From contig VBEF01000038.1 in NCBI GenBank assembly GCA_005881275.1, forward strand, positions 1 through 52,267: a DNA stretch of 52,267 bases. Direction: 5' to 3'. Below the pieces are notes generated by a model that did not search any database, had not been told where the DNA came from, and saw only the letters and a program-made list of their open reading frames with translations. This document shows positions 1 to 52,267 of the stretch, in pieces (the stretch's first letter is position 1; the number at the start of each line of letters is the position of its first letter). The translations under genes were made by a program, and so were the position numbers. Source of the DNA: Chloroflexota bacterium. GTDB taxonomy: Bacteria > Chloroflexota > Dormibacteria > Dormibacterales > Dormibacteraceae.

Positions 1-712
1 AAGCTGACATGTGCAGCTGGTTCGTGACCAACAAGGGGAGAAGGGCAAGCTCGCCGCCCAGGCCGATCTGGATCAGCAGGACAAGCGTCGCGGTGACGGC
101 CAGCACGCGGATGACCGTGCTGCGGCCACCCGACCGGTTGTGCCCCGCCTTGTCGTCGAAGTCGATTCGGCTGTGATGATCGGCGAGCGTGTAACCCCGA
201 AACACCGCGGCCACCAAGATCGCCGAGATGAGAGGCAGCACGGCGCCGGCGAGCATCACGTCGTGGATCGGCAGGCGGTCGATGAGAGCGCCGCCCGCGC
301 CCGCACCGACGGCCTCCGCAATCACCCACTGCGAGGCGAGCAGCGCAAGACCCGTAGCGCGGAGCCGTGAATGCAGCGCGGTACCCAGGTACGAGCGTGC
401 GATCGGCCCAACCGCGACCATCATCCCGGACGCGAGCAGGTAGCTGACCGCGATGAGCGCGACGGAGTCGACGCGGGACAGCAGGACGATGAACGCCGCG
501 TACAGAACCTGTGATGCGATGAGCGGTGCGCGGTATCCGACTCGGTCGGCCACCACTCCCCAGAGCCACTCAAACGCGAACATGCCGAACCCGAACATGG
601 ACAGCGTCAGGCCCGTCGCCTCAGGGCTCGCGCGGAGCTGCACCAGCTCCAGCGGAAGGCAGATCTGCAGCAGCCCTGTCGCGAGAGTCGAGAAGGCGAG
701 AGCGCCGATCAT
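1..712 (-). CDS. MFS transporter, 5' part (runs off left edge)
   Basis: Reading the minus strand from the ATG at 712 gives an uninterrupted membrane protein to the window edge. About 237 residues are visible. The first two helices flank a loop reading GVVADRVGYRAP, the usual MFS signature between TM2 and TM3 (G-x-x-x-D-R-x-G). Six hydrophobic segments are followed by a hydrophilic central loop (around FDDKAGHNRSGG) and the start of the second half, the MFS 6+6 plan. A GGAG lies just upstream of the start. The gene is divergent from the isomerase gene at 789. Substrate unknown; the C-terminal half lies outside the window. Confidence 0.85.
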   Translation of the reverse strand, partial: MIGALAFSTLATGLLQICLPLELVQLRASPEATGLTLSMFGFGMFAFEWLWGVVADRVGYRAPLIASQVLYAAFIVLLSRVDSVALIAVSYLLASGMMVAVGPIARSYLGTALHSRLRATGLALLASQWVIAEAVGAGAGGALIDRLPIHDVMLAGAVLPLISAILVAAVFRGYTLADHHSRIDFDDKAGHNRSGGRSTVIRVLAVTATLVLLIQIGLGGELALLPLLVTNQLHMSA

Positions 713-788
713 CGCTCCGCTCCGGCTCTTGATCAGTGGTTCGGTAATCAACGAACGATATGCGGTGGCGCGACAATGGCGCGGATCG
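713..788. promoter_or_regulatory. Divergent intergenic region with a small inverted repeat
   Basis: These 76 bp separate the start codons of the MFS transporter (minus) and the isomerase (plus), so they must contain or overlap both promoters. An inverted repeat GTTCG-N8-CGAAC lies at 739-756 and could be an operator shared by both genes. No clear -35/-10 pair could be assigned. The operator role is inference from position and symmetry only. Confidence 0.35.
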
Positions 789-1745
789 ATGGGTGGCGTT
801 GAACGCCCGCGCTTGGGCGTCGTGACCGAAGCATTCGCGAATCGCCCGCTCGTCGATGTCATGGACTGGATCGTTGCGAACGCGCCCACCGTCGCCGCGC
901 TCGAGGTCGGCGCGGGCGGCTACGCGCCGACGGGGCACTGCGATCTGCCTCGCCTGCTGCGCGACGCGTCGGCCCGCAAGCGCTGGCTGAGCGAGATCAC
1001 CGCGCGTGGCCTGAGCGTCGCCGCGCTCAACGTCTGGGGCAACCCGCTCCATCCCGACGAAGCCATCGCCACACAGCACGACGCGGACCTACGCGACGCG
1101 GTGCGTCTTGCCGCATTGATCGGCGTCGACCGCGTGGTCGCGCTGGCCGGCTGTCCGGCGGGGGCGGCGGGCGACCGCACGCCGCACTTCGCCGGCGGCG
1201 GATGGCTTCCCTATCTCGAGTCGATACACGAGGCGCAGTGGAAAGATGCGGTGGCGCCCTACTGGTCGGGCGTCGCCGAGTTTGCAGCACGCGAGCATCC
1301 GCGGCTCCTGGTCTGTCTCGAGCTGCATCCCGGGACGGTCGTGTACAACGTCGAGACCTTCGACCGGATCGCAGCGCTGGGCGACTCGATCGCGGCCAAC
1401 ATCGACCCGAGCCATTTCTTCTGGATGGGCATGGACCCGATGGCCGTCGTCAAGGCGGTCGGCGTGCGTGCCGGCCACTGCCACGGCAAGGATGTCGTGT
1501 TCGCGAAACACAGCCTTGCGCTCAACGGGTTGCTCGACCGCCGCTGGCCGCGGCCCCCGGAGGAGATGCCCTGGAACTTTGGAGTGGTCGGACGCGGGCA
1601 TGACCCGGCCTGGTGGCGCTCGTTCGCCGCCGCCCTGACGCGTTCGACCCGCGTTCACACCATCGCGGTCGAGCACGAAGACCCGTTTGTGCCCCCGGAG
1701 GAAGGCATCCCGGAAGCGGCCAAGGTCCTGGCGGCCCCACCGTGA
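789..1745 (+). CDS. Sugar phosphate isomerase/epimerase family protein (TIM barrel)
   Basis: 318 residues. The fold is the xylose-isomerase-like / AP-endonuclease-2 TIM barrel. Visible barrel strands include LGVVTEAF at the N-terminus, LVCLELHPG around residue 175 (a metal-binding Glu strand), ANIDPSHFFWMGMDP around 205 (Asp/His strand), AGHCHGKDVVF around 235 and TIAVEHEDP near the end. These Glu, Asp, His and His positions are the usual divalent-metal ligands of the family. The likely role is isomerisation or epimerisation of a keto-sugar or inosose in the cytoplasm. The ATG at 789 gives a normal family length; an in-frame GTG at 765 is possible. Frame upstream of this is antisense to the MFS gene and is not coding. 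The next three dehydrogenase/isomerase genes point to one catabolic pathway. Exact substrate unknown. Confidence 0.85.
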   Translation: MGGVERPRLGVVTEAFANRPLVDVMDWIVANAPTVAALEVGAGGYAPTGHCDLPRLLRDASARKRWLSEITARGLSVAALNVWGNPLHPDEAIATQHDADLRDAVRLAALIGVDRVVALAGCPAGAAGDRTPHFAGGGWLPYLESIHEAQWKDAVAPYWSGVAEFAAREHPRLLVCLELHPGTVVYNVETFDRIAALGDSIAANIDPSHFFWMGMDPMAVVKAVGVRAGHCHGKDVVFAKHSLALNGLLDRRWPRPPEEMPWNFGVVGRGHDPAWWRSFAAALTRSTRVHTIAVEHEDPFVPPEEGIPEAAKVLAAPP

Positions 1746-1755
1746 GGCCCGGGTG

Positions 1756-1799
1756 TTGACACCGCAAACCCTTTCGTATAGGGTCGGTGGAACGTTCCA
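1756..1799 (+). promoter_or_regulatory. Promoter with LacI-type palindromic operator
   Basis: TTGACA at 1756-1761 and TAGGGT at 1779-1784 are separated by 17 bp. The perfect palindrome TGGAACGTTCCA follows at 1788-1799, three bases after the -10 and therefore over the start of transcription. The arrangement is repeated almost exactly at 5981-6023. A central CG in a short perfect palindrome is typical of LacI/GalR-family operators. The gene downstream starts at 1826. Confidence 0.7.
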
Positions 1800-1825
1800 A
1801 CATATTCAAATGAGGTCGGGGCGAG

Positions 1826-2956
1826 ATGGCGGACCGGCTTAGGGTAGGGGTGATCGGGTGCGGCTTGATCGCCCAGGTGATGCACCTCAACTACCTCCGC
1901 GAGCTCTCCGACCGATTCGAGGTCGCGGCGGTCTGCGACCTGTCGGCGGAGGTCCGGGCGGCCTGCGCCCGCGAGTACGGGGTCACGGAGCAGTACGAAT
2001 CCTGGCAGGAGCTCGTGACGCGGCCGCTGGACGCCGTGCTCGTCCTCACGTCCGGCAGCCATGCCCCGATCGCTGTCGCGGCCGCCGAGGCGGGCCTTCA
2101 CGTCCTGGTCGAGAAGCCGATGTGTTTTTCCGTCGCGGAGGGCCAGGAGATGGTCGCCGCCGCCGACAGGGCGGGCAAGGTGCTGATGGTCGGGTACAAC
2201 AAGCGCTACGACCCGGCTTACCGGCGCCTCATCGAGGAGTCGCGCAAATTGGCCGACCTGCGGCTGCTCCGCATCACAACACTCGAGTCGCCGATCCCGC
2301 CATACGTGCAGCACTACAACCTTCGCCGCGGCGGACCATTGCCCAAGGCGCTCGTGCAGACGCTGAAGGACGACGACGACGCCCGCATCGACGCAGCGCT
2401 CCCCGACGCCGACTCGCTGTCGCGATGGGCGTATCGAAATGTGCTGCTCGACAGCCTGGTGCATGAGCTGAACGCCATGCGCGGCGTGGTTGGTGAACCG
2501 GAGAGCCTTCTTTTCGCGGACCTCCGCGAGAACGGCGTCACCGCGGTCTTCAAGTACGGCTCGGCGCAGTGCGTGTTGACCTGGGTCGATCTGCCTGTGA
2601 TCGCGCGCTACCAGATGGAGTTTGCCTTTTACTCGCCGGAGCGCCGGGTGACTCTGTCGTTTCCCTCCCCATTCCTCCGCAGCATGCCCACGACGCTGAT
2701 CACGGAGGAGGGCGAGGCCGACTCACCCCACGCATCGCGCACGGAAGAGGTGACCTCGTATCGCGAGAGCTTCAAGGAGGAGCTCATGCACTTTCATGAG
2801 TGCGTGACGACCGGCCGGCAGCCGATCACATCAGGCAAGGACTCCCTGCACGACATTGCGCTGTGCGAATCGCTGGTCGCGGTGCACCGCAGCCGGGCGC
2901 CGCGCGACCATCCGTCCGAACCCGCGATGGCGGCGGCGCCCACTAAGCGCTCGTGA
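1826..2956 (+). CDS. Gfo/Idh/MocA family oxidoreductase
   Basis: 376 residues. The N-terminal Rossmann fold opens with VGVIGCGLIAQ (the GxGxxA-type NAD(P) site). The conserved catalytic lysine motif reads VEKP near residue 99. A GYNKRYDP segment near 128 matches the substrate-domain entry of the family, and a C-terminal alpha/beta domain follows. Expected to oxidise or reduce a sugar, sugar phosphate or cyclitol with NAD(P). It is the first gene after the 1756-1799 promoter/operator and overlaps the next gene by 4 bases (GTGA), so it heads an operon reaching at least 5930. Compared with typical members it has an insert around residues 165-200. Substrate not predictable from sequence alone. 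Confidence 0.88.
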   Translation: MADRLRVGVIGCGLIAQVMHLNYLRELSDRFEVAAVCDLSAEVRAACAREYGVTEQYESWQELVTRPLDAVLVLTSGSHAPIAVAAAEAGLHVLVEKPMCFSVAEGQEMVAAADRAGKVLMVGYNKRYDPAYRRLIEESRKLADLRLLRITTLESPIPPYVQHYNLRRGGPLPKALVQTLKDDDDARIDAALPDADSLSRWAYRNVLLDSLVHELNAMRGVVGEPESLLFADLRENGVTAVFKYGSAQCVLTWVDLPVIARYQMEFAFYSPERRVTLSFPSPFLRSMPTTLITEEGEADSPHASRTEEVTSYRESFKEELMHFHECVTTGRQPITSGKDSLHDIALCESLVAVHRSRAPRDHPSEPAMAAAPTKRS

Positions 2957-3870
2957 CGGACATGCGCGATGTGGTGGTAATCGCCAACGCCCCAGTCAGC
3001 TATGGCGCATTCGAGCTGACCGTCGGGATCATGCCCGACGTCCCGGACGGCGCCACCGTGCTCGACCAGGTGGCGGACGCCGGATACGCCGGAGTGGACC
3101 TCGGCCCGCTCGGCTATTTCGGTTACGGAGAGGAGCTCGCCTCGAGCCTGCGACGCCGAAGCCTTTCGCTGTCAGGCGGATTTTTCGAGCTCCCGTTCAG
3201 CGAGCTCGACAAGATGCCGGTCGCGCTGCGCGAGCTGGGTTCGCTGCTCGATGTCTTCGACGCCGCCGGGAGCAAGAATGGGCTGAAGCCGAAGCCGACC
3301 CTGGCCGACATCGGGAGCGAGCTGCGAAGGTCGCGACCTGGCCAGGCAGCGAAGGACCGCTCCCTTGGCTTCGATGACGAAACGTGGAAGAAGTTCGCCG
3401 AGGGCGTCGAGATGGCTGCCTCGCTGTGTCGCGAGCGCGGGTATGAGCCGACGTTCCACCACGAGACGGGGACCCGCGTCGAAGCGCCCTGGGAGATCGA
3501 GAAGGTGCTCGAGCTGACGTCGATCGGCGTCTGCCTCGACACCGGGCACCTTCTGCTCGGGGGCGGCGACCCATTGCGGGCGATGCGCGAGTGGCAGGCG
3601 CGAATCAACCACCTTCATCTCAAAGACGCGCGACGCGCAGTCGTCGAAGCGATCGTGCGCGAAGCCGCGCCGGTCGACGAGATCTGGCGGAGGCGAGCAT
3701 TCTGCCGCCTCGGAGAAGGCGACCTGGACGTCGATGGCATGCTGGACGAGATCCGCGGGTCATATTCGGGCTGGATCGTCGTCGAGCAGGACGTCCTGCC
3801 AGACGCCGACGGCACGGCCGCCGCGGATCAGCGGGCGAACCGCGCGTACCTGGCCGCGCGGGGGTTCTAA
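2953..3870 (+). CDS. IolE-like sugar phosphate isomerase/epimerase (inosose dehydratase-like)
   Basis: 305 residues, GTG start overlapping the previous stop. TIM-barrel protein of the IolE/xylose-isomerase-like superfamily. The opening IANAPVSYGAFE, the FHHETGTRVEAPWEIE segment near residue 170, the CLDTGHLLLGGGDPL segment near 196 and the INHLHLKDAR segment near 220 match the pattern of 2-keto-myo-inositol dehydratases, including the Glu, Asp, His and His metal ligands. The role would be dehydration or isomerisation of an inosose. The flanking inositol-dehydrogenase-like genes support a cyclitol pathway. IolB, IolC and IolD homologues are not in the window, so the route may be incomplete here or different. 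Confidence 0.82.
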   Translation: MTDMRDVVVIANAPVSYGAFELTVGIMPDVPDGATVLDQVADAGYAGVDLGPLGYFGYGEELASSLRRRSLSLSGGFFELPFSELDKMPVALRELGSLLDVFDAAGSKNGLKPKPTLADIGSELRRSRPGQAAKDRSLGFDDETWKKFAEGVEMAASLCRERGYEPTFHHETGTRVEAPWEIEKVLELTSIGVCLDTGHLLLGGGDPLRAMREWQARINHLHLKDARRAVVEAIVREAAPVDEIWRRRAFCRLGEGDLDVDGMLDEIRGSYSGWIVVEQDVLPDADGTAAADQRANRAYLAARGF

Positions 3871-3873
3871 GCC

Positions 3874-4797
3874 GTGGCGCAGCTCAAGTTGGGCCTGGCC
3901 GGGGCAGGGCGCATGGGGCGCAACCACCTCCGCGCACTCGCGGCCTCGACGCACGTCAAGGTGACCGCCATCGCGGAGCCGGTCGAGAGCACGCGGCGAT
4001 CGCTGCAGTCCAGCGACATCCACATGTACGCAGACCTGGATCAGATGCTGGATTCGGCCGCGATCGACGCCGTGCTGGTCTGTGTGCCGAGCGACAAACA
4101 CCTCGCGACCGTCAAGCGGCTTGTCAGCGCCGGGATGCCGACGCTGTGCGAAAAACCGGTCGGGGTCACCGCGTCCGACGCCGAGCAAGCCTCCGCGCTG
4201 GTGGCCGCCGCCGGGCTGCCATTCCAGGTTGGATTCTGGAGGCGGTTCGTGCCGATGCTGCAAGACCTGCGCGACCGCATCGCGCACGGAAAGCTCGGCG
4301 ACATCTACGCGGTGGCGAACTTCCAGTGGGACGGGGAGCCGCCCAGCTCGAATTTCCGCGCCCACAGCGGCGGCATCTTCGTCGACATGGGGGTGCACGA
4401 GTTCGATCAGACGCGGTGGCTCGTCGGGCAGGAGTTCGGCCCGATCACGTCGCTTGCGTCCGGTGTGGCCGAGGAGCCCTGGCCGGGCGACCCCGAAAGC
4501 GCGCATGCAATGGCAGAGCTGTCGGGCGGAACGACTGCGTTCGTCTCGCTGGGCCGGCGCTTTCCTCTCGGTGACGTGTGCAAGGTCGAGGTTTTCGGGA
4601 CCAGGGGCGCAGAGGAATGCAAGTTTCTGTGGCCGCCCACCGCGGACGACACATTCTTCGGTGCGCTGCGCCTCCAGGCGGAGAGCTTCGCGCGGCACGT
4701 GCATGGAGCACCTCTCGAAGGGGCGAGCGCGAGCGACGCGGCGGCGGCTCTCGAGGCGGCCCAGCGCGCGGCCGCCCAGGTGATGTCCCCGACGTGA
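3874..4797 (+). CDS. Gfo/Idh/MocA family dehydrogenase (inositol 2-dehydrogenase-like)
   Basis: 307 residues from a GTG, 3 bases after the preceding stop. The Rossmann motif GLAGAGRMGRNHL is at residues 7-19, the CEKPVGV motif near 92 supplies the catalytic Lys, and the DMGVHEFDQTRWL segment near 171 contains the His/Asp pair seen in inositol and glucose-fructose dehydrogenases. It is shorter than the usual 330-340 residues because the C-terminal domain is trimmed. Likely NAD-dependent oxidation of a cyclitol or sugar, acting next to the IolE-like dehydratase. Overlaps the next gene by 4 bases. Confidence 0.85.
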   Translation: MAQLKLGLAGAGRMGRNHLRALAASTHVKVTAIAEPVESTRRSLQSSDIHMYADLDQMLDSAAIDAVLVCVPSDKHLATVKRLVSAGMPTLCEKPVGVTASDAEQASALVAAAGLPFQVGFWRRFVPMLQDLRDRIAHGKLGDIYAVANFQWDGEPPSSNFRAHSGGIFVDMGVHEFDQTRWLVGQEFGPITSLASGVAEEPWPGDPESAHAMAELSGGTTAFVSLGRRFPLGDVCKVEVFGTRGAEECKFLWPPTADDTFFGALRLQAESFARHVHGAPLEGASASDAAAALEAAQRAAAQVMSPT

Positions 4798-5930
4798 GCG
4801 GACCTCAGATCGGGATCGGCATCGTCGGGTACGGAATGATGGGCAAGGCCCATGCCTACGGATACGCCGTCGCGCCCCTGATGAGGAAGCTTCCCTACCG
4901 CCCTCAGGTCCGCGTGATCAGCGGCCGCGACGCAACCAGGGTTGCGGCCGCCGCCGCCGCATACGGCATCCAATCCTGGGTCGCAGACTGGGGCGAGCTC
5001 GTCCGGCGGCCGGACGTGGACGTCGTCGACATATGTACGCCGCCGGGCACGCACGCCGAGATTGCCACCGCGGCGGCCGCCGCGGGCAAGGCCGTGATCT
5101 GCGAGAAGCCCCTCGCAGTCTCGTACGCCCAGGCCGCCTCGGTCCGCGACGCGGTGGAGCGCGCGCACGTTCTGAACGCTGTGGGCTTCAACTATCGCCG
5201 GCTGCCTGCGGTGTCGCTGATGAAGCGGATGATCGACGAGGGCGCCGTCGGAAAAGTCAGGCTCGTCCGCGGGAGCTGGCTGTCCGACGAGTTCGTCGAT
5301 CCGACGATCCCATTCGACTGGCGCTTCGACCGGTCGATGGGCGGCAGCACGATCGCCGACCTGGGGAGCCACCTGATCGACATGGCGACCTGGATGGCGG
5401 GACCGGTCGACGAGGTCAGCGGCCAATCCGAAACATTCGTCCGGGAGCGGTCGCGGCGCGAGGTCACGGTGGACGAGGCCTCATCGGCATTGGTCCGTTT
5501 CGCGTCGGGGGCTCGCGGCGTTTTTGAGATGGCGCGCACAGCCGTACGGCGGCCGTGCGATCTGACGCTCGAGGTCAACGGCGACCGGGGCACGCTGGTT
5601 TTCGAATACGCCCGGCTGAATGAGCTCCTCTACGGAGATGGACAAGACCGTGCCGACCTCTATGGCATGCGGCGCATCCGAGCCGAACATTCGAGCCACC
5701 CCTACGCCAAGGACTGGTGGCCGATCGGCCAGGGCGTCGGGTACGGGTCGAGCTTCGTGAACCATCTCGGCGACCTGCTCGAGCGATGGCCGGAAGGGCC
5801 GTGGGATCCCGGCTTTGCGCAGGGAGCCGCCGTGCAGGCGGTGTGCGAGGCGATCGAGCGTTCGGCGGCCGAACGGCGGTGGGTACAGGTCGCTGAAGTC
5901 ACCGCGGCGGCATCGCCGGTCCGGCCGTAG
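4794..5930 (+). CDS. Gfo/Idh/MocA family oxidoreductase
   Basis: 378 residues, GTG start in a GTGA overlap with the preceding stop. The nucleotide-binding loop reads GIVGYGMMGKAHAYGY, the catalytic motif CEKPLAV lies near residue 102, and GFNYRRLPAV near 130 and IADLGSHLIDMATW near 186 are the usual substrate-domain elements. It is the third dehydrogenase in one operon (1826-5930), so the pathway probably has several redox steps or accepts stereoisomers. A double-hairpin repeat follows immediately and separates it from the next promoter. Confidence 0.87.
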   Translation: MSGPQIGIGIVGYGMMGKAHAYGYAVAPLMRKLPYRPQVRVISGRDATRVAAAAAAYGIQSWVADWGELVRRPDVDVVDICTPPGTHAEIATAAAAAGKAVICEKPLAVSYAQAASVRDAVERAHVLNAVGFNYRRLPAVSLMKRMIDEGAVGKVRLVRGSWLSDEFVDPTIPFDWRFDRSMGGSTIADLGSHLIDMATWMAGPVDEVSGQSETFVRERSRREVTVDEASSALVRFASGARGVFEMARTAVRRPCDLTLEVNGDRGTLVFEYARLNELLYGDGQDRADLYGMRRIRAEHSSHPYAKDWWPIGQGVGYGSSFVNHLGDLLERWPEGPWDPGFAQGAAVQAVCEAIERSAAERRWVQVAEVTAAASPVRP

Positions 5931-5933
5931 CCC

Positions 5934-5969
5934 CGGCTTCGCCGCCGCCTCCCCATAAATGGGGAGGAG
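5934..5969. repeat. Double-hairpin intergenic repeat, copy 1
   Basis: A short hairpin, CGGC-TTC-GCCG (5934-5944), is followed by a 9-bp perfect stem, CCTCCCCAT-AA-ATGGGGAGG (5948-5967). The same two-hairpin plan occurs at 18331-18368 and 29467-29505. Here it starts 3 bases after the stop codon of the dehydrogenase gene and ends 11 bases before a promoter. It could stabilise the upstream mRNA 3' end or act as a weak terminator, but there is no U tract. Confidence 0.7.
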
Positions 5970-5980
5970 TTAAATCGTTC

Positions 5981-6023
5981 TTGACGGAGAACGGGGGTTG
6001 GCCTATGGTTCTGGAACGCTCCA
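5981..6023 (+). promoter_or_regulatory. Promoter with LacI-type operator (second copy)
   Basis: TTGACG at 5981-5986 and TATGGT at 6004-6009 are spaced by 17 bp. TGGAACGCTCCA at 6012-6023 differs from the perfect palindrome at 1788-1799 by one base. The matching geometry implies that the permease operon and the dehydrogenase operon are controlled by the same repressor. Confidence 0.75.
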
Positions 6024-6074
6024 AAACGTGGGGTCTTCGGTGTAATTGTTGTCGCTCGTTCAGGGGAGGGAAGC

Positions 6075-7715
6075 ATGGCGAGCTCCAGCGCATCCGTGGG
6101 AGGCAAGGCTGTGGCCGGCCAGGGCCTCTTCACCCGTCAGTCGTCCGGGCTTGTCCGGGAGCTGGGCATCCCGGCCGCGACCGGCATCGCGCTCGCGTCC
6201 GTCGCGGTCGTCAACACCTTCATCAACTTCAATGCCGGTCTGGTCTCGTTCAACCAGGCCGACATGACCCTGCCCCTCCTGCTCGGGGCAGGCATCTGGC
6301 TGGTCGCGATGTTCGCTTACAGGTACCTTCTCGAGGCGATTCCCCGAGCCGGCGGCGAGTACGTCTACCTCTCCCGCATCATCTCGCCCGCGCTGGGTGC
6401 GATGGCCGGCATAGGCATCTGCATCGCGTTCACATACATCCTCGCGGCGAACGCGAACTTCACCGCCGCGTACACCCCGTTCATGCTGACCGCGCTCGGT
6501 GCCGCCTTCAACAGCTCGGCAATAAGCGACGCTGCGAACAACGTAACCAGCCAGGGCGCGGTGGCGGCGATCAGCGTGGTCATGCTGCTCGTCGTCGGGG
6601 CGGTTTCCCTCGTGTCGATCCGGCGCCTCGCCCAGGTCATCCTTGCCCTGGTCGGCATCCAGCTGCTCGCGTTCCTGGTCCTTGGCTGGCTGCTCATCAC
6701 GCACTCGCACCAGGATTTCGTCAACGCACTCGCCTCGTTCAGCAATCACCCGAGCGCGTACAACGACATCCTGGCCGCGGCGCAGAAGGCCCAGATCCCG
6801 CTCGGGATCTCGATCGGCGCCTCGCTGACCGCGGTGCCGTTCATGGTCCTGAACTACAACGGCGTGCTGTACGCGTACTACGTCGGAGGCGAGCTCAAGC
6901 GGCCGGGACGGACATACCTCTACGCCTCGGTGATCAGCATCGCCCTGCTCGTGGTCGTTTGGCTCGGCGTGTGGCTGCTCATGCGCAACACCGTCGGCCT
7001 GGACTTCATGCAGTCGCAGGCCAAGCTCGGCGCCACCGACCCGGCCGCGTATGGCGCCATCACGAGCCTTCAGTCTTCGGCCGGGGGGCTTGGCTACGGG
7101 TTGGTTCTGTCCGGGGATCCGATCTCGAAGATCCTGATCGGCATCGCCGTGCCGTCGGCGGAGCTGGCGGTCGACCTCGCGTTCGTGGCCGTGGTCACTC
7201 GCGTCATGTTCGCGCTCGCCTTCGACCGGTTGCTTCCGATCAGCCTCGCCAAGATCAGCGAGCGCAACGCCATCCCGACCAACGCAATCATCGTCGCGGT
7301 CGTGATCGGGATCCTGTTTGCGATCCTGGCCGCGTTCGTGAACCTCTCCAACATCGTGGCCAACCTGGCGCTCTTCGTCGCCCTCATCATCGTCGCCGGC
7401 GGAGTGGCGGCGACAGCACTTCCTTACCGCCGCCCGGATCTGATCATGCGGCCGGGCCAGACGGAGCTGCCTCGCGTGGGAGGCGTTCCAGTGCCGGCGT
7501 TCTGGGGAGCCGCGACGACATTGCTTGCCGCGATCGTGGTCGTGCTGATCATCACGCACCCTGAGGTGTTCGGCAGCTTCACCTTCACCTCCGTCGGAGC
7601 GCTGGTGATCGTCCTGATTGCCGGCCCGGTCATCTACCTGATCGCGCGGCAGATGAGACTGTCTCGCTCCTCGATCGACCTGCGCCTCGCGATGCGGGAG
7701 CTGCCTCCCGAGTAA
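6075..7715 (+). CDS. APC superfamily permease
   Basis: 546 residues with 12 or more hydrophobic segments. The N-terminus (SGLVRELGIPAATGIALASV) and the IPRAGGEYVYLSRIISPALG segment near residue 90 are characteristic of the amino acid-polyamine-organocation superfamily (the PRAGG(E/D)YxY signature after TM2). A good Shine-Dalgarno (AGGGGAGGG) precedes the ATG. It is the first gene after the 5981-6023 promoter/operator and so is likely induced together with the dehydrogenase operon. The substrate may be an amino acid or amine, or a less usual compound related to the catabolic operon; sequence does not decide. The family is normally 450-500 residues, and the extra length lies in periplasmic or cytoplasmic loops around residues 230-250 and 320-350. 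Confidence 0.88.
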   Translation: MASSSASVGGKAVAGQGLFTRQSSGLVRELGIPAATGIALASVAVVNTFINFNAGLVSFNQADMTLPLLLGAGIWLVAMFAYRYLLEAIPRAGGEYVYLSRIISPALGAMAGIGICIAFTYILAANANFTAAYTPFMLTALGAAFNSSAISDAANNVTSQGAVAAISVVMLLVVGAVSLVSIRRLAQVILALVGIQLLAFLVLGWLLITHSHQDFVNALASFSNHPSAYNDILAAAQKAQIPLGISIGASLTAVPFMVLNYNGVLYAYYVGGELKRPGRTYLYASVISIALLVVVWLGVWLLMRNTVGLDFMQSQAKLGATDPAAYGAITSLQSSAGGLGYGLVLSGDPISKILIGIAVPSAELAVDLAFVAVVTRVMFALAFDRLLPISLAKISERNAIPTNAIIVAVVIGILFAILAAFVNLSNIVANLALFVALIIVAGGVAATALPYRRPDLIMRPGQTELPRVGGVPVPAFWGAATTLLAAIVVVLIITHPEVFGSFTFTSVGALVIVLIAGPVIYLIARQMRLSRSSIDLRLAMRELPPE

Positions 7716-7733
7716 GGGGTAGGCGGAGGGCTC

Positions 7734-8699
7734 ATGTTTTTCGGCCGTGCCAAGAAGCGGGCCCTCCGCATCTATTTCGCCACCGACGTCCACGGCTCAG
7801 ACCGCTGCTTCCGCAAGTTCCTGGCCGCGGCCGACTCGTATGACGCCGACGTGCTCGTGCTCGGCGGAGACATCGCGGGCAAAGGCCTGGTGCCGATCCG
7901 GTCGCACAACGGAACCCTGAGCGCGAAAGTCCGCGGCGAGCCTGTCACGGTGCCGCGCGCCGAGGAGGACCGGTTGCGCGCGGAGATCAACCGTCTCGGC
8001 TTCTATTCGATCGTCGCGGGCGATACGGACATGGAGCGCCTTGAGGCAGAGCCGGCCTTTCTCGACGCCGCGTTCGAGAGCGCGATCGTGGATCAGATCC
8101 ACGGCTGGTGCAGGCTCGCGGAGGACAGGCTCAAGGCACGCGTTCGCTGCATCATCACGCCAGGCAACGACGACCCCAGGGCGATCGACGCGGTCCTCAA
8201 GTCCGAGCCACGCATCGAGTCGCCAGAGGGTGAGATCTGCGATCTCGGCCCGGTCATGATGGCAAGCTGCGGTGACGTGACCCCGACTCCCTGGAACACC
8301 GAGCGCGAGTACTCCGAGGAGGAGCTGGGCAGCCGCCTGGAGAAGATCCTCGAGCAGGCTCCGGCCGGGCGAAAGATGGTGGTCAACTTCCACTGCCCGC
8401 CCTACGGCTCCGGCCTGGACTTCGCGGCCGAGCTGGACGCCCAGCTGCGGCCGGTGATCCGCGGCGGCCGCCCGAGCATCGTGCCTGTCGGGAGCAAGGC
8501 GGTGCGCGACGTCATCAAGCGACATCAGCCGGTCGTTGGCCTCCACGGGCACATCCACGAATCGCGCGCCGCCCAGAAGATCGGGTCCTCGTTGTGTCTC
8601 AACCCTGGCAGTGACTACACCGCGGACGTGCTGCGCGGCGCTATCGTGGACTTCGCCGAGGATGGGAGCTACATCGATTTTCTCTTCACCGCCGGGTAA
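7734..8699 (+). CDS. Calcineurin-like metallophosphoesterase
   Basis: 321 residues. The five metallophosphoesterase blocks are present in order: TDVHGS (D18 and H20), LGGDI (D46), TPGNDDP near 141, a later NFHCPP near 216, and GLHGHIHE near 264. Together these form a dinuclear metal site. Cytoplasmic; no signal peptide. It follows the permease by 18 bases and overlaps the next gene by 38 bases, so all three are probably co-transcribed. The family includes nucleotidases, phosphodiesterases and sugar-phosphate phosphatases; the substrate here is not evident. Confidence 0.87.
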   Translation: MFFGRAKKRALRIYFATDVHGSDRCFRKFLAAADSYDADVLVLGGDIAGKGLVPIRSHNGTLSAKVRGEPVTVPRAEEDRLRAEINRLGFYSIVAGDTDMERLEAEPAFLDAAFESAIVDQIHGWCRLAEDRLKARVRCIITPGNDDPRAIDAVLKSEPRIESPEGEICDLGPVMMASCGDVTPTPWNTEREYSEEELGSRLEKILEQAPAGRKMVVNFHCPPYGSGLDFAAELDAQLRPVIRGGRPSIVPVGSKAVRDVIKRHQPVVGLHGHIHESRAAQKIGSSLCLNPGSDYTADVLRGAIVDFAEDGSYIDFLFTAG

Positions 8700-9450
8700 C
8701 CGGCCCGTCCCGGACCTGATCGAGGAATCCCGCCGCCTCGTCGACGCCTCGAACAAGAAAGGTGTGCTCGTCCGCCTTCTCGGAGGCGTTGCCGTCTACT
8801 TGCAGTCACCCCAGGAAGGTCCCCTTCTTCCCCGCCCGATCAACGACATCGATCTCGTCACCAGGCGCGGCGCGCGGACGGCGGTGACCGGCGTGCTGGT
8901 CGCCGCCGGGTACGCGCCGGACGAGATGTTCAACGCACTCCACGGATCGCGGCGGCTGCTTTTCTTCGACGACGCCAACGGCCGCAAGCTGGACGTCTTC
9001 GTCGGCGAGTTTGCGATGTGCCACCAGGTGCCCATCGCGGACCGGCTCGATCGCGAGCCGCTCACGGTTCCACTTGCTGAGCTGTTGATGACCAAGCTCC
9101 AGATCGTGCAGCTGACCGAGCGCGACCAGCGCGACATCTACAACCTCGTCTTTCACCACGACGTGACGGCGAGCGGCGGGGACGCGATCGAGGCTGACTA
9201 CGTCGGCGAGCTGTGTGCGCGCGACTGGGGCCTGTGGCGGACCGCCAAGGCGACCATCGAGCAGTGCCAGAAGAACGTCGCCGACTACCAGCTTCCGCCG
9301 GCCGCGGTAAGCCTCATCGCAGAGCGGCTGGATCTGCTGTGGGCACAGATCGAGGCCACGCCAAAGACCGCCAGGTGGCGCATGCGCAACCGCGTCGGCG
9401 ACCGGATGCGCTGGTACAACGAGCCTGAAGAAAACGCCCAGTCGAAATGA
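8662..9450 (+). CDS. Nucleotidyltransferase-fold protein
   Basis: 262 residues from the ATG at 8662. A later non-ATG start near 8700 is possible, because the first 15 residues overlap the previous gene. The N-terminal part has LLGGVAVYLQ near residue 33, then PINDIDLV with the DxD pair near 56, and KLDVFVGEF near 98. This is the GG-x(n)-DxD-x(n)-D pattern of the DNA polymerase beta-like nucleotidyltransferase fold found in MNT/AbiEii and aminoglycoside-type enzymes. The helical C-terminal half has no recognised motif. Its tight link to the metallophosphoesterase suggests the two act on the same molecule. No toxin or antitoxin role can be shown from sequence. Confidence 0.65.
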   Translation: MGATSIFSSPPGNRPVPDLIEESRRLVDASNKKGVLVRLLGGVAVYLQSPQEGPLLPRPINDIDLVTRRGARTAVTGVLVAAGYAPDEMFNALHGSRRLLFFDDANGRKLDVFVGEFAMCHQVPIADRLDREPLTVPLAELLMTKLQIVQLTERDQRDIYNLVFHHDVTASGGDAIEADYVGELCARDWGLWRTAKATIEQCQKNVADYQLPPAAVSLIAERLDLLWAQIEATPKTARWRMRNRVGDRMRWYNEPEENAQSK

Positions 9451-9526
9451 CCGGGCCGGCGACTGAGAGCCTCCCGAGATGCGCTCCGCGACCTGATACG
9501 ATCCGACAACAAGAAGCCCCGGTGTG

Positions 9527-9551
9527 AACAGCCCTTGGGAAGGGCGTTGTT
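9527..9551 (+). other. Leader hairpin upstream of the solute-binding protein gene
   Basis: GCCCTT-GGG-AAGGGC (9531-9545) forms a 6-bp stem that can extend by AACA/TGTT on the outside with a small bulge. It lies 20 bases before the start codon of the binding-protein gene at 9572 and just upstream of its Shine-Dalgarno sequence. It may stabilise the mRNA 5' end. The surrounding 121 bp (9451-9571) hold no gene and presumably the promoter; GATACG near 9495 is the best -10 candidate, without a convincing -35. Confidence 0.4.
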
Positions 9552-9571
9552 GAACCTCAGAGGAGGTCTGA

Positions 9572-10897
9572 ATGCAACCAATCACCCGGCGTGAATTCGT
9601 CAAACGCACGGCGGTGGCCGGAGCGATGTTGACCTCGATCCCCGCCATCCTCGAGGCATGTTCGACCGGAACCCCGACGTCGAACAAGCCGTCGAAGCTG
9701 ACGATCGCGGCCGTTCAAGGGGCTGAAGACGGTCCGCTCAAGAAGGTCGCGCCCATGTATCAATCGCAGACGGGAATCACGATGGAGATCGTCGAGTTTC
9801 CCTACGACCAGCTGTTCGAGAAGCTGGTCACCACGTTCCAGGCGAACGGATCCAGCTACGACCTTTGCATGATGGACGACCCCTGGATGCCAAAGTTCGG
9901 CACCATGGGCGCGCTCCAACCGCTCGACTCCAACTTCGGGTTCACACGCGATTCGGACATCCCGAGCATCGTGTACGACGTCGGCACGTGGCCGCCTCCG
10001 CGCGGGCCGGTACCGCCGTCAGAGCAGGGCAAGACGCAGCATCTGTACGGCATCACGATCGTCGGCAACGTCGAGATGTTCATGTATCGAAAAGACCTGG
10101 CCTCGAGCCCGCCAGGCAGCTGGGACGACGTGCTGGCCAACGCCCAGAAATTCAACAAGGCCAACTTCTATGGGTACGTGATCCGCGGCAAGGCCACGAA
10201 CCCCGCGAGCAGCGACTCGCTGCCGATCCTGTGGTCCTTCGGCGGTGACATCTTCGACACCAGCTGGAAGGTCGTGCTCGACTCCACGGCGTCGATCGAC
10301 GCCATCACCTTCCTCACCCAGACGCTGAAGAAATATGCCGAACCTGGCGCCGAGAACACCGACGCGGGCGACCGTGACCGGCTGATCGCGATCGGGCAGG
10401 CGTTCCAGTCGACGACCTGGCCTGCCGAGGTCACCGGCGTGGTGGAGGCGGCGGGAGTTTCCCAGGTGGCCGGCAAGATGGCCTACATCCCGATCCCCAA
10501 GGGGCCAAGCGGAAAGGGCCTTGGCATGATGGGCAACTGGCTGCTCGGCATACCGAAGGGGTCGAGCAACGGATCGGCCGCGGCTGACTTCATCAAGTGG
10601 CTGATCAAGACCGAAAACATGAAGACTTACGTCCAGAACGGGGGCATCCCCACACGGACGAGCCTGCTCAACGACTCGACGCTCGGCCAGGCCAATCCGT
10701 ACTTCCCGGCGCTGGCTCAGTCCCTGGCCGCCTCGCCGAACTGGCGTCCGCGGACCGACCAGTGGAATGCGGTCGAGACGATCTACGGCACCGCGGTCAA
10801 CCAGGCGGTGGCCGGGCTCAAGACGCCAAAAGACGCGCTGACGGCAGCCGCTTCGCAGATTCGCGCCGCCATGAAGCAGGCCGGGTACCCTTCCTAG
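9572..10897 (+). CDS. ABC transporter extracellular solute-binding protein (family 1), Tat-type lipoprotein
   Basis: 441 residues. The N-terminus has a twin-arginine motif (RREFVKR, residues 6-12), a hydrophobic stretch and a cysteine at the end (LEACS, C30). This points to export by Tat and lipid anchoring. The mature part has the two-lobed layout of the MalE/UgpB-like family (LTIAAVQG, then SYDLCMMDDPWM and MMGNWLLGIPKGSS). A strong AGGAGG Shine-Dalgarno precedes the ATG. It is followed by two CUT1-type permease genes, so it delivers a sugar or sugar derivative to them. No ATPase gene is adjacent. Confidence 0.9.
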   Translation: MQPITRREFVKRTAVAGAMLTSIPAILEACSTGTPTSNKPSKLTIAAVQGAEDGPLKKVAPMYQSQTGITMEIVEFPYDQLFEKLVTTFQANGSSYDLCMMDDPWMPKFGTMGALQPLDSNFGFTRDSDIPSIVYDVGTWPPPRGPVPPSEQGKTQHLYGITIVGNVEMFMYRKDLASSPPGSWDDVLANAQKFNKANFYGYVIRGKATNPASSDSLPILWSFGGDIFDTSWKVVLDSTASIDAITFLTQTLKKYAEPGAENTDAGDRDRLIAIGQAFQSTTWPAEVTGVVEAAGVSQVAGKMAYIPIPKGPSGKGLGMMGNWLLGIPKGSSNGSAAADFIKWLIKTENMKTYVQNGGIPTRTSLLNDSTLGQANPYFPALAQSLAASPNWRPRTDQWNAVETIYGTAVNQAVAGLKTPKDALTAAASQIRAAMKQAGYPS

Positions 10898-10906
10898 CTT
10901 GACGAT

Positions 10907-11839
10907 GTGATTCGTTCGTCGCCGAACCTACCGGCCCCCCACGCCCCGCAGGCGGAAAGGGCCGGTAGGCGCCGGCTGAGCCGGGACGAACGGCTCGCGT
11001 ACCTGCTCCTCCTGCCGGCCCTGGGCGCAGTGTTCGTGATCGTCACCATCCCTTTCGTCCTGGTCCTCATCCAGTCGGTCAGCGCGGACGACGGGACACT
11101 GATCGGACTTCGCAATTACACCCGTGCCCTCGGCAACCCGCTGCTCTACGACGCGATACGGGCCACCGGGGTCTACAGCGTGATCGTCCTGCCCATCGAG
11201 ATCCTGCTCGGCCTGAGCTTTGCGCTCCTCGTGCATCGAACGGTGCGGTGGCCGGGCGTGCGCGCGGCGATCTACGTGCTGGCCATCCTGCCGTTGGTGG
11301 TGCCGCCGGTCGCGATCGGCGTGGTGGCCCGACTGGTGTACGCGCCGAGCTACGGCGTGCTGAACGTGATCCTCGAGCGGGTCGGCCTGACCCACCACGA
11401 GGTGAACTGGTTGGGCGATCCGACGCTCGCCATGCTGGCGGTGGCAAGCGTCGACATCTGGCAGTGGACGCCGTTTGTGTACCTCGTACTGTTCTCCGGG
11501 CTTCAAACAGTGCCGCGCGAGTCGGTCGAAGCCGCGCAGATCGATGGCGCGGACTGGTGGGCCCAGTTCCGCTTTATCGACCTCTTCTACCTGCGGCCGC
11601 TGTTCCTCCTCATCATCTTCTTCAGGCTGGCCGACGTCCTGCGTGTGTTCGACCATGTGTTCATCCTCACGGGCGGCGGCCCGGGCACCACGACGCAGCT
11701 GCTGAGCCTCTACATCTACCGCGTCGAATTCAAGTTCTTCGACAGTGGGCAAGCCGCTGCGCTCGCCGTGCTGGTGCTTGTGTCGTTCAGCATCCTCTAC
11801 AGGCTCATCTCCCGGGCGCTTCCGCTGGAGCGAACGTGA
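10907..11839 (+). CDS. ABC sugar transporter permease (MalF/UgpA-like)
   Basis: 310 residues from a GTG with no obvious Shine-Dalgarno, 9 bases after the binding-protein stop. Six transmembrane helices. The EAA cytoplasmic loop reads EAAQIDGADWWAQFRFIDLFYLRPLF near residues 205-230 (E-A-A-x-x-D-G-A, then P late), the contact site for the ATPase. The next gene overlaps by 4 bases and encodes the partner permease. Cytoplasmic membrane; imports the sugar bound by the preceding lipoprotein. Confidence 0.9.
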   Translation: MIRSSPNLPAPHAPQAERAGRRRLSRDERLAYLLLLPALGAVFVIVTIPFVLVLIQSVSADDGTLIGLRNYTRALGNPLLYDAIRATGVYSVIVLPIEILLGLSFALLVHRTVRWPGVRAAIYVLAILPLVVPPVAIGVVARLVYAPSYGVLNVILERVGLTHHEVNWLGDPTLAMLAVASVDIWQWTPFVYLVLFSGLQTVPRESVEAAQIDGADWWAQFRFIDLFYLRPLFLLIIFFRLADVLRVFDHVFILTGGGPGTTTQLLSLYIYRVEFKFFDSGQAAALAVLVLVSFSILYRLISRALPLERT

Positions 11840-12675
11840 GGCAGACGTTTCTGCGGACCGCCCTGGCCACTGTCGCCCTCGGCATGGCCGGCGTCCTGTA
11901 CGGCTTTCCCCTCTACTGGCTGTTCGTCACCTCGCTCAAGAGCAAGGCGGAGCTGTTCGCCAGCTCCGTGCACCTGATCCCTCACAACCCGACATTCGCG
12001 GCTTACACAAGCGTGCTGATCGAGCGTGGGTTCTGGGTTTTGCTCAAGAACAGCGTGATCGTCTGCTTCTCGACCGTCGTGGTGACGCTCGCGCTCGGCT
12101 TGCTGATCACGTACCCGATCACGCGGCTGCCGGTGCCGCCGCGGCTGCGCGTGAACATCCTGATCTGGGCCCTCTCCCTGCGCTTCCTGCCGCCGATCGC
12201 TGTCGTGATCCCGTACTTCGCGATAGTTCGAACGCTGCAGCTCTACGACCAGCCGATCGCGCTGATCGGGATCTACTCGCTCTTCAACCTGCCCTTCGCG
12301 ATCTGGATGCTCAAGGGCTTTCTGGATGAGATCCCCATCGAGCTCGAGGACGCGGCTCTGGTCGATGGTGCAAGTCGGTGGATTGCTTTCCGCCGCGTGC
12401 TGCTGCCGCTGGCGGCCCCGGGCGTGATGGCGGCGGGGATCATCGTCTTCACGTTTGCGTGGAGCGAGTTCCTCTTCGCCTTGATCCTGACCGCCACACC
12501 CAACTCGCAAACCTTCCCGGTCGGGGTCCAGGGCCTGGTCACTCAATTCGAGATCATCTGGAACGATATGGCCGCTTCCGGTGTGATCGCGATGGCCCTT
12601 CCGCTGGTGCTGATGGTGATCGGGCGTAGATACATCGTCGCCGGCTTGACGTTCGGCGTGATTCGCGAAAAGTGA
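11836..12675 (+). CDS. ABC sugar transporter permease (MalG/UgpE-like)
   Basis: 279 residues, GTG start in a GTGA overlap; a longer open frame upstream is antiparallel noise over the previous gene. Six hydrophobic segments. The motif LFVTSLKSKAELF near residue 30 is typical of MalG-like subunits, and the EAA loop reads ELEDAALVDGASRWIAFRRV near 172. Forms the heteromeric channel with the preceding permease. The downstream isomerase overlaps it by 4 bases, which ties the transporter to sugar catabolism. Confidence 0.9.
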   Translation: MRQTFLRTALATVALGMAGVLYGFPLYWLFVTSLKSKAELFASSVHLIPHNPTFAAYTSVLIERGFWVLLKNSVIVCFSTVVVTLALGLLITYPITRLPVPPRLRVNILIWALSLRFLPPIAVVIPYFAIVRTLQLYDQPIALIGIYSLFNLPFAIWMLKGFLDEIPIELEDAALVDGASRWIAFRRVLLPLAAPGVMAAGIIVFTFAWSEFLFALILTATPNSQTFPVGVQGLVTQFEIIWNDMAASGVIAMALPLVLMVIGRRYIVAGLTFGVIREK

Positions 12676-13514
12676 ACGCGACCATCTATCTCAACGGGGC
12701 CACGCTGATGACGACGCCCACGCAGGACGTGGTGGCGATCGCCCGCGAAGCCGGTTATTCGGGAATCGAGGCGCGCGCCGAGCGCCTCCTGCGGGACGCC
12801 ACGGAGGTCCGCGCCACGGCCGCGGTCGTCCGTCCCAACGAGGTGCTGGCTCTCAACGGCGTGGCCTTGAGCCTGCGGTCCGACGGCCGGATGGACGGCA
12901 AGCTGATCGAAGCCGACCTCAAGCCGCGCCTCAGCATCGGCAGGGAGATCGGTTCCCCATACCTTCTCGCGATCGCACCTCGAGCGCCGGGCCTGGCAAC
13001 AAGCCGCGCCATGCCGGGTACCCGCGATGCGCTGGAGGTTGCGCGCGACCGCGCTGCCGTCATGGGCATCGGGATCGCCTTCGAGTTTCTCGGCTTTCGA
13101 GACTCCCCCATCAACACGCCGGAGCTCGCTGCCGAGACCGTCGACCGCATCGATGGGATCGGATTGGTGCTCGATTCCTGTCACTGGCACGCGAGCGGCA
13201 GCCCGCCGCTTCAGGGATATCCGATCCGCCGCCTTGTGCTCGTCCACCTCAACGATGCACCGGCCAAGCCGGCGCAGGAAATCGAAGATGCCGACCGCCT
13301 GCTTCCTGGCGAGGGCGTCATCAAGCTGGCCGAGCTGACACAGGACCTGAGGACCGGCGGCTACGCGGGACCCTGGAGCCTGGAGACTTTCAACCCTTCG
13401 TACTGGGCGGAGGATCCTCGCGCCGTGGCGAGGAGAGGATTTGTTGCGGTGTCACAGAACGTTTCCGCCGACCAGCGTTCCAGCCGCGAGAACCGCAAGC
13501 ACACCCGCGGCTGA
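12672..13514 (+). CDS. Sugar phosphate isomerase/epimerase family protein (TIM barrel)
   Basis: 280 residues, GTG start overlapping the permease stop by 4 bases. The xylose-isomerase-like barrel is recognisable from FEFLGFRD near residue 138 (metal Glu), LVLDSCHWHAS near 170 (Asp and His), LVLVHLNDAP near 190 and PWSLETFNPSYWAEDP near 236. It is the last gene of the 9572-13514 transport operon and converges with the cox cluster, leaving 1 bp between the two stop codons. Probably converts the imported sugar in the cytoplasm. The last 30 residues are polar and possibly disordered. Confidence 0.83.
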   Translation: MNATIYLNGATLMTTPTQDVVAIAREAGYSGIEARAERLLRDATEVRATAAVVRPNEVLALNGVALSLRSDGRMDGKLIEADLKPRLSIGREIGSPYLLAIAPRAPGLATSRAMPGTRDALEVARDRAAVMGIGIAFEFLGFRDSPINTPELAAETVDRIDGIGLVLDSCHWHASGSPPLQGYPIRRLVLVHLNDAPAKPAQEIEDADRLLPGEGVIKLAELTQDLRTGGYAGPWSLETFNPSYWAEDPRAVARRGFVAVSQNVSADQRSSRENRKHTRG

Positions 13515-13515
13515 G

Positions 13516-14472
13516 CTAGGTGTCAGCTTCGATCGCGCGAAGGTAGCGCTCAGGCTCCTTCAAGAATTCGGCCTCGCACCCGGCGGAGCAAAACCAGTAG
13601 GTCTGATCGCGATGGACCGCCGTGTGCAGCGATGTCAGCGGGTCGACGGTCATGCCGCAGACCGGATCGGTGGCGAAGACGACGGCGGGCACGGGCACGC
13701 CCTTGGCCGCGGGGCGCCGCTTCGCGCGTGCTGTCACCACCTCGGCCAGGGCGAGGACGGCGATCTCTTCCTGGCTTCCGCCGCGGACCTTGCTTGCGGA
13801 TGTGCGGATACGGCCGAGCGTCGTCTCGTCGAGGCCGCGATCCATCAGCGCTTTGTGCACGGCGTCGGTACGGCGGGCGCTGGCGATGAGGCTCACGTCG
13901 ACATCGCGGTGGGCAAGCGCCGCCTCGAGCGCGTCCTCATCGTAGTGGCCCATCGTGGCGACGACCGCCCAGCTGTCCGGACCTGGATTGGCCTCCGCCA
14001 CCTCCAGGCTTCCGACCACCATGGCGGCGCCTGGAAAATCCTCCCGACGCGCTCCCGGGTGCACAGCGCACGCCCGAAATCCGGCGAGCGATCCCATCTG
14101 GACGAGAGCTCGCGCCACAGGGGTATCGCCGAAGACGAGCAGCAGCGGCCGCGGAAGCCGCGGCTCGATGAAGATGTCGAGCGCTCCGCCGCTCGGACAT
14201 GTGGTCGCCACGGTCAGCTCGCCGCGCTTCCGCGTCTGCTTGACCTCGGCCGAGGGGACGATGCGGACCAGGTTCGGTGAGCCTTCGGCGAGCGCGCGAA
14301 GTGCCTCGCGGCGGACGATCGGCTCGGAGCACGTCCCGCCGATCCAGCCCCGCAGCCGGCCGTCGGCGGTGATGACTGCCTTGTCTCCTGGGTGCGCGGA
14401 GGTGGGCGCCTCGGAGCGCACGACCGTAGCCAGCACGCAGGGCGTGCCGTCGGCCGCGTACCGGCTGAGCAC
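13516..14472 (-). CDS. XdhC/CoxF-family maturation protein with C-terminal YHS domain
   Basis: 318 residues. The N-terminal half has the XdhC/CoxI-family pattern (CVLATVVRSEAPTSAHPGDK near residues 12-31, GWIGGTCSEPIVRREA near 42-57). The middle has the Rossmann part (LLLVFGDTPVARAL). Residues about 265-318 form a YHS domain with DPVCGMTV and a second cysteine pair, FCSAGCEAEF, a probable metal-binding unit. XdhC-type proteins sulfurate or insert the Mo cofactor of the CO/xanthine dehydrogenase family. Start is a GTG 21 bases downstream of the coxL stop, in the same frame. The YHS fusion is less usual than a stand-alone XdhC. Confidence 0.83.
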   Translation of the reverse strand: MLSRYAADGTPCVLATVVRSEAPTSAHPGDKAVITADGRLRGWIGGTCSEPIVRREALRALAEGSPNLVRIVPSAEVKQTRKRGELTVATTCPSGGALDIFIEPRLPRPLLLVFGDTPVARALVQMGSLAGFRACAVHPGARREDFPGAAMVVGSLEVAEANPGPDSWAVVATMGHYDEDALEAALAHRDVDVSLIASARRTDAVHKALMDRGLDETTLGRIRTSASKVRGGSQEEIAVLALAEVVTARAKRRPAAKGVPVPAVVFATDPVCGMTVDPLTSLHTAVHRDQTYWFCSAGCEAEFLKEPERYLRAIEADT

Positions 14473-14493
14473 TTCGGTCAGGTCGTCAGCGAT

Positions 14494-16848
14494 TTACTCG
14501 GTCACTCCTTTGGATCGCAGCGCGGCCCAGACCTTGTCCGGGCCGACCGGCATGTCGATGTTGGTGATGCCGTATGGAGAAAGGGCGTCGATCACGGCGT
14601 TGACGTAGGCGGCGGGCGATCCGACAGTGGCGGACTCGCCCACGCCCTTCGCGCCGAGCGGATGGTGGGGCGACGGGGTCACGGTCTCGCCGAGCTCGAA
14701 GCTCGGCGTCTCCCATGCGGTCGGCAGGAGGTAGTCCATGAAGTTGGAGCCGATGCAGTTGCCCTCGCTGTCGAAGGTGATGAGTTGCATGAAGGCGATA
14801 CCGAAGCCCTCGGTAAGACCGCCGTGGATCTGGCCCTCGACGATCATCGGGTTGATGCGCACGCCGCAGTCGTCGACGGCGACCATGCGCCTCACCTTTA
14901 CCTGTCCCGTTCCTTTGTCGATGTCCACGACCACCGCATACGTGCCGAACGGGTAGGTCATATTCGGAGGGTCGTAGTAGTGCACTCCTTCCAGGCCGGC
15001 CTCCATGCCCTCCGGCAGGTTGGTGTAAGCGGCGAAGGCGATCTCCTGGATCGTCTTGGCGCGATCCGGCGAGCCCTTGACCTGGAATCTGGAAACCCGC
15101 CACTCGAGGTCTTCCTCGTCCACCTCGAGCAGGTGCGACGCGATCTTGCGGGCTTTGTCCCTGAGCTTCCTCGCGACCATCGCCGTGGCGGCACCCGCCA
15201 CCGGCGTGCTGCGGGAGGCGTACGTGCCCAGGCCATAAGGCGCCGTGTCGGTGTCGCCCTCCTCGACCGCGATGTCGACCGCCGGGATGCCAAGCTCCTC
15301 GGTCACGATCTGGGCGAAGGTGGTTTCGTGGCCCTGGCCCTGCGACTTCACACCCATCCGCAGAAGCGCTTTGCCGGTCGGGTGCACGCGAAGCTCGGCG
15401 CTGTCGAACATGCGCAGGCCGAGGATGTCGAACTCCGCTCCGTGCCCGGCGCCCACCACCTCGGTGAAGCTGGCGATGCCGATGCCGGTCACCTCGCCCT
15501 TCTTCCTGCGCGCATCGACGTCCTTGCGGAGCTCGTCGTAACCGAGCTTCTGCAGGGCGACGTTCATGGCCTGCGGATAGTCCCCGCTGTCGTAAATCCA
15601 GCCAGTGGCCGACGTATACGGGAACTGCTCGGGCTTGATGAAGTTCTTCATCCGGAACTCCGCCTGGTCGATCCCGAGCTCGATGGCCGCGTTCGTCACC
15701 AGGCGCTCGATCAGATAGCTGGCCTCGGTGACTCGGAACGAGCAGCGGTATGCGACGCCGCCCGGCGCCTTGTTCGTGTAGTAACCGTCGGCCGTGACGT
15801 GCGCCGTCGGAATGTCGTACGAGCCGGTGACTATGTGGAAGAGGCCCGCCTTGAACTTCGTGGGCTGCGCGTCGGAGAAGAACGCGCCGTTGTCGCTGTC
15901 GAGGTGAACGCGCAGCGCGAGCATCTTGCCGTCCTTGTCGACGGCAAGGTCGCCGGTCATGTGATAGTCGCGCGCGAAACCGGTCGAGATGAGGTTTTCG
16001 CTGCGGTCCTCGACCCACTTCACCGGCCGCCCGATGAGCAGGCTGGCCGCGGTGGCCACCACGTAGCCCGGATACACCGGAACCTTGTTTCCGAAGCCGC
16101 CCCCGATATCCGGCGAGATGATGCGGATCTGCTGCTCCGGCAGGCCGGTGACCAACGCGAAGACCGTGCGAATCGCATGCGGAGCCTGACTCGTCATGTA
16201 GATGGTGGCCTTGCCCGTCGCGCTGTTGACGTCCGCAAGGCAGCCGCACGTCTCCAGCGGCGCTGGATGGCAGCGCGGATAGAAGCTGGTCAGACGCACG
16301 ACCTTGTGCGCAGTGGCGAATGCGGCCTGGGTTGTGGCCTGATTGCCCGCCTCCCAGTGGTAGATGTGGTTGTCCTTCTGGCCTTCCTTGTCGTCGCGAA
16401 TCAACGGCGCGCCTGCGCCTTTGGCGCCATCAGGGCTTGTGACAGCGGGCAGGATCTCGTAGTCGACGAGGATCGCATCACGAGCATCCTCCGCCTGGTA
16501 CTTGGTCTCGGCGATGACTGCGGCGACCTCCTGGCCCTGGAAGCGAACTTTGTCCGTGGCGAGCACCGCCTGCGTGTCGCCGCTCAAAGTCGGCATCCAC
16601 GCCAGCTTGTGCTCCGCCATGAGCTCACCCGTGACCACAGCGATCACGCCCGGCATCGCCGATGCCGCGGTCGTGTCGATCGAGTTGATCCGGGCGTGGG
16701 CGTGCGGGCTGCGAAGGATCGCCATCTCGAGCATGTTCGGGAGGACGAAATCGTCCAGGTAGTTGCCCTTTCCGCGCAGGAAGCGGGCGTCCTCCTTCCG
16801 CTTGATGGATTCGCCGATGCGGCCGTGCATGTGGGTGGCGGTCGCCAT
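14494..16848 (-). CDS. coxL: Aerobic CO dehydrogenase large subunit, form I
   Basis: 784 residues, close to the usual 800. It binds the Mo-molybdopterin cytosine dinucleotide and Cu-S-Mo centre that oxidises CO to CO2. The active-site loop reads AYRCSFR at residues 366-372, with C369 the copper-ligating cysteine. AYxCSFR is the established signature of form I (true CO-oxidising) CoxL; form II enzymes have AYRGAGR. Also visible are the MPT-binding DIGGGFGNK segment near 247 and the GAKGVGE segment near 733, which holds the catalytic Glu. The ATG directly follows the coxS stop, and its Shine-Dalgarno (GGGAGGGG) lies within the end of coxS. Part of a coxM-S-L operon. Confidence 0.95.
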
Positions 16849-17357
<509 letters not shown>

Positions 17358-17361
<4 letters not shown>

Positions 17362-18230
17362 GCCCTTGCCTCCCTGGCGCGCGCAAGGGCAGTTTTCAAC
17401 CCTCGCTGCACGAACACGCGAACCACGTCCTTCTTGAACTCGGCGCTGCCACGGACGTCGGCTTTCGGCTCGGCCGCCCCGGCCGCGAGCCGCGCCGCCT
17501 CGGCGATCACCGCGTCTGTCGGCTCGCGTCCCGCAAGTGCTTTCTCAGCGGCCACGGCCTTGATGTTCTTTGAGCCGACCGAGGTCAGCCCGATGCCCGC
17601 CCTCGACACCTTGTCGCCGTCCAGCTCGACCTGCACCGCAACGGCCACCGTGGCGAAGTCCCCGACCTTGCGCTCGAGCTTGTTGTAGGCGCCGCCGGCG
17701 CGTTTCGATGGCGCCCCCACCCGGATCTCCGTCAGGATCTCGTCAGAACGGAGCGTCGTCGTGAAGGGCCCCTGGAAGAAATCCGAAGCGTGGATGACAC
17801 GCTCGCCTTGGGCGGAGCGGACCACGAGGTCCGCTTCCAGGGCGAGCATGACCGACCCCCAATCCCCGGCCGGGTCGGCGTGGCAGATCGAGCCCCCGAT
17901 CGTGCCCTGGTTCCGGACCAGGGGGTCGGCGATCCAATGCGCGGCCTCGGGGAAGATCGTCCAGGCGCCGCCGAGGTCTTTGCTTCGTTCGATGTCGACG
18001 TGGCGCGTGAGAGCTCCGATTGTCAAGGAGCCGTTCCGTGTGACTCCGCTCAGCCCGGGAAGCCGGCCGATGTCGATCACCAGCCCCGGCTGGGCGAACC
18101 GAAGCTTGAGCAGCGGGATCAGGCTCTGGCCCCCGGCCATCACCTTGGCCGAGTCGCCGTGCTCAGTGAGCAGTCCGAGGGCTTCTTCGAGTGAGGCGGG
18201 AGATCGGTAGTCGAACGCAGCAGGGAACAT
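17358..18230 (-). CDS. coxM: Aerobic CO dehydrogenase medium FAD-binding subunit
   Basis: 290 residues, normal length. The two FAD-binding motifs of the family are present: AGGQSLIP near residue 32 and [14 protein letters not shown] near 109. [13 protein letters not shown] at the N-terminus is typical. It accepts electrons from CoxS and passes them to quinone. First gene of the minus-strand cox operon, with a GGAGG Shine-Dalgarno about 6 bases before the ATG. The gene order M-S-L matches canonical form I clusters. Confidence 0.94.
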
Positions 18231-18275
18231 GGCGCACCTCCAAGCGAACGAAACCAGAGGCGCCTGCGCCGGTCA

Positions 18276-18291
18276 TCACCCGGGAGGGTGA
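18276..18291. promoter_or_regulatory. Inverted repeat in the cox upstream region
   Basis: TCACCC-GGGA-GGGTGA is a perfect 6-bp inverted repeat 45 bases upstream of the coxM start. It lies in the 149-bp gap between the response regulator gene and coxM, so it could be a regulator-binding site or an mRNA leader hairpin. No convincing -35/-10 pair was found beside it. Confidence 0.4.
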
Positions 18292-18330
18292 AACTCAGGC
18301 ACCCGATGTGGTGAATTGCCCAGCCCTTCC

Positions 18331-18368
18331 GGCGGCTTCGCCGCCAACTCCCCCTGGATGGGAAGGAG
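18331..18368. repeat. Double-hairpin intergenic repeat, copy 2
   Basis: GGCGGC-TTC-GCCGCC (18331-18345) is followed by a diverged second hairpin with CTCC/GGAG outer and CCC/GGG inner pairs (18348-18368). Same plan as the copies at 5934 and 29467. It lies 11 bases past the stop of the response regulator gene, between the two-component operon and coxM. Confidence 0.65.
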
Positions 18369-18379
18369 TTTTGGCTGGT

Positions 18380-19021
18380 CTAGATCCAGCCTGACTTTCC
18401 CGCCAGGATCGCCGCTTCGACCCGGTTGCGCACGCCGAGCTTGCGAAAGATCTCCTGGACGTGCGTTTTGACGGTGTTCTCGCTGAGGTGGACGTCGGCG
18501 GCAATCTCGCGATTGGAGTGACCGCGGCTGATCAGGCGAAGGATCGCGACCTGTGACGCATTGAGCCCCGCCGGCCGCCGCTCCCCCGCTTGCCGGCTTC
18601 GGATCCGGTCGATGACGTGACCCGCGACCTGCGGCGCGAGCACCGCCTGACCCCGGCTGACGGCCCTGATGCTCTCCTTGAGGCTGAAGCGCTCGACGTC
18701 CTTGACGACGTAGCCGCGCGCTCCAGCCTGGAGGCACTCCTCGACGAGCTCGATGTCCGTGTACGTGGTCAGGATCACCACCGCGACTCCGGGATGGGTG
18801 CGGCCCAGCCTGCGGCAAACCTCTACGCCGCTGATATCGGGGAGGCGCGCGTCGAGCAGAACCACGTCCGGCCGGCTCGTCTCGACGAGCTCGGCCACGG
18901 CCTCGCCAAATCCGGTCTGACCAACCACCTCGAAGTCCGGCTCCGAGCTGAGCATCGACATCAGTCCCTCGCGAACCATCTCGTGGTCGTCCACGATCAA
19001 GACACGGATTCGCGCGCTCAT
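18380..19021 (-). CDS. NarL/LuxR-family response regulator
   Basis: 213 residues. The receiver domain has the acidic pair D11-D12, phospho-acceptor D57 (VVLLDARLPD), a Thr-Thr at 85-86 and K107 (YVVKD). The C-terminal LuxR helix-turn-helix is at about residues 150-210 (LISRGHSNREIAADVHLSENTVKTHV). A DNA-binding transcriptional regulator, phosphorylated by the kinase encoded just upstream, whose stop overlaps this start by 4 bases. It lies directly upstream of the cox operon on the same strand, so cox is its most obvious local target. Confidence 0.93.
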   Translation of the reverse strand: MSARIRVLIVDDHEMVREGLMSMLSSEPDFEVVGQTGFGEAVAELVETSRPDVVLLDARLPDISGVEVCRRLGRTHPGVAVVILTTYTDIELVEECLQAGARGYVVKDVERFSLKESIRAVSRGQAVLAPQVAGHVIDRIRSRQAGERRPAGLNASQVAILRLISRGHSNREIAADVHLSENTVKTHVQEIFRKLGVRNRVEAAILAGKSGWI

Positions 19022-20232
19022 GCCACAGCCACCGGAATGCGGACCCGGATCGCGAGCCCGCTCTCTTCGCCGTTGCGCACGTCGAATGTGCCTCCCAGGT
19101 CCTCGACCTGACGGCGACTGCGCTTCATCCCGAAGTGGGTGCCGCTCTCCTGATAGTGCTGCAGGATCTGATCAGAAGCGCCCGCCCCGTCATCCTGGAT
19201 GACCAGGTCGACGTGGTGGTCCGAGTAGCGGAGGCTGACCAGGACCCGGCGGGCTCTGGCGTGCCGGACCACGTTGGCGAGGGCCTCCCGGGCCAGGATG
19301 TAGAGGGTCTGCTCCGCCTGGCCGCCCAGCCGGAGCGGTTTTCCGCTCACGACCAGGTCCGCCTCGAGATCCTCGGATTGGCCGAGCTCGCGGACGAGGC
19401 GGCGCATCTCGAAAAGCAGGCCGCTGGCGGCGGGGCGCGGCAACGACAGAGCGAAGATTGCCTCCCTTACCGCTTCCGAGGTGTGGACGGCAAGCTGCCT
19501 GACCTCGCCGAGATCGCTGGCGATGGGCTCGGCCACCGGCTCGCGCTCCAGGATCGCGTTGACTTTGAGGCCAAGCATGAATATGGCCTGCTCGATCCGG
19601 TCGTGAAGCTCGGAGGCGATCCGCTCGCGCTCCTCGCGGAGGACCTGCTCGCGCTCCGCCTGGCTGAGGTCGCGATGCAGCGCCTCGAGCTCGTCGATCA
19701 TGCCCCGCTGGTCCTCGTAGAGCCGGGCGTTCTCGATCGCCACGGCGACCTGGTTGGCGAATGTGGAGAGCAGGCGTTCCTCGTCCGTCGTATAGCCGCT
19801 TGGTTTGTTGGCCACCCCGATCATGCCGATCACCCGCTCGCCGACCTGCAGCGGAACGCCCAGGAATGTGCGTACAGGGGGATGGCCGCGGGGCTGGCCA
19901 ACCCGGTCCGGGTCATGGAGCACGTCGTTGGAGATCTTTGAGCGGCGATCGGTGATCACGACCCCAAAGACGCTCGGCCGCACCGGGATCAGCCTGAAAT
20001 TTTCGTAGAAGCTGGGATCCGACGGCTCAAAGCCCTTGATCGCGGCCACGTCCATCTGCTCGTTTCCGTTGAGCAGGCCGATGAAGCCGAACTCCGACAA
20101 CGTGAGCTCGAGGCAGAAGCTCAGCGCGCGGTCGAGCACCTTCGGCATCTCGTGCAGGCGGGAGATCTCAATCGAGATCGAGTAGAGCGACTCCAGCTGC
20201 TGGCGAAACGCCGCTGTCCTCGGCTCTTCCAT
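19018..20232 (-). CDS. GAF-domain sensor histidine kinase (NarL/DegS type)
   Basis: 404 residues and no membrane segment, so a cytoplasmic sensor. A GAF domain occupies about residues 15-170 (FGFIGLLNG, FLGVPLQVGERVIGMIGVAN, FANQVAVAIENARLY). A coiled linker leads to a HisKA_3 dimerisation box with H210 (ERIASELHDRIEQAIFML). The ATP-binding domain has an N-box (REALANVVRHARA) near 310 and a G-box (QDDGAGAS) near 346. GAF domains sense small molecules, heme-bound gases or redox state; the ligand here is unknown. The Met-rich or Cys-rich motifs of known heme-GAF sensors were not evident. Confidence 0.92.
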   Translation of the reverse strand: MEEPRTAAFRQQLESLYSISIEISRLHEMPKVLDRALSFCLELTLSEFGFIGLLNGNEQMDVAAIKGFEPSDPSFYENFRLIPVRPSVFGVVITDRRSKISNDVLHDPDRVGQPRGHPPVRTFLGVPLQVGERVIGMIGVANKPSGYTTDEERLLSTFANQVAVAIENARLYEDQRGMIDELEALHRDLSQAEREQVLREERERIASELHDRIEQAIFMLGLKVNAILEREPVAEPIASDLGEVRQLAVHTSEAVREAIFALSLPRPAASGLLFEMRRLVRELGQSEDLEADLVVSGKPLRLGGQAEQTLYILAREALANVVRHARARRVLVSLRYSDHHVDLVIQDDGAGASDQILQHYQESGTHFGMKRSRRQVEDLGGTFDVRNGEESGLAIRVRIPVAVA

Positions 20233-20291
20233 GTTTCAGGTCATGCTACTGCGCGTTCGAGGCAGCCTGGCATCTAGGAACAAGGACGGAA

Positions 20292-21068
20292 ATGCGATCC
20301 GTGAAGCTCGGCGACATCGAAGTGGGCCGGATCGGACTGGGCACGAACCGGCTGACGAAAACGCCCGAGAACATCGCGTTCATCAAGAGGGCGGTCGCGG
20401 CCGGCGTGCAGATGATCGACACCGCCCACTCGTACACAGGCGGGCAAAGCGAGGAGACGATCGGCGAGGCTCTGTCTCCGATCCCGGAGGGCTGCGTCGT
20501 CGCCACGAAGGGCGGCTTCAGCGGCGCCGGACGCGGTCGTCCAGAGGTGCTGCGCGCCGAGATGGAGGAGAGTCTTCGCCGGCTGAGGACAGACAGCATC
20601 GCCCTTTACTACCTGCACCGGGTCGACCCCGCGACTCCGCTCGAGGAGAGCCTCGGGGCGATCAAGGAATACCGGGACCGCGGCAGGATCCGCCATGTCG
20701 GCATCTCCGAGGTCGGGATCGAACAGATCGAGCGGGCCCGCAAGGTCGTGCCAATTGCCGCGGTGCAGAACCAGTACAACCTCTCGGAGCGGAAGTACGA
20801 CGCGGTCGTCGACTACTGCGCAAGCGAAGGAATCGTGTTCGTTCCTTTCTTTCCGCTGCGCGGGCGCGGTGGCGCCGCCCTTGGCGAGATCGCCAGGCGG
20901 CACTCCGCGACCACGGCGCAGATCGTGCTCGCGTGGCTCCTTCGGCGCTCGCCGGGGATGCTTCCGATCCCGGGCACGCTGTCGCTCGAGCATCTTAAGG
21001 AGAACGTGGCGGCGCCAGAAATCGAGCTCACGGACGCGGAGCTCGAGGCTCTCCGGGCCGCCGGCTAG
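20292..21068 (+). CDS. Aldo/keto reductase
   Basis: 258 residues of the (beta/alpha)8 AKR fold. The catalytic tetrad is visible: D43 and Y48 (MIDTAHSYTGG), K73 (ATKGG) and H109 (YYLHRVD). The NADPH-binding end reads GMLPIPGTLSLEHLKEN near 220-236. At the short end for the family. NADPH-dependent reduction of an aldehyde or ketone; substrate unknown. It is divergent from the histidine kinase with 59 bp between starts and is followed after 52 bp by the trpB2 pseudogene. Confidence 0.9.
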   Translation: MRSVKLGDIEVGRIGLGTNRLTKTPENIAFIKRAVAAGVQMIDTAHSYTGGQSEETIGEALSPIPEGCVVATKGGFSGAGRGRPEVLRAEMEESLRRLRTDSIALYYLHRVDPATPLEESLGAIKEYRDRGRIRHVGISEVGIEQIERARKVVPIAAVQNQYNLSERKYDAVVDYCASEGIVFVPFFPLRGRGGAALGEIARRHSATTAQIVLAWLLRRSPGMLPIPGTLSLEHLKENVAAPEIELTDAELEALRAAG

Positions 21069-21120
21069 CGCTACTCTTTCCGAACAGGCACCTTCCGACG
21101 GATTCAGGAGGCTGGGAGCC

Positions 21121-22273
21121 GTGACCAAGAAGATCCTGCTCAACGAGGGCGACATTCCCGAGCGCGATCATCGCGCAGGAGGTCTCGGCGGAACCGTGGA
21201 TCGAGATCCCGGACCAGGTTCGTGAGATCTACAAGATCTGGCGGCCGAGCCCTGTCTATCGGGCGGATCGGCTGGAGAAAGCGCTGGACACGCCGGCGCA
21301 CATCTACTTCAAGTACGAAGGCGTGTCTCCGGCAGGTTCGCATAAGCCGAATACGGCCGTGGCGCAGGCTTATTACAACGCCCAGGAGGGAGTGAGGCGG
21401 CTGACCACGGAGACCGGCGCGGGCCAGTGGGGCTCGGCGCTCGCGTTTGCCGGCGCGCTGTTCAACCTCGAGGTCACCGTCTACATGGTCAAGGTGTCGT
21501 ACGAGCAGAAGCCGTATCGCCGGGCGATGATGGAGACCTGGGGCGCGACGGTCCACGCATCCCCCAGCAACCTCACCAACGCCGGGCGCGGAATCCTTGC
21601 CGACGACCCCGACTCTCCGGGCAGCCTTGGTATCGCGATCTCAGAAGCCGTCGAAGACGCGGCGACTCACGACGACGCGAAGTACTCGCTCGGATCCGTC
21701 GTCAACCACGTCCTGCTCCACCAGACCGTGATGGGTCTGGAGGCCAAAAAGCAGATGGAGATGGCAGGCGAGTACCCGGATGTGGTGATCGCGTGCGTCG
21801 GTGGCGGCTCCAACTTCGCCGGGCTCACATACCCGTTCATCGGCGACAAGCTGAAGGGTCGAATGCCGCACACGCGCTTCATCGCCGCCGAGCCCGCCGC
21901 GTGTCCGACGCTGACACGCGGTGTCTACGCCTACGACTTCGGCGACGCCGTGGGAATGGGTCCTGTCGTGAAGATGTTCACGCTCGGGCACAGCTTCGTC
22001 CCGGATCGGATTCATTCCGGCGGCCTTCGCTACCACGGAGACGCGCCGTCGCTCTGTGCGCTGGTCGACCACAAAGTCGTCGAGGCGCGCGCGTACAAGC
22101 AGAACGAATGCTTCGCCGAGGCTGTCCGGTTCGCGCGGTGCGAAGGTTTTCTGCCGGCTCCGGAGTCGGCCCACGCATTGCGGGCCGTGGCTCAGGAGGC
22201 GGCGGCCGCCCGAGAAGCCGGTGACAGTCGGGTCATCCTGTTCGGGCTGTCCGGGCAATCGCCTGGAGCTTGA
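21121..22273 (+). pseudogene. trpB2: TrpB2-type tryptophan synthase beta chain, broken by an internal deletion and frameshift
   Basis: The gene starts normally: a Shine-Dalgarno (AGGAGG) and GTG at 21121 give [14 protein letters not shown], the TrpB2 opening. Immediately afterwards, near 21162, the sequence jumps to a different frame that resumes as [17 protein letters not shown], a region normally about 35 residues further on. The original frame stops at TGA 21223-21225. The downstream frame is intact to 22273 and has the PLP-lysine motif [22 protein letters not shown] and CVGGGSNF. No ATG, GTG or TTG precedes the PLP segment in the downstream frame, the first being the GTG at 21323. A functional full-length product is unlikely unless the deletion is an assembly error. 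Confidence 0.85.
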
Positions 22274-23298
22274 TGAAGGCTCGAACTCTCAGGCCAGTTG
22301 CCATCGCGCGTGGGGCCCGCATCAACGTTGCCCTGCTCGCGTTGCTGTTCATCGCGTTCTTCACGGGGTGGATTGCCTTCGCATTTGCGACCGCGCCCGC
22401 ACGTTGGTCGCTCGACGTGCACGCGGCAGGCGGCCTGGCCATCCTTGCCCTTCTGCCATGGAAATCAATGATTGCTCGGCGTGGCCTCGACCGGCCCCGA
22501 GCCGGCCGGTGGGCTTCAATCTTGCTCGGCATCCTTGTGCTGATCACGCTCATCGCCGGCGCCCTCCACTCGACCGGCCTCCTCGTCTATTGGGGTCCTC
22601 TGAGCGCGATGGAGGTTCACGTGGGTGCCGCGATCGCCGCGGTGCCGCTCGTGGCCTGGCACGTGTTCGCTCGACGTGTCCGCGTTCGACCGACTGACCT
22701 CTCGCGGCGCAACGTCCTTCGTGCGGGTGCCCTCGCCGTCGGAGCGGCCGCCGCCTATGCCGGGACCGAGATGCTGGTCAGGGCAAGCGGTATGCCCGGC
22801 GCGGTACGCCGTTTCACCGGTTCGTACGAGGCCGCTTCATTCCAACCGGACCGAATGCCGGTCAGCTCCTGGATGTTCGATGCGGTTCCACAGATCAAAC
22901 CGAGCGCATGGCGGTTGTCTGCCGGAGGGCGCGAATGGTCTTATGACGAGCTCTTCGGCTTCGACGATCGTCTGACCGCGACCCTGGACTGCACGGGCGG
23001 GTTCTTTTCGACGCAGGACTGGGCCGGCGTCCGGTTGGCGCGACTGATCGGGAGTGCCGCCGGTCTGAGCATTCGTGTCGTGTCGGCCACCGGCTATGGC
23101 CGGCGCTTTCCGATTGAAAGCTCGAGCTCGCTTCTGCTGGCGACCCGATACGGCGGCCAGGCACTCGATCCTGGGCACGGGTTTCCAGCACGCCTCGTGG
23201 TCCCTGACGGCCGAGGCTTCTGGTGGGTCAAATGGGTCAGCAGGATCGAGGTCGACGACGTGCCTCATTGGTGGCAGTCGCCGTTCCCGCTGCAGTAG
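22273..23298 (+). CDS. Membrane-anchored molybdopterin-dependent oxidoreductase (sulfite oxidase/YedY-like domain)
   Basis: 341 residues from the ATG that overlaps the trpB2 stop (TGATG); a TTG sits one codon earlier. Four transmembrane helices occupy residues 18-145. Several carry histidines (DVHAAG, GALHSTG, EVHVGA, AWHVFA), suggesting a heme b-binding b-type anchor. A twin-arginine-like motif (LSRRNVLRAG) and a fifth hydrophobic segment lead to the Mo-cofactor domain. There, C240 in LDCTGGFFSTQDWAGV is the expected Mo-thiolate ligand. The Mo domain is short (about 150 residues). Likely an extracytoplasmic reductase or oxidase coupled to the membrane quinone pool; substrate unknown. Confidence 0.8.
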   Translation: MKARTLRPVAIARGARINVALLALLFIAFFTGWIAFAFATAPARWSLDVHAAGGLAILALLPWKSMIARRGLDRPRAGRWASILLGILVLITLIAGALHSTGLLVYWGPLSAMEVHVGAAIAAVPLVAWHVFARRVRVRPTDLSRRNVLRAGALAVGAAAAYAGTEMLVRASGMPGAVRRFTGSYEAASFQPDRMPVSSWMFDAVPQIKPSAWRLSAGGREWSYDELFGFDDRLTATLDCTGGFFSTQDWAGVRLARLIGSAAGLSIRVVSATGYGRRFPIESSSSLLLATRYGGQALDPGHGFPARLVVPDGRGFWWVKWVSRIEVDDVPHWWQSPFPLQ

Positions 23299-23317
23299 GG
23301 CGTATAGGCGCCGTCGC

Positions 23318-23686
23318 TCAAGGCGGCGCGCGCCGTACGCGGGCGCCGATCGTGACACCGGCCAGAAGCGCGAGCTGAACCAGTCCCAGGTAGAGGGGCC
23401 GCGACGTTTGAGTATCGAGCCGCCAACCTGCCAACAGTTCGATCAATCCGGCCACCGCCGCCACGCACGTCGCCGCAACCATCCCGACGTTGCCCAGGAT
23501 GTAGCCCCACGCCCACGGACCGCCGGCCGTCAATGCCCGCACCACGCCAACGACTTCGAGCAGGACGAACACCGGAAACACGAACACGGCTCCGTAGTTG
23601 AGAAAGCCAAAGAGCGGCACGTCGAGGGCCAGGAGGCCCAGCCACCCTAAAAGGAGATAGAGCAGCACGCGCAAGACGCCACTCAT
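23318..23686 (-). CDS. Small integral membrane protein
   Basis: 122 residues with four predicted transmembrane helices (residues about 5-25, 30-50, 60-85 and 97-114) and a short basic C-terminus. The ATG overlaps the stop of the FAD-oxidoreductase gene (TGATG), so it is the last gene of the minus-strand nagA-like operon. No family recognised. It converges with the Mo-oxidoreductase gene, 19 bp apart. The length and hydrophobic pattern look real, and the open frame upstream of 23686 is antisense overlap. Confidence 0.7.
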   Translation of the reverse strand: MSGVLRVLLYLLLGWLGLLALDVPLFGFLNYGAVFVFPVFVLLEVVGVVRALTAGGPWAWGYILGNVGMVAATCVAAVAGLIELLAGWRLDTQTSRPLYLGLVQLALLAGVTIGARVRRAPP

Positions 23687-24966
23687 CAATCGATCGGGTC
23701 GAGGAGCGCGTGATTCTCCAGCAGGCAGCTCCGGAGCGCTGCATGCCCGACCGATCGAGGCGTTGCTTGCGAGGCGACCGACATCGCCGCCGCGGTACCG
23801 GCAGCCTGGCCCATCGCCATGCACGTGGCCATGGAGCGCGCGGAGGCGTGGGCGTCGTGCGTGGCCGAGAAGCACCGGCCAGCGACAAGCATTCCCTCGA
23901 CGCCTTCCGGCAGCAGGCACCGATACGGAATTCCGTACACGCCGCTCTCCGGCACATAGGTCCACCGCGTGTCAGCGCCGGCGGCGTGGTCTTCGATCGG
24001 CGCTCCGCACAAGGCGATCTCGTCTTCGAAGCGGCGGGCGTCCAGCACGTCGTCGCGCGTCAGGCGGTAGTCGCCGATGACGCGGCGGCTCTCGCGCACG
24101 CCGATTGCCGGGCTGGTCGCCACAAGGACCGAACGATCGAAGCCGGGCACCTTGTCGCGAAGGAACCGGTGGTATTCCCGCACCTGCCGGCGACCCTCGA
24201 TCTCAGCGCGCGTCAGTTGCTCCGGATCGGTGGCGTCGACGTTGGGGATGCGGGTCATGTGCACCGTGATGACCCCCGCGTGCGGCGTGCGGTGCCACGA
24301 CCCTTCGAGTCGCGGAAGCCTGTAGTCGCCGGACTCGGCGGCCCGGCGCATCCTCGCCCACAGCTCGGCCCTGGGTAGGGCCGACGCTTTTTCGGTGTCG
24401 ACGTTCGCGACGCGGAAGATCGTGGAGAGTGACTGAAGGTTGGGCGTCGACCGCGCGTCTTCGTAGGGGACACCCGCCATCGCGCACAGGTCCGCGTCGC
24501 CGGAGGCATCGATGATCGCCCCCGCCTGGATGACCGACTCACCACCCTTGTTCCAGGTCCGGACGGCGACCGCGCGCCCATCGCGCAGCTCCACGCCTGT
24601 CGCCCACGTGTGGAGGAGGACGTCGACCTGCGCGTCCTCGGCAAGGCGCTCCCACACGACCTTCAACACTTCGGGGTCGTACGTGACCCCTGTCCCGGCA
24701 CCGTACGTGTTCGGGCGCTCGAAGGCCATGCCGTCCGCCTTTAGCTTTTCGGCGACCTCCCAGCCAAGCCCGCCGACGACCCTGCGCGCCCTCTCGCCAG
24801 GCGTGTAGAACGCGTAAAAAGTGTCGAGCACCGCGGTCGAGGTGCCGCCGAGAAACGGGAGACGGTCGACCAGAAGCGTTCGCGCGCCGAGGCGCGCCGA
24901 GCTGATGGCGGCAGCGCTTCCCGCCGAGCCGGCGCCGACGACAACGACGTCGTAGCGATCTTTCAT
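23686..24966 (-). CDS. FAD-dependent oxidoreductase (FAD_oxidored family)
   Basis: 426 residues. The dinucleotide-binding motif VVVGAGSAGSAAAI is at residues 8-21, followed by ARTLLVDRLPFLGGTSTA, which matches the family in which a Gly-rich FAD site is followed by GGxxT. IIDASGDADLCAMAGVPYE near 150-170 and the C-terminal MLVAGRCFSATHDAHAS segment near 360 are further hallmarks. Members oxidise sugars or polyol-like compounds and are often found in carbohydrate clusters. Start overlaps the preceding gene's stop by 4 bases. Substrate unknown. Confidence 0.87.
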   Translation of the reverse strand: MKDRYDVVVVGAGSAGSAAAISSARLGARTLLVDRLPFLGGTSTAVLDTFYAFYTPGERARRVVGGLGWEVAEKLKADGMAFERPNTYGAGTGVTYDPEVLKVVWERLAEDAQVDVLLHTWATGVELRDGRAVAVRTWNKGGESVIQAGAIIDASGDADLCAMAGVPYEDARSTPNLQSLSTIFRVANVDTEKASALPRAELWARMRRAAESGDYRLPRLEGSWHRTPHAGVITVHMTRIPNVDATDPEQLTRAEIEGRRQVREYHRFLRDKVPGFDRSVLVATSPAIGVRESRRVIGDYRLTRDDVLDARRFEDEIALCGAPIEDHAAGADTRWTYVPESGVYGIPYRCLLPEGVEGMLVAGRCFSATHDAHASARSMATCMAMGQAAGTAAAMSVASQATPRSVGHAALRSCLLENHALLDPID

Positions 24967-25904
24967 CGGCCCGCCATCGCGAAGGCACGGGCCGGCGTGT
25001 CGACGAGGATATGGCGCACCGCGTCGTCTCCGATGCGGCCGCGCAGGCGAGGCACGAACGTCCCCATCAAATAAGGTAGACCCGGGCCACCACCGTAGGA
25101 ACGGAAGTAGTCCCGCTGCCCAAGATCGAGGCCGAGCAGCATCGCGTGGCCGTACCCGGCGCCGACCATCTTCTCGACCAGATCCAGCAGCTGGCTGTCT
25201 GGGCGGTACTTGATCCGCCCGGGGGTGTCGTATTCGAGCGTCACACCGCGGGCGGCGATCCTCTCATGCAGCTCGAAATCCGGGTTGCGGTCCAGGTGGG
25301 CCAGGATGATCCGGTCAGGCGTCACCCCCTCGCGCGTCAGCAGGTCGATGATCTGGTGACCGCATGTGCCGATCTCCGTGTGGACGAGGATCGGCGCGCC
25401 GGTCTGGCTGCTGCCATTCGCCGCCGCGATCAGACGTCGCTCCTCCAGCATGCTGATGCGCTGATACGAAGCGCCTGCCTTGATCACACCGGCGCGCGCT
25501 GAATCGGGCTGAGCTTCTGTGCTCCAGTCCTCGGGGTGCATACCTTCCTGCAGGTCAGCGAGGATGCGCTCTGCCAGCAGCTCGACGGGCGCATCGCGCA
25601 CCCAATGACCCTCTGGGTAGTGAGCGTCACGGTGGTAACCAGTCGCGGCGATGATGTGGACGCCTGACGCTTCCGCGACTGCCCTCATCTTTGCCGGACG
25701 CCGGCCGAGACCGATCGGCGTCACCTCGACGAGCGACTGCAAGCCGCCGCGCGCAGCGTCAGTCACCTCTTCGATCGCCTTCTCGAGGTCGTCGAAGTCC
25801 TGCCCGGGCAGAGCCGGACTGCGCAGAAAGAGGTGGTCGTGAGCATCCGTGACGCCGAGGTGTTCCGGCTCGATTGGGCCGAGGACCGTGACGATCTCAG
25901 CCAC
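24963..25904 (-). CDS. Phosphotriesterase-family (PTE/Php-like) metal-dependent hydrolase
   Basis: About 313 residues from a GTG at 25904 that overlaps the nagA-like stop; an ATG at 25940 would add 12 residues. The binuclear amidohydrolase pattern is visible: DAHDHLF (HxH) near residue 18, VIKAGAS near 140 (carbamylated Lys), HTEIG near 175, LAHLDRN near 205 and LGLDLGQRDY near 260 (catalytic Asp). Family members include lactonases and phosphotriesterase-like proteins that hydrolyse sugar lactones or sugar phosphates. Its place in a sugar operon favours a lactonase or sugar-hydrolase role over organophosphate hydrolysis. Confidence 0.85.
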   Translation of the reverse strand: MAEIVTVLGPIEPEHLGVTDAHDHLFLRSPALPGQDFDDLEKAIEEVTDAARGGLQSLVEVTPIGLGRRPAKMRAVAEASGVHIIAATGYHRDAHYPEGHWVRDAPVELLAERILADLQEGMHPEDWSTEAQPDSARAGVIKAGASYQRISMLEERRLIAAANGSSQTGAPILVHTEIGTCGHQIIDLLTREGVTPDRIILAHLDRNPDFELHERIAARGVTLEYDTPGRIKYRPDSQLLDLVEKMVGAGYGHAMLLGLDLGQRDYFRSYGGGPGLPYLMGTFVPRLRGRIGDDAVRHILVDTPARAFAMAGR

Positions 25905-27021
25905 GGAAGACACGGCCGCCGACCATGGTGAGCCTGACACGCAGGTCGGCGGTGAGCACCACGAGGTCGGCCGGAGCTCCGGCTCGGATGCTGCCGCGGT
26001 CGAGGCCGAGGACGCGGGCGGGCGTGGCCGTCGCCATCTCGACCGCGCGACGCAGGCCGACCCCGGGCAGCCCGGCCATCAGGCGTACCAGCTGGTCCAT
26101 CGTGCCGACGCCGCCGGCGAGCGTCCCGTCAGCGAGCCTGGCGCTGGTCCCGTCGCTGAACGTCTCGCGGCCCGCGATGATGTAGCTCCCCGGCGGCGAC
26201 CCCGCGGCGGCCGTCTGATCGGTCGTGAGCGCGATGCGGTCCGAGCCGGCGGTCTTCACGGCCAGCGAGAGCATCGTCGGGTGGACATGCACGCCGTCGG
26301 CGATGAGCCCGAGCGTGACCCGGCCGTCCGCGAGCAGGGCTCCGGGCAATCCTGGTTCCCGATGGTGAAGCGGAGACATGGCGTTGAAGAGGTGCGTGCC
26401 GAAGCGGATGCCGGCGTCAAACCCGGCGTTCGCCTCGGCCAGCGTCGCGCCGGAATGGCCCGCGGACACGGTCACACCGGCGGAGGTCAGCCCTCGAATG
26501 GCTCCGAGCGCGCCCGGCAGCTCGGGCGCGAGCGTGACCACGGCGGGAGGCAGCTCCAGCAGCGCGCGGACTTTTTCGAGCTCGGGTAGGGCAAGACAGT
26601 CCGGATCGTGCGCGCCCCTGTAATTCGGGTTCAGGAAAGGACCTTCGATGTGGGCGCCAAGAACCGCCGCGCCGGCGGAATCCGCACCCTGGCATGCGTC
26701 GACGAAATCGATCGCCTCGGCAATGGGTCGAGAGATGAGCGTCGGCAGGAAGGCCGTGACGCCGGTCTTGGGGAGCTGTCGCGAGATTTCATCCATCGCC
26801 GTGCGGCCGGACGCGGCGTCACTGCCCGCAAACCCGTTCACCTGCAGATCGATGAAGCCGGGCACGATGATGTCGCCTGCTTCGATCGAAGAGTTCTCGG
26901 CCGCAGGTTCCACGACGCCCTCAGAGACGATGTCGATCATGTTGTCCACGACCAGGACCGTGGCAAGCGGAAGGTCGCGCTCCGGAGTCAGCACTCGCCC
27001 GCGAAGCAAGAACCGGCTCAT
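25897..27021 (-). CDS. nagA: N-acetylglucosamine-6-phosphate deacetylase-like amidohydrolase
   Basis: About 374 residues from the ATG at 27021 (an ATG 7 codons earlier would overlap the divergent kinase). NagA landmarks: IVPGFIDLQVNGFAGSD near residue 50, GAHIEGPFLNPNYRGAHDP near 122 (metal Glu), VSAGHSGATLAEA near 185 (His), GTHLFNAMSPLHHREPG near 205 (His and substrate Asn-Ala) and LTTDQTAAAG near 265 (catalytic Asp). Deacetylates an N-acetyl-amino-sugar 6-phosphate. The divergent ROK kinase 19 bp away would supply the phosphate. NagA function is probable, but a related acylated sugar is possible. Confidence 0.87.
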   Translation of the reverse strand: MSRFLLRGRVLTPERDLPLATVLVVDNMIDIVSEGVVEPAAENSSIEAGDIIVPGFIDLQVNGFAGSDAASGRTAMDEISRQLPKTGVTAFLPTLISRPIAEAIDFVDACQGADSAGAAVLGAHIEGPFLNPNYRGAHDPDCLALPELEKVRALLELPPAVVTLAPELPGALGAIRGLTSAGVTVSAGHSGATLAEANAGFDAGIRFGTHLFNAMSPLHHREPGLPGALLADGRVTLGLIADGVHVHPTMLSLAVKTAGSDRIALTTDQTAAAGSPPGSYIIAGRETFSDGTSARLADGTLAGGVGTMDQLVRLMAGLPGVGLRRAVEMATATPARVLGLDRGSIRAGAPADLVVLTADLRVRLTMVGGRVFRG

Positions 27022-27040
27022 CAGCGGCACTATAGGCGCC

Positions 27041-27940
27041 ATGTCTCATCACCTTGGCCTCGACGTGGGCGGGACGAATCTGAAGTGGGCGGTCGTCGAG
27101 CGCGACGGCGAATCGCGCCTGGTCAAGTCAGGCCGCCTGCCGACCGACACGCATGGAGGCGAAAAGAGCGTCGTCGGGCAGCTTCTCGATGTGGCGCGGG
27201 TTGTCACCGGCGCCGTCGAGGGCATCGAATCGGTCGGTATCGGGATGCCTGGTGTCCTCGACCCCGACGCGGGCGTGACCCGGTTCATTCCCAACATCCC
27301 CGGAAATTGGGACGGTGTGCAGGTGACAGACGAGATGGCGCGAGAGGTTGGGTCGAAGGTCCGCCTGATCAACGACGCGCGTGCCTTTGCGCTGGCGGAG
27401 CACGGCATGGGCGCGGGTCGCGGGGCGACCTCGATGCTGGGCATCACGCTCGGCACGGGGGTTGGCGGAGGCCTGATCCTCGGTGGGCATCTTCACCTGG
27501 GCCACAAAGGCACCGCCGGAGAGTTCGGCCACCAGACGATCGTTCCCGATGGGCCGCGATGCGGCTGCGGCAATCAGGGCTGCCTCGAGGTTTTTGCTCG
27601 AGCCGACGCCATCGCCGCCGCCTGCGGAAAGCCCGGCGTGGAGGAGGCGGCGGCGGCGGCGCTCGCGGGCGATCTTCGCGCGCGGCGAGGGTTCCAGGAG
27701 GCCGGCCGTTACCTGGGGATCGGCGCGAGCAACGTCGTGGTGCTTGTCGGGGTGGAGCGGATCGTGATCGGCGGCGGGGTCGCCAGCGCCGGGGAGTTGC
27801 TGCTCGAGCCCATGCGCCAGGAGATCCAGCGCCGGGTGCACGTCACTGACGTCGCTCGGATAAAGGTCGTGTGCGGTGAGCTGGGGATCTGGGCGGGCGC
27901 GATCGGCGCGGCGCTCCATGGCGCGGCGGAGGAGTTTTAG
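27041..27940 (+). CDS. ROK-family sugar kinase
   Basis: 299 residues. The phosphate-binding motif LDVGGTNLKWAVVE is at residues 5-18, a second phosphate loop GITLGTGVGGGLILGG at about 130, and the ROK zinc site GEFGHQ with CGCGNQGCLE near 155-178. These are typical of glucokinase/N-acetylmannosamine/N-acetylglucosamine kinases. It probably phosphorylates the sugar that the adjacent nagA-like enzyme deacetylates. No Shine-Dalgarno; TATAGG at 27031-27036 sits right before the ATG, so the mRNA may be leaderless. The frame extends upstream only as antisense to nagA. Confidence 0.9.
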   Translation: MSHHLGLDVGGTNLKWAVVERDGESRLVKSGRLPTDTHGGEKSVVGQLLDVARVVTGAVEGIESVGIGMPGVLDPDAGVTRFIPNIPGNWDGVQVTDEMAREVGSKVRLINDARAFALAEHGMGAGRGATSMLGITLGTGVGGGLILGGHLHLGHKGTAGEFGHQTIVPDGPRCGCGNQGCLEVFARADAIAAACGKPGVEEAAAAALAGDLRARRGFQEAGRYLGIGASNVVVLVGVERIVIGGGVASAGELLLEPMRQEIQRRVHVTDVARIKVVCGELGIWAGAIGAALHGAAEEF

Positions 27941-27953
27941 AATCGGTCGCCAC

Positions 27954-27981
27954 TTGCGTTTTGTCTAGATAGCTATACATT
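27954..27981 (+). promoter_or_regulatory. Promoter and candidate GntR operator
   Basis: The imperfect inverted repeat TGTCTAGATAGCTATACA (27962-27979; 7 of 9 half-site positions match) lies between the ROK kinase stop and the GntR start. It has the size and TAG/CTA core common in GntR/HutC operators. TTGCGT at 27954 and TATACA at 27974 could be -35 and -10, although the spacing is short (14 bp). The -10 ends 9 bases before the ATG at 27989. Overlap of operator and -10 suggests autorepression. Confidence 0.55.
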
Positions 27982-27988
27982 TACGGGA

Positions 27989-28747
27989 ATGGTTCTGGCG
28001 GAGCCGTCCCTCGAGGACGCTTACCGGCCGCGCTATCGCGAGATCGAGCATGCAATCCGGCAGCGCCTTTCCAGATTGAAGCCCGGCGCTGAGCTTCCTT
28101 CCGACGCGCAGCTGTGCGACGAGTTCGGCGTCAGTCGGATGACCGCGCGCCACGCCATGAACCGTCTGGCGCAGGAGGGTCTTGTTTCTCGCGTGCGAGG
28201 CCGGGGCACCTTCGTCGGCGAGCCTCCCACCCACCGCCGCGCCAACAGCCTGCTCAGCTTCTCGAACGAGATGCGCCGTCAGGGCAGGTCGCCGAGCTCG
28301 CGACTGCTCGGGCGGGCGCTGCGGCCGCCGAGCCGCGAAGAGGCTGCGCGGCTTCAGCTCAAGAGCGGCGAAAAGTTGCTGTCGCTGAAAAGGATCCGCC
28401 TGGCGGATGGCCATCCGATCGCGCTGGAGTCGACCCGGCTTCACGGACGAACGGCGGCGGCGGTCCTCGCCGCCAACCTGCAGGTTGAATCGCTTCACGC
28501 GGTTCTGGTGCGTGCCGGCTGCCTGCCGACGAAAGGTCGCGCCACAATCACAGCCGAACCGGCCACGGCCGACGACGCCCGCTGGTTGGAGATGCGCAAG
28601 GGCGATCCGATGCTCGTCGAGCGCCGCGTCATCCTCGACCAGCGGGGACGGCCCCTCGAGTTCACCGAGTCGCGCTATCCCGCCGACCGCTACGCCCTTG
28701 ACGTCGACTTCGTCGTCGAGGATCCCGGACATTTGAGGAGGGCTTGA
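27989..28747 (+). CDS. GntR-family (HutC/UTRA) transcriptional regulator
   Basis: 252 residues. The winged helix-turn-helix occupies about residues 12-78 (LPSDAQLCDEFGVSRMTARHAMNRL, then GRGTFV). The UTRA ligand domain follows from about 95 to 245 (LLSLKRIRLADGHPIALEST, ending FTESRYPADRYALDVDF). UTRA regulators of this type (DasR, NagR, YvoA) bind sugar phosphates such as GlcN6P, which fits the adjoining nagA-like and ROK genes. It likely represses both arms of the sugar locus. No Shine-Dalgarno is visible before the ATG, so translation may be leaderless. The deoC ATG overlaps its stop. Confidence 0.9.
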   Translation: MVLAEPSLEDAYRPRYREIEHAIRQRLSRLKPGAELPSDAQLCDEFGVSRMTARHAMNRLAQEGLVSRVRGRGTFVGEPPTHRRANSLLSFSNEMRRQGRSPSSRLLGRALRPPSREEAARLQLKSGEKLLSLKRIRLADGHPIALESTRLHGRTAAAVLAANLQVESLHAVLVRAGCLPTKGRATITAEPATADDARWLEMRKGDPMLVERRVILDQRGRPLEFTESRYPADRYALDVDFVVEDPGHLRRA

Positions 28748-29508
28748 TGAACTCGTTTTTCGACCGTCTCAGCTACACCGATGTCGCCAAGGCGATCGAT
28801 CATTCCCTGTTGAAGCCTGAGCTGGACGACGCGTCGATCGAGGCCGGATGCAAGCTGGCAGCTCGCTACGACGTCGCCTCGGTTTGCGTGCGACCGCGCG
28901 ACGTCGAGCGCGCCCGCGATCTCTTGTCGGGGAGCAGCGTCGCCGTCGGCACGGTGATCGGATTTCCTCACGGCAGCTCGCGGACCGAGACCAAGGTTTT
29001 CGAGTCGCGCCTTGCGCTCCAGAACGGCGCGCGTGAGCTGGACATGGTGATCGACATCGGCGCGCTCATCTCGGGCAACGATGTCTACGTTCAGAAGCAG
29101 ATCGCCGCGGTGGTCGAGGTCGCGCACGCCGAGGGCGCGCTGGTCAAGGTGATCCTCGAGAACGCGTACCTGACAGAGGACCAGAAGGTGCGCGGCTGTC
29201 ACCTGGTGGAGGCGGCGGGTGCCGACTTCGTGAAGACGTCGACGGGGTTCGCGCCGACCGGGGCGACCATCGAGGACTTGAAGCTCATGCGACGGTCGGT
29301 GTCGCCGCGGATCGGCGTCAAGGCGGCCCACGGCATCAGGACGCTCGACGCGCTGGTCGAGGTGCTTCAGATCGGCGTGACCCGCGTCGGGGCGACCCAG
29401 ACCGCGGCGATGCTCGATGAGTTCACGGCGCGGAAGGCGAACAACGCCCCGGCGGAAAGCCCCTCCGGCGCCTTCGGCGCCACCTCCCCACTGCGTGGGG
29501 AGGAGTGA
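28747..29508 (+). CDS. deoC: Deoxyribose-phosphate aldolase (DeoC-like)
   Basis: 253 residues; Shine-Dalgarno GAGGAGGG and ATG overlapping the GntR stop. Class I aldolase barrel with the Schiff-base lysine K163 in FVKTSTGFAP, the proton-relay residues D99 (ELDMVIDIG) and K192 (GVKAAHGIR), and KVILE near 134. Cleaves 2-deoxyribose 5-phosphate or a related sugar phosphate. In this locus it probably performs the final aldol cleavage. About the last 20 residues (from roughly residue 234, PAESPSGAF onward) are encoded by the double-hairpin repeat at 29467-29505, so this tail is not part of the conserved enzyme. Confidence 0.88.
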   Translation: MNSFFDRLSYTDVAKAIDHSLLKPELDDASIEAGCKLAARYDVASVCVRPRDVERARDLLSGSSVAVGTVIGFPHGSSRTETKVFESRLALQNGARELDMVIDIGALISGNDVYVQKQIAAVVEVAHAEGALVKVILENAYLTEDQKVRGCHLVEAAGADFVKTSTGFAPTGATIEDLKLMRRSVSPRIGVKAAHGIRTLDALVEVLQIGVTRVGATQTAAMLDEFTARKANNAPAESPSGAFGATSPLRGEE

Positions 29509-29540
29509 TGAATCGGCGCCACCTCCCCACTGCGTGGGGA
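29467..29540. repeat. Double-hairpin repeat, copy 3, with a partial tandem duplicate
   Basis: Copy 3 (29467-29505) has GGCGCC-TTC-GGCGCC and the perfect 9-bp stem CCTCCCCAC-TGC-GTGGGGAGG. A second unit (29515-29540) repeats GGCGCC plus the second hairpin and the following GTGATGAATC. This makes a tandem direct repeat of about 37-40 bases. The first unit lies inside the end of deoC; the second provides the bases just upstream of the next start codon at 29549. Confidence 0.8.
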
Positions 29541-29548
29541 CGATAGTG

Positions 29549-30616
29549 ATGAATCACCGGGTCGTGCATATCGGCATGCTGGGTTCGGGCTTCGTCGCCG
29601 ATTTCTACATGGACGGCATGCGTGACGTCCCCGGCGCCGAGGTGGTGGCCAACTATTCGCGCTCCGAGGAGAGAGCGAACGAATTCGGCCGTCGATATGG
29701 TGTGCCGCGGCAGTACACGACCATGGAGGAGCTCTGCGCAGACCGAGACGTCGAGCTCGTGGTGATCGGGCTGCCCAACCACCTCCACCTCCCCGCTGTT
29801 CGCGTCGCGGCCGCGGCGCGCAAGGCGATCGTCTGCACGAAACCGCTGGCGCGCAACGGACAGGAGGCCGCGGAGATGGTCAAGCTCGTGCGCGAGGCAG
29901 GCGTGATGCATGGCTACGCCGAGACCGAGGTGTTTTCGCCCGACGTGATGCGAGCACGGCAGATGATCGAGAGCGGAGCGATTGGCAAGGTGCTGACCGT
30001 TCGCGCGCGCGAGGCGCACTCGGGTCCGCACGCGCCGCATTTCTGGGACGCCGAGACCGCCGGTGGCGGGGCGCTGCTCGACATGGGGTGTCACACGGTC
30101 GAGGCGGCGCGCTACTTCTTCGGTAAGGAAAACCGGATCAAAGACGTGTTCGCGTGGGGCGCCACGATGGTGCACAAGGAGCGGACCACCGGCGAGGACA
30201 ACGCCGTCCTTCTCCTTCGCCTCGAAGACGGCCGGACCTCGCTGACCGAAGCATCCTGGACCGCAAAAGGCGGGATGGAGCTGCGCAACGAGGTGTACGG
30301 CACGATGGGCCGCATCGTCACCGACACGAGCTCCACTCGGATTCGGGCTTTCATCCAGCAGCCGGCCGGCTACCTGATGGAGAAGGCGGACGCCGACGTC
30401 GGTTGGGTGTTTCCGATCCCGGACGAAGCGCGGGTCTATGGGTATCACGAAGAGATGCGCCACTTCGTCGACTGCTTCGTCAAAGGGGAGCAGCCGCGTG
30501 AGGACTTCGTCGACGGTTACATCGTGAACTCGGTGCTCGATGCGGCTTACAAGTCGATGAAGAGCGGGCACTGGGAGCCGGTCGACATAGATTCCAAGGT
30601 CGCTGACCGTGCCTGA
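29549..30616 (+). CDS. Gfo/Idh/MocA family oxidoreductase
   Basis: 355 residues from the ATG at 29549; a preceding in-frame GTG is possible. The Rossmann motif GMLGSGFVADFY is at residues 8-19, and DMGCHTVEAARYFFG near 177 is the substrate-domain signature. The catalytic motif reads CTKPLAR near 98 rather than the usual EKP: the Lys is kept but the Glu is Thr. NAD(P)-dependent sugar oxidation or epimerisation in the second sugar locus. The SIS-domain gene overlaps its end by 8 bases. GGGGA from the repeat element is the only Shine-Dalgarno candidate. Confidence 0.86.
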   Translation: MNHRVVHIGMLGSGFVADFYMDGMRDVPGAEVVANYSRSEERANEFGRRYGVPRQYTTMEELCADRDVELVVIGLPNHLHLPAVRVAAAARKAIVCTKPLARNGQEAAEMVKLVREAGVMHGYAETEVFSPDVMRARQMIESGAIGKVLTVRAREAHSGPHAPHFWDAETAGGGALLDMGCHTVEAARYFFGKENRIKDVFAWGATMVHKERTTGEDNAVLLLRLEDGRTSLTEASWTAKGGMELRNEVYGTMGRIVTDTSSTRIRAFIQQPAGYLMEKADADVGWVFPIPDEARVYGYHEEMRHFVDCFVKGEQPREDFVDGYIVNSVLDAAYKSMKSGHWEPVDIDSKVADRA

Positions 30617-31379
30617 AGGCTGGATCGAGGCGGGAATCGCCGTCCTGGAAAAGATCCGCGAAACGCAGGGCGACGCCATCGAGCGGGCGAGCGAGGTCTG
30701 CGCCGAGGCGATCGGCGCGGGTGGCTTCGTCCACCTTTTCGGAACCGGCCACTCGCGCATCCCGGTGGAGGAGATGTTTCCGCGTTATGGCTCCTATCCG
30801 GGCTTCCACCCCATCGTCGAGCTGTCGATGACCTTCCACACCCAGGTCGTCGGGGCCAACGGCCAGCGCCAGGCGATGTTCATCGAGCGCGTGCCCGGTC
30901 TGGCCGAAGTCATCCTGGGCAACTTCAACTTCGCGCCGAAGGACGCGGTGATGGTGTTCTCGGCGAGCGGCCTGGGCGCGGTGGTCGTGGAGTTCGCGCG
31001 GGGCGCCCGGAAAAGGGGCCTCCCGGTGATCGCGGTCACTTCGATCGCGCAGTCGAAGGCGGGCGAGGTCGAGCCAGAGGTCGGCGCCCGCCTGATGGAC
31101 GAAGCGGATATCGTGATCGACCTCTGCACTCCGGTCGGAGACGCGCTCTGCCGGCTCGACGGTTTGCCCGAGACCCCGGTCGGGCCCGGCTCGACACTGG
31201 CGTCGGTCGCGATCGCCGATGCGATCAAGGTGCGAACCGCCGAGCTCCTGCTCGCGAGAGGCCAGCTGCCGCCGGTGATCACGAGCGTCGCCGAGGTGGG
31301 ACGCCGGCGTTCCGATGAGCTGTTCGAGGCGGCTTACCGGGAGCACGCGCGGCGCGCGGCCCACAGCCTCGCTACTTGA
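30609..31379 (+). CDS. SIS-domain sugar isomerase-like protein
   Basis: 256 residues, GTG start overlapping the previous stop. A single SIS domain (SIS_2 type) with VHLFGTGHSRIPVEEM near residue 41 (phosphosugar-binding Ser/His), VMVFSASGLGAVVVEFARGARKRG near 115 (Ser-x-Ser-Gly) and VIAVTSI. It binds a phosphosugar and may isomerise it, for example an amino-sugar or keto-sugar phosphate. It links the ROK kinase/deacetylase products to DeoC. C-terminal residues 190-256 are helical. Confidence 0.84.
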   Translation: MPEGWIEAGIAVLEKIRETQGDAIERASEVCAEAIGAGGFVHLFGTGHSRIPVEEMFPRYGSYPGFHPIVELSMTFHTQVVGANGQRQAMFIERVPGLAEVILGNFNFAPKDAVMVFSASGLGAVVVEFARGARKRGLPVIAVTSIAQSKAGEVEPEVGARLMDEADIVIDLCTPVGDALCRLDGLPETPVGPGSTLASVAIADAIKVRTAELLLARGQLPPVITSVAEVGRRRSDELFEAAYREHARRAAHSLAT

Positions 31380-31449
31380 CAGGAGGTGGACACTGGAGCA
31401 TCTGGGGAGGCAAGGAAGTGGTCAAGGCCCGTTCGGGCCGCATTCAATC

Positions 31450-31460
31450 AGGAGGTGATC
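31450..31460 (+). promoter_or_regulatory. Full-length Shine-Dalgarno before the binding-protein gene
   Basis: AGGAGGTGATC matches the 3' end of 16S rRNA over all 11 bases and ends 4 bases before the GTG at 31465, setting that start. A GGCCC-GTTC-GGGCC hairpin (31426-31439) lies just upstream. This strong signal contrasts with the neighbouring genes, which have weak or no Shine-Dalgarno, and suggests high expression of the binding protein. Confidence 0.75.
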
Positions 31461-31464
31461 GTCT

Positions 31465-32535
31465 GTGACGCATCGTGAACGGCCCCTGACGGCCGGGCGT
31501 TTGGTGGCGGCATTAATGGTGGCCGCGTTCGCCCTGGTCGCATGTGGAGGAACGTCGAGTGGCGGTGGCACCGCCACCAAATACGTGGTCGGCGTATCCA
31601 ACACGCTCACCGGCAACGGCTGGCGCGAGGAGATGATCTGCTCGATCAAGGCCCAGGCCAAGGCATCGGGCGTGGTTTCCAAGGTGATCGTCGCCAACCG
31701 GACCACCGACGCCGCGGGTCAGATCGCCGACATCCGGAACCTGATCTCGTCCGGCGCCAACGTGATCGTGATCAACCCGTCGGACCGCGACGCGCTGAAC
31801 TCGGTGATCAAGCAGGCGACCGACAAGGGAATCGTCGTCGTCGCCGTCGACCAGGCAGTGTCTGAGCCCTCTGCCTACGTGATCAGCAATGACCAGGTCG
31901 CCTACGGGAAGCTCGGCGCCGACTGGCTCGCCAAGAAGCTCGGCGGGAAGGGCAGCATCATCGAGATGCGCGGCATCAACGGCGTCCCGGCGGACACAGA
32001 CCGGCACCAGGGCCTGACCGCGGCGCTGGCCAACTACCCCAACATCAAGGTCGTCAAGGAGACCTTCACCAACTGGTCGCTCGACCCCGCCGCCCAGCAG
32101 ATGAAGGACATCTTCAGCTCGGGCATCAAGTTCGACGGCGTGTGGACATCGGGCATCGACGCCACTGTTGTCGACCAGTTCCAGTCTTCCAACAAGCCCT
32201 TCGTCCCGATCGTGGGCGCTGACAACAACAAGTTCGTGAAGCAACTGGCAACCCTGAAGGACAAGGGCCTTTCCGGGGCCGCGGTGACCAACCCGCCCCC
32301 AGTCGGCGGCGCCGGCCTTGCTGTGGGTCTGGCCGCGCTGCAGAAGACCCACTCGTACGAACACGTGATTCACCTCACGCCTCAGGTGTGGGACAACACG
32401 ACGGCCGACGGCACGACCCAGCTTTCGAAGACCTTCGACGATAGCCTCGACCCGTACTACAGCGTCGCCTTTGACGTCAAGCCGTACACGACCTACACCA
32501 AGCAGGACCTGATCTCCTGCCAGGGTCCGAGCTAA
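31465..32535 (+). CDS. Ribose-type ABC transporter substrate-binding lipoprotein
   Basis: 356 residues. A signal peptide with lipobox LVACGG (C27) gives a lipid-anchored extracellular protein. The mature part is a periplasmic-binding-protein-like type I fold as in RbsB: YVVGVSNTLTGNGWREEM, DAAGQIADIRNLISSGANVIVINPSD, VVVAVDQAV and GVWTSGIDATVV. It captures the sugar imported by the CUT2-type ABC system encoded downstream (32588-36065). A 12-bp hairpin separates it from the ATPase gene, an arrangement that normally keeps binding-protein levels above the other subunits. Confidence 0.93.
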   Translation: MTHRERPLTAGRLVAALMVAAFALVACGGTSSGGGTATKYVVGVSNTLTGNGWREEMICSIKAQAKASGVVSKVIVANRTTDAAGQIADIRNLISSGANVIVINPSDRDALNSVIKQATDKGIVVVAVDQAVSEPSAYVISNDQVAYGKLGADWLAKKLGGKGSIIEMRGINGVPADTDRHQGLTAALANYPNIKVVKETFTNWSLDPAAQQMKDIFSSGIKFDGVWTSGIDATVVDQFQSSNKPFVPIVGADNNKFVKQLATLKDKGLSGAAVTNPPPVGGAGLAVGLAALQKTHSYEHVIHLTPQVWDNTTADGTTQLSKTFDDSLDPYYSVAFDVKPYTTYTKQDLISCQGPS

Positions 32536-32548
32536 TCTGCATCGCGAC

Positions 32549-32575
32549 GGGGCGTGGGCAAAATGCCCACGCCCC
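32549..32575 (+). terminator. Perfect 12-bp intergenic hairpin (attenuator or mRNA stabiliser)
   Basis: GGGGCGTGGGCA-AAA-TGCCCACGCCCC forms a perfect 12-bp stem with a 3-base loop, 13 bases after the binding-protein stop and 12 bases before the ATPase ATG. There is no U run, so it is more likely a partial terminator or an RNase-blocking 3' end than a classical intrinsic terminator. Confidence 0.7.
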
Positions 32576-32587
32576 ACACTTCCGCAT

Positions 32588-34114
32588 ATGGCAGCGGTTC
32601 GTAACGACACTCCAGTAGCCGACTCGCGCCCTGTGCTCGAGGCGAGCGGGCTCGCCAAGAATTTCGGACCCGTCGTCGCGTTGCGTTCCGCCGACCTGCG
32701 TGTGCGCGGTGGCGAGATCCACGCCCTGATGGGAGCAAACGGCGCGGGCAAGAGCACGCTCGTGAAGATCCTCACGGGCGCGCTGACGGCGGACGGTGGA
32801 GCGATCTCCCTCGGCGGGCGTCCTCGGTCGTTTCGGTCGACGTCCGAGGCGCGCAAGGCCGGGCTCATCTGCGTCTACCAGGATCCCTCGCTTCTGCCCG
32901 ACCTCACGGTGCTGCAGAACCTCAAGCTGATGGCCACGCCTATCTCGCGGTTCCGGCATTACCTGGCCGAGCTCGGACTCGATGGGTTCGACCTGCAGAC
33001 GATGCCGCGCGAGCTGCCTCGACCCACCCTGAGCTTGCTGGACCTCGCCCGCGCGCTGGCGATCGAGCCGCAGCTGCTGCTCCTCGATGAGATCACCGCG
33101 TCCCTCCCCGCGGACCTGACCGTCCGCGTCTTCAACGTCGCGCGGCAGTTGCGCGCCGAGGGCCGTTCGGTCATCTTCATCTCGCACCGGCTGGCTGAAG
33201 TGGCGGCGCTATGCGACCGCGCCACCGTGCTGCGGGATGGCAGGACCGTGGGCGTGGTCGAGCCGGCGCAAGGCGGCGAGGAGCGCATCGTCAAGCTCAT
33301 GCTCGGACCGGTCGCGGATGAGGTCGCCGCCGAGGCCGCCTCACCGAGCGCGCCCGCGACCGGGGGTGTCGCCGTTGAGGTTCGCAACCTGAAGGCGGGC
33401 ACGCTGAACGGCGTGTCGTTCACGCTTCGCTTCGGCGAGGTGCTCGGCGTCGCAGCGCTGGAAGGACAGGGCCAGGAGGAGCTGTTCGACTGCCTGGCCG
33501 GAGTGCGCAGACCCGAGTCCGGCCAGATCGTGGTCGGCGACAAGGGGAGCTCGTTCCGGCACCCGGCGGATGCCATCCGCGCCGGCCTGGTGCTGATCCC
33601 CGCCGACAGGCTGCAAGCGCTCCTCCGCCAGCGACCGGTGCGCGAGAACATCGCGCTCCCCCTGGTCAGTCGAATCTCGCGGTGGGGCCCGATCAATCTG
33701 CGGCGCGAGAAACGCAGCGTCGAGAAAGCGGTCAAGCGCCTGCAGATCGACACTCGCGTGCAGTCGGAGGTTCGCCGCCTGTCGGGCGGCAACCAGCAGA
33801 AGGTCGGCATCGCCCGCTGGCTGGTCGGCGGCTTCAAAACCCTGTTGTGCTTCGACCCCACGCGTGGGATCGACATCGGGACCAAGCGCCAGATCTACGG
33901 GCTCATCAAAGAGCTCGCCGCGAACGGTTCCGCCGTGCTGCTGTTCACGTCCGAGCTACCTGAGATCCAGCTCGCGTGCAGCCGCGTCATCGTGCTTTTC
34001 GGCGGCGCGCTGGTCGACGAGATGCCGGCGGCCGAGGCGGACGAGAAAGCATTGCTGCGGGCCGCGCACGGCTTGCCCTCCGAGGCCGATCCGGATGCTC
34101 AGGAAGGAGCGTAG
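32588..34114 (+). CDS. Sugar ABC transporter ATP-binding protein (RbsA/MglA type, two ABC domains)
   Basis: 508 residues. The first ABC domain has a good Walker A (GANGAGKS, residues 49-56) and Walker B (LLLLDEIT near 160). Its signature loop is degenerate: LPRPTLSLLDLARAL stands where LSxGQ is expected. The second domain has no proper Walker A (LEGQGQEEL), as is usual for RbsA-type proteins, but keeps LSGGNQQKVGIARWL and FDPTRGID. It powers the two permeases encoded next. The ATG at 32588 lacks a Shine-Dalgarno and follows the hairpin closely. Cytoplasmic face of the membrane. Confidence 0.92.
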   Translation: MAAVRNDTPVADSRPVLEASGLAKNFGPVVALRSADLRVRGGEIHALMGANGAGKSTLVKILTGALTADGGAISLGGRPRSFRSTSEARKAGLICVYQDPSLLPDLTVLQNLKLMATPISRFRHYLAELGLDGFDLQTMPRELPRPTLSLLDLARALAIEPQLLLLDEITASLPADLTVRVFNVARQLRAEGRSVIFISHRLAEVAALCDRATVLRDGRTVGVVEPAQGGEERIVKLMLGPVADEVAAEAASPSAPATGGVAVEVRNLKAGTLNGVSFTLRFGEVLGVAALEGQGQEELFDCLAGVRRPESGQIVVGDKGSSFRHPADAIRAGLVLIPADRLQALLRQRPVRENIALPLVSRISRWGPINLRREKRSVEKAVKRLQIDTRVQSEVRRLSGGNQQKVGIARWLVGGFKTLLCFDPTRGIDIGTKRQIYGLIKELAANGSAVLLFTSELPEIQLACSRVIVLFGGALVDEMPAAEADEKALLRAAHGLPSEADPDAQEGA

Positions 34115-35109
34115 TGGAGGCGACCGTCGCGGCCGAACGACCCAGGCTCGACCGCGTTCGTTTCGGCCGGGCGCTGAGGCGGTTCGGCTGGACGATTGCG
34201 GTCTACGCGCTTTTCGCGACCGTGATGGTGGTCACGATCGCCATCAAGCCGGACTACGGCTCGTTCGAGTGGAACACGCTCACTCTTGCCGCTCTGCCAC
34301 TTGCGTTCGCCGCGGCTGCTCAGACGATGGTGGTGCTGGGCGGCGGCATCGACCTTTCCGTGGGTGCGCTGATGGCGCTGGCCAACGTGCTTGCGCTGCG
34401 CGCGATGCTCGGGCACGACCTGAACTACGCGCTGGTGGTCGCCCTGATCGTGCTCGTCGAGGTCACGCTCGCGGGAGCGCTCAACGGCGCGATCATCGTC
34501 CTGACCCGAGTTCCTGACATCGTGATCACCCTCGCGACCTCTTTTATATGGGCGGGCCTGGCGCTGCTCGTGCTGGCGAAGCCGACACCGGGCATCCCGC
34601 TCGACTTTCAAAACCTGGCCCAGGGCTCGACGTTCTCGCCGTGGGTGCCCAACGCCCTGCTCCTGCTGCTGGTAATTCCCGCCGTCTGGATCCCGTTGCG
34701 CCGCAGCCGGGCCGGGCTCGCGATTTACGCCATCGGCAGCGACCGCAACGCGGCGTTCAGGTCGGGCGTGAACCTGGCGCTGAGCCGCATCCTCGCCTAT
34801 GCGGTAGGCGGATTCTTCGCGGCGTGCGGTGGGTTGGCGCTGTCCATGACCACCGGCGTCGGCACACCTCTCGCGGGCACTTACTACACCCTGAGCGCGG
34901 TCTCGGCCATCGTTCTGGGCGGCGTCAGCCTGGCCGGCGGAAGGGGCGGCATGCTGGGCCCGGTCGCCGCCGCCTACATCCTGTCCCTCATCCCCGCGGT
35001 GCTCATCTACCTGGGGATCGATCCCAACTACGGCCAGATGATCCAGGGCGTGCTGATCGTGCTGGTGGTCATGATCGGCGGAGTCGGCGCTTTGCTGAGG
35101 AGAGCATGA
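34114..35109 (+). CDS. Ribose-type ABC transporter permease
   Basis: 331 residues, GTG start sharing one base with the ATPase stop and preceded by AGGAAGGAG. About nine hydrophobic segments. GGGIDLSVGALMALANV near residue 76 is the RbsC-family signature (GGIDLSVG), and VSAIVLGGVSLAGGRGGMLGP near 260 is the second conserved block. Forms a heterodimer with the next permease. The open frame upstream of 34114 is noise over the ATPase gene. Confidence 0.92.
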   Translation: MEATVAAERPRLDRVRFGRALRRFGWTIAVYALFATVMVVTIAIKPDYGSFEWNTLTLAALPLAFAAAAQTMVVLGGGIDLSVGALMALANVLALRAMLGHDLNYALVVALIVLVEVTLAGALNGAIIVLTRVPDIVITLATSFIWAGLALLVLAKPTPGIPLDFQNLAQGSTFSPWVPNALLLLLVIPAVWIPLRRSRAGLAIYAIGSDRNAAFRSGVNLALSRILAYAVGGFFAACGGLALSMTTGVGTPLAGTYYTLSAVSAIVLGGVSLAGGRGGMLGPVAAAYILSLIPAVLIYLGIDPNYGQMIQGVLIVLVVMIGGVGALLRRA

Positions 35110-36065
35110 GCACCCGGGCGGTGTCGGTGGTGCGCCTCGTGCAGCAGCGGTCGTTCCTGGTCCTGATCGCGCTGCTCGTGGCGCTCGCGGGACTGATCGA
35201 GATCATCCGCCCGGGCGCCGTCAATGCGCACTGGGTGTCGAACATCCTGGAATTCGCCGCCCCCCTCGGGATCCTCGCGGCGGGCCAGACCCTGGTGGTC
35301 ATCACGGGCGGGATCGACCTTTCGGTCGCGAACGTCGCGACCGCGGCCGCGTACATCATGGCCAGCCAGGCACCGTTTGGAGTGACGCGGTCAATCGTTG
35401 CGGGGCTCCTTGTAGGGGTCGCCGTCGGGTTCGTCAACGGGATCGGCGTCGGGGTGTTCAGGGTGCAGCCGCTGATCATGACCCTGGCGATGGGCCTGGT
35501 CGTCACGGGAAGCCTCAACGTGTACAGCCAGGCGGCCGTGCGCAGCGTGCCGGGCGTGCCGGCTGTGATTCACACGCTTGGCTCGGGCACCGTGCTCGGT
35601 TACGTGCCCGTCAGCCTTTTCCTGTGGGCGCTGCTGGGGGCTGCCCTGATCATCGGCCTCCGGAGCACCGGGTTCGGGAGGCTGCTCTACGCGGTCGGCG
35701 ACAACATCGAGGCGACGCGCCTGGCCGGTGTTCGCGGGTGGCAGGTCCTCCTGGCGAACTACGCGGCGTGCGGATTCCTCAGCGCGGTCGCCGGGCTTGT
35801 GCTGTCGGGCACGGTAAACGCCGCCGACCTGAGTCTCGCCACCGTCCTGCTGCTGCCGTCGGTCGCCGCGGTGGTGATCGGCGGAACGTCGATCTTTGGC
35901 GGAAGCGGAAGCTACTCGGGGACGATCGTGGGGGCCTTGATTCTCACCGTCCTCAACAGCGTGCTGACGCTGCTCGACGTGCCCGACGCGGTCAAGCAGG
36001 TGCTCTACGGCGCGATCATCGTGGTGCTCGCGGCCGCGTACACGCGCGTGCTGGGTCACGAGTAG
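35106..36065 (+). CDS. Ribose-type ABC transporter permease
   Basis: 319 residues, ATG in an ATGA overlap with the previous stop. RbsC-family signature TGGIDLSVANVATAAAY near residue 62 and VAAVVIGGTSIFGGSGSYSGT near 250. Multi-pass membrane protein that completes the CUT2-type importer with the genes at 31465-35109. Two different permease genes, rather than one, indicate a heteromeric channel. Confidence 0.92.
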   Translation: MSTRAVSVVRLVQQRSFLVLIALLVALAGLIEIIRPGAVNAHWVSNILEFAAPLGILAAGQTLVVITGGIDLSVANVATAAAYIMASQAPFGVTRSIVAGLLVGVAVGFVNGIGVGVFRVQPLIMTLAMGLVVTGSLNVYSQAAVRSVPGVPAVIHTLGSGTVLGYVPVSLFLWALLGAALIIGLRSTGFGRLLYAVGDNIEATRLAGVRGWQVLLANYAACGFLSAVAGLVLSGTVNAADLSLATVLLLPSVAAVVIGGTSIFGGSGSYSGTIVGALILTVLNSVLTLLDVPDAVKQVLYGAIIVVLAAAYTRVLGHE

Positions 36066-36067
36066 CG

Positions 36068-36979
36068 CTGCAAACATTCACCTTCATCGGAGTCACCACT
36101 GGACAGTCCGCCGCGACGCGGTTGTTTCCGGCGTGGGCTGCGGAGCTGGAGCTTGGCGATGTGCGGCTGGTGGGATACGACCTTCCGCTGCACGCAGCGC
36201 GCGAGCGCTATCGAGAAGTGATTCGTCAAATCAAAAACGGCTCGAACGAACGGGGCGGCCTCATCACGACGCACAAGATCGATGTCTTCGAAGCGTGCCG
36301 CGACATGTTCGACGCGGTCGACCCGTACGCAGAGCTGTGCGGCGAGACGTCTTGCCTCGCCAAACGCGACGGGCGGCTGTGGGCGCTCGCGACGGATCCG
36401 ATCTCATCCGAGCGAGCGCTCGCCGAGTTCTTTGACGCCACCGATGGGGCACAGGTCCTGTGTATTGGAGCGGGAGGTTCGGCTACCGCCATCACCGTTC
36501 ACCTGCTCGCGAGCCAGGCTGACTCCCACATCACGGTGGTCGGCCGGACGCAGGCCAGACTCGAGGCGATGCAGGCCATTCACGCCAAGCTCGGTCCGAA
36601 AACGCCGGTCCGCTACATCGAGAACGGCGATCCGCGCATCAACGACCGCTTGATCGCGGAGCTGCCGCCAGGGTCCCTGGTCATCAACGCGACGGGGATG
36701 GGCAAGGACACGCCTGGCTCACCCATCACGGACGCCGCCATGTTTCCGGAGGACGGATTTGTCTGGGACCTGAATTACCGAGGCGAGCTGGAGTTTCTTC
36801 GTCAGGCGGAGCAACAACGGGCCGGCCGAAACCTGCGCGTCGAGGACGGATGGCGGTACTTCATCCACGGCTGGGCTGTCGTGATGGAGCACGTTTTCGA
36901 GATCGCCATCGACAGCGAGAAGGTCGCTCGGATTTCGGCGGTGTCGGAACCCGAACGTCCGAAGCGGGCTTTCAGCTGA
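36068..36979 (+). CDS. Shikimate dehydrogenase-like protein (AroE family)
   Basis: About 303 residues if translation begins at the CTG at 36068. The N-terminal substrate domain has FIGVTTGQSAATRLFPAW (equivalent to the GVIGxPIxHSxSP motif) and LITTHKIDVF near residue 61, with the catalytic Lys. The NADP domain has VLCIGAGGSATAITVHLL near 137 and VVGRTQARL near 160. LVINATGMG near 207 matches the family. No ATG, GTG or TTG lies near the expected start in this frame. The upstream stop, a base before, and the N-terminal homology place the start at CTG. As the last gene of the sugar operon it may be a quinate/sugar-acid dehydrogenase, not the biosynthetic AroE. Confidence 0.8.
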   Translation: MQTFTFIGVTTGQSAATRLFPAWAAELELGDVRLVGYDLPLHAARERYREVIRQIKNGSNERGGLITTHKIDVFEACRDMFDAVDPYAELCGETSCLAKRDGRLWALATDPISSERALAEFFDATDGAQVLCIGAGGSATAITVHLLASQADSHITVVGRTQARLEAMQAIHAKLGPKTPVRYIENGDPRINDRLIAELPPGSLVINATGMGKDTPGSPITDAAMFPEDGFVWDLNYRGELEFLRQAEQQRAGRNLRVEDGWRYFIHGWAVVMEHVFEIAIDSEKVARISAVSEPERPKRAFS

Positions 36980-36985
36980 TGATCC

Positions 36986-38116
36986 TCAACGTAGGGTCAC
37001 CTGGACTGCGTCCGGTTGCGTCGTTGACCGACCCACGACCTGCAGCACGACCTCCGCGCTCTGCAGATACCGCAGGCTGACAAGGAGCGTGAGATCGATG
37101 AAAACCTGCGTGAGGCCCGCGAAACCGGTGTCCAACAGCGTGAAGGGCTGCACCAAAAGTAGATCGATGAGAATCGCGGTCTCAAATGCGCGGTACGCGC
37201 GGTGGCGCGAGCTCCGCAGCTCCGCCACACCGATCACAGTGAAAGCGCCCACGACGAGCGTCCCTGCCAGGGTGGTCCACAGGATCGGCCCGGCCTGGAA
37301 CGTCGCGTTCCACTCCCTCAATGCGTCGCTGCTGCCGGTGGCTGCCCCGGCTGCGACGACGAGAGAGTAGACGACCGACAGGACTACGGCGACAGCCTGC
37401 AAGACGAAAACACCGGTGATGGCCCGGCGGAACCAGCGGTTGTGGACGATCGCGGCGTAACGGTTGCGGACAGCCGTCATCGAGGCTGTCAACCAGGATT
37501 TGAGCTCCGGCGCCGGCGTTGCCATCTCGAACTGCCGGCGCAGCATCGGCGTCAGGGGATTCGAGATGTCGGCCGCATCGAGCCAGGCCAGCGCGTGGGT
37601 TCGGGCCACAGTCGAAATGCGTCCAAGCGCAAGCTCCTTCGAAGCTTCGACGGCGTTCACCAGCTTCTCGCGAGGCGTGAGTTTCCGGAAGCGCCGCATC
37701 TCGCGTGCCGTCAAGAACAGGACGATGAACATCGCGTAGATGAGCGACGCGGTCGGCTTGAAGAAGTAGTTGTTGTCCGACGTCAGGAACTTACCCAGCT
37801 CGTCGATGAACATGCCGAAGCCTGCGCCACCGATGACAGCAGCCATGAGCTGCCAGGGAAATGTCAGAAGGGACAGGAGCATTCCGAGGGCAACCACCAT
37901 GAGGAGGCCACCCCAAAGCACGTGTGCTATGTGGAGACCATTGCCACCCAGCTGCGGGTAATGCGCCGCGGCCAGATAAACCCGGAGGGCCAACACGGTC
38001 AGCACGGCCGCGATCAAGAACGCGTCCACGAGCAGCGGCCGGTCGTTCCGGATCACTTCAGGCCAGCCTGCAGGCCCGGTGCGCAATTGCGGCGCAAGCG
38101 TAACAAATTCAGTCAC
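36986..38116 (-). CDS. Multi-pass membrane protein of unknown function
   Basis: 376 residues. An N-terminal block of four hydrophobic helices (residues about 32-135) contains the motif GFGMFIDELGKFLTSDNNYF, with acidic residues inside a membrane segment. A soluble charged helical section (about 138-225) follows, then a second block of four helices (230-360). No family recognised with certainty; similar layouts occur in conserved actinobacterial/chloroflexal membrane proteins. It converges with the AroE-like gene (6 bp gap) and stands apart from the liv operon. The FIDELGK stretch could be a functional site. Confidence 0.7.
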   Translation of the reverse strand: MTEFVTLAPQLRTGPAGWPEVIRNDRPLLVDAFLIAAVLTVLALRVYLAAAHYPQLGGNGLHIAHVLWGGLLMVVALGMLLSLLTFPWQLMAAVIGGAGFGMFIDELGKFLTSDNNYFFKPTASLIYAMFIVLFLTAREMRRFRKLTPREKLVNAVEASKELALGRISTVARTHALAWLDAADISNPLTPMLRRQFEMATPAPELKSWLTASMTAVRNRYAAIVHNRWFRRAITGVFVLQAVAVVLSVVYSLVVAAGAATGSSDALREWNATFQAGPILWTTLAGTLVVGAFTVIGVAELRSSRHRAYRAFETAILIDLLLVQPFTLLDTGFAGLTQVFIDLTLLVSLRYLQSAEVVLQVVGRSTTQPDAVQVTLR

Positions 38117-38422
38117 AGGTAACGCCCGCTCTGTTGCCGTGATCGACCCAGCAACACTTGACTCGCACGGGAAGGAGGGTCAGAGTGGCATTTGCGCGAG
38201 GCACAGGAGGACGCTACGGACAACAGGTCGACCGTAAGACGGTCCGCGAGTGATCGGCGCGGAGATGAGCGCAGGGCGCGACTCCACAGGGAGGTGACGC
38301 CTGCCCGCGAGACCAGCGCACGTGAGCGCAGAGCAGCCCTACGCCGGATGGACCATCGCCGGAGCCCGTTGGATCGTCGGGCGCCGTACCCACGCCATTG
38401 AGCGCGGGAACGCCAGCCTCGG
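38117..38422. other. 306-bp gap without a confident gene
   Basis: Between the membrane protein start and the livF stop. A GTG at 38185 with a good Shine-Dalgarno (GGAAGGAGGG) opens a 22-codon frame ending at 38253. Two further small frames (38250-38297 and 38294-38401) follow, each joined by a GTGA overlap, but they are Arg-rich and resemble nothing known. Another 38-residue frame runs 38320-38436. It may hold the promoter of the membrane protein gene. None of the frames is called as a gene. Confidence 0.4.
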
Positions 38423-39151
38423 TCACAGACCGAGATAGGCTCGCCGTACCCCAGGGTCATCCTTGACCTTGGCGGCAGCCCCGGTGAGCACGACCCGCCC
38501 GTTCTCGAGCACGTAGGCCCGGCTCGCCGCGTCGAGCGCGACCAGCACGTCCTGCTCGACCAGCAGCAGAGCCATGCCCTCTCGATTGATCTCGCGGACC
38601 ACGTCGATCAGGCGGTCTACGACCTTGGGCGCGAGGCCCAGGGACAGCTCATCCACCATCAGCAGCTTCGGCCGGGCCATCATGCCTCGGCCGATCGCGA
38701 CCATCTGCTGCTCCCCGCCCGACAGCGTGCCGGCGTCGCGTGACAGCTTGTCCTTGAGGGCCGGGAAGCGATCCAGCACGCGCGCCAGGTCATCGGGCAC
38801 CTCCTGGTCGCGCCGCAGATACGCGCCGAGAAGCAGGTTTTTCTTGACGGACATGGTCCCGAAGAGGCGGCGGCCCTGTGGCACATGAGCGACGCCTTTT
38901 CGGACCAGAGCTTCAGGGCGCGCGTTGGTCACGTCCTCGCCCCCAAGTGAAATCGTCCCCGAGGTCGCGCGGACCAGGCCGCTCAAGACGCCGAGCAAGG
39001 TTGACTTCCCGGCTCCGTTCGCGCCCACCAGCGCGATCAGCTCCGACGGCTCGATGTCGAGGTCGATTCCGAAGAGCACCGGCCCGGCGTCGAAACCCGC
39101 CGTCAGGCCTCTGACCTCGAGCAGGGTTTCAGGACTTGAGGCGTTTGGCAT
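38423..39151 (-). CDS. livF: Branched-chain amino acid ABC transporter ATP-binding protein LivF
   Basis: 242 residues. Walker A GANGAGKS near residue 40, Q-loop VPQGRRLFGTMSVKKNLLLGAY (typical of LivF), signature LSGGEQQM near 135 and Walker B LLMVDELSLGLAP near 157. LivF-type proteins have this short C-terminus (VLTGAAAKVKDDPGVRRAYLGL). Last gene of the livKHMGF operon; overlaps livG by 23 bases. Drives import of leucine, isoleucine, valine or related amino acids or amides. Confidence 0.93.
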   Translation of the reverse strand: MPNASSPETLLEVRGLTAGFDAGPVLFGIDLDIEPSELIALVGANGAGKSTLLGVLSGLVRATSGTISLGGEDVTNARPEALVRKGVAHVPQGRRLFGTMSVKKNLLLGAYLRRDQEVPDDLARVLDRFPALKDKLSRDAGTLSGGEQQMVAIGRGMMARPKLLMVDELSLGLAPKVVDRLIDVVREINREGMALLLVEQDVLVALDAASRAYVLENGRVVLTGAAAKVKDDPGVRRAYLGL

Positions 39152-39890
39152 AACGCTCGCCGAGGTAGGCCTGGATCACGCGCTCGTCCCTCAGCACGAC
39201 CTCAGGCTCGCCCTGCGCAAGGACGTGACCGAAGTCGAGGACGATCGCCCGGCGGCACACGCCGACGATCACGCGCATGACGTGCTCGATAAGGAGCACC
39301 GTCACGCCCGTCGCGTGCACCGCGCGCACCATGTCCAGCGCGTCGTCGACCTCCACGTTGTTGAGCCCTGCCATCACCTCATCGAGCAGAAGAAGCTGCG
39401 GCCGGGTCGCCACCGCCCGTGCGACCTCGAGTCGCTTGCGGTCCGGGATGGTGAGCGCCGAAACCGGGTGATCGGCCTTGGCCCTGAGGCCGACCAGCTC
39501 CAGAACCTCGTCCGCCAATGCAAAGGCACCGGCGACTCCGCGCCGCGCTTGCGCGCTTCCGAACAGAGCGCCGATGGCTGCGTTCTCCCGGACCGTCATC
39601 GACCCGAAGGGCTTGACGATCTGGAAGGTGCGGCCGATACCGAGCTTGGCGACCCGGTGCGGCGAAATGCCGGCGATTGAGCTCCCGTTCAAGCGGATGT
39701 CGCCTCGGTCCAGGCGCTGCGTTCCGCTGATGCAGTTGAGCAGGGTCGTCTTGCCCGCGCCGTTGGGGCCGATGATGCCGACGATGTCACCCTTGGCGAC
39801 CTCGAAGCTGACGCCGTCGACCGCGGCCACGCCCCCGAAGCGCTTGGTCACGCCGCGCAGCTCGAGCTGGGGCGAGACAGCCGCGCTCAC
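39129..39890 (-). CDS. livG: Branched-chain amino acid ABC transporter ATP-binding protein LivG
   Basis: 253 residues, GTG start in a GTGA overlap with livM. Walker A GPNGAGKT near residue 42, GIGRTFQIVKPFGSMTVREN (LivG-specific Q-loop region), signature LTIPDRKRLEVARAVA near 145 (in place of LSGG, as in LivG), Walker B LLLLDEVMAGLNNVE. The C-terminal extension HVLAQGEPEVVLRDERVIQAYLGE is the LivG family end. Works with LivF as the heterodimeric ATPase. Confidence 0.93.
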   Translation of the reverse strand: MSAAVSPQLELRGVTKRFGGVAAVDGVSFEVAKGDIVGIIGPNGAGKTTLLNCISGTQRLDRGDIRLNGSSIAGISPHRVAKLGIGRTFQIVKPFGSMTVRENAAIGALFGSAQARRGVAGAFALADEVLELVGLRAKADHPVSALTIPDRKRLEVARAVATRPQLLLLDEVMAGLNNVEVDDALDMVRAVHATGVTVLLIEHVMRVIVGVCRRAIVLDFGHVLAQGEPEVVLRDERVIQAYLGERYAKRLKS

Positions 39891-40969
39891 AGCGACGTTT
39901 CTCTGAGCGAGCGGCGCAAGTACGCGAGGCTGAGCCTGGTGCGGCCGCCGAAAAAGTCGATCGCTCCGCGCGGCACGAAGACCACGACGACTATCAGCAG
40001 CAGGCCGAGGATGACCTGCGCGATGATGGGCCGCGCCTCGCTCGAGACGAACGGAATATCAAGCGAGATCGGCAGGCTTCCGCCGAGAAACTGGATCAGC
40101 AGCTGCAGCAAAAGAGCGCCGGCGGCCGGCCCGAACACCGTGCCGGTGCCACCGAGCAGCGCCATCAGGATCATCTGGACGTTGTATTCGATGGGGAACG
40201 CGTTGTCCTGATTGATGAAGACGTTCCACTGGGAGAAGATCCCGCCCGCCAGGCCTGTCAGCGCCGCGGCCAGGGCGAACGCAGCCACCTTATACGCTGT
40301 GGTGTTCACCCCGAGCACAGCCGCGGCCTCCTCGTTCTCGCGGATGGCGATCAGGCCGTAGCCGAACCGGCTGCGCAGCACCCACCACGTGACGGCGATG
40401 GCGAGAGCCGCCGCCCCACACATCAGATAGAAGAAGAACAGGCCGCGGTGGCCGACCGCATATATAGGAAGGAAGAGGCCGCTGGCTCCCCCGAAGACCG
40501 GCCTGCCGTCGTAGTCGATGTTCTGCACCAGCTCGCCGAGGGCCACCCCCACCCCCAGGCTTGCGACCGCGAAGTAATGCCCGCGCAGGCGCAGCAGCGG
40601 GAGCCCTATCAGGGCGGCAAAGGACGCGGCCAGGACCGGCGCGAGCGGCAGCGCGAGCAGAAAGGGCCACTTCGCCTTGGCGATCAGCATGCCCGTCGTG
40701 TAGGCGCCGATGCCGAAAAAGGCCACGTTGCCAAAAGCGGCGTACCCCGTGATCCCGCCGATGATGTTCCAAGCCGACGCCATGACTACGAACATCACGA
40801 TGTAGGTGGCGATCCGGAACCAGAACTTGTCGGCGAGGAGAGGGATGTTGGCCGATTGGGCGACGTCGAGGGAGGTCAGGGGAGCCAGAAGCGCGTAGCC
40901 GGCGACGATCGCGCCCGCGATCACGAACGCGCGCCGCCAGCGGCGCTGCGAATCGGTCGTCGCGATCAA
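39887..40969 (-). CDS. livM: Branched-chain amino acid ABC transporter permease LivM
   Basis: 360 residues from a TTG at 40969 in a TTGA overlap with the livH stop; the open frame continues upstream only as shadow of livH. Around ten hydrophobic segments. WNIIGGITGYAAFGNVAFFGIGAYTTG near residue 80 is the LivM hallmark, and GYGLIAIRENEEAAAVLGVNTTAYKV near 225 is the cytoplasmic EAA-like loop. Forms the channel with LivH. Confidence 0.92.
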   Translation of the reverse strand: MIATTDSQRRWRRAFVIAGAIVAGYALLAPLTSLDVAQSANIPLLADKFWFRIATYIVMFVVMASAWNIIGGITGYAAFGNVAFFGIGAYTTGMLIAKAKWPFLLALPLAPVLAASFAALIGLPLLRLRGHYFAVASLGVGVALGELVQNIDYDGRPVFGGASGLFLPIYAVGHRGLFFFYLMCGAAALAIAVTWWVLRSRFGYGLIAIRENEEAAAVLGVNTTAYKVAAFALAAALTGLAGGIFSQWNVFINQDNAFPIEYNVQMILMALLGGTGTVFGPAAGALLLQLLIQFLGGSLPISLDIPFVSSEARPIIAQVILGLLLIVVVVFVPRGAIDFFGGRTRLSLAYLRRSLRETSL

Positions 40970-41835
40970 TGCAGCCTGCCCATCAGTCCCTGGGGCCGCG
41001 TCACGAGCACGAGCACCATGAGACCGAAGGCGATCGCGTTCGCGAACACCGATCCCGACCCCGGTATCGACTGTCCGAAGGCCTCGACCAGGCCGAACGC
41101 AAGGCCTCCCACCACCGTCGCGCTGACGCGACCCAGCCCTCCGAGGATCACGACCACGAACGCCTGCAGCGTGTATGGCTCGCCGGCGGTTGGGGTGATC
41201 GCCTGGATCATCGCGATGAGTCCGCCGGCGATCCCGGCGCAAGCGGCGCCGAGTCCATAGGTGACCGCATAAGCGTGGCGAAGGTCTATGCCGACGAGCT
41301 GCGCGGCGTCACGGTCGGCGGAGATGGCGTGGATCGCCAGGCCGATGCGAGTCCGGTTCAGCAGGAAGGCGAGCCCAGCCGCCAGCAGTATCGCCGCACC
41401 CAACGAGGCAAGACGGACGTAGGGAATCACGACGCTGCCGAGCTCCAGACCTTGACCCGAGTACGCGGGCGTGACCGATCGAAAGTCCGAACCGAAGATG
41501 AGGAGCAGGATGTTGACGATCACCAGGTTCACCCCGAAAGTAAGCAGGAAGGTGAACAACAGCGGTGCGCGAATGATCCGGTTGATGACCCCGCGCTGGA
41601 GCGCGTAACCGAGAATGAACAACGCTGCTGCGTCCAGGGGCAGCGTGAGGAAAGGATCCAGGCCGAAACCGGTAAAGAGCTGCCACGTGATGTAGCCGCC
41701 GACGACGACCAGGGCCCCGTGCGCGAGGTTGACGATGTTGAGCACGCCCCACACGAGGCCGAAGCCCACTCCCACCGCAACATAGACCCCTCCGGCCAGC
41801 AGGCCGAGAATGACCAGCTGGACGAAAGCGTCCAA
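40966..41835 (-). CDS. livH: Branched-chain amino acid ABC transporter permease LivH
   Basis: 289 residues, typical length, beginning with a TTG at 41835, 20 bases after the livK stop; AGGG is the only Shine-Dalgarno candidate. GLVWGVLNIVNLAHGALVVVGGYITW near residue 25 is the LivH signature (NLAHG). AISADRDAAQLVGIDLRHAYAVTYG near 190 is the ATPase contact loop. Integral membrane subunit paired with LivM. Confidence 0.92.
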   Translation of the reverse strand: MDAFVQLVILGLLAGGVYVAVGVGFGLVWGVLNIVNLAHGALVVVGGYITWQLFTGFGLDPFLTLPLDAAALFILGYALQRGVINRIIRAPLLFTFLLTFGVNLVIVNILLLIFGSDFRSVTPAYSGQGLELGSVVIPYVRLASLGAAILLAAGLAFLLNRTRIGLAIHAISADRDAAQLVGIDLRHAYAVTYGLGAACAGIAGGLIAMIQAITPTAGEPYTLQAFVVVILGGLGRVSATVVGGLAFGLVEAFGQSIPGSGSVFANAIAFGLMVLVLVTRPQGLMGRLH

Positions 41836-41855
41836 ACCCTAGCGTCTCGTTGCGA

Positions 41856-43085
41856 TCAGCGCTGGTCCCAGGCGGGGGTTGGGTACTGGGGCTTCGCGTC
41901 CGCGACGCTGTCGGGAAACACGGTGTGGTGCGCGCCGTTCTGGATCTGCTCCACGACCATCGGCTTGTAGATGTTGATCCCGCGGCTGTCGAACTTGACC
42001 TGGCCGAAGAACACCGTCACGTCCAGCGCCGCCAGCGCGTCGCGCACCTTCTTGGGATCCAGCGACTTGGCGTTCTCGATCGCGCGCTGCAGGGCCAGGC
42101 ATGCGGCCGTCGACTCGGCCACGTGGTAGTCGGGATCGCCGAGCCCGGGATACTTCGCCTTGTAAGCGGTCACGTAGTCCGCCACAGTCAGATAGAAGGC
42201 CGGCGTGTACTTCACCTGCGGAGTCCACTGCGATCCGCCGTAGACGTAGTCGGCGTCCTTGCCGAGCGCGGTGATGAAGTCGGGCGTGGAAGGCCCGACT
42301 GAGTACGCGAATATCTTGGCGTTGACCTTCTGCTCCTTGGCCGCCTTGTTGATGGCGATCGCCTCCTGCAGATGACCGGAGTTCAGGACGATGTCGGCGT
42401 TCGAGGCCTTGGCCGCCTGGACCTCGGCCGAGAGGTTGGTGGCGCCGTTCTTGTACTTCTTATAGAGGACGACGTTCAGGCCCTTGGTTGCCGCGTAGGT
42501 GTTGACCCCCTCCGCGACCTCGAGGCTGAAATTGTCATCCGCGCTCAGCATCGCGATGGTCGCCGGCTTGGGGCTGAGCGTGGCGGCCATGTCGATCACG
42601 CCCTGGAGGTATTTGTTGGCCGGGCTGAGCACGCCGAAGGTGTACTTGTAGCCCTGGTTGAAGATCGACTGCGCCGCGCCGTTGGCTTCGACCATCGGGA
42701 TCTCGTTCTGCTCAGCGATGGCTGCGTCCGTCGCGGTGGCGGCACTGCCATAGGGACCCAGCAAGAAGTTCGCCTTGTCCTCGGTGATGAGCTTCTGCAT
42801 CAGCACCGCGGACTGGTTGGCGTTGCTGGTGTCGTCGTAGTACTTGATCGTCACGGGGTGCTTGACGCCATTGACCACGATGCCCCCACGCTCATTGATC
42901 CAGTCCTGCCACAAGTTGTAGCCCTGCTGGGTGAGGATCGACTCCTTGGTCAGGGAACCGGTCAGCCCAAGAGGCGCTCCAAGGATGATCGTGGACCCGG
43001 TCGTCGGCGCTCCGCCGGAGCTGCCCCCGCACGCCAAGGCAGCGACCGCCACCGCCGCGAGCAACGCCAACTTAACCATTGCCAT
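41856..43085 (-). CDS. livK: Branched-chain amino acid ABC transporter substrate-binding lipoprotein LivK
   Basis: 409 residues from the ATG at 43085, with GGGGGAGG upstream. The signal peptide ends in a lipobox (ALACGG, C19). The mature region has IILGAPLGLTGSLTKES near residue 35, GPYGSAATATDAAIAEQNEIPMVEANG near 110 and HVAESTAACLALQRAIENA near 335, the type I fold of the Leu/Ile/Val-binding family. Extracytoplasmic capture of amino acids or amide/urea-like solutes for LivHMGF. The open frame upstream of 43085 is antisense to the MFS gene. TAGGAT in the 56-bp upstream gap is a possible -10. Confidence 0.93.
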   Translation of the reverse strand: MAMVKLALLAAVAVAALACGGSSGGAPTTGSTIILGAPLGLTGSLTKESILTQQGYNLWQDWINERGGIVVNGVKHPVTIKYYDDTSNANQSAVLMQKLITEDKANFLLGPYGSAATATDAAIAEQNEIPMVEANGAAQSIFNQGYKYTFGVLSPANKYLQGVIDMAATLSPKPATIAMLSADDNFSLEVAEGVNTYAATKGLNVVLYKKYKNGATNLSAEVQAAKASNADIVLNSGHLQEAIAINKAAKEQKVNAKIFAYSVGPSTPDFITALGKDADYVYGGSQWTPQVKYTPAFYLTVADYVTAYKAKYPGLGDPDYHVAESTAACLALQRAIENAKSLDPKKVRDALAALDVTVFFGQVKFDSRGINIYKPMVVEQIQNGAHHTVFPDSVADAKPQYPTPAWDQR

Positions 43086-43141
43086 GGTCACAACCTCCCC
43101 CAAAACAGCTGCTCCCCGACGGGAAAATCCTACTCCGCCCA

Positions 43142-44329
43142 CTACGAGGCGGCGACCTCCGCCGCCTGCTCGGCCAGGACGGTGCCGGGGTAGCGAGCCC
43201 GGGTAAGGGCCGCGGTGATCACGACCGGCACGCTGAGCAGCGCGGCGACCACGAAGAGAGCTCTGTACTGGTTCCCCTGGGCGAAGAACGCGCCCAGGCC
43301 GGTTCCGATCGCGCCGCCCAGGAACGCCGCGGTGACGAAGAGCGCCGCCGCAGTACCGCGCGCTTCGGGTGAGATGTCGGTCGCCCAGACCTGCATCGTC
43401 GAGTGGAAAATCGAGTACAGGCCGCCGATCAGAACGCTGGCGGCGAGGATGGCGACGGCGTGCTGGTCCAGGGCCGCCACCCAGTAGCCGGCGATACCCA
43501 TGGCACCGCCCACGCTGATGGTCACCCACGCCGGGGTGCGCGAGGCGATGCGCTTGACGATCCGCGTACCCACGAGCACCGCGCCGCCATAGGCGGCGAC
43601 GACCAGCCCGGCGACCGCCGGGTTGGTCCCGGTGGCCTCGAGCGCGGGGGCGAAGTAGACGAGGAAGCCGAGCACCATGGCTCCCTCGGGCACCGCGAAC
43701 AAGATCAGGAAGCGCGCCCACGGCCGGCGGAAAGCCTGGCGGAGCTGCTCCATCGGGCCTCCGGTTGACGGTCGCAGGTTCGACTCGGGCAGCCGGCCCA
43801 TGGCCACTGTGGTCCCCGCGGCGAGCACGGCGGTGAGCCCGAAGATCAGCCGCCAGCTGAAATAGTGGGCGAACAGCCCGGCGCCGAGGCTTCCGGCGGC
43901 GGTGCCGACCGCGACCGCGGCCAGCACGTCTGCGGTGACACCCTGACGGCGCTGAAAGGGGATCATGTCGCCCACGTACACGAGGGCCGTCGGGAGGATC
44001 GCGCAGACCGACGCCCCCGCCACGATCCGGGCAAAGATCAGGAAGTCGAGGTTGGGAGCAAGCGCGGAGAGAGCGCACGCGACCGCCGTGGCGCCGAGAC
44101 TGATCCGGATTATCCGGACCCGGCCGAGACGGTCGGATGCGAAACCCCAGAACGGCTGCGCCAGTCCGTACGCGAAGTAGTACGTGGTCGCGGCGATGGC
44201 GACGGCTCCGAGCGGGGCGCGGAACTCAAGCGCGATGGGGATCAGGACCGGTGCGACCGCGAACCGGTCGATCATGGTTACGAATGGACCCGCCGACAGA
44301 AGCCGGACGTTGAACCCCGCGTCTCCCAT
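43142..44329 (-). CDS. MFS transporter (DHA1-like)
   Basis: 395 residues, 12 transmembrane helices. GFASDRLGRVRIIR near residue 64 is the MFS loop 2-3 motif, repeated in degenerate form in the second half. ARIVAGASVCAILPTALVYVGDM near 103 fits the drug/metabolite DHA1 subfamily. Substrate unknown. It lies upstream of livK on the same strand with a 56-bp gap and is divergent from the small membrane protein gene at 44434. Confidence 0.88.
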   Translation of the reverse strand: MGDAGFNVRLLSAGPFVTMIDRFAVAPVLIPIALEFRAPLGAVAIAATTYYFAYGLAQPFWGFASDRLGRVRIIRISLGATAVACALSALAPNLDFLIFARIVAGASVCAILPTALVYVGDMIPFQRRQGVTADVLAAVAVGTAAGSLGAGLFAHYFSWRLIFGLTAVLAAGTTVAMGRLPESNLRPSTGGPMEQLRQAFRRPWARFLILFAVPEGAMVLGFLVYFAPALEATGTNPAVAGLVVAAYGGAVLVGTRIVKRIASRTPAWVTISVGGAMGIAGYWVAALDQHAVAILAASVLIGGLYSIFHSTMQVWATDISPEARGTAAALFVTAAFLGGAIGTGLGAFFAQGNQYRALFVVAALLSVPVVITAALTRARYPGTVLAEQAAEVAAS

Positions 44330-44433
44330 TGCCGCCCATCAGCCTAAAGAGCGGCTGGATGTGGAGCCCGGTCTCAGCATTCCCTCAGCCTTGACTCAGC
44401 GGACGCTCAAACATCTGGCCCACACTGGGCGCC

Positions 44434-44715
44434 GTGCAGAGTCCGGGCTCGCAGCCACATCGCGCTTCGGAAGTCGACGTGAACGTGTGGCCCGCCCACC
44501 TTCCGCCCGGCGCGAGGTGGCTGCCCTACCAGGCTCGCCGAGCTCAGCCCCTGGCCCCAGCGCCTCCGCCCCCAGCGCCGCGGCCGCCGCGTGCCGCGGC
44601 CCGGCCGACGTTGTCGATGCGCTACTGGCGCGTCTTGCTGGCCGCCGCGGTCGGGGCCGGGCTCATCGGGATCGGCGGCGGAATGGTCTTGGGATTCCTC
44701 GTCGGGGTCCACTAA
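44434..44715 (+). CDS. Small Pro-rich protein with one C-terminal transmembrane helix
   Basis: 93 residues from a GTG without an evident Shine-Dalgarno. The first 60 residues are Pro/Ala/Arg-rich (APAPPPPAPRPPRA). The end (VLLAAAVGAGLIGIGGGMVLGFLVGVH) is a single Gly-rich membrane helix, so it is probably tail-anchored or a small structural membrane protein. TTGACT at 44391 may be its -35. Preceded by 104 bp of divergent intergenic DNA and followed by a convergent hairpin. Family not recognised; moderate confidence that it is a real gene. Confidence 0.5.
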   Translation: MQSPGSQPHRASEVDVNVWPAHLPPGARWLPYQARRAQPLAPAPPPPAPRPPRAAARPTLSMRYWRVLLAAAVGAGLIGIGGGMVLGFLVGVH

Positions 44716-44733
44716 CCGAGCGAGCAGCTCGGT
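44715..44733. terminator. Hairpin in a convergent gap (possible bidirectional terminator)
   Basis: ACCGAGC-GAGCA-GCTCGGT has a 7-bp stem and a 5-base loop. It begins on the last base of the TAA stop of the small membrane protein and ends 6 bases before the stop of the convergent VWA gene. No U tract on either strand, so termination strength is uncertain. Confidence 0.5.
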
Positions 44734-44739
44734 CCAGGG

Positions 44740-45687
44740 TCAGGGCAGAACCCGGAACCACAACAGGCTGACCACGGCTCCCAGCAGCACGAGGCTGATG
44801 CCGGAGATCAGGAGCGGAACCATCAAGTTGAGCTGCTGGAACTGCCAGCCGACCTGGGTCGCGAGTGTGCTGTAGATGCTCTGCAGCTCCCCCGCCGCCT
44901 GCGCGTAGTAATACTTCCCGCCGGTTGCGGACGCGATCGCGCTAAGCGTGGCTTCATCGACGCCGCCGACCGGCTCCCCGGCGACCGTCGCCGAGCTGTC
45001 GCGAAGTCCGATCCCAATCGTTTGCACCGGCACTTTCGCCGCCACGATCTCGGGCGTGATCGTGAGCGGGTCGACGCCCTGGTTGGAGGCGCCGTCCGTG
45101 AGAACCACGATCATGGCGGGGCGCGGCTGCACACCCGAAGCGGTACGCGATCCGGGATCCAGCTGACCGAGCGCAAGAGCCAGGGCCGTGCCCAGGGCCG
45201 TGCCACCTCCGGGTTTGAGGCTGGAAACCGCCCCCTTCACGGCCTGGCGATCAGTGGTCAGCCCCTGCTGGAGCGTGGCCGTGGAGCTGAAGCTGATCAG
45301 GGCGATGCGGTCGTCGCCCGGCAGCTGATCGATGAGCGTCGAGGCGGCGTTTTTGGCCGCGTCGAGCCTGGTCGGGGCCACATCGGCGGCCTGCATCGAT
45401 CCGGACACGTCCATGACCAGGACGACGTCAGCGTTGTTCCTTGCGATCTCGAGGTTCAGCACCGGCACCGTCAGCCCGCTCAGCAGAGCGATTCCCCCCA
45501 GCACGAACATGGCCGGCGGAACGTGTCGCCTGATGCCTGGGGTTCGGGGAAGGACCGAGCGCAGCAGTTCGAGGTTGGTGAAGCGCAACGTATAGGCTCG
45601 CCGCCTGCGCTGCGCCAGCACGTAGCCTGCGAGCAGGACGGGAATCGCCAGGAGGCCGAGAAGGAAGGCCGGCTGATAGATGATCAC
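44740..45687 (-). CDS. VWA-domain membrane protein (BatA/BatB-like)
   Basis: 315 residues. Two N-terminal helices (LLGLLAIPVLLAGYVLA and the segment near 60) flank the conserved LRFTNLELLRSV. A von Willebrand A domain follows at about residues 85-280 with a complete MIDAS (DVSGS near 93, then Thr in GGGTALG and Asp in LTDGA). A C-terminal helix ends the protein. Part of the MoxR-DUF58-VWA module, thought to act as a chaperone or envelope-integrity complex. Start overlaps the DUF58 gene by 4 bases. Confidence 0.88.
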   Translation of the reverse strand: MIIYQPAFLLGLLAIPVLLAGYVLAQRRRRAYTLRFTNLELLRSVLPRTPGIRRHVPPAMFVLGGIALLSGLTVPVLNLEIARNNADVVLVMDVSGSMQAADVAPTRLDAAKNAASTLIDQLPGDDRIALISFSSTATLQQGLTTDRQAVKGAVSSLKPGGGTALGTALALALGQLDPGSRTASGVQPRPAMIVVLTDGASNQGVDPLTITPEIVAAKVPVQTIGIGLRDSSATVAGEPVGGVDEATLSAIASATGGKYYYAQAAGELQSIYSTLATQVGWQFQQLNLMVPLLISGISLVLLGAVVSLLWFRVLP

Positions 45688-46631
45688 GCGGGGTGCGCGC
45701 CTCCTCGGCGGCTGACCTCGGCCGAGCGGCGGCGCAGGTACTCGGTGAGCTGGGGCAGGAACGGCTGCGCGGTGGTGATCTCGAACTGGACTGCATGCGC
45801 TCGCTTGAGATCGGTCGAGATGCGCAGGCTCTGCTCGATCGCCGCGAGCTGAAAGCGCTCGCGGAGGCGGCGATCAGAAGTGTCCACATGCAGCTGCCGC
45901 CCGGTCTCAGGGTCCTCAAATGTGACCACGCCGATATCCGGCACTGACATCTCCGCCGGGTCGACCACACGCGCGGCGACGAGCTCATGGCGGTGGCCGA
46001 GAACAGCCATCGGCCTCTGCCAGCCGCCGGCGGCGAGAAAGTCGCTGATCACGATGAGCAGGCCTGGCCGGCGGATGACCTTGACCGCCTGCCAGAGGGC
46101 GGCCGCAAGAGCGGTGGCCGCGCCTGTGGGCGCAGAAGACAGGTCGGCGTCCAGGCTTCCGACCAGATGGAGGCGCCCCCGGCGCCCCGCCACGGGTGGG
46201 AGGATGCGCCGCACGTTCGCGTCGAAGACGATCGCCCCGACGCGGCTGCCATGGCGCGCGATCAGGGAGGACGCGGCGGACGCCATGTCGATGGCCGCCT
46301 CGCGCTTCAGCATCAGGGCGGTACCCCAATCCAGTGAGGCGCTCGCATCGACGATAAGCCAGGCGTCCAGACCTCGGTCGGGATGAGACTCTCGCACGTA
46401 GATGCGGTCGGATCGCGCGGACAGGTTCCAGTCGATCGTGCGGGCATCCTCACCGAATTCGTATTCGCGGCTTTCCGCGTACTCGACGCCGGGGCCTCGC
46501 ACGCTGGAACGTTCGTCGCCCCAGGCGTGAAATCCGAGCCGCTTGAGGATGGGCCACCGCACGCGCCTGAGCGCGTCGTGCTTGAGCAGGTGGCGAAGGC
46601 GGCGTCGCTTGCCGTCAGACGACACGGCCAT
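45684..46631 (-). CDS. DUF58 domain protein
   Basis: 315 residues. The DUF58 signature RGPGVEYAESREYEFGEDARTIDWNLSARSDRIYVRE is at about residues 44-80, followed by a VWA-like core (LIVDASASLDWG near 92). No membrane helix, so cytoplasmic or peripheral. Cotranscribed with moxR (17-base overlap) and the VWA gene; members of this module interact physically in characterised systems. Confidence 0.88.
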   Translation of the reverse strand: MAVSSDGKRRRLRHLLKHDALRRVRWPILKRLGFHAWGDERSSVRGPGVEYAESREYEFGEDARTIDWNLSARSDRIYVRESHPDRGLDAWLIVDASASLDWGTALMLKREAAIDMASAASSLIARHGSRVGAIVFDANVRRILPPVAGRRGRLHLVGSLDADLSSAPTGAATALAAALWQAVKVIRRPGLLIVISDFLAAGGWQRPMAVLGHRHELVAARVVDPAEMSVPDIGVVTFEDPETGRQLHVDTSDRRLRERFQLAAIEQSLRISTDLKRAHAVQFEITTAQPFLPQLTEYLRRRSAEVSRRGGAHPA

Positions 46632-47655
46632 CCCCCAGATCGAGGCGCGGCATTTCCGTCGTTTCGAGGACGCGGCGCACGATTGTGTCGGGGGAAACGC
46701 CGTCTGCTATCCCCTCGTAGCTCAAAACGATCCGGTGCCGCAGGACCTCGGGCGCAACCGCCGCCAGATCCTGGCCCAGCACATAGCTGCGGCCGCGGAT
46801 GAACGCAAGCGCGCGTCCCGCGCTCACCAGGTGAATCGTCGCGCGCGGGCTGCCACCGTAATCGACCGCGGACTCAAGCTCCGCCACGCCGGACGCCTTC
46901 AGGTTGCGTGTCGCCGACACGAGCGTGGTCGCGTACGCGACCACCGCCGGATCGACGTAAACCTTGCGTACCTGACGCTGCAGCTCGAGAAGCTCTTCGG
47001 GCGCGAGCACCTGCTGGACCTGAATGGGTTCGCCGATCATTCGCTGCACGATCCCCATCTCTTCGTGGCTCGACGGATATCCGACGATGACTTTGAGCAT
47101 GAAGCGATCGATCTGCGCTTCCGGGAGCGGGTAGGTGCCGTCGGCCTCGATGGGGTTCTGCGTGGCGAGGACCAGGAAAGGCTCGTCAACCTTGAAGGTC
47201 TCCTTTCCGATCGTGACCTGCCTTTCCTGCATGACCTCGAGCAGGGCCGACTGGACTTTGGCCGGCGCCCGGTTGACCTCGTCAGCGAGAAGAAGGTTGC
47301 AGAAGATGGGCCCGAGCTCGGTGGAAAAGTCAGCCTTGCGCGGGTTGAAGACCCGAGTTCCGACAAGGTCCGATGGAACGAGGTCCGGGGTGAACTGGAT
47401 TCGGCCGAACTTGCCACCGATCGCGGCGGCAAACGCACGGACGGTTGCCGTCTTCGCGAGACCGGGCACTCCCTCGACGAGGATGTGACCACTCGAGAGA
47501 AGCGCGACCAGGACGCGCTCGAGCAGGCGATCCTGGCCCACGATGATCTTGCGGACCTCGAACAGCAGCTGTTCGACTTGCTTGGGTACGCGCGCGGCGT
47601 AGATCTCGGCGGGCGACTTCGAGCTTCCCACAAACGCTTGATCTGGAAGTGACAT
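46615..47655 (-). CDS. MoxR-family AAA+ ATPase
   Basis: 346 residues. Walker A GVPGLAKT near residue 62, Walker B LLLADEVNRAPAKVQSALLEVMQE near 120 and sensor 1 LATQNPIEADGTYPLPEAQIDRFM near 158 are the MoxR hallmarks, with a lid domain at about 230-330. ATP-driven chaperone for the DUF58/VWA proteins encoded next. An AAGGAG lies upstream of the ATG. The PDZ-protease gene precedes it by 32 bp on the same strand, so the four genes form one operon. Confidence 0.92.
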   Translation of the reverse strand: MSLPDQAFVGSSKSPAEIYAARVPKQVEQLLFEVRKIIVGQDRLLERVLVALLSSGHILVEGVPGLAKTATVRAFAAAIGGKFGRIQFTPDLVPSDLVGTRVFNPRKADFSTELGPIFCNLLLADEVNRAPAKVQSALLEVMQERQVTIGKETFKVDEPFLVLATQNPIEADGTYPLPEAQIDRFMLKVIVGYPSSHEEMGIVQRMIGEPIQVQQVLAPEELLELQRQVRKVYVDPAVVAYATTLVSATRNLKASGVAELESAVDYGGSPRATIHLVSAGRALAFIRGRSYVLGQDLAAVAPEVLRHRIVLSYEGIADGVSPDTIVRRVLETTEMPRLDLGDGRVV

Positions 47656-47687
47656 CTGTTCCTCTTGCTCCTTTATGCGTCTAGCCG

Positions 47688-48613
47688 TCAGCCGCTTCCG
47701 AGCAGCACTTGAATCGAACGGGTGGAACCATTCGGCAGGCGAAGCGTCAGCGTCACGCGCTGGCCTGGCGTGTAGGTCGCGAGAACCGGGGCGACCGCGG
47801 CCGCGTTGGCAACCGAGTGGCCGCCGATCGCGAGGATCGTCCAGCCGGCCTGGATGCCGGCGCTCGCGGCGGGGCCGCCGGCGACAACGGACTGGACCTG
47901 GGCTCCGCCGCCGGCGGCGTCGGTAAGGCCCACTCCAAGGAATGCCTTCCCGCTGGGTGTCGGTGATCCGCCGCTGAGCAGCTGCTGGGCAACCGCGTTG
48001 ACTTGGTTGCTGGGGATGGCGACGCCCATCGCCCCAACCCCTGCGGGGCCGAGCGTCGTCATCCCGATCACCTGCCCGGCGATGTTGACCAGGGCGCTGC
48101 CCGAGGAACCGGCAGTCGCCGGCGCGGTCGTCAGGATTTGCCCCCCAGCGATCTGGCTCACGATGCCCTGGCTGACGGTGCCTGAACCGATCGACACGAC
48201 GACGTCGCCGATCTGCAGCGCCGTTGAGTCTCCGAAGGGCGCCGGGGTCAGACCCGCGGCCCCGCTCACGTGCACCACAGCGACGTCGCTATTTGCGTCG
48301 GCGCCTGCGACAAGGCCCGTGTACTTCTGGCCCGCCGACGTTGTGACAGTGACCTGCTGCGATCCAGCCACGAGGCTGGCCGGTGTTACCACCGTCCCGA
48401 CCGCGTCGATCAGCAGACCGCTTCCAGAGGCGGTGCCGGCGTCGATGCGGACGACAGATGGGCCGATCTGGCCGATCAGCCGGCGCAGGTCAGCCTGGAT
48501 CTGGTCAAGAAGCGGACCGGGAACGTGCACGATGCCAGGACAAGAGCCGTGCCTGCGGCGGCCAGCGCGATGCTGCTCCGGGCGCGCGCCACAGCTCCGA
48601 AGGGCACTCCCAC
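47688..48613 (-). pseudogene. Trypsin-like PDZ protease homologue, frameshifted near its signal peptide and lacking the catalytic His
   Basis: A GTG at 48613 with a good Shine-Dalgarno (GAAGGAG) opens a lipoprotein signal peptide (RSSIALAAAGTALVLASC, C29). This frame stops at 48476. The mature protein continues in another frame from about 48530 (GPLLDQIQADLRRL onward) to 47688. A single indel near 48500-48530 would join them; without it, a GTG at 48530 gives a 280-residue cytoplasmic product. The protease domain keeps the Asp (SDVAVVHV) and Ser (GSSGSALVN) strands, but the His strand reads TVVTPASLVAG, with no His. A PDZ domain follows (AFLGVGLTDA to the end). Probably a catalytically inactive HtrA relative. 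Confidence 0.75.
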
Positions 48614-48702
48614 AACGCGGAGTCTCCTTCGCGTGGCTTAGACGCAATCGAGAGCATCCTGGGAGTCCGATGAGAAAAGATTCGCTCCGCCGGTGGCGAT
48701 GA

Positions 48703-48885
48703 CGCGGAATCGGCGACGCCGCGAAGACGCTGGGCCTCGCGCGATTCGACATGAAGTACAGCAACGGCACGCTGCCGCATTCGAAGATGATGCGCAGCAT
48801 CGAGCTCTACGGGACGAAGGTGATGCCGCTCGTCGGGAAGACGCTCGCGGCCGCGGCCGACGAGGTGCGCGCCGCGGGCGCCTAG
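48703..48885 (+). pseudogene. 3' remnant of a luciferase-like (LLM) flavin monooxygenase
   Basis: Sixty sense codons, open after a TGA at 48700-48702 and ending at TAG 48883-48885, encode RGIGDAAKTLGLARFDMKYS, then GTLPHSKMMRSIELYGTKVM and an Ala-rich end. This is the typical C-terminus of LLM-class F420/FMN-dependent oxidoreductases (RFDxKxxxGTLPHxKxMRSIELxGxxVxP). The rest of the gene (about 250 residues) is missing; upstream lies the divergent protease gene. There is no start codon with a Shine-Dalgarno. It ends 6 bases from the convergent EamA gene. Confidence 0.75.
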
Positions 48886-48891
48886 CGCCGG

Positions 48892-49797
48892 CTAGGGGCT
48901 CGCCGTCCTGGCTCGCTGTGCGGTGGCGACGCAGAACAGGACCAGGATCGCGGCTACGATCGTCTGCGGCCGCAGCGGCTCGCCGATGAGCAGCCACGAC
49001 CAGACCACCGACAGCAGCGGTTGCGCCAACTGGGTCGCGCTAACTCGCGCTACGCCCACCAGCCCCATGCCGCGGTACCACAGGACCATGCCTACAAAAA
49101 CCGAGAACACCGCCATGTATCCGAGGGCGGCCAGCGACGCCGCGCTTGGCGTGAAGGGCGAGCTCGCCAGGGCGGCCGCGGTGAGCGGCGCCGAGATCGG
49201 CAGGGCAGCCACCAGACCCCATGCGATCACCTGGCCGCCAGGCATCGTCTGTGCCAGCCGGCCACCCTCGGCATAGGCTGCTGCCGCGAGGATGAGGGCG
49301 GCGACGAGATACGCGTCGCCGACACCGGGCGGCTCCGCTCGAACCCCGGATGCCGCGTACCAGAGGACCACCCCCGTTCCGGCCGCGGTCGCGACCCAGA
49401 AGAGCGGCCGCGGCCTTGCACCCGTGCGCAGCACTCCGAAAAGCGCGGTCAGCATCGGCAGCAAGCCGATCACGATCGAGCCATGGGTCGCGCTGACCGT
49501 GCGAAGCGCCTCCGCGCTGAACCATCCAAAGCCGACGGCTGCGCCCACCGCCACCACTGCAATGCCCGGCATCTGGCGGCGGCTCGGCCACGGCGCCCGG
49601 ATGGCCCATAGGTAGCCGATGGCGATAAGCGCGCCGAGCACTGACCGTCCGACACCCACGACGATCGGGTCGATGCTGGCCACGGCAATGCGTGTGGCAG
49701 GCACGGTGCCGGAGAACATCACAACGGCGAGTGCGGCCAGAGCCAGGCCCGATACCGGTACAGAAGATCGATGGATACCGATACTGGGAGTAGCCAC
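48892..49797 (-). CDS. EamA/DMT-family transporter
   Basis: 301 residues, ten hydrophobic helices in two EamA repeats (residues about 18-140 and 160-295). The second repeat has the typical end WLLIGEPLRPQTIVAAILVLFCV. GTG start at 49797 with no Shine-Dalgarno; a leaderless transcript is possible. Exports or imports a small metabolite such as an amino acid or vitamin. It is divergent from a MocR-type regulator gene (54 bp between starts), which probably controls it. Substrate unknown. Confidence 0.88.
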   Translation of the reverse strand: MATPSIGIHRSSVPVSGLALAALAVVMFSGTVPATRIAVASIDPIVVGVGRSVLGALIAIGYLWAIRAPWPSRRQMPGIAVVAVGAAVGFGWFSAEALRTVSATHGSIVIGLLPMLTALFGVLRTGARPRPLFWVATAAGTGVVLWYAASGVRAEPPGVGDAYLVAALILAAAAYAEGGRLAQTMPGGQVIAWGLVAALPISAPLTAAALASSPFTPSAASLAALGYMAVFSVFVGMVLWYRGMGLVGVARVSATQLAQPLLSVVWSWLLIGEPLRPQTIVAAILVLFCVATAQRARTASP

Positions 49798-49851
49798 GAT
49801 TCACGCTATCACGATCGAGATCAGGGTGCAACTGATACTGTTGAGGCGGCA
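49751..49851. promoter_or_regulatory. Divergent EamA/MocR control region with repeated GATAC[CT]G
   Basis: The 7-mer GATAC[CT]G occurs four times in the same orientation, at 49751, 49774, 49780 and 49834. Three copies are within the first codons of the EamA gene and one overlaps the likely -10 (GATACT) of the regulator gene. Direct repeats near the divergent start are typical for MocR-family binding. Some copies may reflect coding constraint. Confidence 0.4.
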
Positions 49852-51261
49852 ATGAGCGATAGCAGCATCCGCTCTCTAACAGTTGCCCTGCGGTCTCGGG
49901 CGGAGGTGCTGGCCCCTGGGGCACGCTTCCCTTCAACCCGCCAGATCGCGGCCGACTACCACGTCAGCCCCGTTACGGTGTCGCGCGCGCTGGCGATACT
50001 CGGCGCCGAGGGAGTTGTAGGGACACGGCCGGGAGCGGGAACCTTCGTCGCCGACCGAATCGCATCTGCCGAGACGGGGCGCATCGACACCGCCTGGCAG
50101 ACCGTTGCCCTGGGCGACCGCGCGATCGATGCGGGCGCGCTTCAGATCTACCTCGACGCCAATCCGAGGGGCGCATTGTCTCTGGCGGGCGGCTATCTCC
50201 ACCACTCGCTGCTGCCTATCCGGGCGCTGTCGATCGCGGCCCACCGCGCGGTCCGCCGATCGGAATCATGGGAGGCGCCCGAGCCTCGCGGCCTCTCCGG
50301 CCTGAGGGCGTGGTTTGCGAGTCATCACGGCCCGGGGTTCGGCCCAGGCGATGTCATCATCTCCAACGGCGGGCAGTCCGCGATCTCAGCCAGCTTTCGC
50401 GCGCTCGTAGCGGCGGGCGGCACGCTTCTCGTCGAGGCGCCGACCTATCCCGGCGCGCTGGCCATCGCACGCGCCGCCGGTATCCGAGTCGTCCCCGTGC
50501 CGATGGACGGCGACGGGATACTGCCGGGCCTGCTCAGCGAGGCGTTCGAAGTGACCGGCTCGAGGGCGGTCTACCTGCAGCCGACCCATCACAATCCGAC
50601 CGGCATCGTCATGTCCGCCGACCGCCGCCGCGCGGTGCTCGACGTCGCCAGCCGGGCCGGAGCCTTTGTGATCGAGGACGATTGGGCGAGGTGGCTCGGA
50701 TACGACGGGACCAACCCTCCGACGCTCATTTCGATGGACGGCCAGGGTCGCGTCATCTATATCTCGTCGTTGACCAAGCCGGCCGCGCCGAGCCTTCGCA
50801 TCGGAGCGCTTGTCGCTCGCGGCCCGGTCGCCGACCGCCTCAGGGCCATCCGGATGGTGGACGACCTCTTCGTCAACCGTCTGGCGCAGGAGACTGCGCT
50901 CGAGCTGGTCGAGTCGCCAGGTTGGGCACGGCACATCGTGCAGGTCGGCCGGGCGCTGCGGGAACGCCGCCAGGTGGTCGTCGGCGCGCTCGAGGACCAC
51001 GCTCCCGATCTGGTGGTGCCGCGACTGCCGCGGGGAGGGATGCACGTGTGGGCGACTCTTCCCGAAGGTGCCGATGAAGGTGTGATCGCCGAAGTGGGCC
51101 GCCAGCATGGTGTTGTGGTGGGCGCGGGCCGGTCGTTCTTTGCGACTGAGCCGCCGTCGAGTCACTTGCGGCTGAGCTTTGGAGGTGCTGCGCACCACGA
51201 TGAGCTGGTCGAGTCAGTGCGGCGTCTGGGATCAGCGCTCCGGTCGATCCTCACCTCGTGA
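49852..51261 (+). CDS. MocR-family regulator (GntR DNA-binding domain fused to PLP aminotransferase fold)
   Basis: 469 residues. Winged helix at about residues 5-70 (FPSTRQIAADYHVSPVTVSRALAIL, then GAGTFVAD). The class I aminotransferase fold runs from about 110 to the end, with QPTHHNPTGIVM near 243, VIEDDWARWLGYDG near 274 and the PLP lysine K309 in SSLTKPAAPSLRIGALV. MocR regulators use PLP chemistry to sense amines or vitamin B6 and control a neighbouring transporter or biosynthetic gene, here the divergent EamA transporter. Confidence 0.92.
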   Translation: MSDSSIRSLTVALRSRAEVLAPGARFPSTRQIAADYHVSPVTVSRALAILGAEGVVGTRPGAGTFVADRIASAETGRIDTAWQTVALGDRAIDAGALQIYLDANPRGALSLAGGYLHHSLLPIRALSIAAHRAVRRSESWEAPEPRGLSGLRAWFASHHGPGFGPGDVIISNGGQSAISASFRALVAAGGTLLVEAPTYPGALAIARAAGIRVVPVPMDGDGILPGLLSEAFEVTGSRAVYLQPTHHNPTGIVMSADRRRAVLDVASRAGAFVIEDDWARWLGYDGTNPPTLISMDGQGRVIYISSLTKPAAPSLRIGALVARGPVADRLRAIRMVDDLFVNRLAQETALELVESPGWARHIVQVGRALRERRQVVVGALEDHAPDLVVPRLPRGGMHVWATLPEGADEGVIAEVGRQHGVVVGAGRSFFATEPPSSHLRLSFGGAAHHDELVESVRRLGSALRSILTS

Positions 51262-51395
51262 ATGCCACCTGCGAGTTGCATGGGCGGGCGCCTATCACGG
51301 CCCGTCCTCGAGCTAAGTCATGGCTATCCGGTATTGTCAAACGGCAGCCGTTGCGAGTTCTGGCGTGGCGCCGGCGGACCTGGAAAGGAAGCGGA

Positions 51396-51680
51396 ATGAT
51401 CGATCCGAAACATGACGTAGTCGTTGAATACTGCGTACCTTGAAACTATCTCGATGAGGCTGTCCGTGCGGCAGTCGAAATCGCGACAGGGTGGGCCCCC
51501 GTTCTAAGGGGAATCGAACTGCGTTCTGGGGTGAAGGGAGTCTTCAAGGTCTCCATCGATGGAGAAATCGTTTTTGACAAAGCTCGTTTGGGACGCTTTC
51601 CGGACCCCGAGGAAATCATGCCAGCGGTCGAAGCACGTCTCGGGGCGAAGCTTAATTGGCGAAAATCCGAGCGCACTTGA
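51396..51680 (+). CDS. SelW/Rdx-family selenoprotein with in-frame UGA (Sec16)
   Basis: 94 residues if the TGA at 51441-51443 is read as selenocysteine; stop TGA at 51678-51680. An ATG with Shine-Dalgarno AAAGGAAG starts the frame. The protein reads VVVEYCVPU (C13, U16), the CxxU redox motif of the Rdx/SelT-SelW-SelH family, followed by a helix and then GVFKVSIDGEIVFDKARLGR and FPDPEEIM. That is the family's conserved G-x-F-x-V-x-x-D-G ... K ... G-x-FP block. The family normally has CxxU or CxxC, and the UGA falls exactly on the second position. A SECIS-like hairpin follows the UGA at 51459. Thioredoxin-fold redox protein, cytoplasmic. Less G+C-rich than its neighbours, so possibly acquired. 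Automated calling would miss it. Confidence 0.85.
51459..51475 (+). other. Bacterial SECIS-like stem-loop
   Basis: GCTG-T-CC-GTGC-GG-CAGT: a 4-bp lower stem (one G-U pair), a bulged U at 51463, a 2-bp upper stem and a GUGC loop. It begins 15 bases after the UGA, and its loop starts 22 bases after it. A bulged U below a short stem and a G-U in the apical loop are the SelB-recognition elements known from E. coli fdhF. It lies inside the coding region, as bacterial SECIS elements do. Confidence 0.6.
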
Positions 51681-51765
51681 TGTCTCCCGCTAAGCCAACG
51701 CGTAACTTACGAAGGCGATTACTCGAGATATCCGGCGTCCACCAGCCACCGCGCCACCCTCGTCA

Positions 51766-52267
51766 TCACTCCGGATCGGACTCATCAGCGTCGTGGTTGG
51801 TTGGCAGGACTGTGCCGTTGAAATAGGCCAATGCCTTTCTCCACGCCTGTCGGGCCACAAGCCGGCCTGCAGCTCGTCCGTCAAGGTCGCCCTGCTCGAA
51901 GTGGATTCCGCCGTACCGACGTGACAGGCCGGCCTGATCAGCAGCATTCTTGAATGTGGTCCAACTGATGGTCAGATCTCGAGCCGGGACTGCACCCGGC
52001 TCGAACTTCGAACTCCCTGCCGGGAAGGTAACACTGGCCCCGAATTTTTCACTTCGAGTGAAGAGCCTCAGAATCTCAGCACCTGCCGCGCTGAAAGTGC
52101 TGTGCCCCGACGAGTATTCAGGAAAGGGCGGAGTCGGGAAGGTGGATGCCTGATAGGGGAACCAGTCCTCAGCGCCAATGAGCTGCGTGCCTCGATAAGG
52201 TCCTGCCCAGGCCCGCACACGCTGACCCCGGAAAAGGAAACGAATCGCAGTCACAGGGCGGACCGAA
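51766..52267 (-). CDS. Vanadium-dependent haloperoxidase/PAP2-type protein, C-terminal part (runs off right edge)
   Basis: About 166 residues visible; the frame is open to the window edge, and an in-frame GTG at 52254 is internal. RPVTAIRFL near the edge, then TPPFPEYSSGHSTFSAAGAE (the vanadate/phosphate-binding S-G-H-S core), and GGIHFEQGDLDGRAAGRLVA (Arg, His and the metal-coordinating His region) follow the order in vanadium haloperoxidases and related acid phosphatases. Expected to use H2O2 to oxidise halides, or to act as a phosphatase. It converges with the selenoprotein gene (85-bp gap with nothing recognised). The N-terminal part, where a signal peptide would be, is not visible. Confidence 0.85.
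   Translation of the reverse strand, partial: SVRPVTAIRFLFRGQRVRAWAGPYRGTQLIGAEDWFPYQASTFPTPPFPEYSSGHSTFSAAGAEILRLFTRSEKFGASVTFPAGSSKFEPGAVPARDLTISWTTFKNAADQAGLSRRYGGIHFEQGDLDGRAAGRLVARQAWRKALAYFNGTVLPTNHDADESDPE

Follow-up and report, generated by a model that had tools for sequence, protein, structure and literature searches.

A UGA-interrupted gene of the Rdx family

The DNA analyzed here (52,267 nucleotides, hereafter the window) corresponds to contig C89 of a 2.94-Mb assembly (127 contigs, 86% complete). Judging from the names of the genomes that carry related genes (Candidatus Dormibacteraeota, Dormiibacterota, and Chloroflexi bacterium), the window appears to belong to the Dormibacteria. 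It contains a gene starting with ATG that, when an in-frame UGA is read as selenocysteine (Sec, U), translates into the SelW-like protein MIDPKHDVVVEYCVPUNYLDEAVRAAVEIATGWAPVLRGIELRSGVKGVFKVSIDGEIVFDKARLGRFPDPEEIMPAVEARLGAKLNWRKSERT (Table 1). The boundaries, length, motif, and UGA position given in a preliminary description of this DNA were all reproduced by this translation. In the translations of most relatives, the equivalent first position is Met or Val. Under translation table 11 the frame ends at the UGA, and the sole open reading frame listed there codes for 61 amino acids (51258-51443), so that a simple gene caller misses the gene, as had been claimed. The label "unannotatable by default" was overstated, since a curated model for CxxU proteins (TIGR02174) exists.

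Table 1. Features of the SelW-like gene and its surroundings (window coordinates)
Feature	Coordinates	Strand	Details
SelW-like (Rdx family, CxxU) selenoprotein gene	51396..51680	+	94 residues plus stop TGA (51678-51680); family matches, relatives
UGA as predicted selenocysteine codon, residue 16 of CVPU	51441..51443	+	Translation; TGA here in 77/78 relatives
CVPU redox motif, residues 13-16	51432..51443	+	Translation, alignment
Putative ribosome-binding-like AAAGGAAG	51384..51391	+	4 bases upstream of the ATG; by sequence only
Putative bacterial SECIS hairpin	51452..51483	+	-12.4 kcal/mol; loop 21 nt after the UGA
SECIS upper stem	51458-51464 with 51470-51476	+	7 bp
SECIS loop CGUGC	51465-51469	+	5 nt, G second
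SECIS lower stem	51452-51455 with 51480-51483	+	4 bp

Given the local base composition, a frame would stay open by chance for 78 codons after the UGA in about 6% of cases; by itself such openness is weak evidence, and the match to the Rdx family exceeds chance. Searched against the family as the preliminary description had suggested, with C in place of U, the translation surpassed the cutoffs of both Pfam Rdx (PF10262; 59.9 bits versus 22.6; E value, 2.8e-16; residues 8-79) and TIGR02174 (44.6 bits versus 34.2). The PF10262 alignment spans both sides of the UGA, in agreement with the earlier statement that one family continues across it.

A model predicted by AlphaFold2 from 25 window and locus sequences (mean pLDDT, 92.9) consists of a strand (residues 6-13), a helix (19-36), three further strands, and helices at 62-65 and 74-82, with CVPU located between the first strand and the first helix. 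A profile search of solved chains retrieved 3dex, 2fa8, 2oka, 2obk, 2ojl, 2p0g, and C17orf37 (2ljk) at E values of 1.7e-16 to 4e-9, each matched over most of its length. Two of them are labeled as relatives (2obk, SelT/selW/selH domain; 2p0g, Selenoprotein W-related), and the chains without a family label are, from this match, probably Rdx proteins as well. A chain labeled Selenoprotein W (2npb) matched the family profile weakly (E value, 0.33). The likeness of the SelW-like protein to these solved relatives is one of sequence, and its fold is probably thioredoxin-like.

Conservation of the UGA codon

Among 110 genomes of the class, 36 carry an Rdx gene, giving 37 matches, every one of them with exactly one TGA (37/37). 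All but one are of the CVPU type, and translation of these 36 genes showed that the frame stays open past the UGA; homologues with a disrupted frame, which the preliminary description had named as a sign of a pseudogene, were thus not encountered in the class set. The remaining match reads CNSU and represents a second, divergent SelW-like gene of genome G071 (L059, G071:C134:2770-2970). We found no Cys form of the CVPU-type gene in the 110 Dormibacteria genomes examined.

A wider scan, of named genomes, used an alignment with X at residue 16; it relied on a single CVPx peptide pattern built from Sec forms and therefore sampled the CVPU branch only. Of the 78 relatives that it gave, 77 had TGA at this position and one, belonging to another Chloroflexi genome (L172), had TGT (Cys). 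By sequence, 33 of these relatives are Dormibacterial (L103-L134 and L153), a part that overlaps the class set, with many of the same contigs, so that the two sets are not independent; the other 45 fall outside, mostly in the Acidimicrobiia. The SelW-like relatives share the signature CVPU-[ND]-[YH], and the Dormibacterial genes also have WAP. In a draw of 400 genomes from the phylum, 185 had Rdx, and among the best 150 listed matches a hand count gave 53 without a stop and 97 with one TGA. Seven of the stop-free genes were read, and all seven have Cys at the position of the UGA.

Selenocysteine machinery and other UGA-containing genes

The preliminary description implied that the genome encodes the Sec machinery, and its four components were all found in the assembly from which the window comes, each over its cutoff. 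The genes selA (504.7 bits) and selB (341.3 bits), both over the curated cutoff, adjoin on contig C19; selD (287.7 bits), with one TGA inside, is on C118; and a tRNA-Sec (69.3 bits; anticodon tca by ARAGORN) is on C39. A lack of sel genes, put forward at the outset as grounds for doubt, is therefore not what the genome presents. The window itself contains no tRNA according to ARAGORN.

Several other genes of this genome acquire known Sec motifs when their UGA is read as Sec. SelD becomes SHGAGUACK, which fits UxxK, and two FdhA-like genes, on C34 (CNRTUHAPSVAGL) and C50 (ARVUHGPTVVSLAATFG), fit the UHxP of formate dehydrogenase, both motifs being given in a 2026 review (PMC13188914); the two FdhA-like matches score under the FdhA family cutoff. 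A peroxiredoxin (L189, G000:C37:10888-11277) reads TGGUR, fits the TxxU motif of a 2008 survey (PMC2398784), and is probably a further selenoprotein.

Across 101 relatives, selA was present in 77. It occurred in 35 of the 36 Rdx-bearing genomes versus 42 of the 65 without Rdx (Fisher p of 1.5e-4, with relatedness ignored), and the sole Rdx-bearing genome without a selA match (G031) is 71% complete. In families f2 and f4, many genomes have selA and no Rdx match is listed.

A putative SECIS hairpin after the UGA

A published bacterial SECIS model places the hairpin 16 to 37 nt from the UGA, with a loop of 3 to 9 nt that has G in one of its first two positions, an upper stem of 4 to 16 bp, and an energy of -7.5 or lower (PMC13188914). 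The hairpin in the window lies within these limits (5-nt loop, 7 bp, 21 nt, and -7.6 kcal/mol for the upper stem alone or -12.4 kcal/mol for 32 nt), and an Rfam scan of the window at gathering thresholds returned no match.

Folding stability was compared with that of sequences in which synonymous codons had been shuffled within each gene. For the window, a 54-nt stretch was unexceptional (z of -1.12), while pieces of 32 nt (z of -2.60) and 19 nt (z of -2.18), picked after the 54-nt fold had been seen, were more stable. Over the 36 CVPU-type genes, an even scan of 34 stretches of 24 nt, which came after eight stretches had been tried, was most stable at 13 to 36 nt from the UGA (mean z of -1.0; 34/36 negative). 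The next-best stretches were 7 to 30, which overlaps it (mean z of -0.63), and 103 to 126 (mean z of -0.60); the 54-nt stretch gave a weaker signal (mean z of -0.49; 24/36 negative). The same test on other Sec genes of the phylum gave a mean z of -1.06 (21/23 negative) versus -0.38 (4/7 negative) for Cys genes, a small control; together these are the 30 loci that scored highest in the phylum draw, near-identical pairs included.

Two hairpin registers occur in the family, that of the window (columns 18-24 paired with 30-36) and a second one (15-20 with 26-31) whose loop is four bases nearer the UGA. By pair-count cutoffs, the first register is formed by the window and by 14 of the 35 other Dormibacterial genes, the remaining 21 forming the second. 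Among 44 Sec genes outside the Dormibacteria, again by pair-count cutoffs, the first was assigned to 2 genes, the second to 30, and neither to 12. The Cys relative L172 forms neither. The register mostly, although not always, tracks the choice between GTC and GTG for Val at columns 22-24.

Compensatory changes are strong in the second register and modest in the window's own. The set for the second register (A3, columns 15-31) comprised the remaining relatives, paired or not, minus L153 (shortened sequence) and L172 (Cys); its 56 distinct sequences yielded 33 cells with both sides changed versus 11.1 in shuffles (0/500 as high), and one pair, that of columns 18 and 28, shows compensatory G-C, C-G, and U-A. 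The set for the window's register (A2, columns 18-36) was selected by pairing, which leans its pairing toward structure; its 17 sequences yielded 5 such cells versus 2.1 (13/500 shuffles as high), and further pair types were not above those of the shuffles (418/500). The loop of the FdhA-like gene on C34, GGUCU, recurs in several relatives. The loop of Escherichia coli fdhF is likewise GGUCU.

Gene history and neighborhood

A tree built from 47 rows and 89 columns places the window gene among genes from three other genera (98/90), apart from the other two Rdx genes that its own genus has. A constraint keeping the genus together was rejected (AU p of 0.003), in a test made after the difference had been noticed in both the sequences and the tree. 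From the UGA to its end, the gene has the lowest GC3 of the 36 (0.557; the next is 0.696), in a locus with a GC of 0.647 whose upstream gene has a GC3 of 0.773, and Rdx is present in only 3 of the 17 genomes from the genus. The simplest reading is that the window copy may have been transferred. An old duplication with loss is possible instead, and the tree brought to this question has few columns. A search of viral contigs with the single protein returned no relative.

Most of the 79 Rdx loci have no conserved operon partner, as judged from gene clusters around them, and for this reason we propose no functional partner. The two largest neighbor clusters (19 and 18 loci) run across Rdx itself on the complementary strand and were read as antisense frames; the remaining clusters comprise at most 16 loci each, mostly at varying distances. 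In the window, a MocR-like GntR/aminotransferase regulator (49771-51261, +) lies directly upstream of the selenoprotein gene, with no match at an E value of 1e-60 or lower in 16 other genomes of the genus. On the minus strand, a gene broken by the contig end (51766-52266) matches VCPO_2nd (PF22778), a second helical-bundle domain, with 79.1 bits, and genes for a MoxR-type AAA ATPase, a DUF58 protein, and a VWA/BatA protein follow in succession at 44740-47655.

A probable SelW-like selenoprotein and the alternatives

We consider the locus to be a functional bacterial SelW-like (Rdx, CxxU) selenoprotein gene of a Dormibacteria (Chloroflexota) bacterium, with a probability of about 0.96. Following the established course of bacterial Sec insertion, we infer that SelD and SelA would make Sec-tRNA-Sec, that SelB would bring it to the ribosome and bind the SECIS hairpin just 3' of the UGA, and that Sec would be inserted at residue 16 in place of termination. 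The product would be a small alpha/beta protein carrying Cys13 and Sec16 between its first strand and first helix, and it would most likely act as a thiol/selenol oxidoreductase via a Cys13-Sec16 selenenyl-sulfide.

If the gene were instead the remnant of a CxxC form of Rdx, with the codon for the second Cys mutated to a stop, its patchy presence in the genus and a base composition unlike that of its neighbors would fit, and Cys forms of Rdx do occur in the phylum. Such a pseudogene is nevertheless already contradicted by conservation, the same TGA and an open frame recurring throughout the class matches and in all but one of the wider relatives, and with the sel genes in the genome and the hairpin signal from shuffles and covariation also against it, we regard it as very improbable. 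Even less credible is that the UGA is read as another residue, through genome-wide reassignment or near-cognate readthrough. The frame would remain open past the UGA whichever residue entered, but the genome has a tRNA-Sec with anticodon tca together with SelA, SelB, and SelD; UGA occupies the Sec position in four further genes, all from known selenoprotein families; the sole relative without TGA has a Cys codon; and the SelW-like gene itself, like several relatives, ends in UGA.

A different doubt concerns the hairpin, which could result incidentally from codon conservation and GC richness, with Sec inserted by means of another signal. The moderate covariation of the window's register, the 12 of 44 non-Dormibacterial Sec relatives that fit neither register, and the slightly negative lean of the Cys genes speak for this. 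Yet the shuffle signal peaks at 13 to 36 nt and is repeated in other Sec genes, compensatory pairs occur at columns 18-28, and the published limits on loop, spacing, and energy are satisfied, so that a by-product is improbable.

Beyond the selenoprotein reading itself, we tentatively suggest that the CVPU branch is nearly Sec-locked, a self-contained cassette travelling among Sec-equipped bacteria, and that the window copy came from another Dormibacterial genus, although we hold this to be somewhat doubtful. The suggestion follows from a gene that carries its own SECIS within 285 bases, from the lack of a Cys form in the Dormibacteria examined, and from a nearly Sec-only group in the Acidimicrobiia. 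If true, the branch would be well suited to testing why certain proteins do not revert to Cys.

Relation to known SelW-like selenoproteins

Genes of this kind have long been described, SelW-like proteins being counted among known selenoproteins in a 2005 paper on the Sargasso Sea (PMC1088965), and the present gene is a further member. A 2006 bacterial survey reported 10 SelW-like selenoproteins, noted that Cys forms are absent or very scarce in organisms that use Sec, and counted three selenoprotein families in Chloroflexi (PMC1794560); in a table of the 2008 ocean survey SelW-like proteins are the most numerous family (427 Sec versus 56 Cys; PMC2398784). The 2026 review describes them as "predicted with high confidence" rather than experimentally verified, and calls the exact functions of the operon-linked ones unknown (PMC13188914). 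Bacterial SelW-like selenoproteins (PMC1088965, PMC1794560, PMC2398784, and PMC13188914) resemble the window gene in PF10262, CxxU, a SECIS just after the UGA, and the few Cys forms among close relatives; it differs in CVPU-[ND]-[YH], the Dormibacterial WAP, and a possible transfer within the class. Compared with TIGR02174 (CXXU_selWTH), of which positions 1-73 of 74 are covered, the protein shows ordinary divergence only. Its best NCBIfam match is the equivalog NF041051 (SelTWH_Campy) at 64.8 bits, and because this lies under the curated cutoff of 88, the protein is not placed in that narrower group.

Neither Dormibacteria nor Acidimicrobiia are named in the passages on SelW-like selenoproteins of these papers and the review (PMC1088965, PMC1794560, PMC2398784, and PMC13188914), and the main text of deep-Sep (PMC12013277) does not contain SelW, Rdx, Chloroflexi, Chloroflexota, or Dormi. 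A literature search, mostly of open-access coverage and for the spelling Dormibacter only, found nothing linking it with selenocysteine or selenoprotein. For the uncultured Dormibacteria, Sec use is here indicated in at least four known families (SelD, FdhA-like, peroxiredoxin, and SelW-like), of which the SelW-like gene is lost whenever a gene caller treats all UGA codons as stops. With its conserved Sec and mapped hairpin, this natural set offers material for Sec-to-Cys tests. Such genes may well be included in a groundwater survey, mentioned by the 2026 review (PMC13188914), that covers more than 44,000 MAGs.
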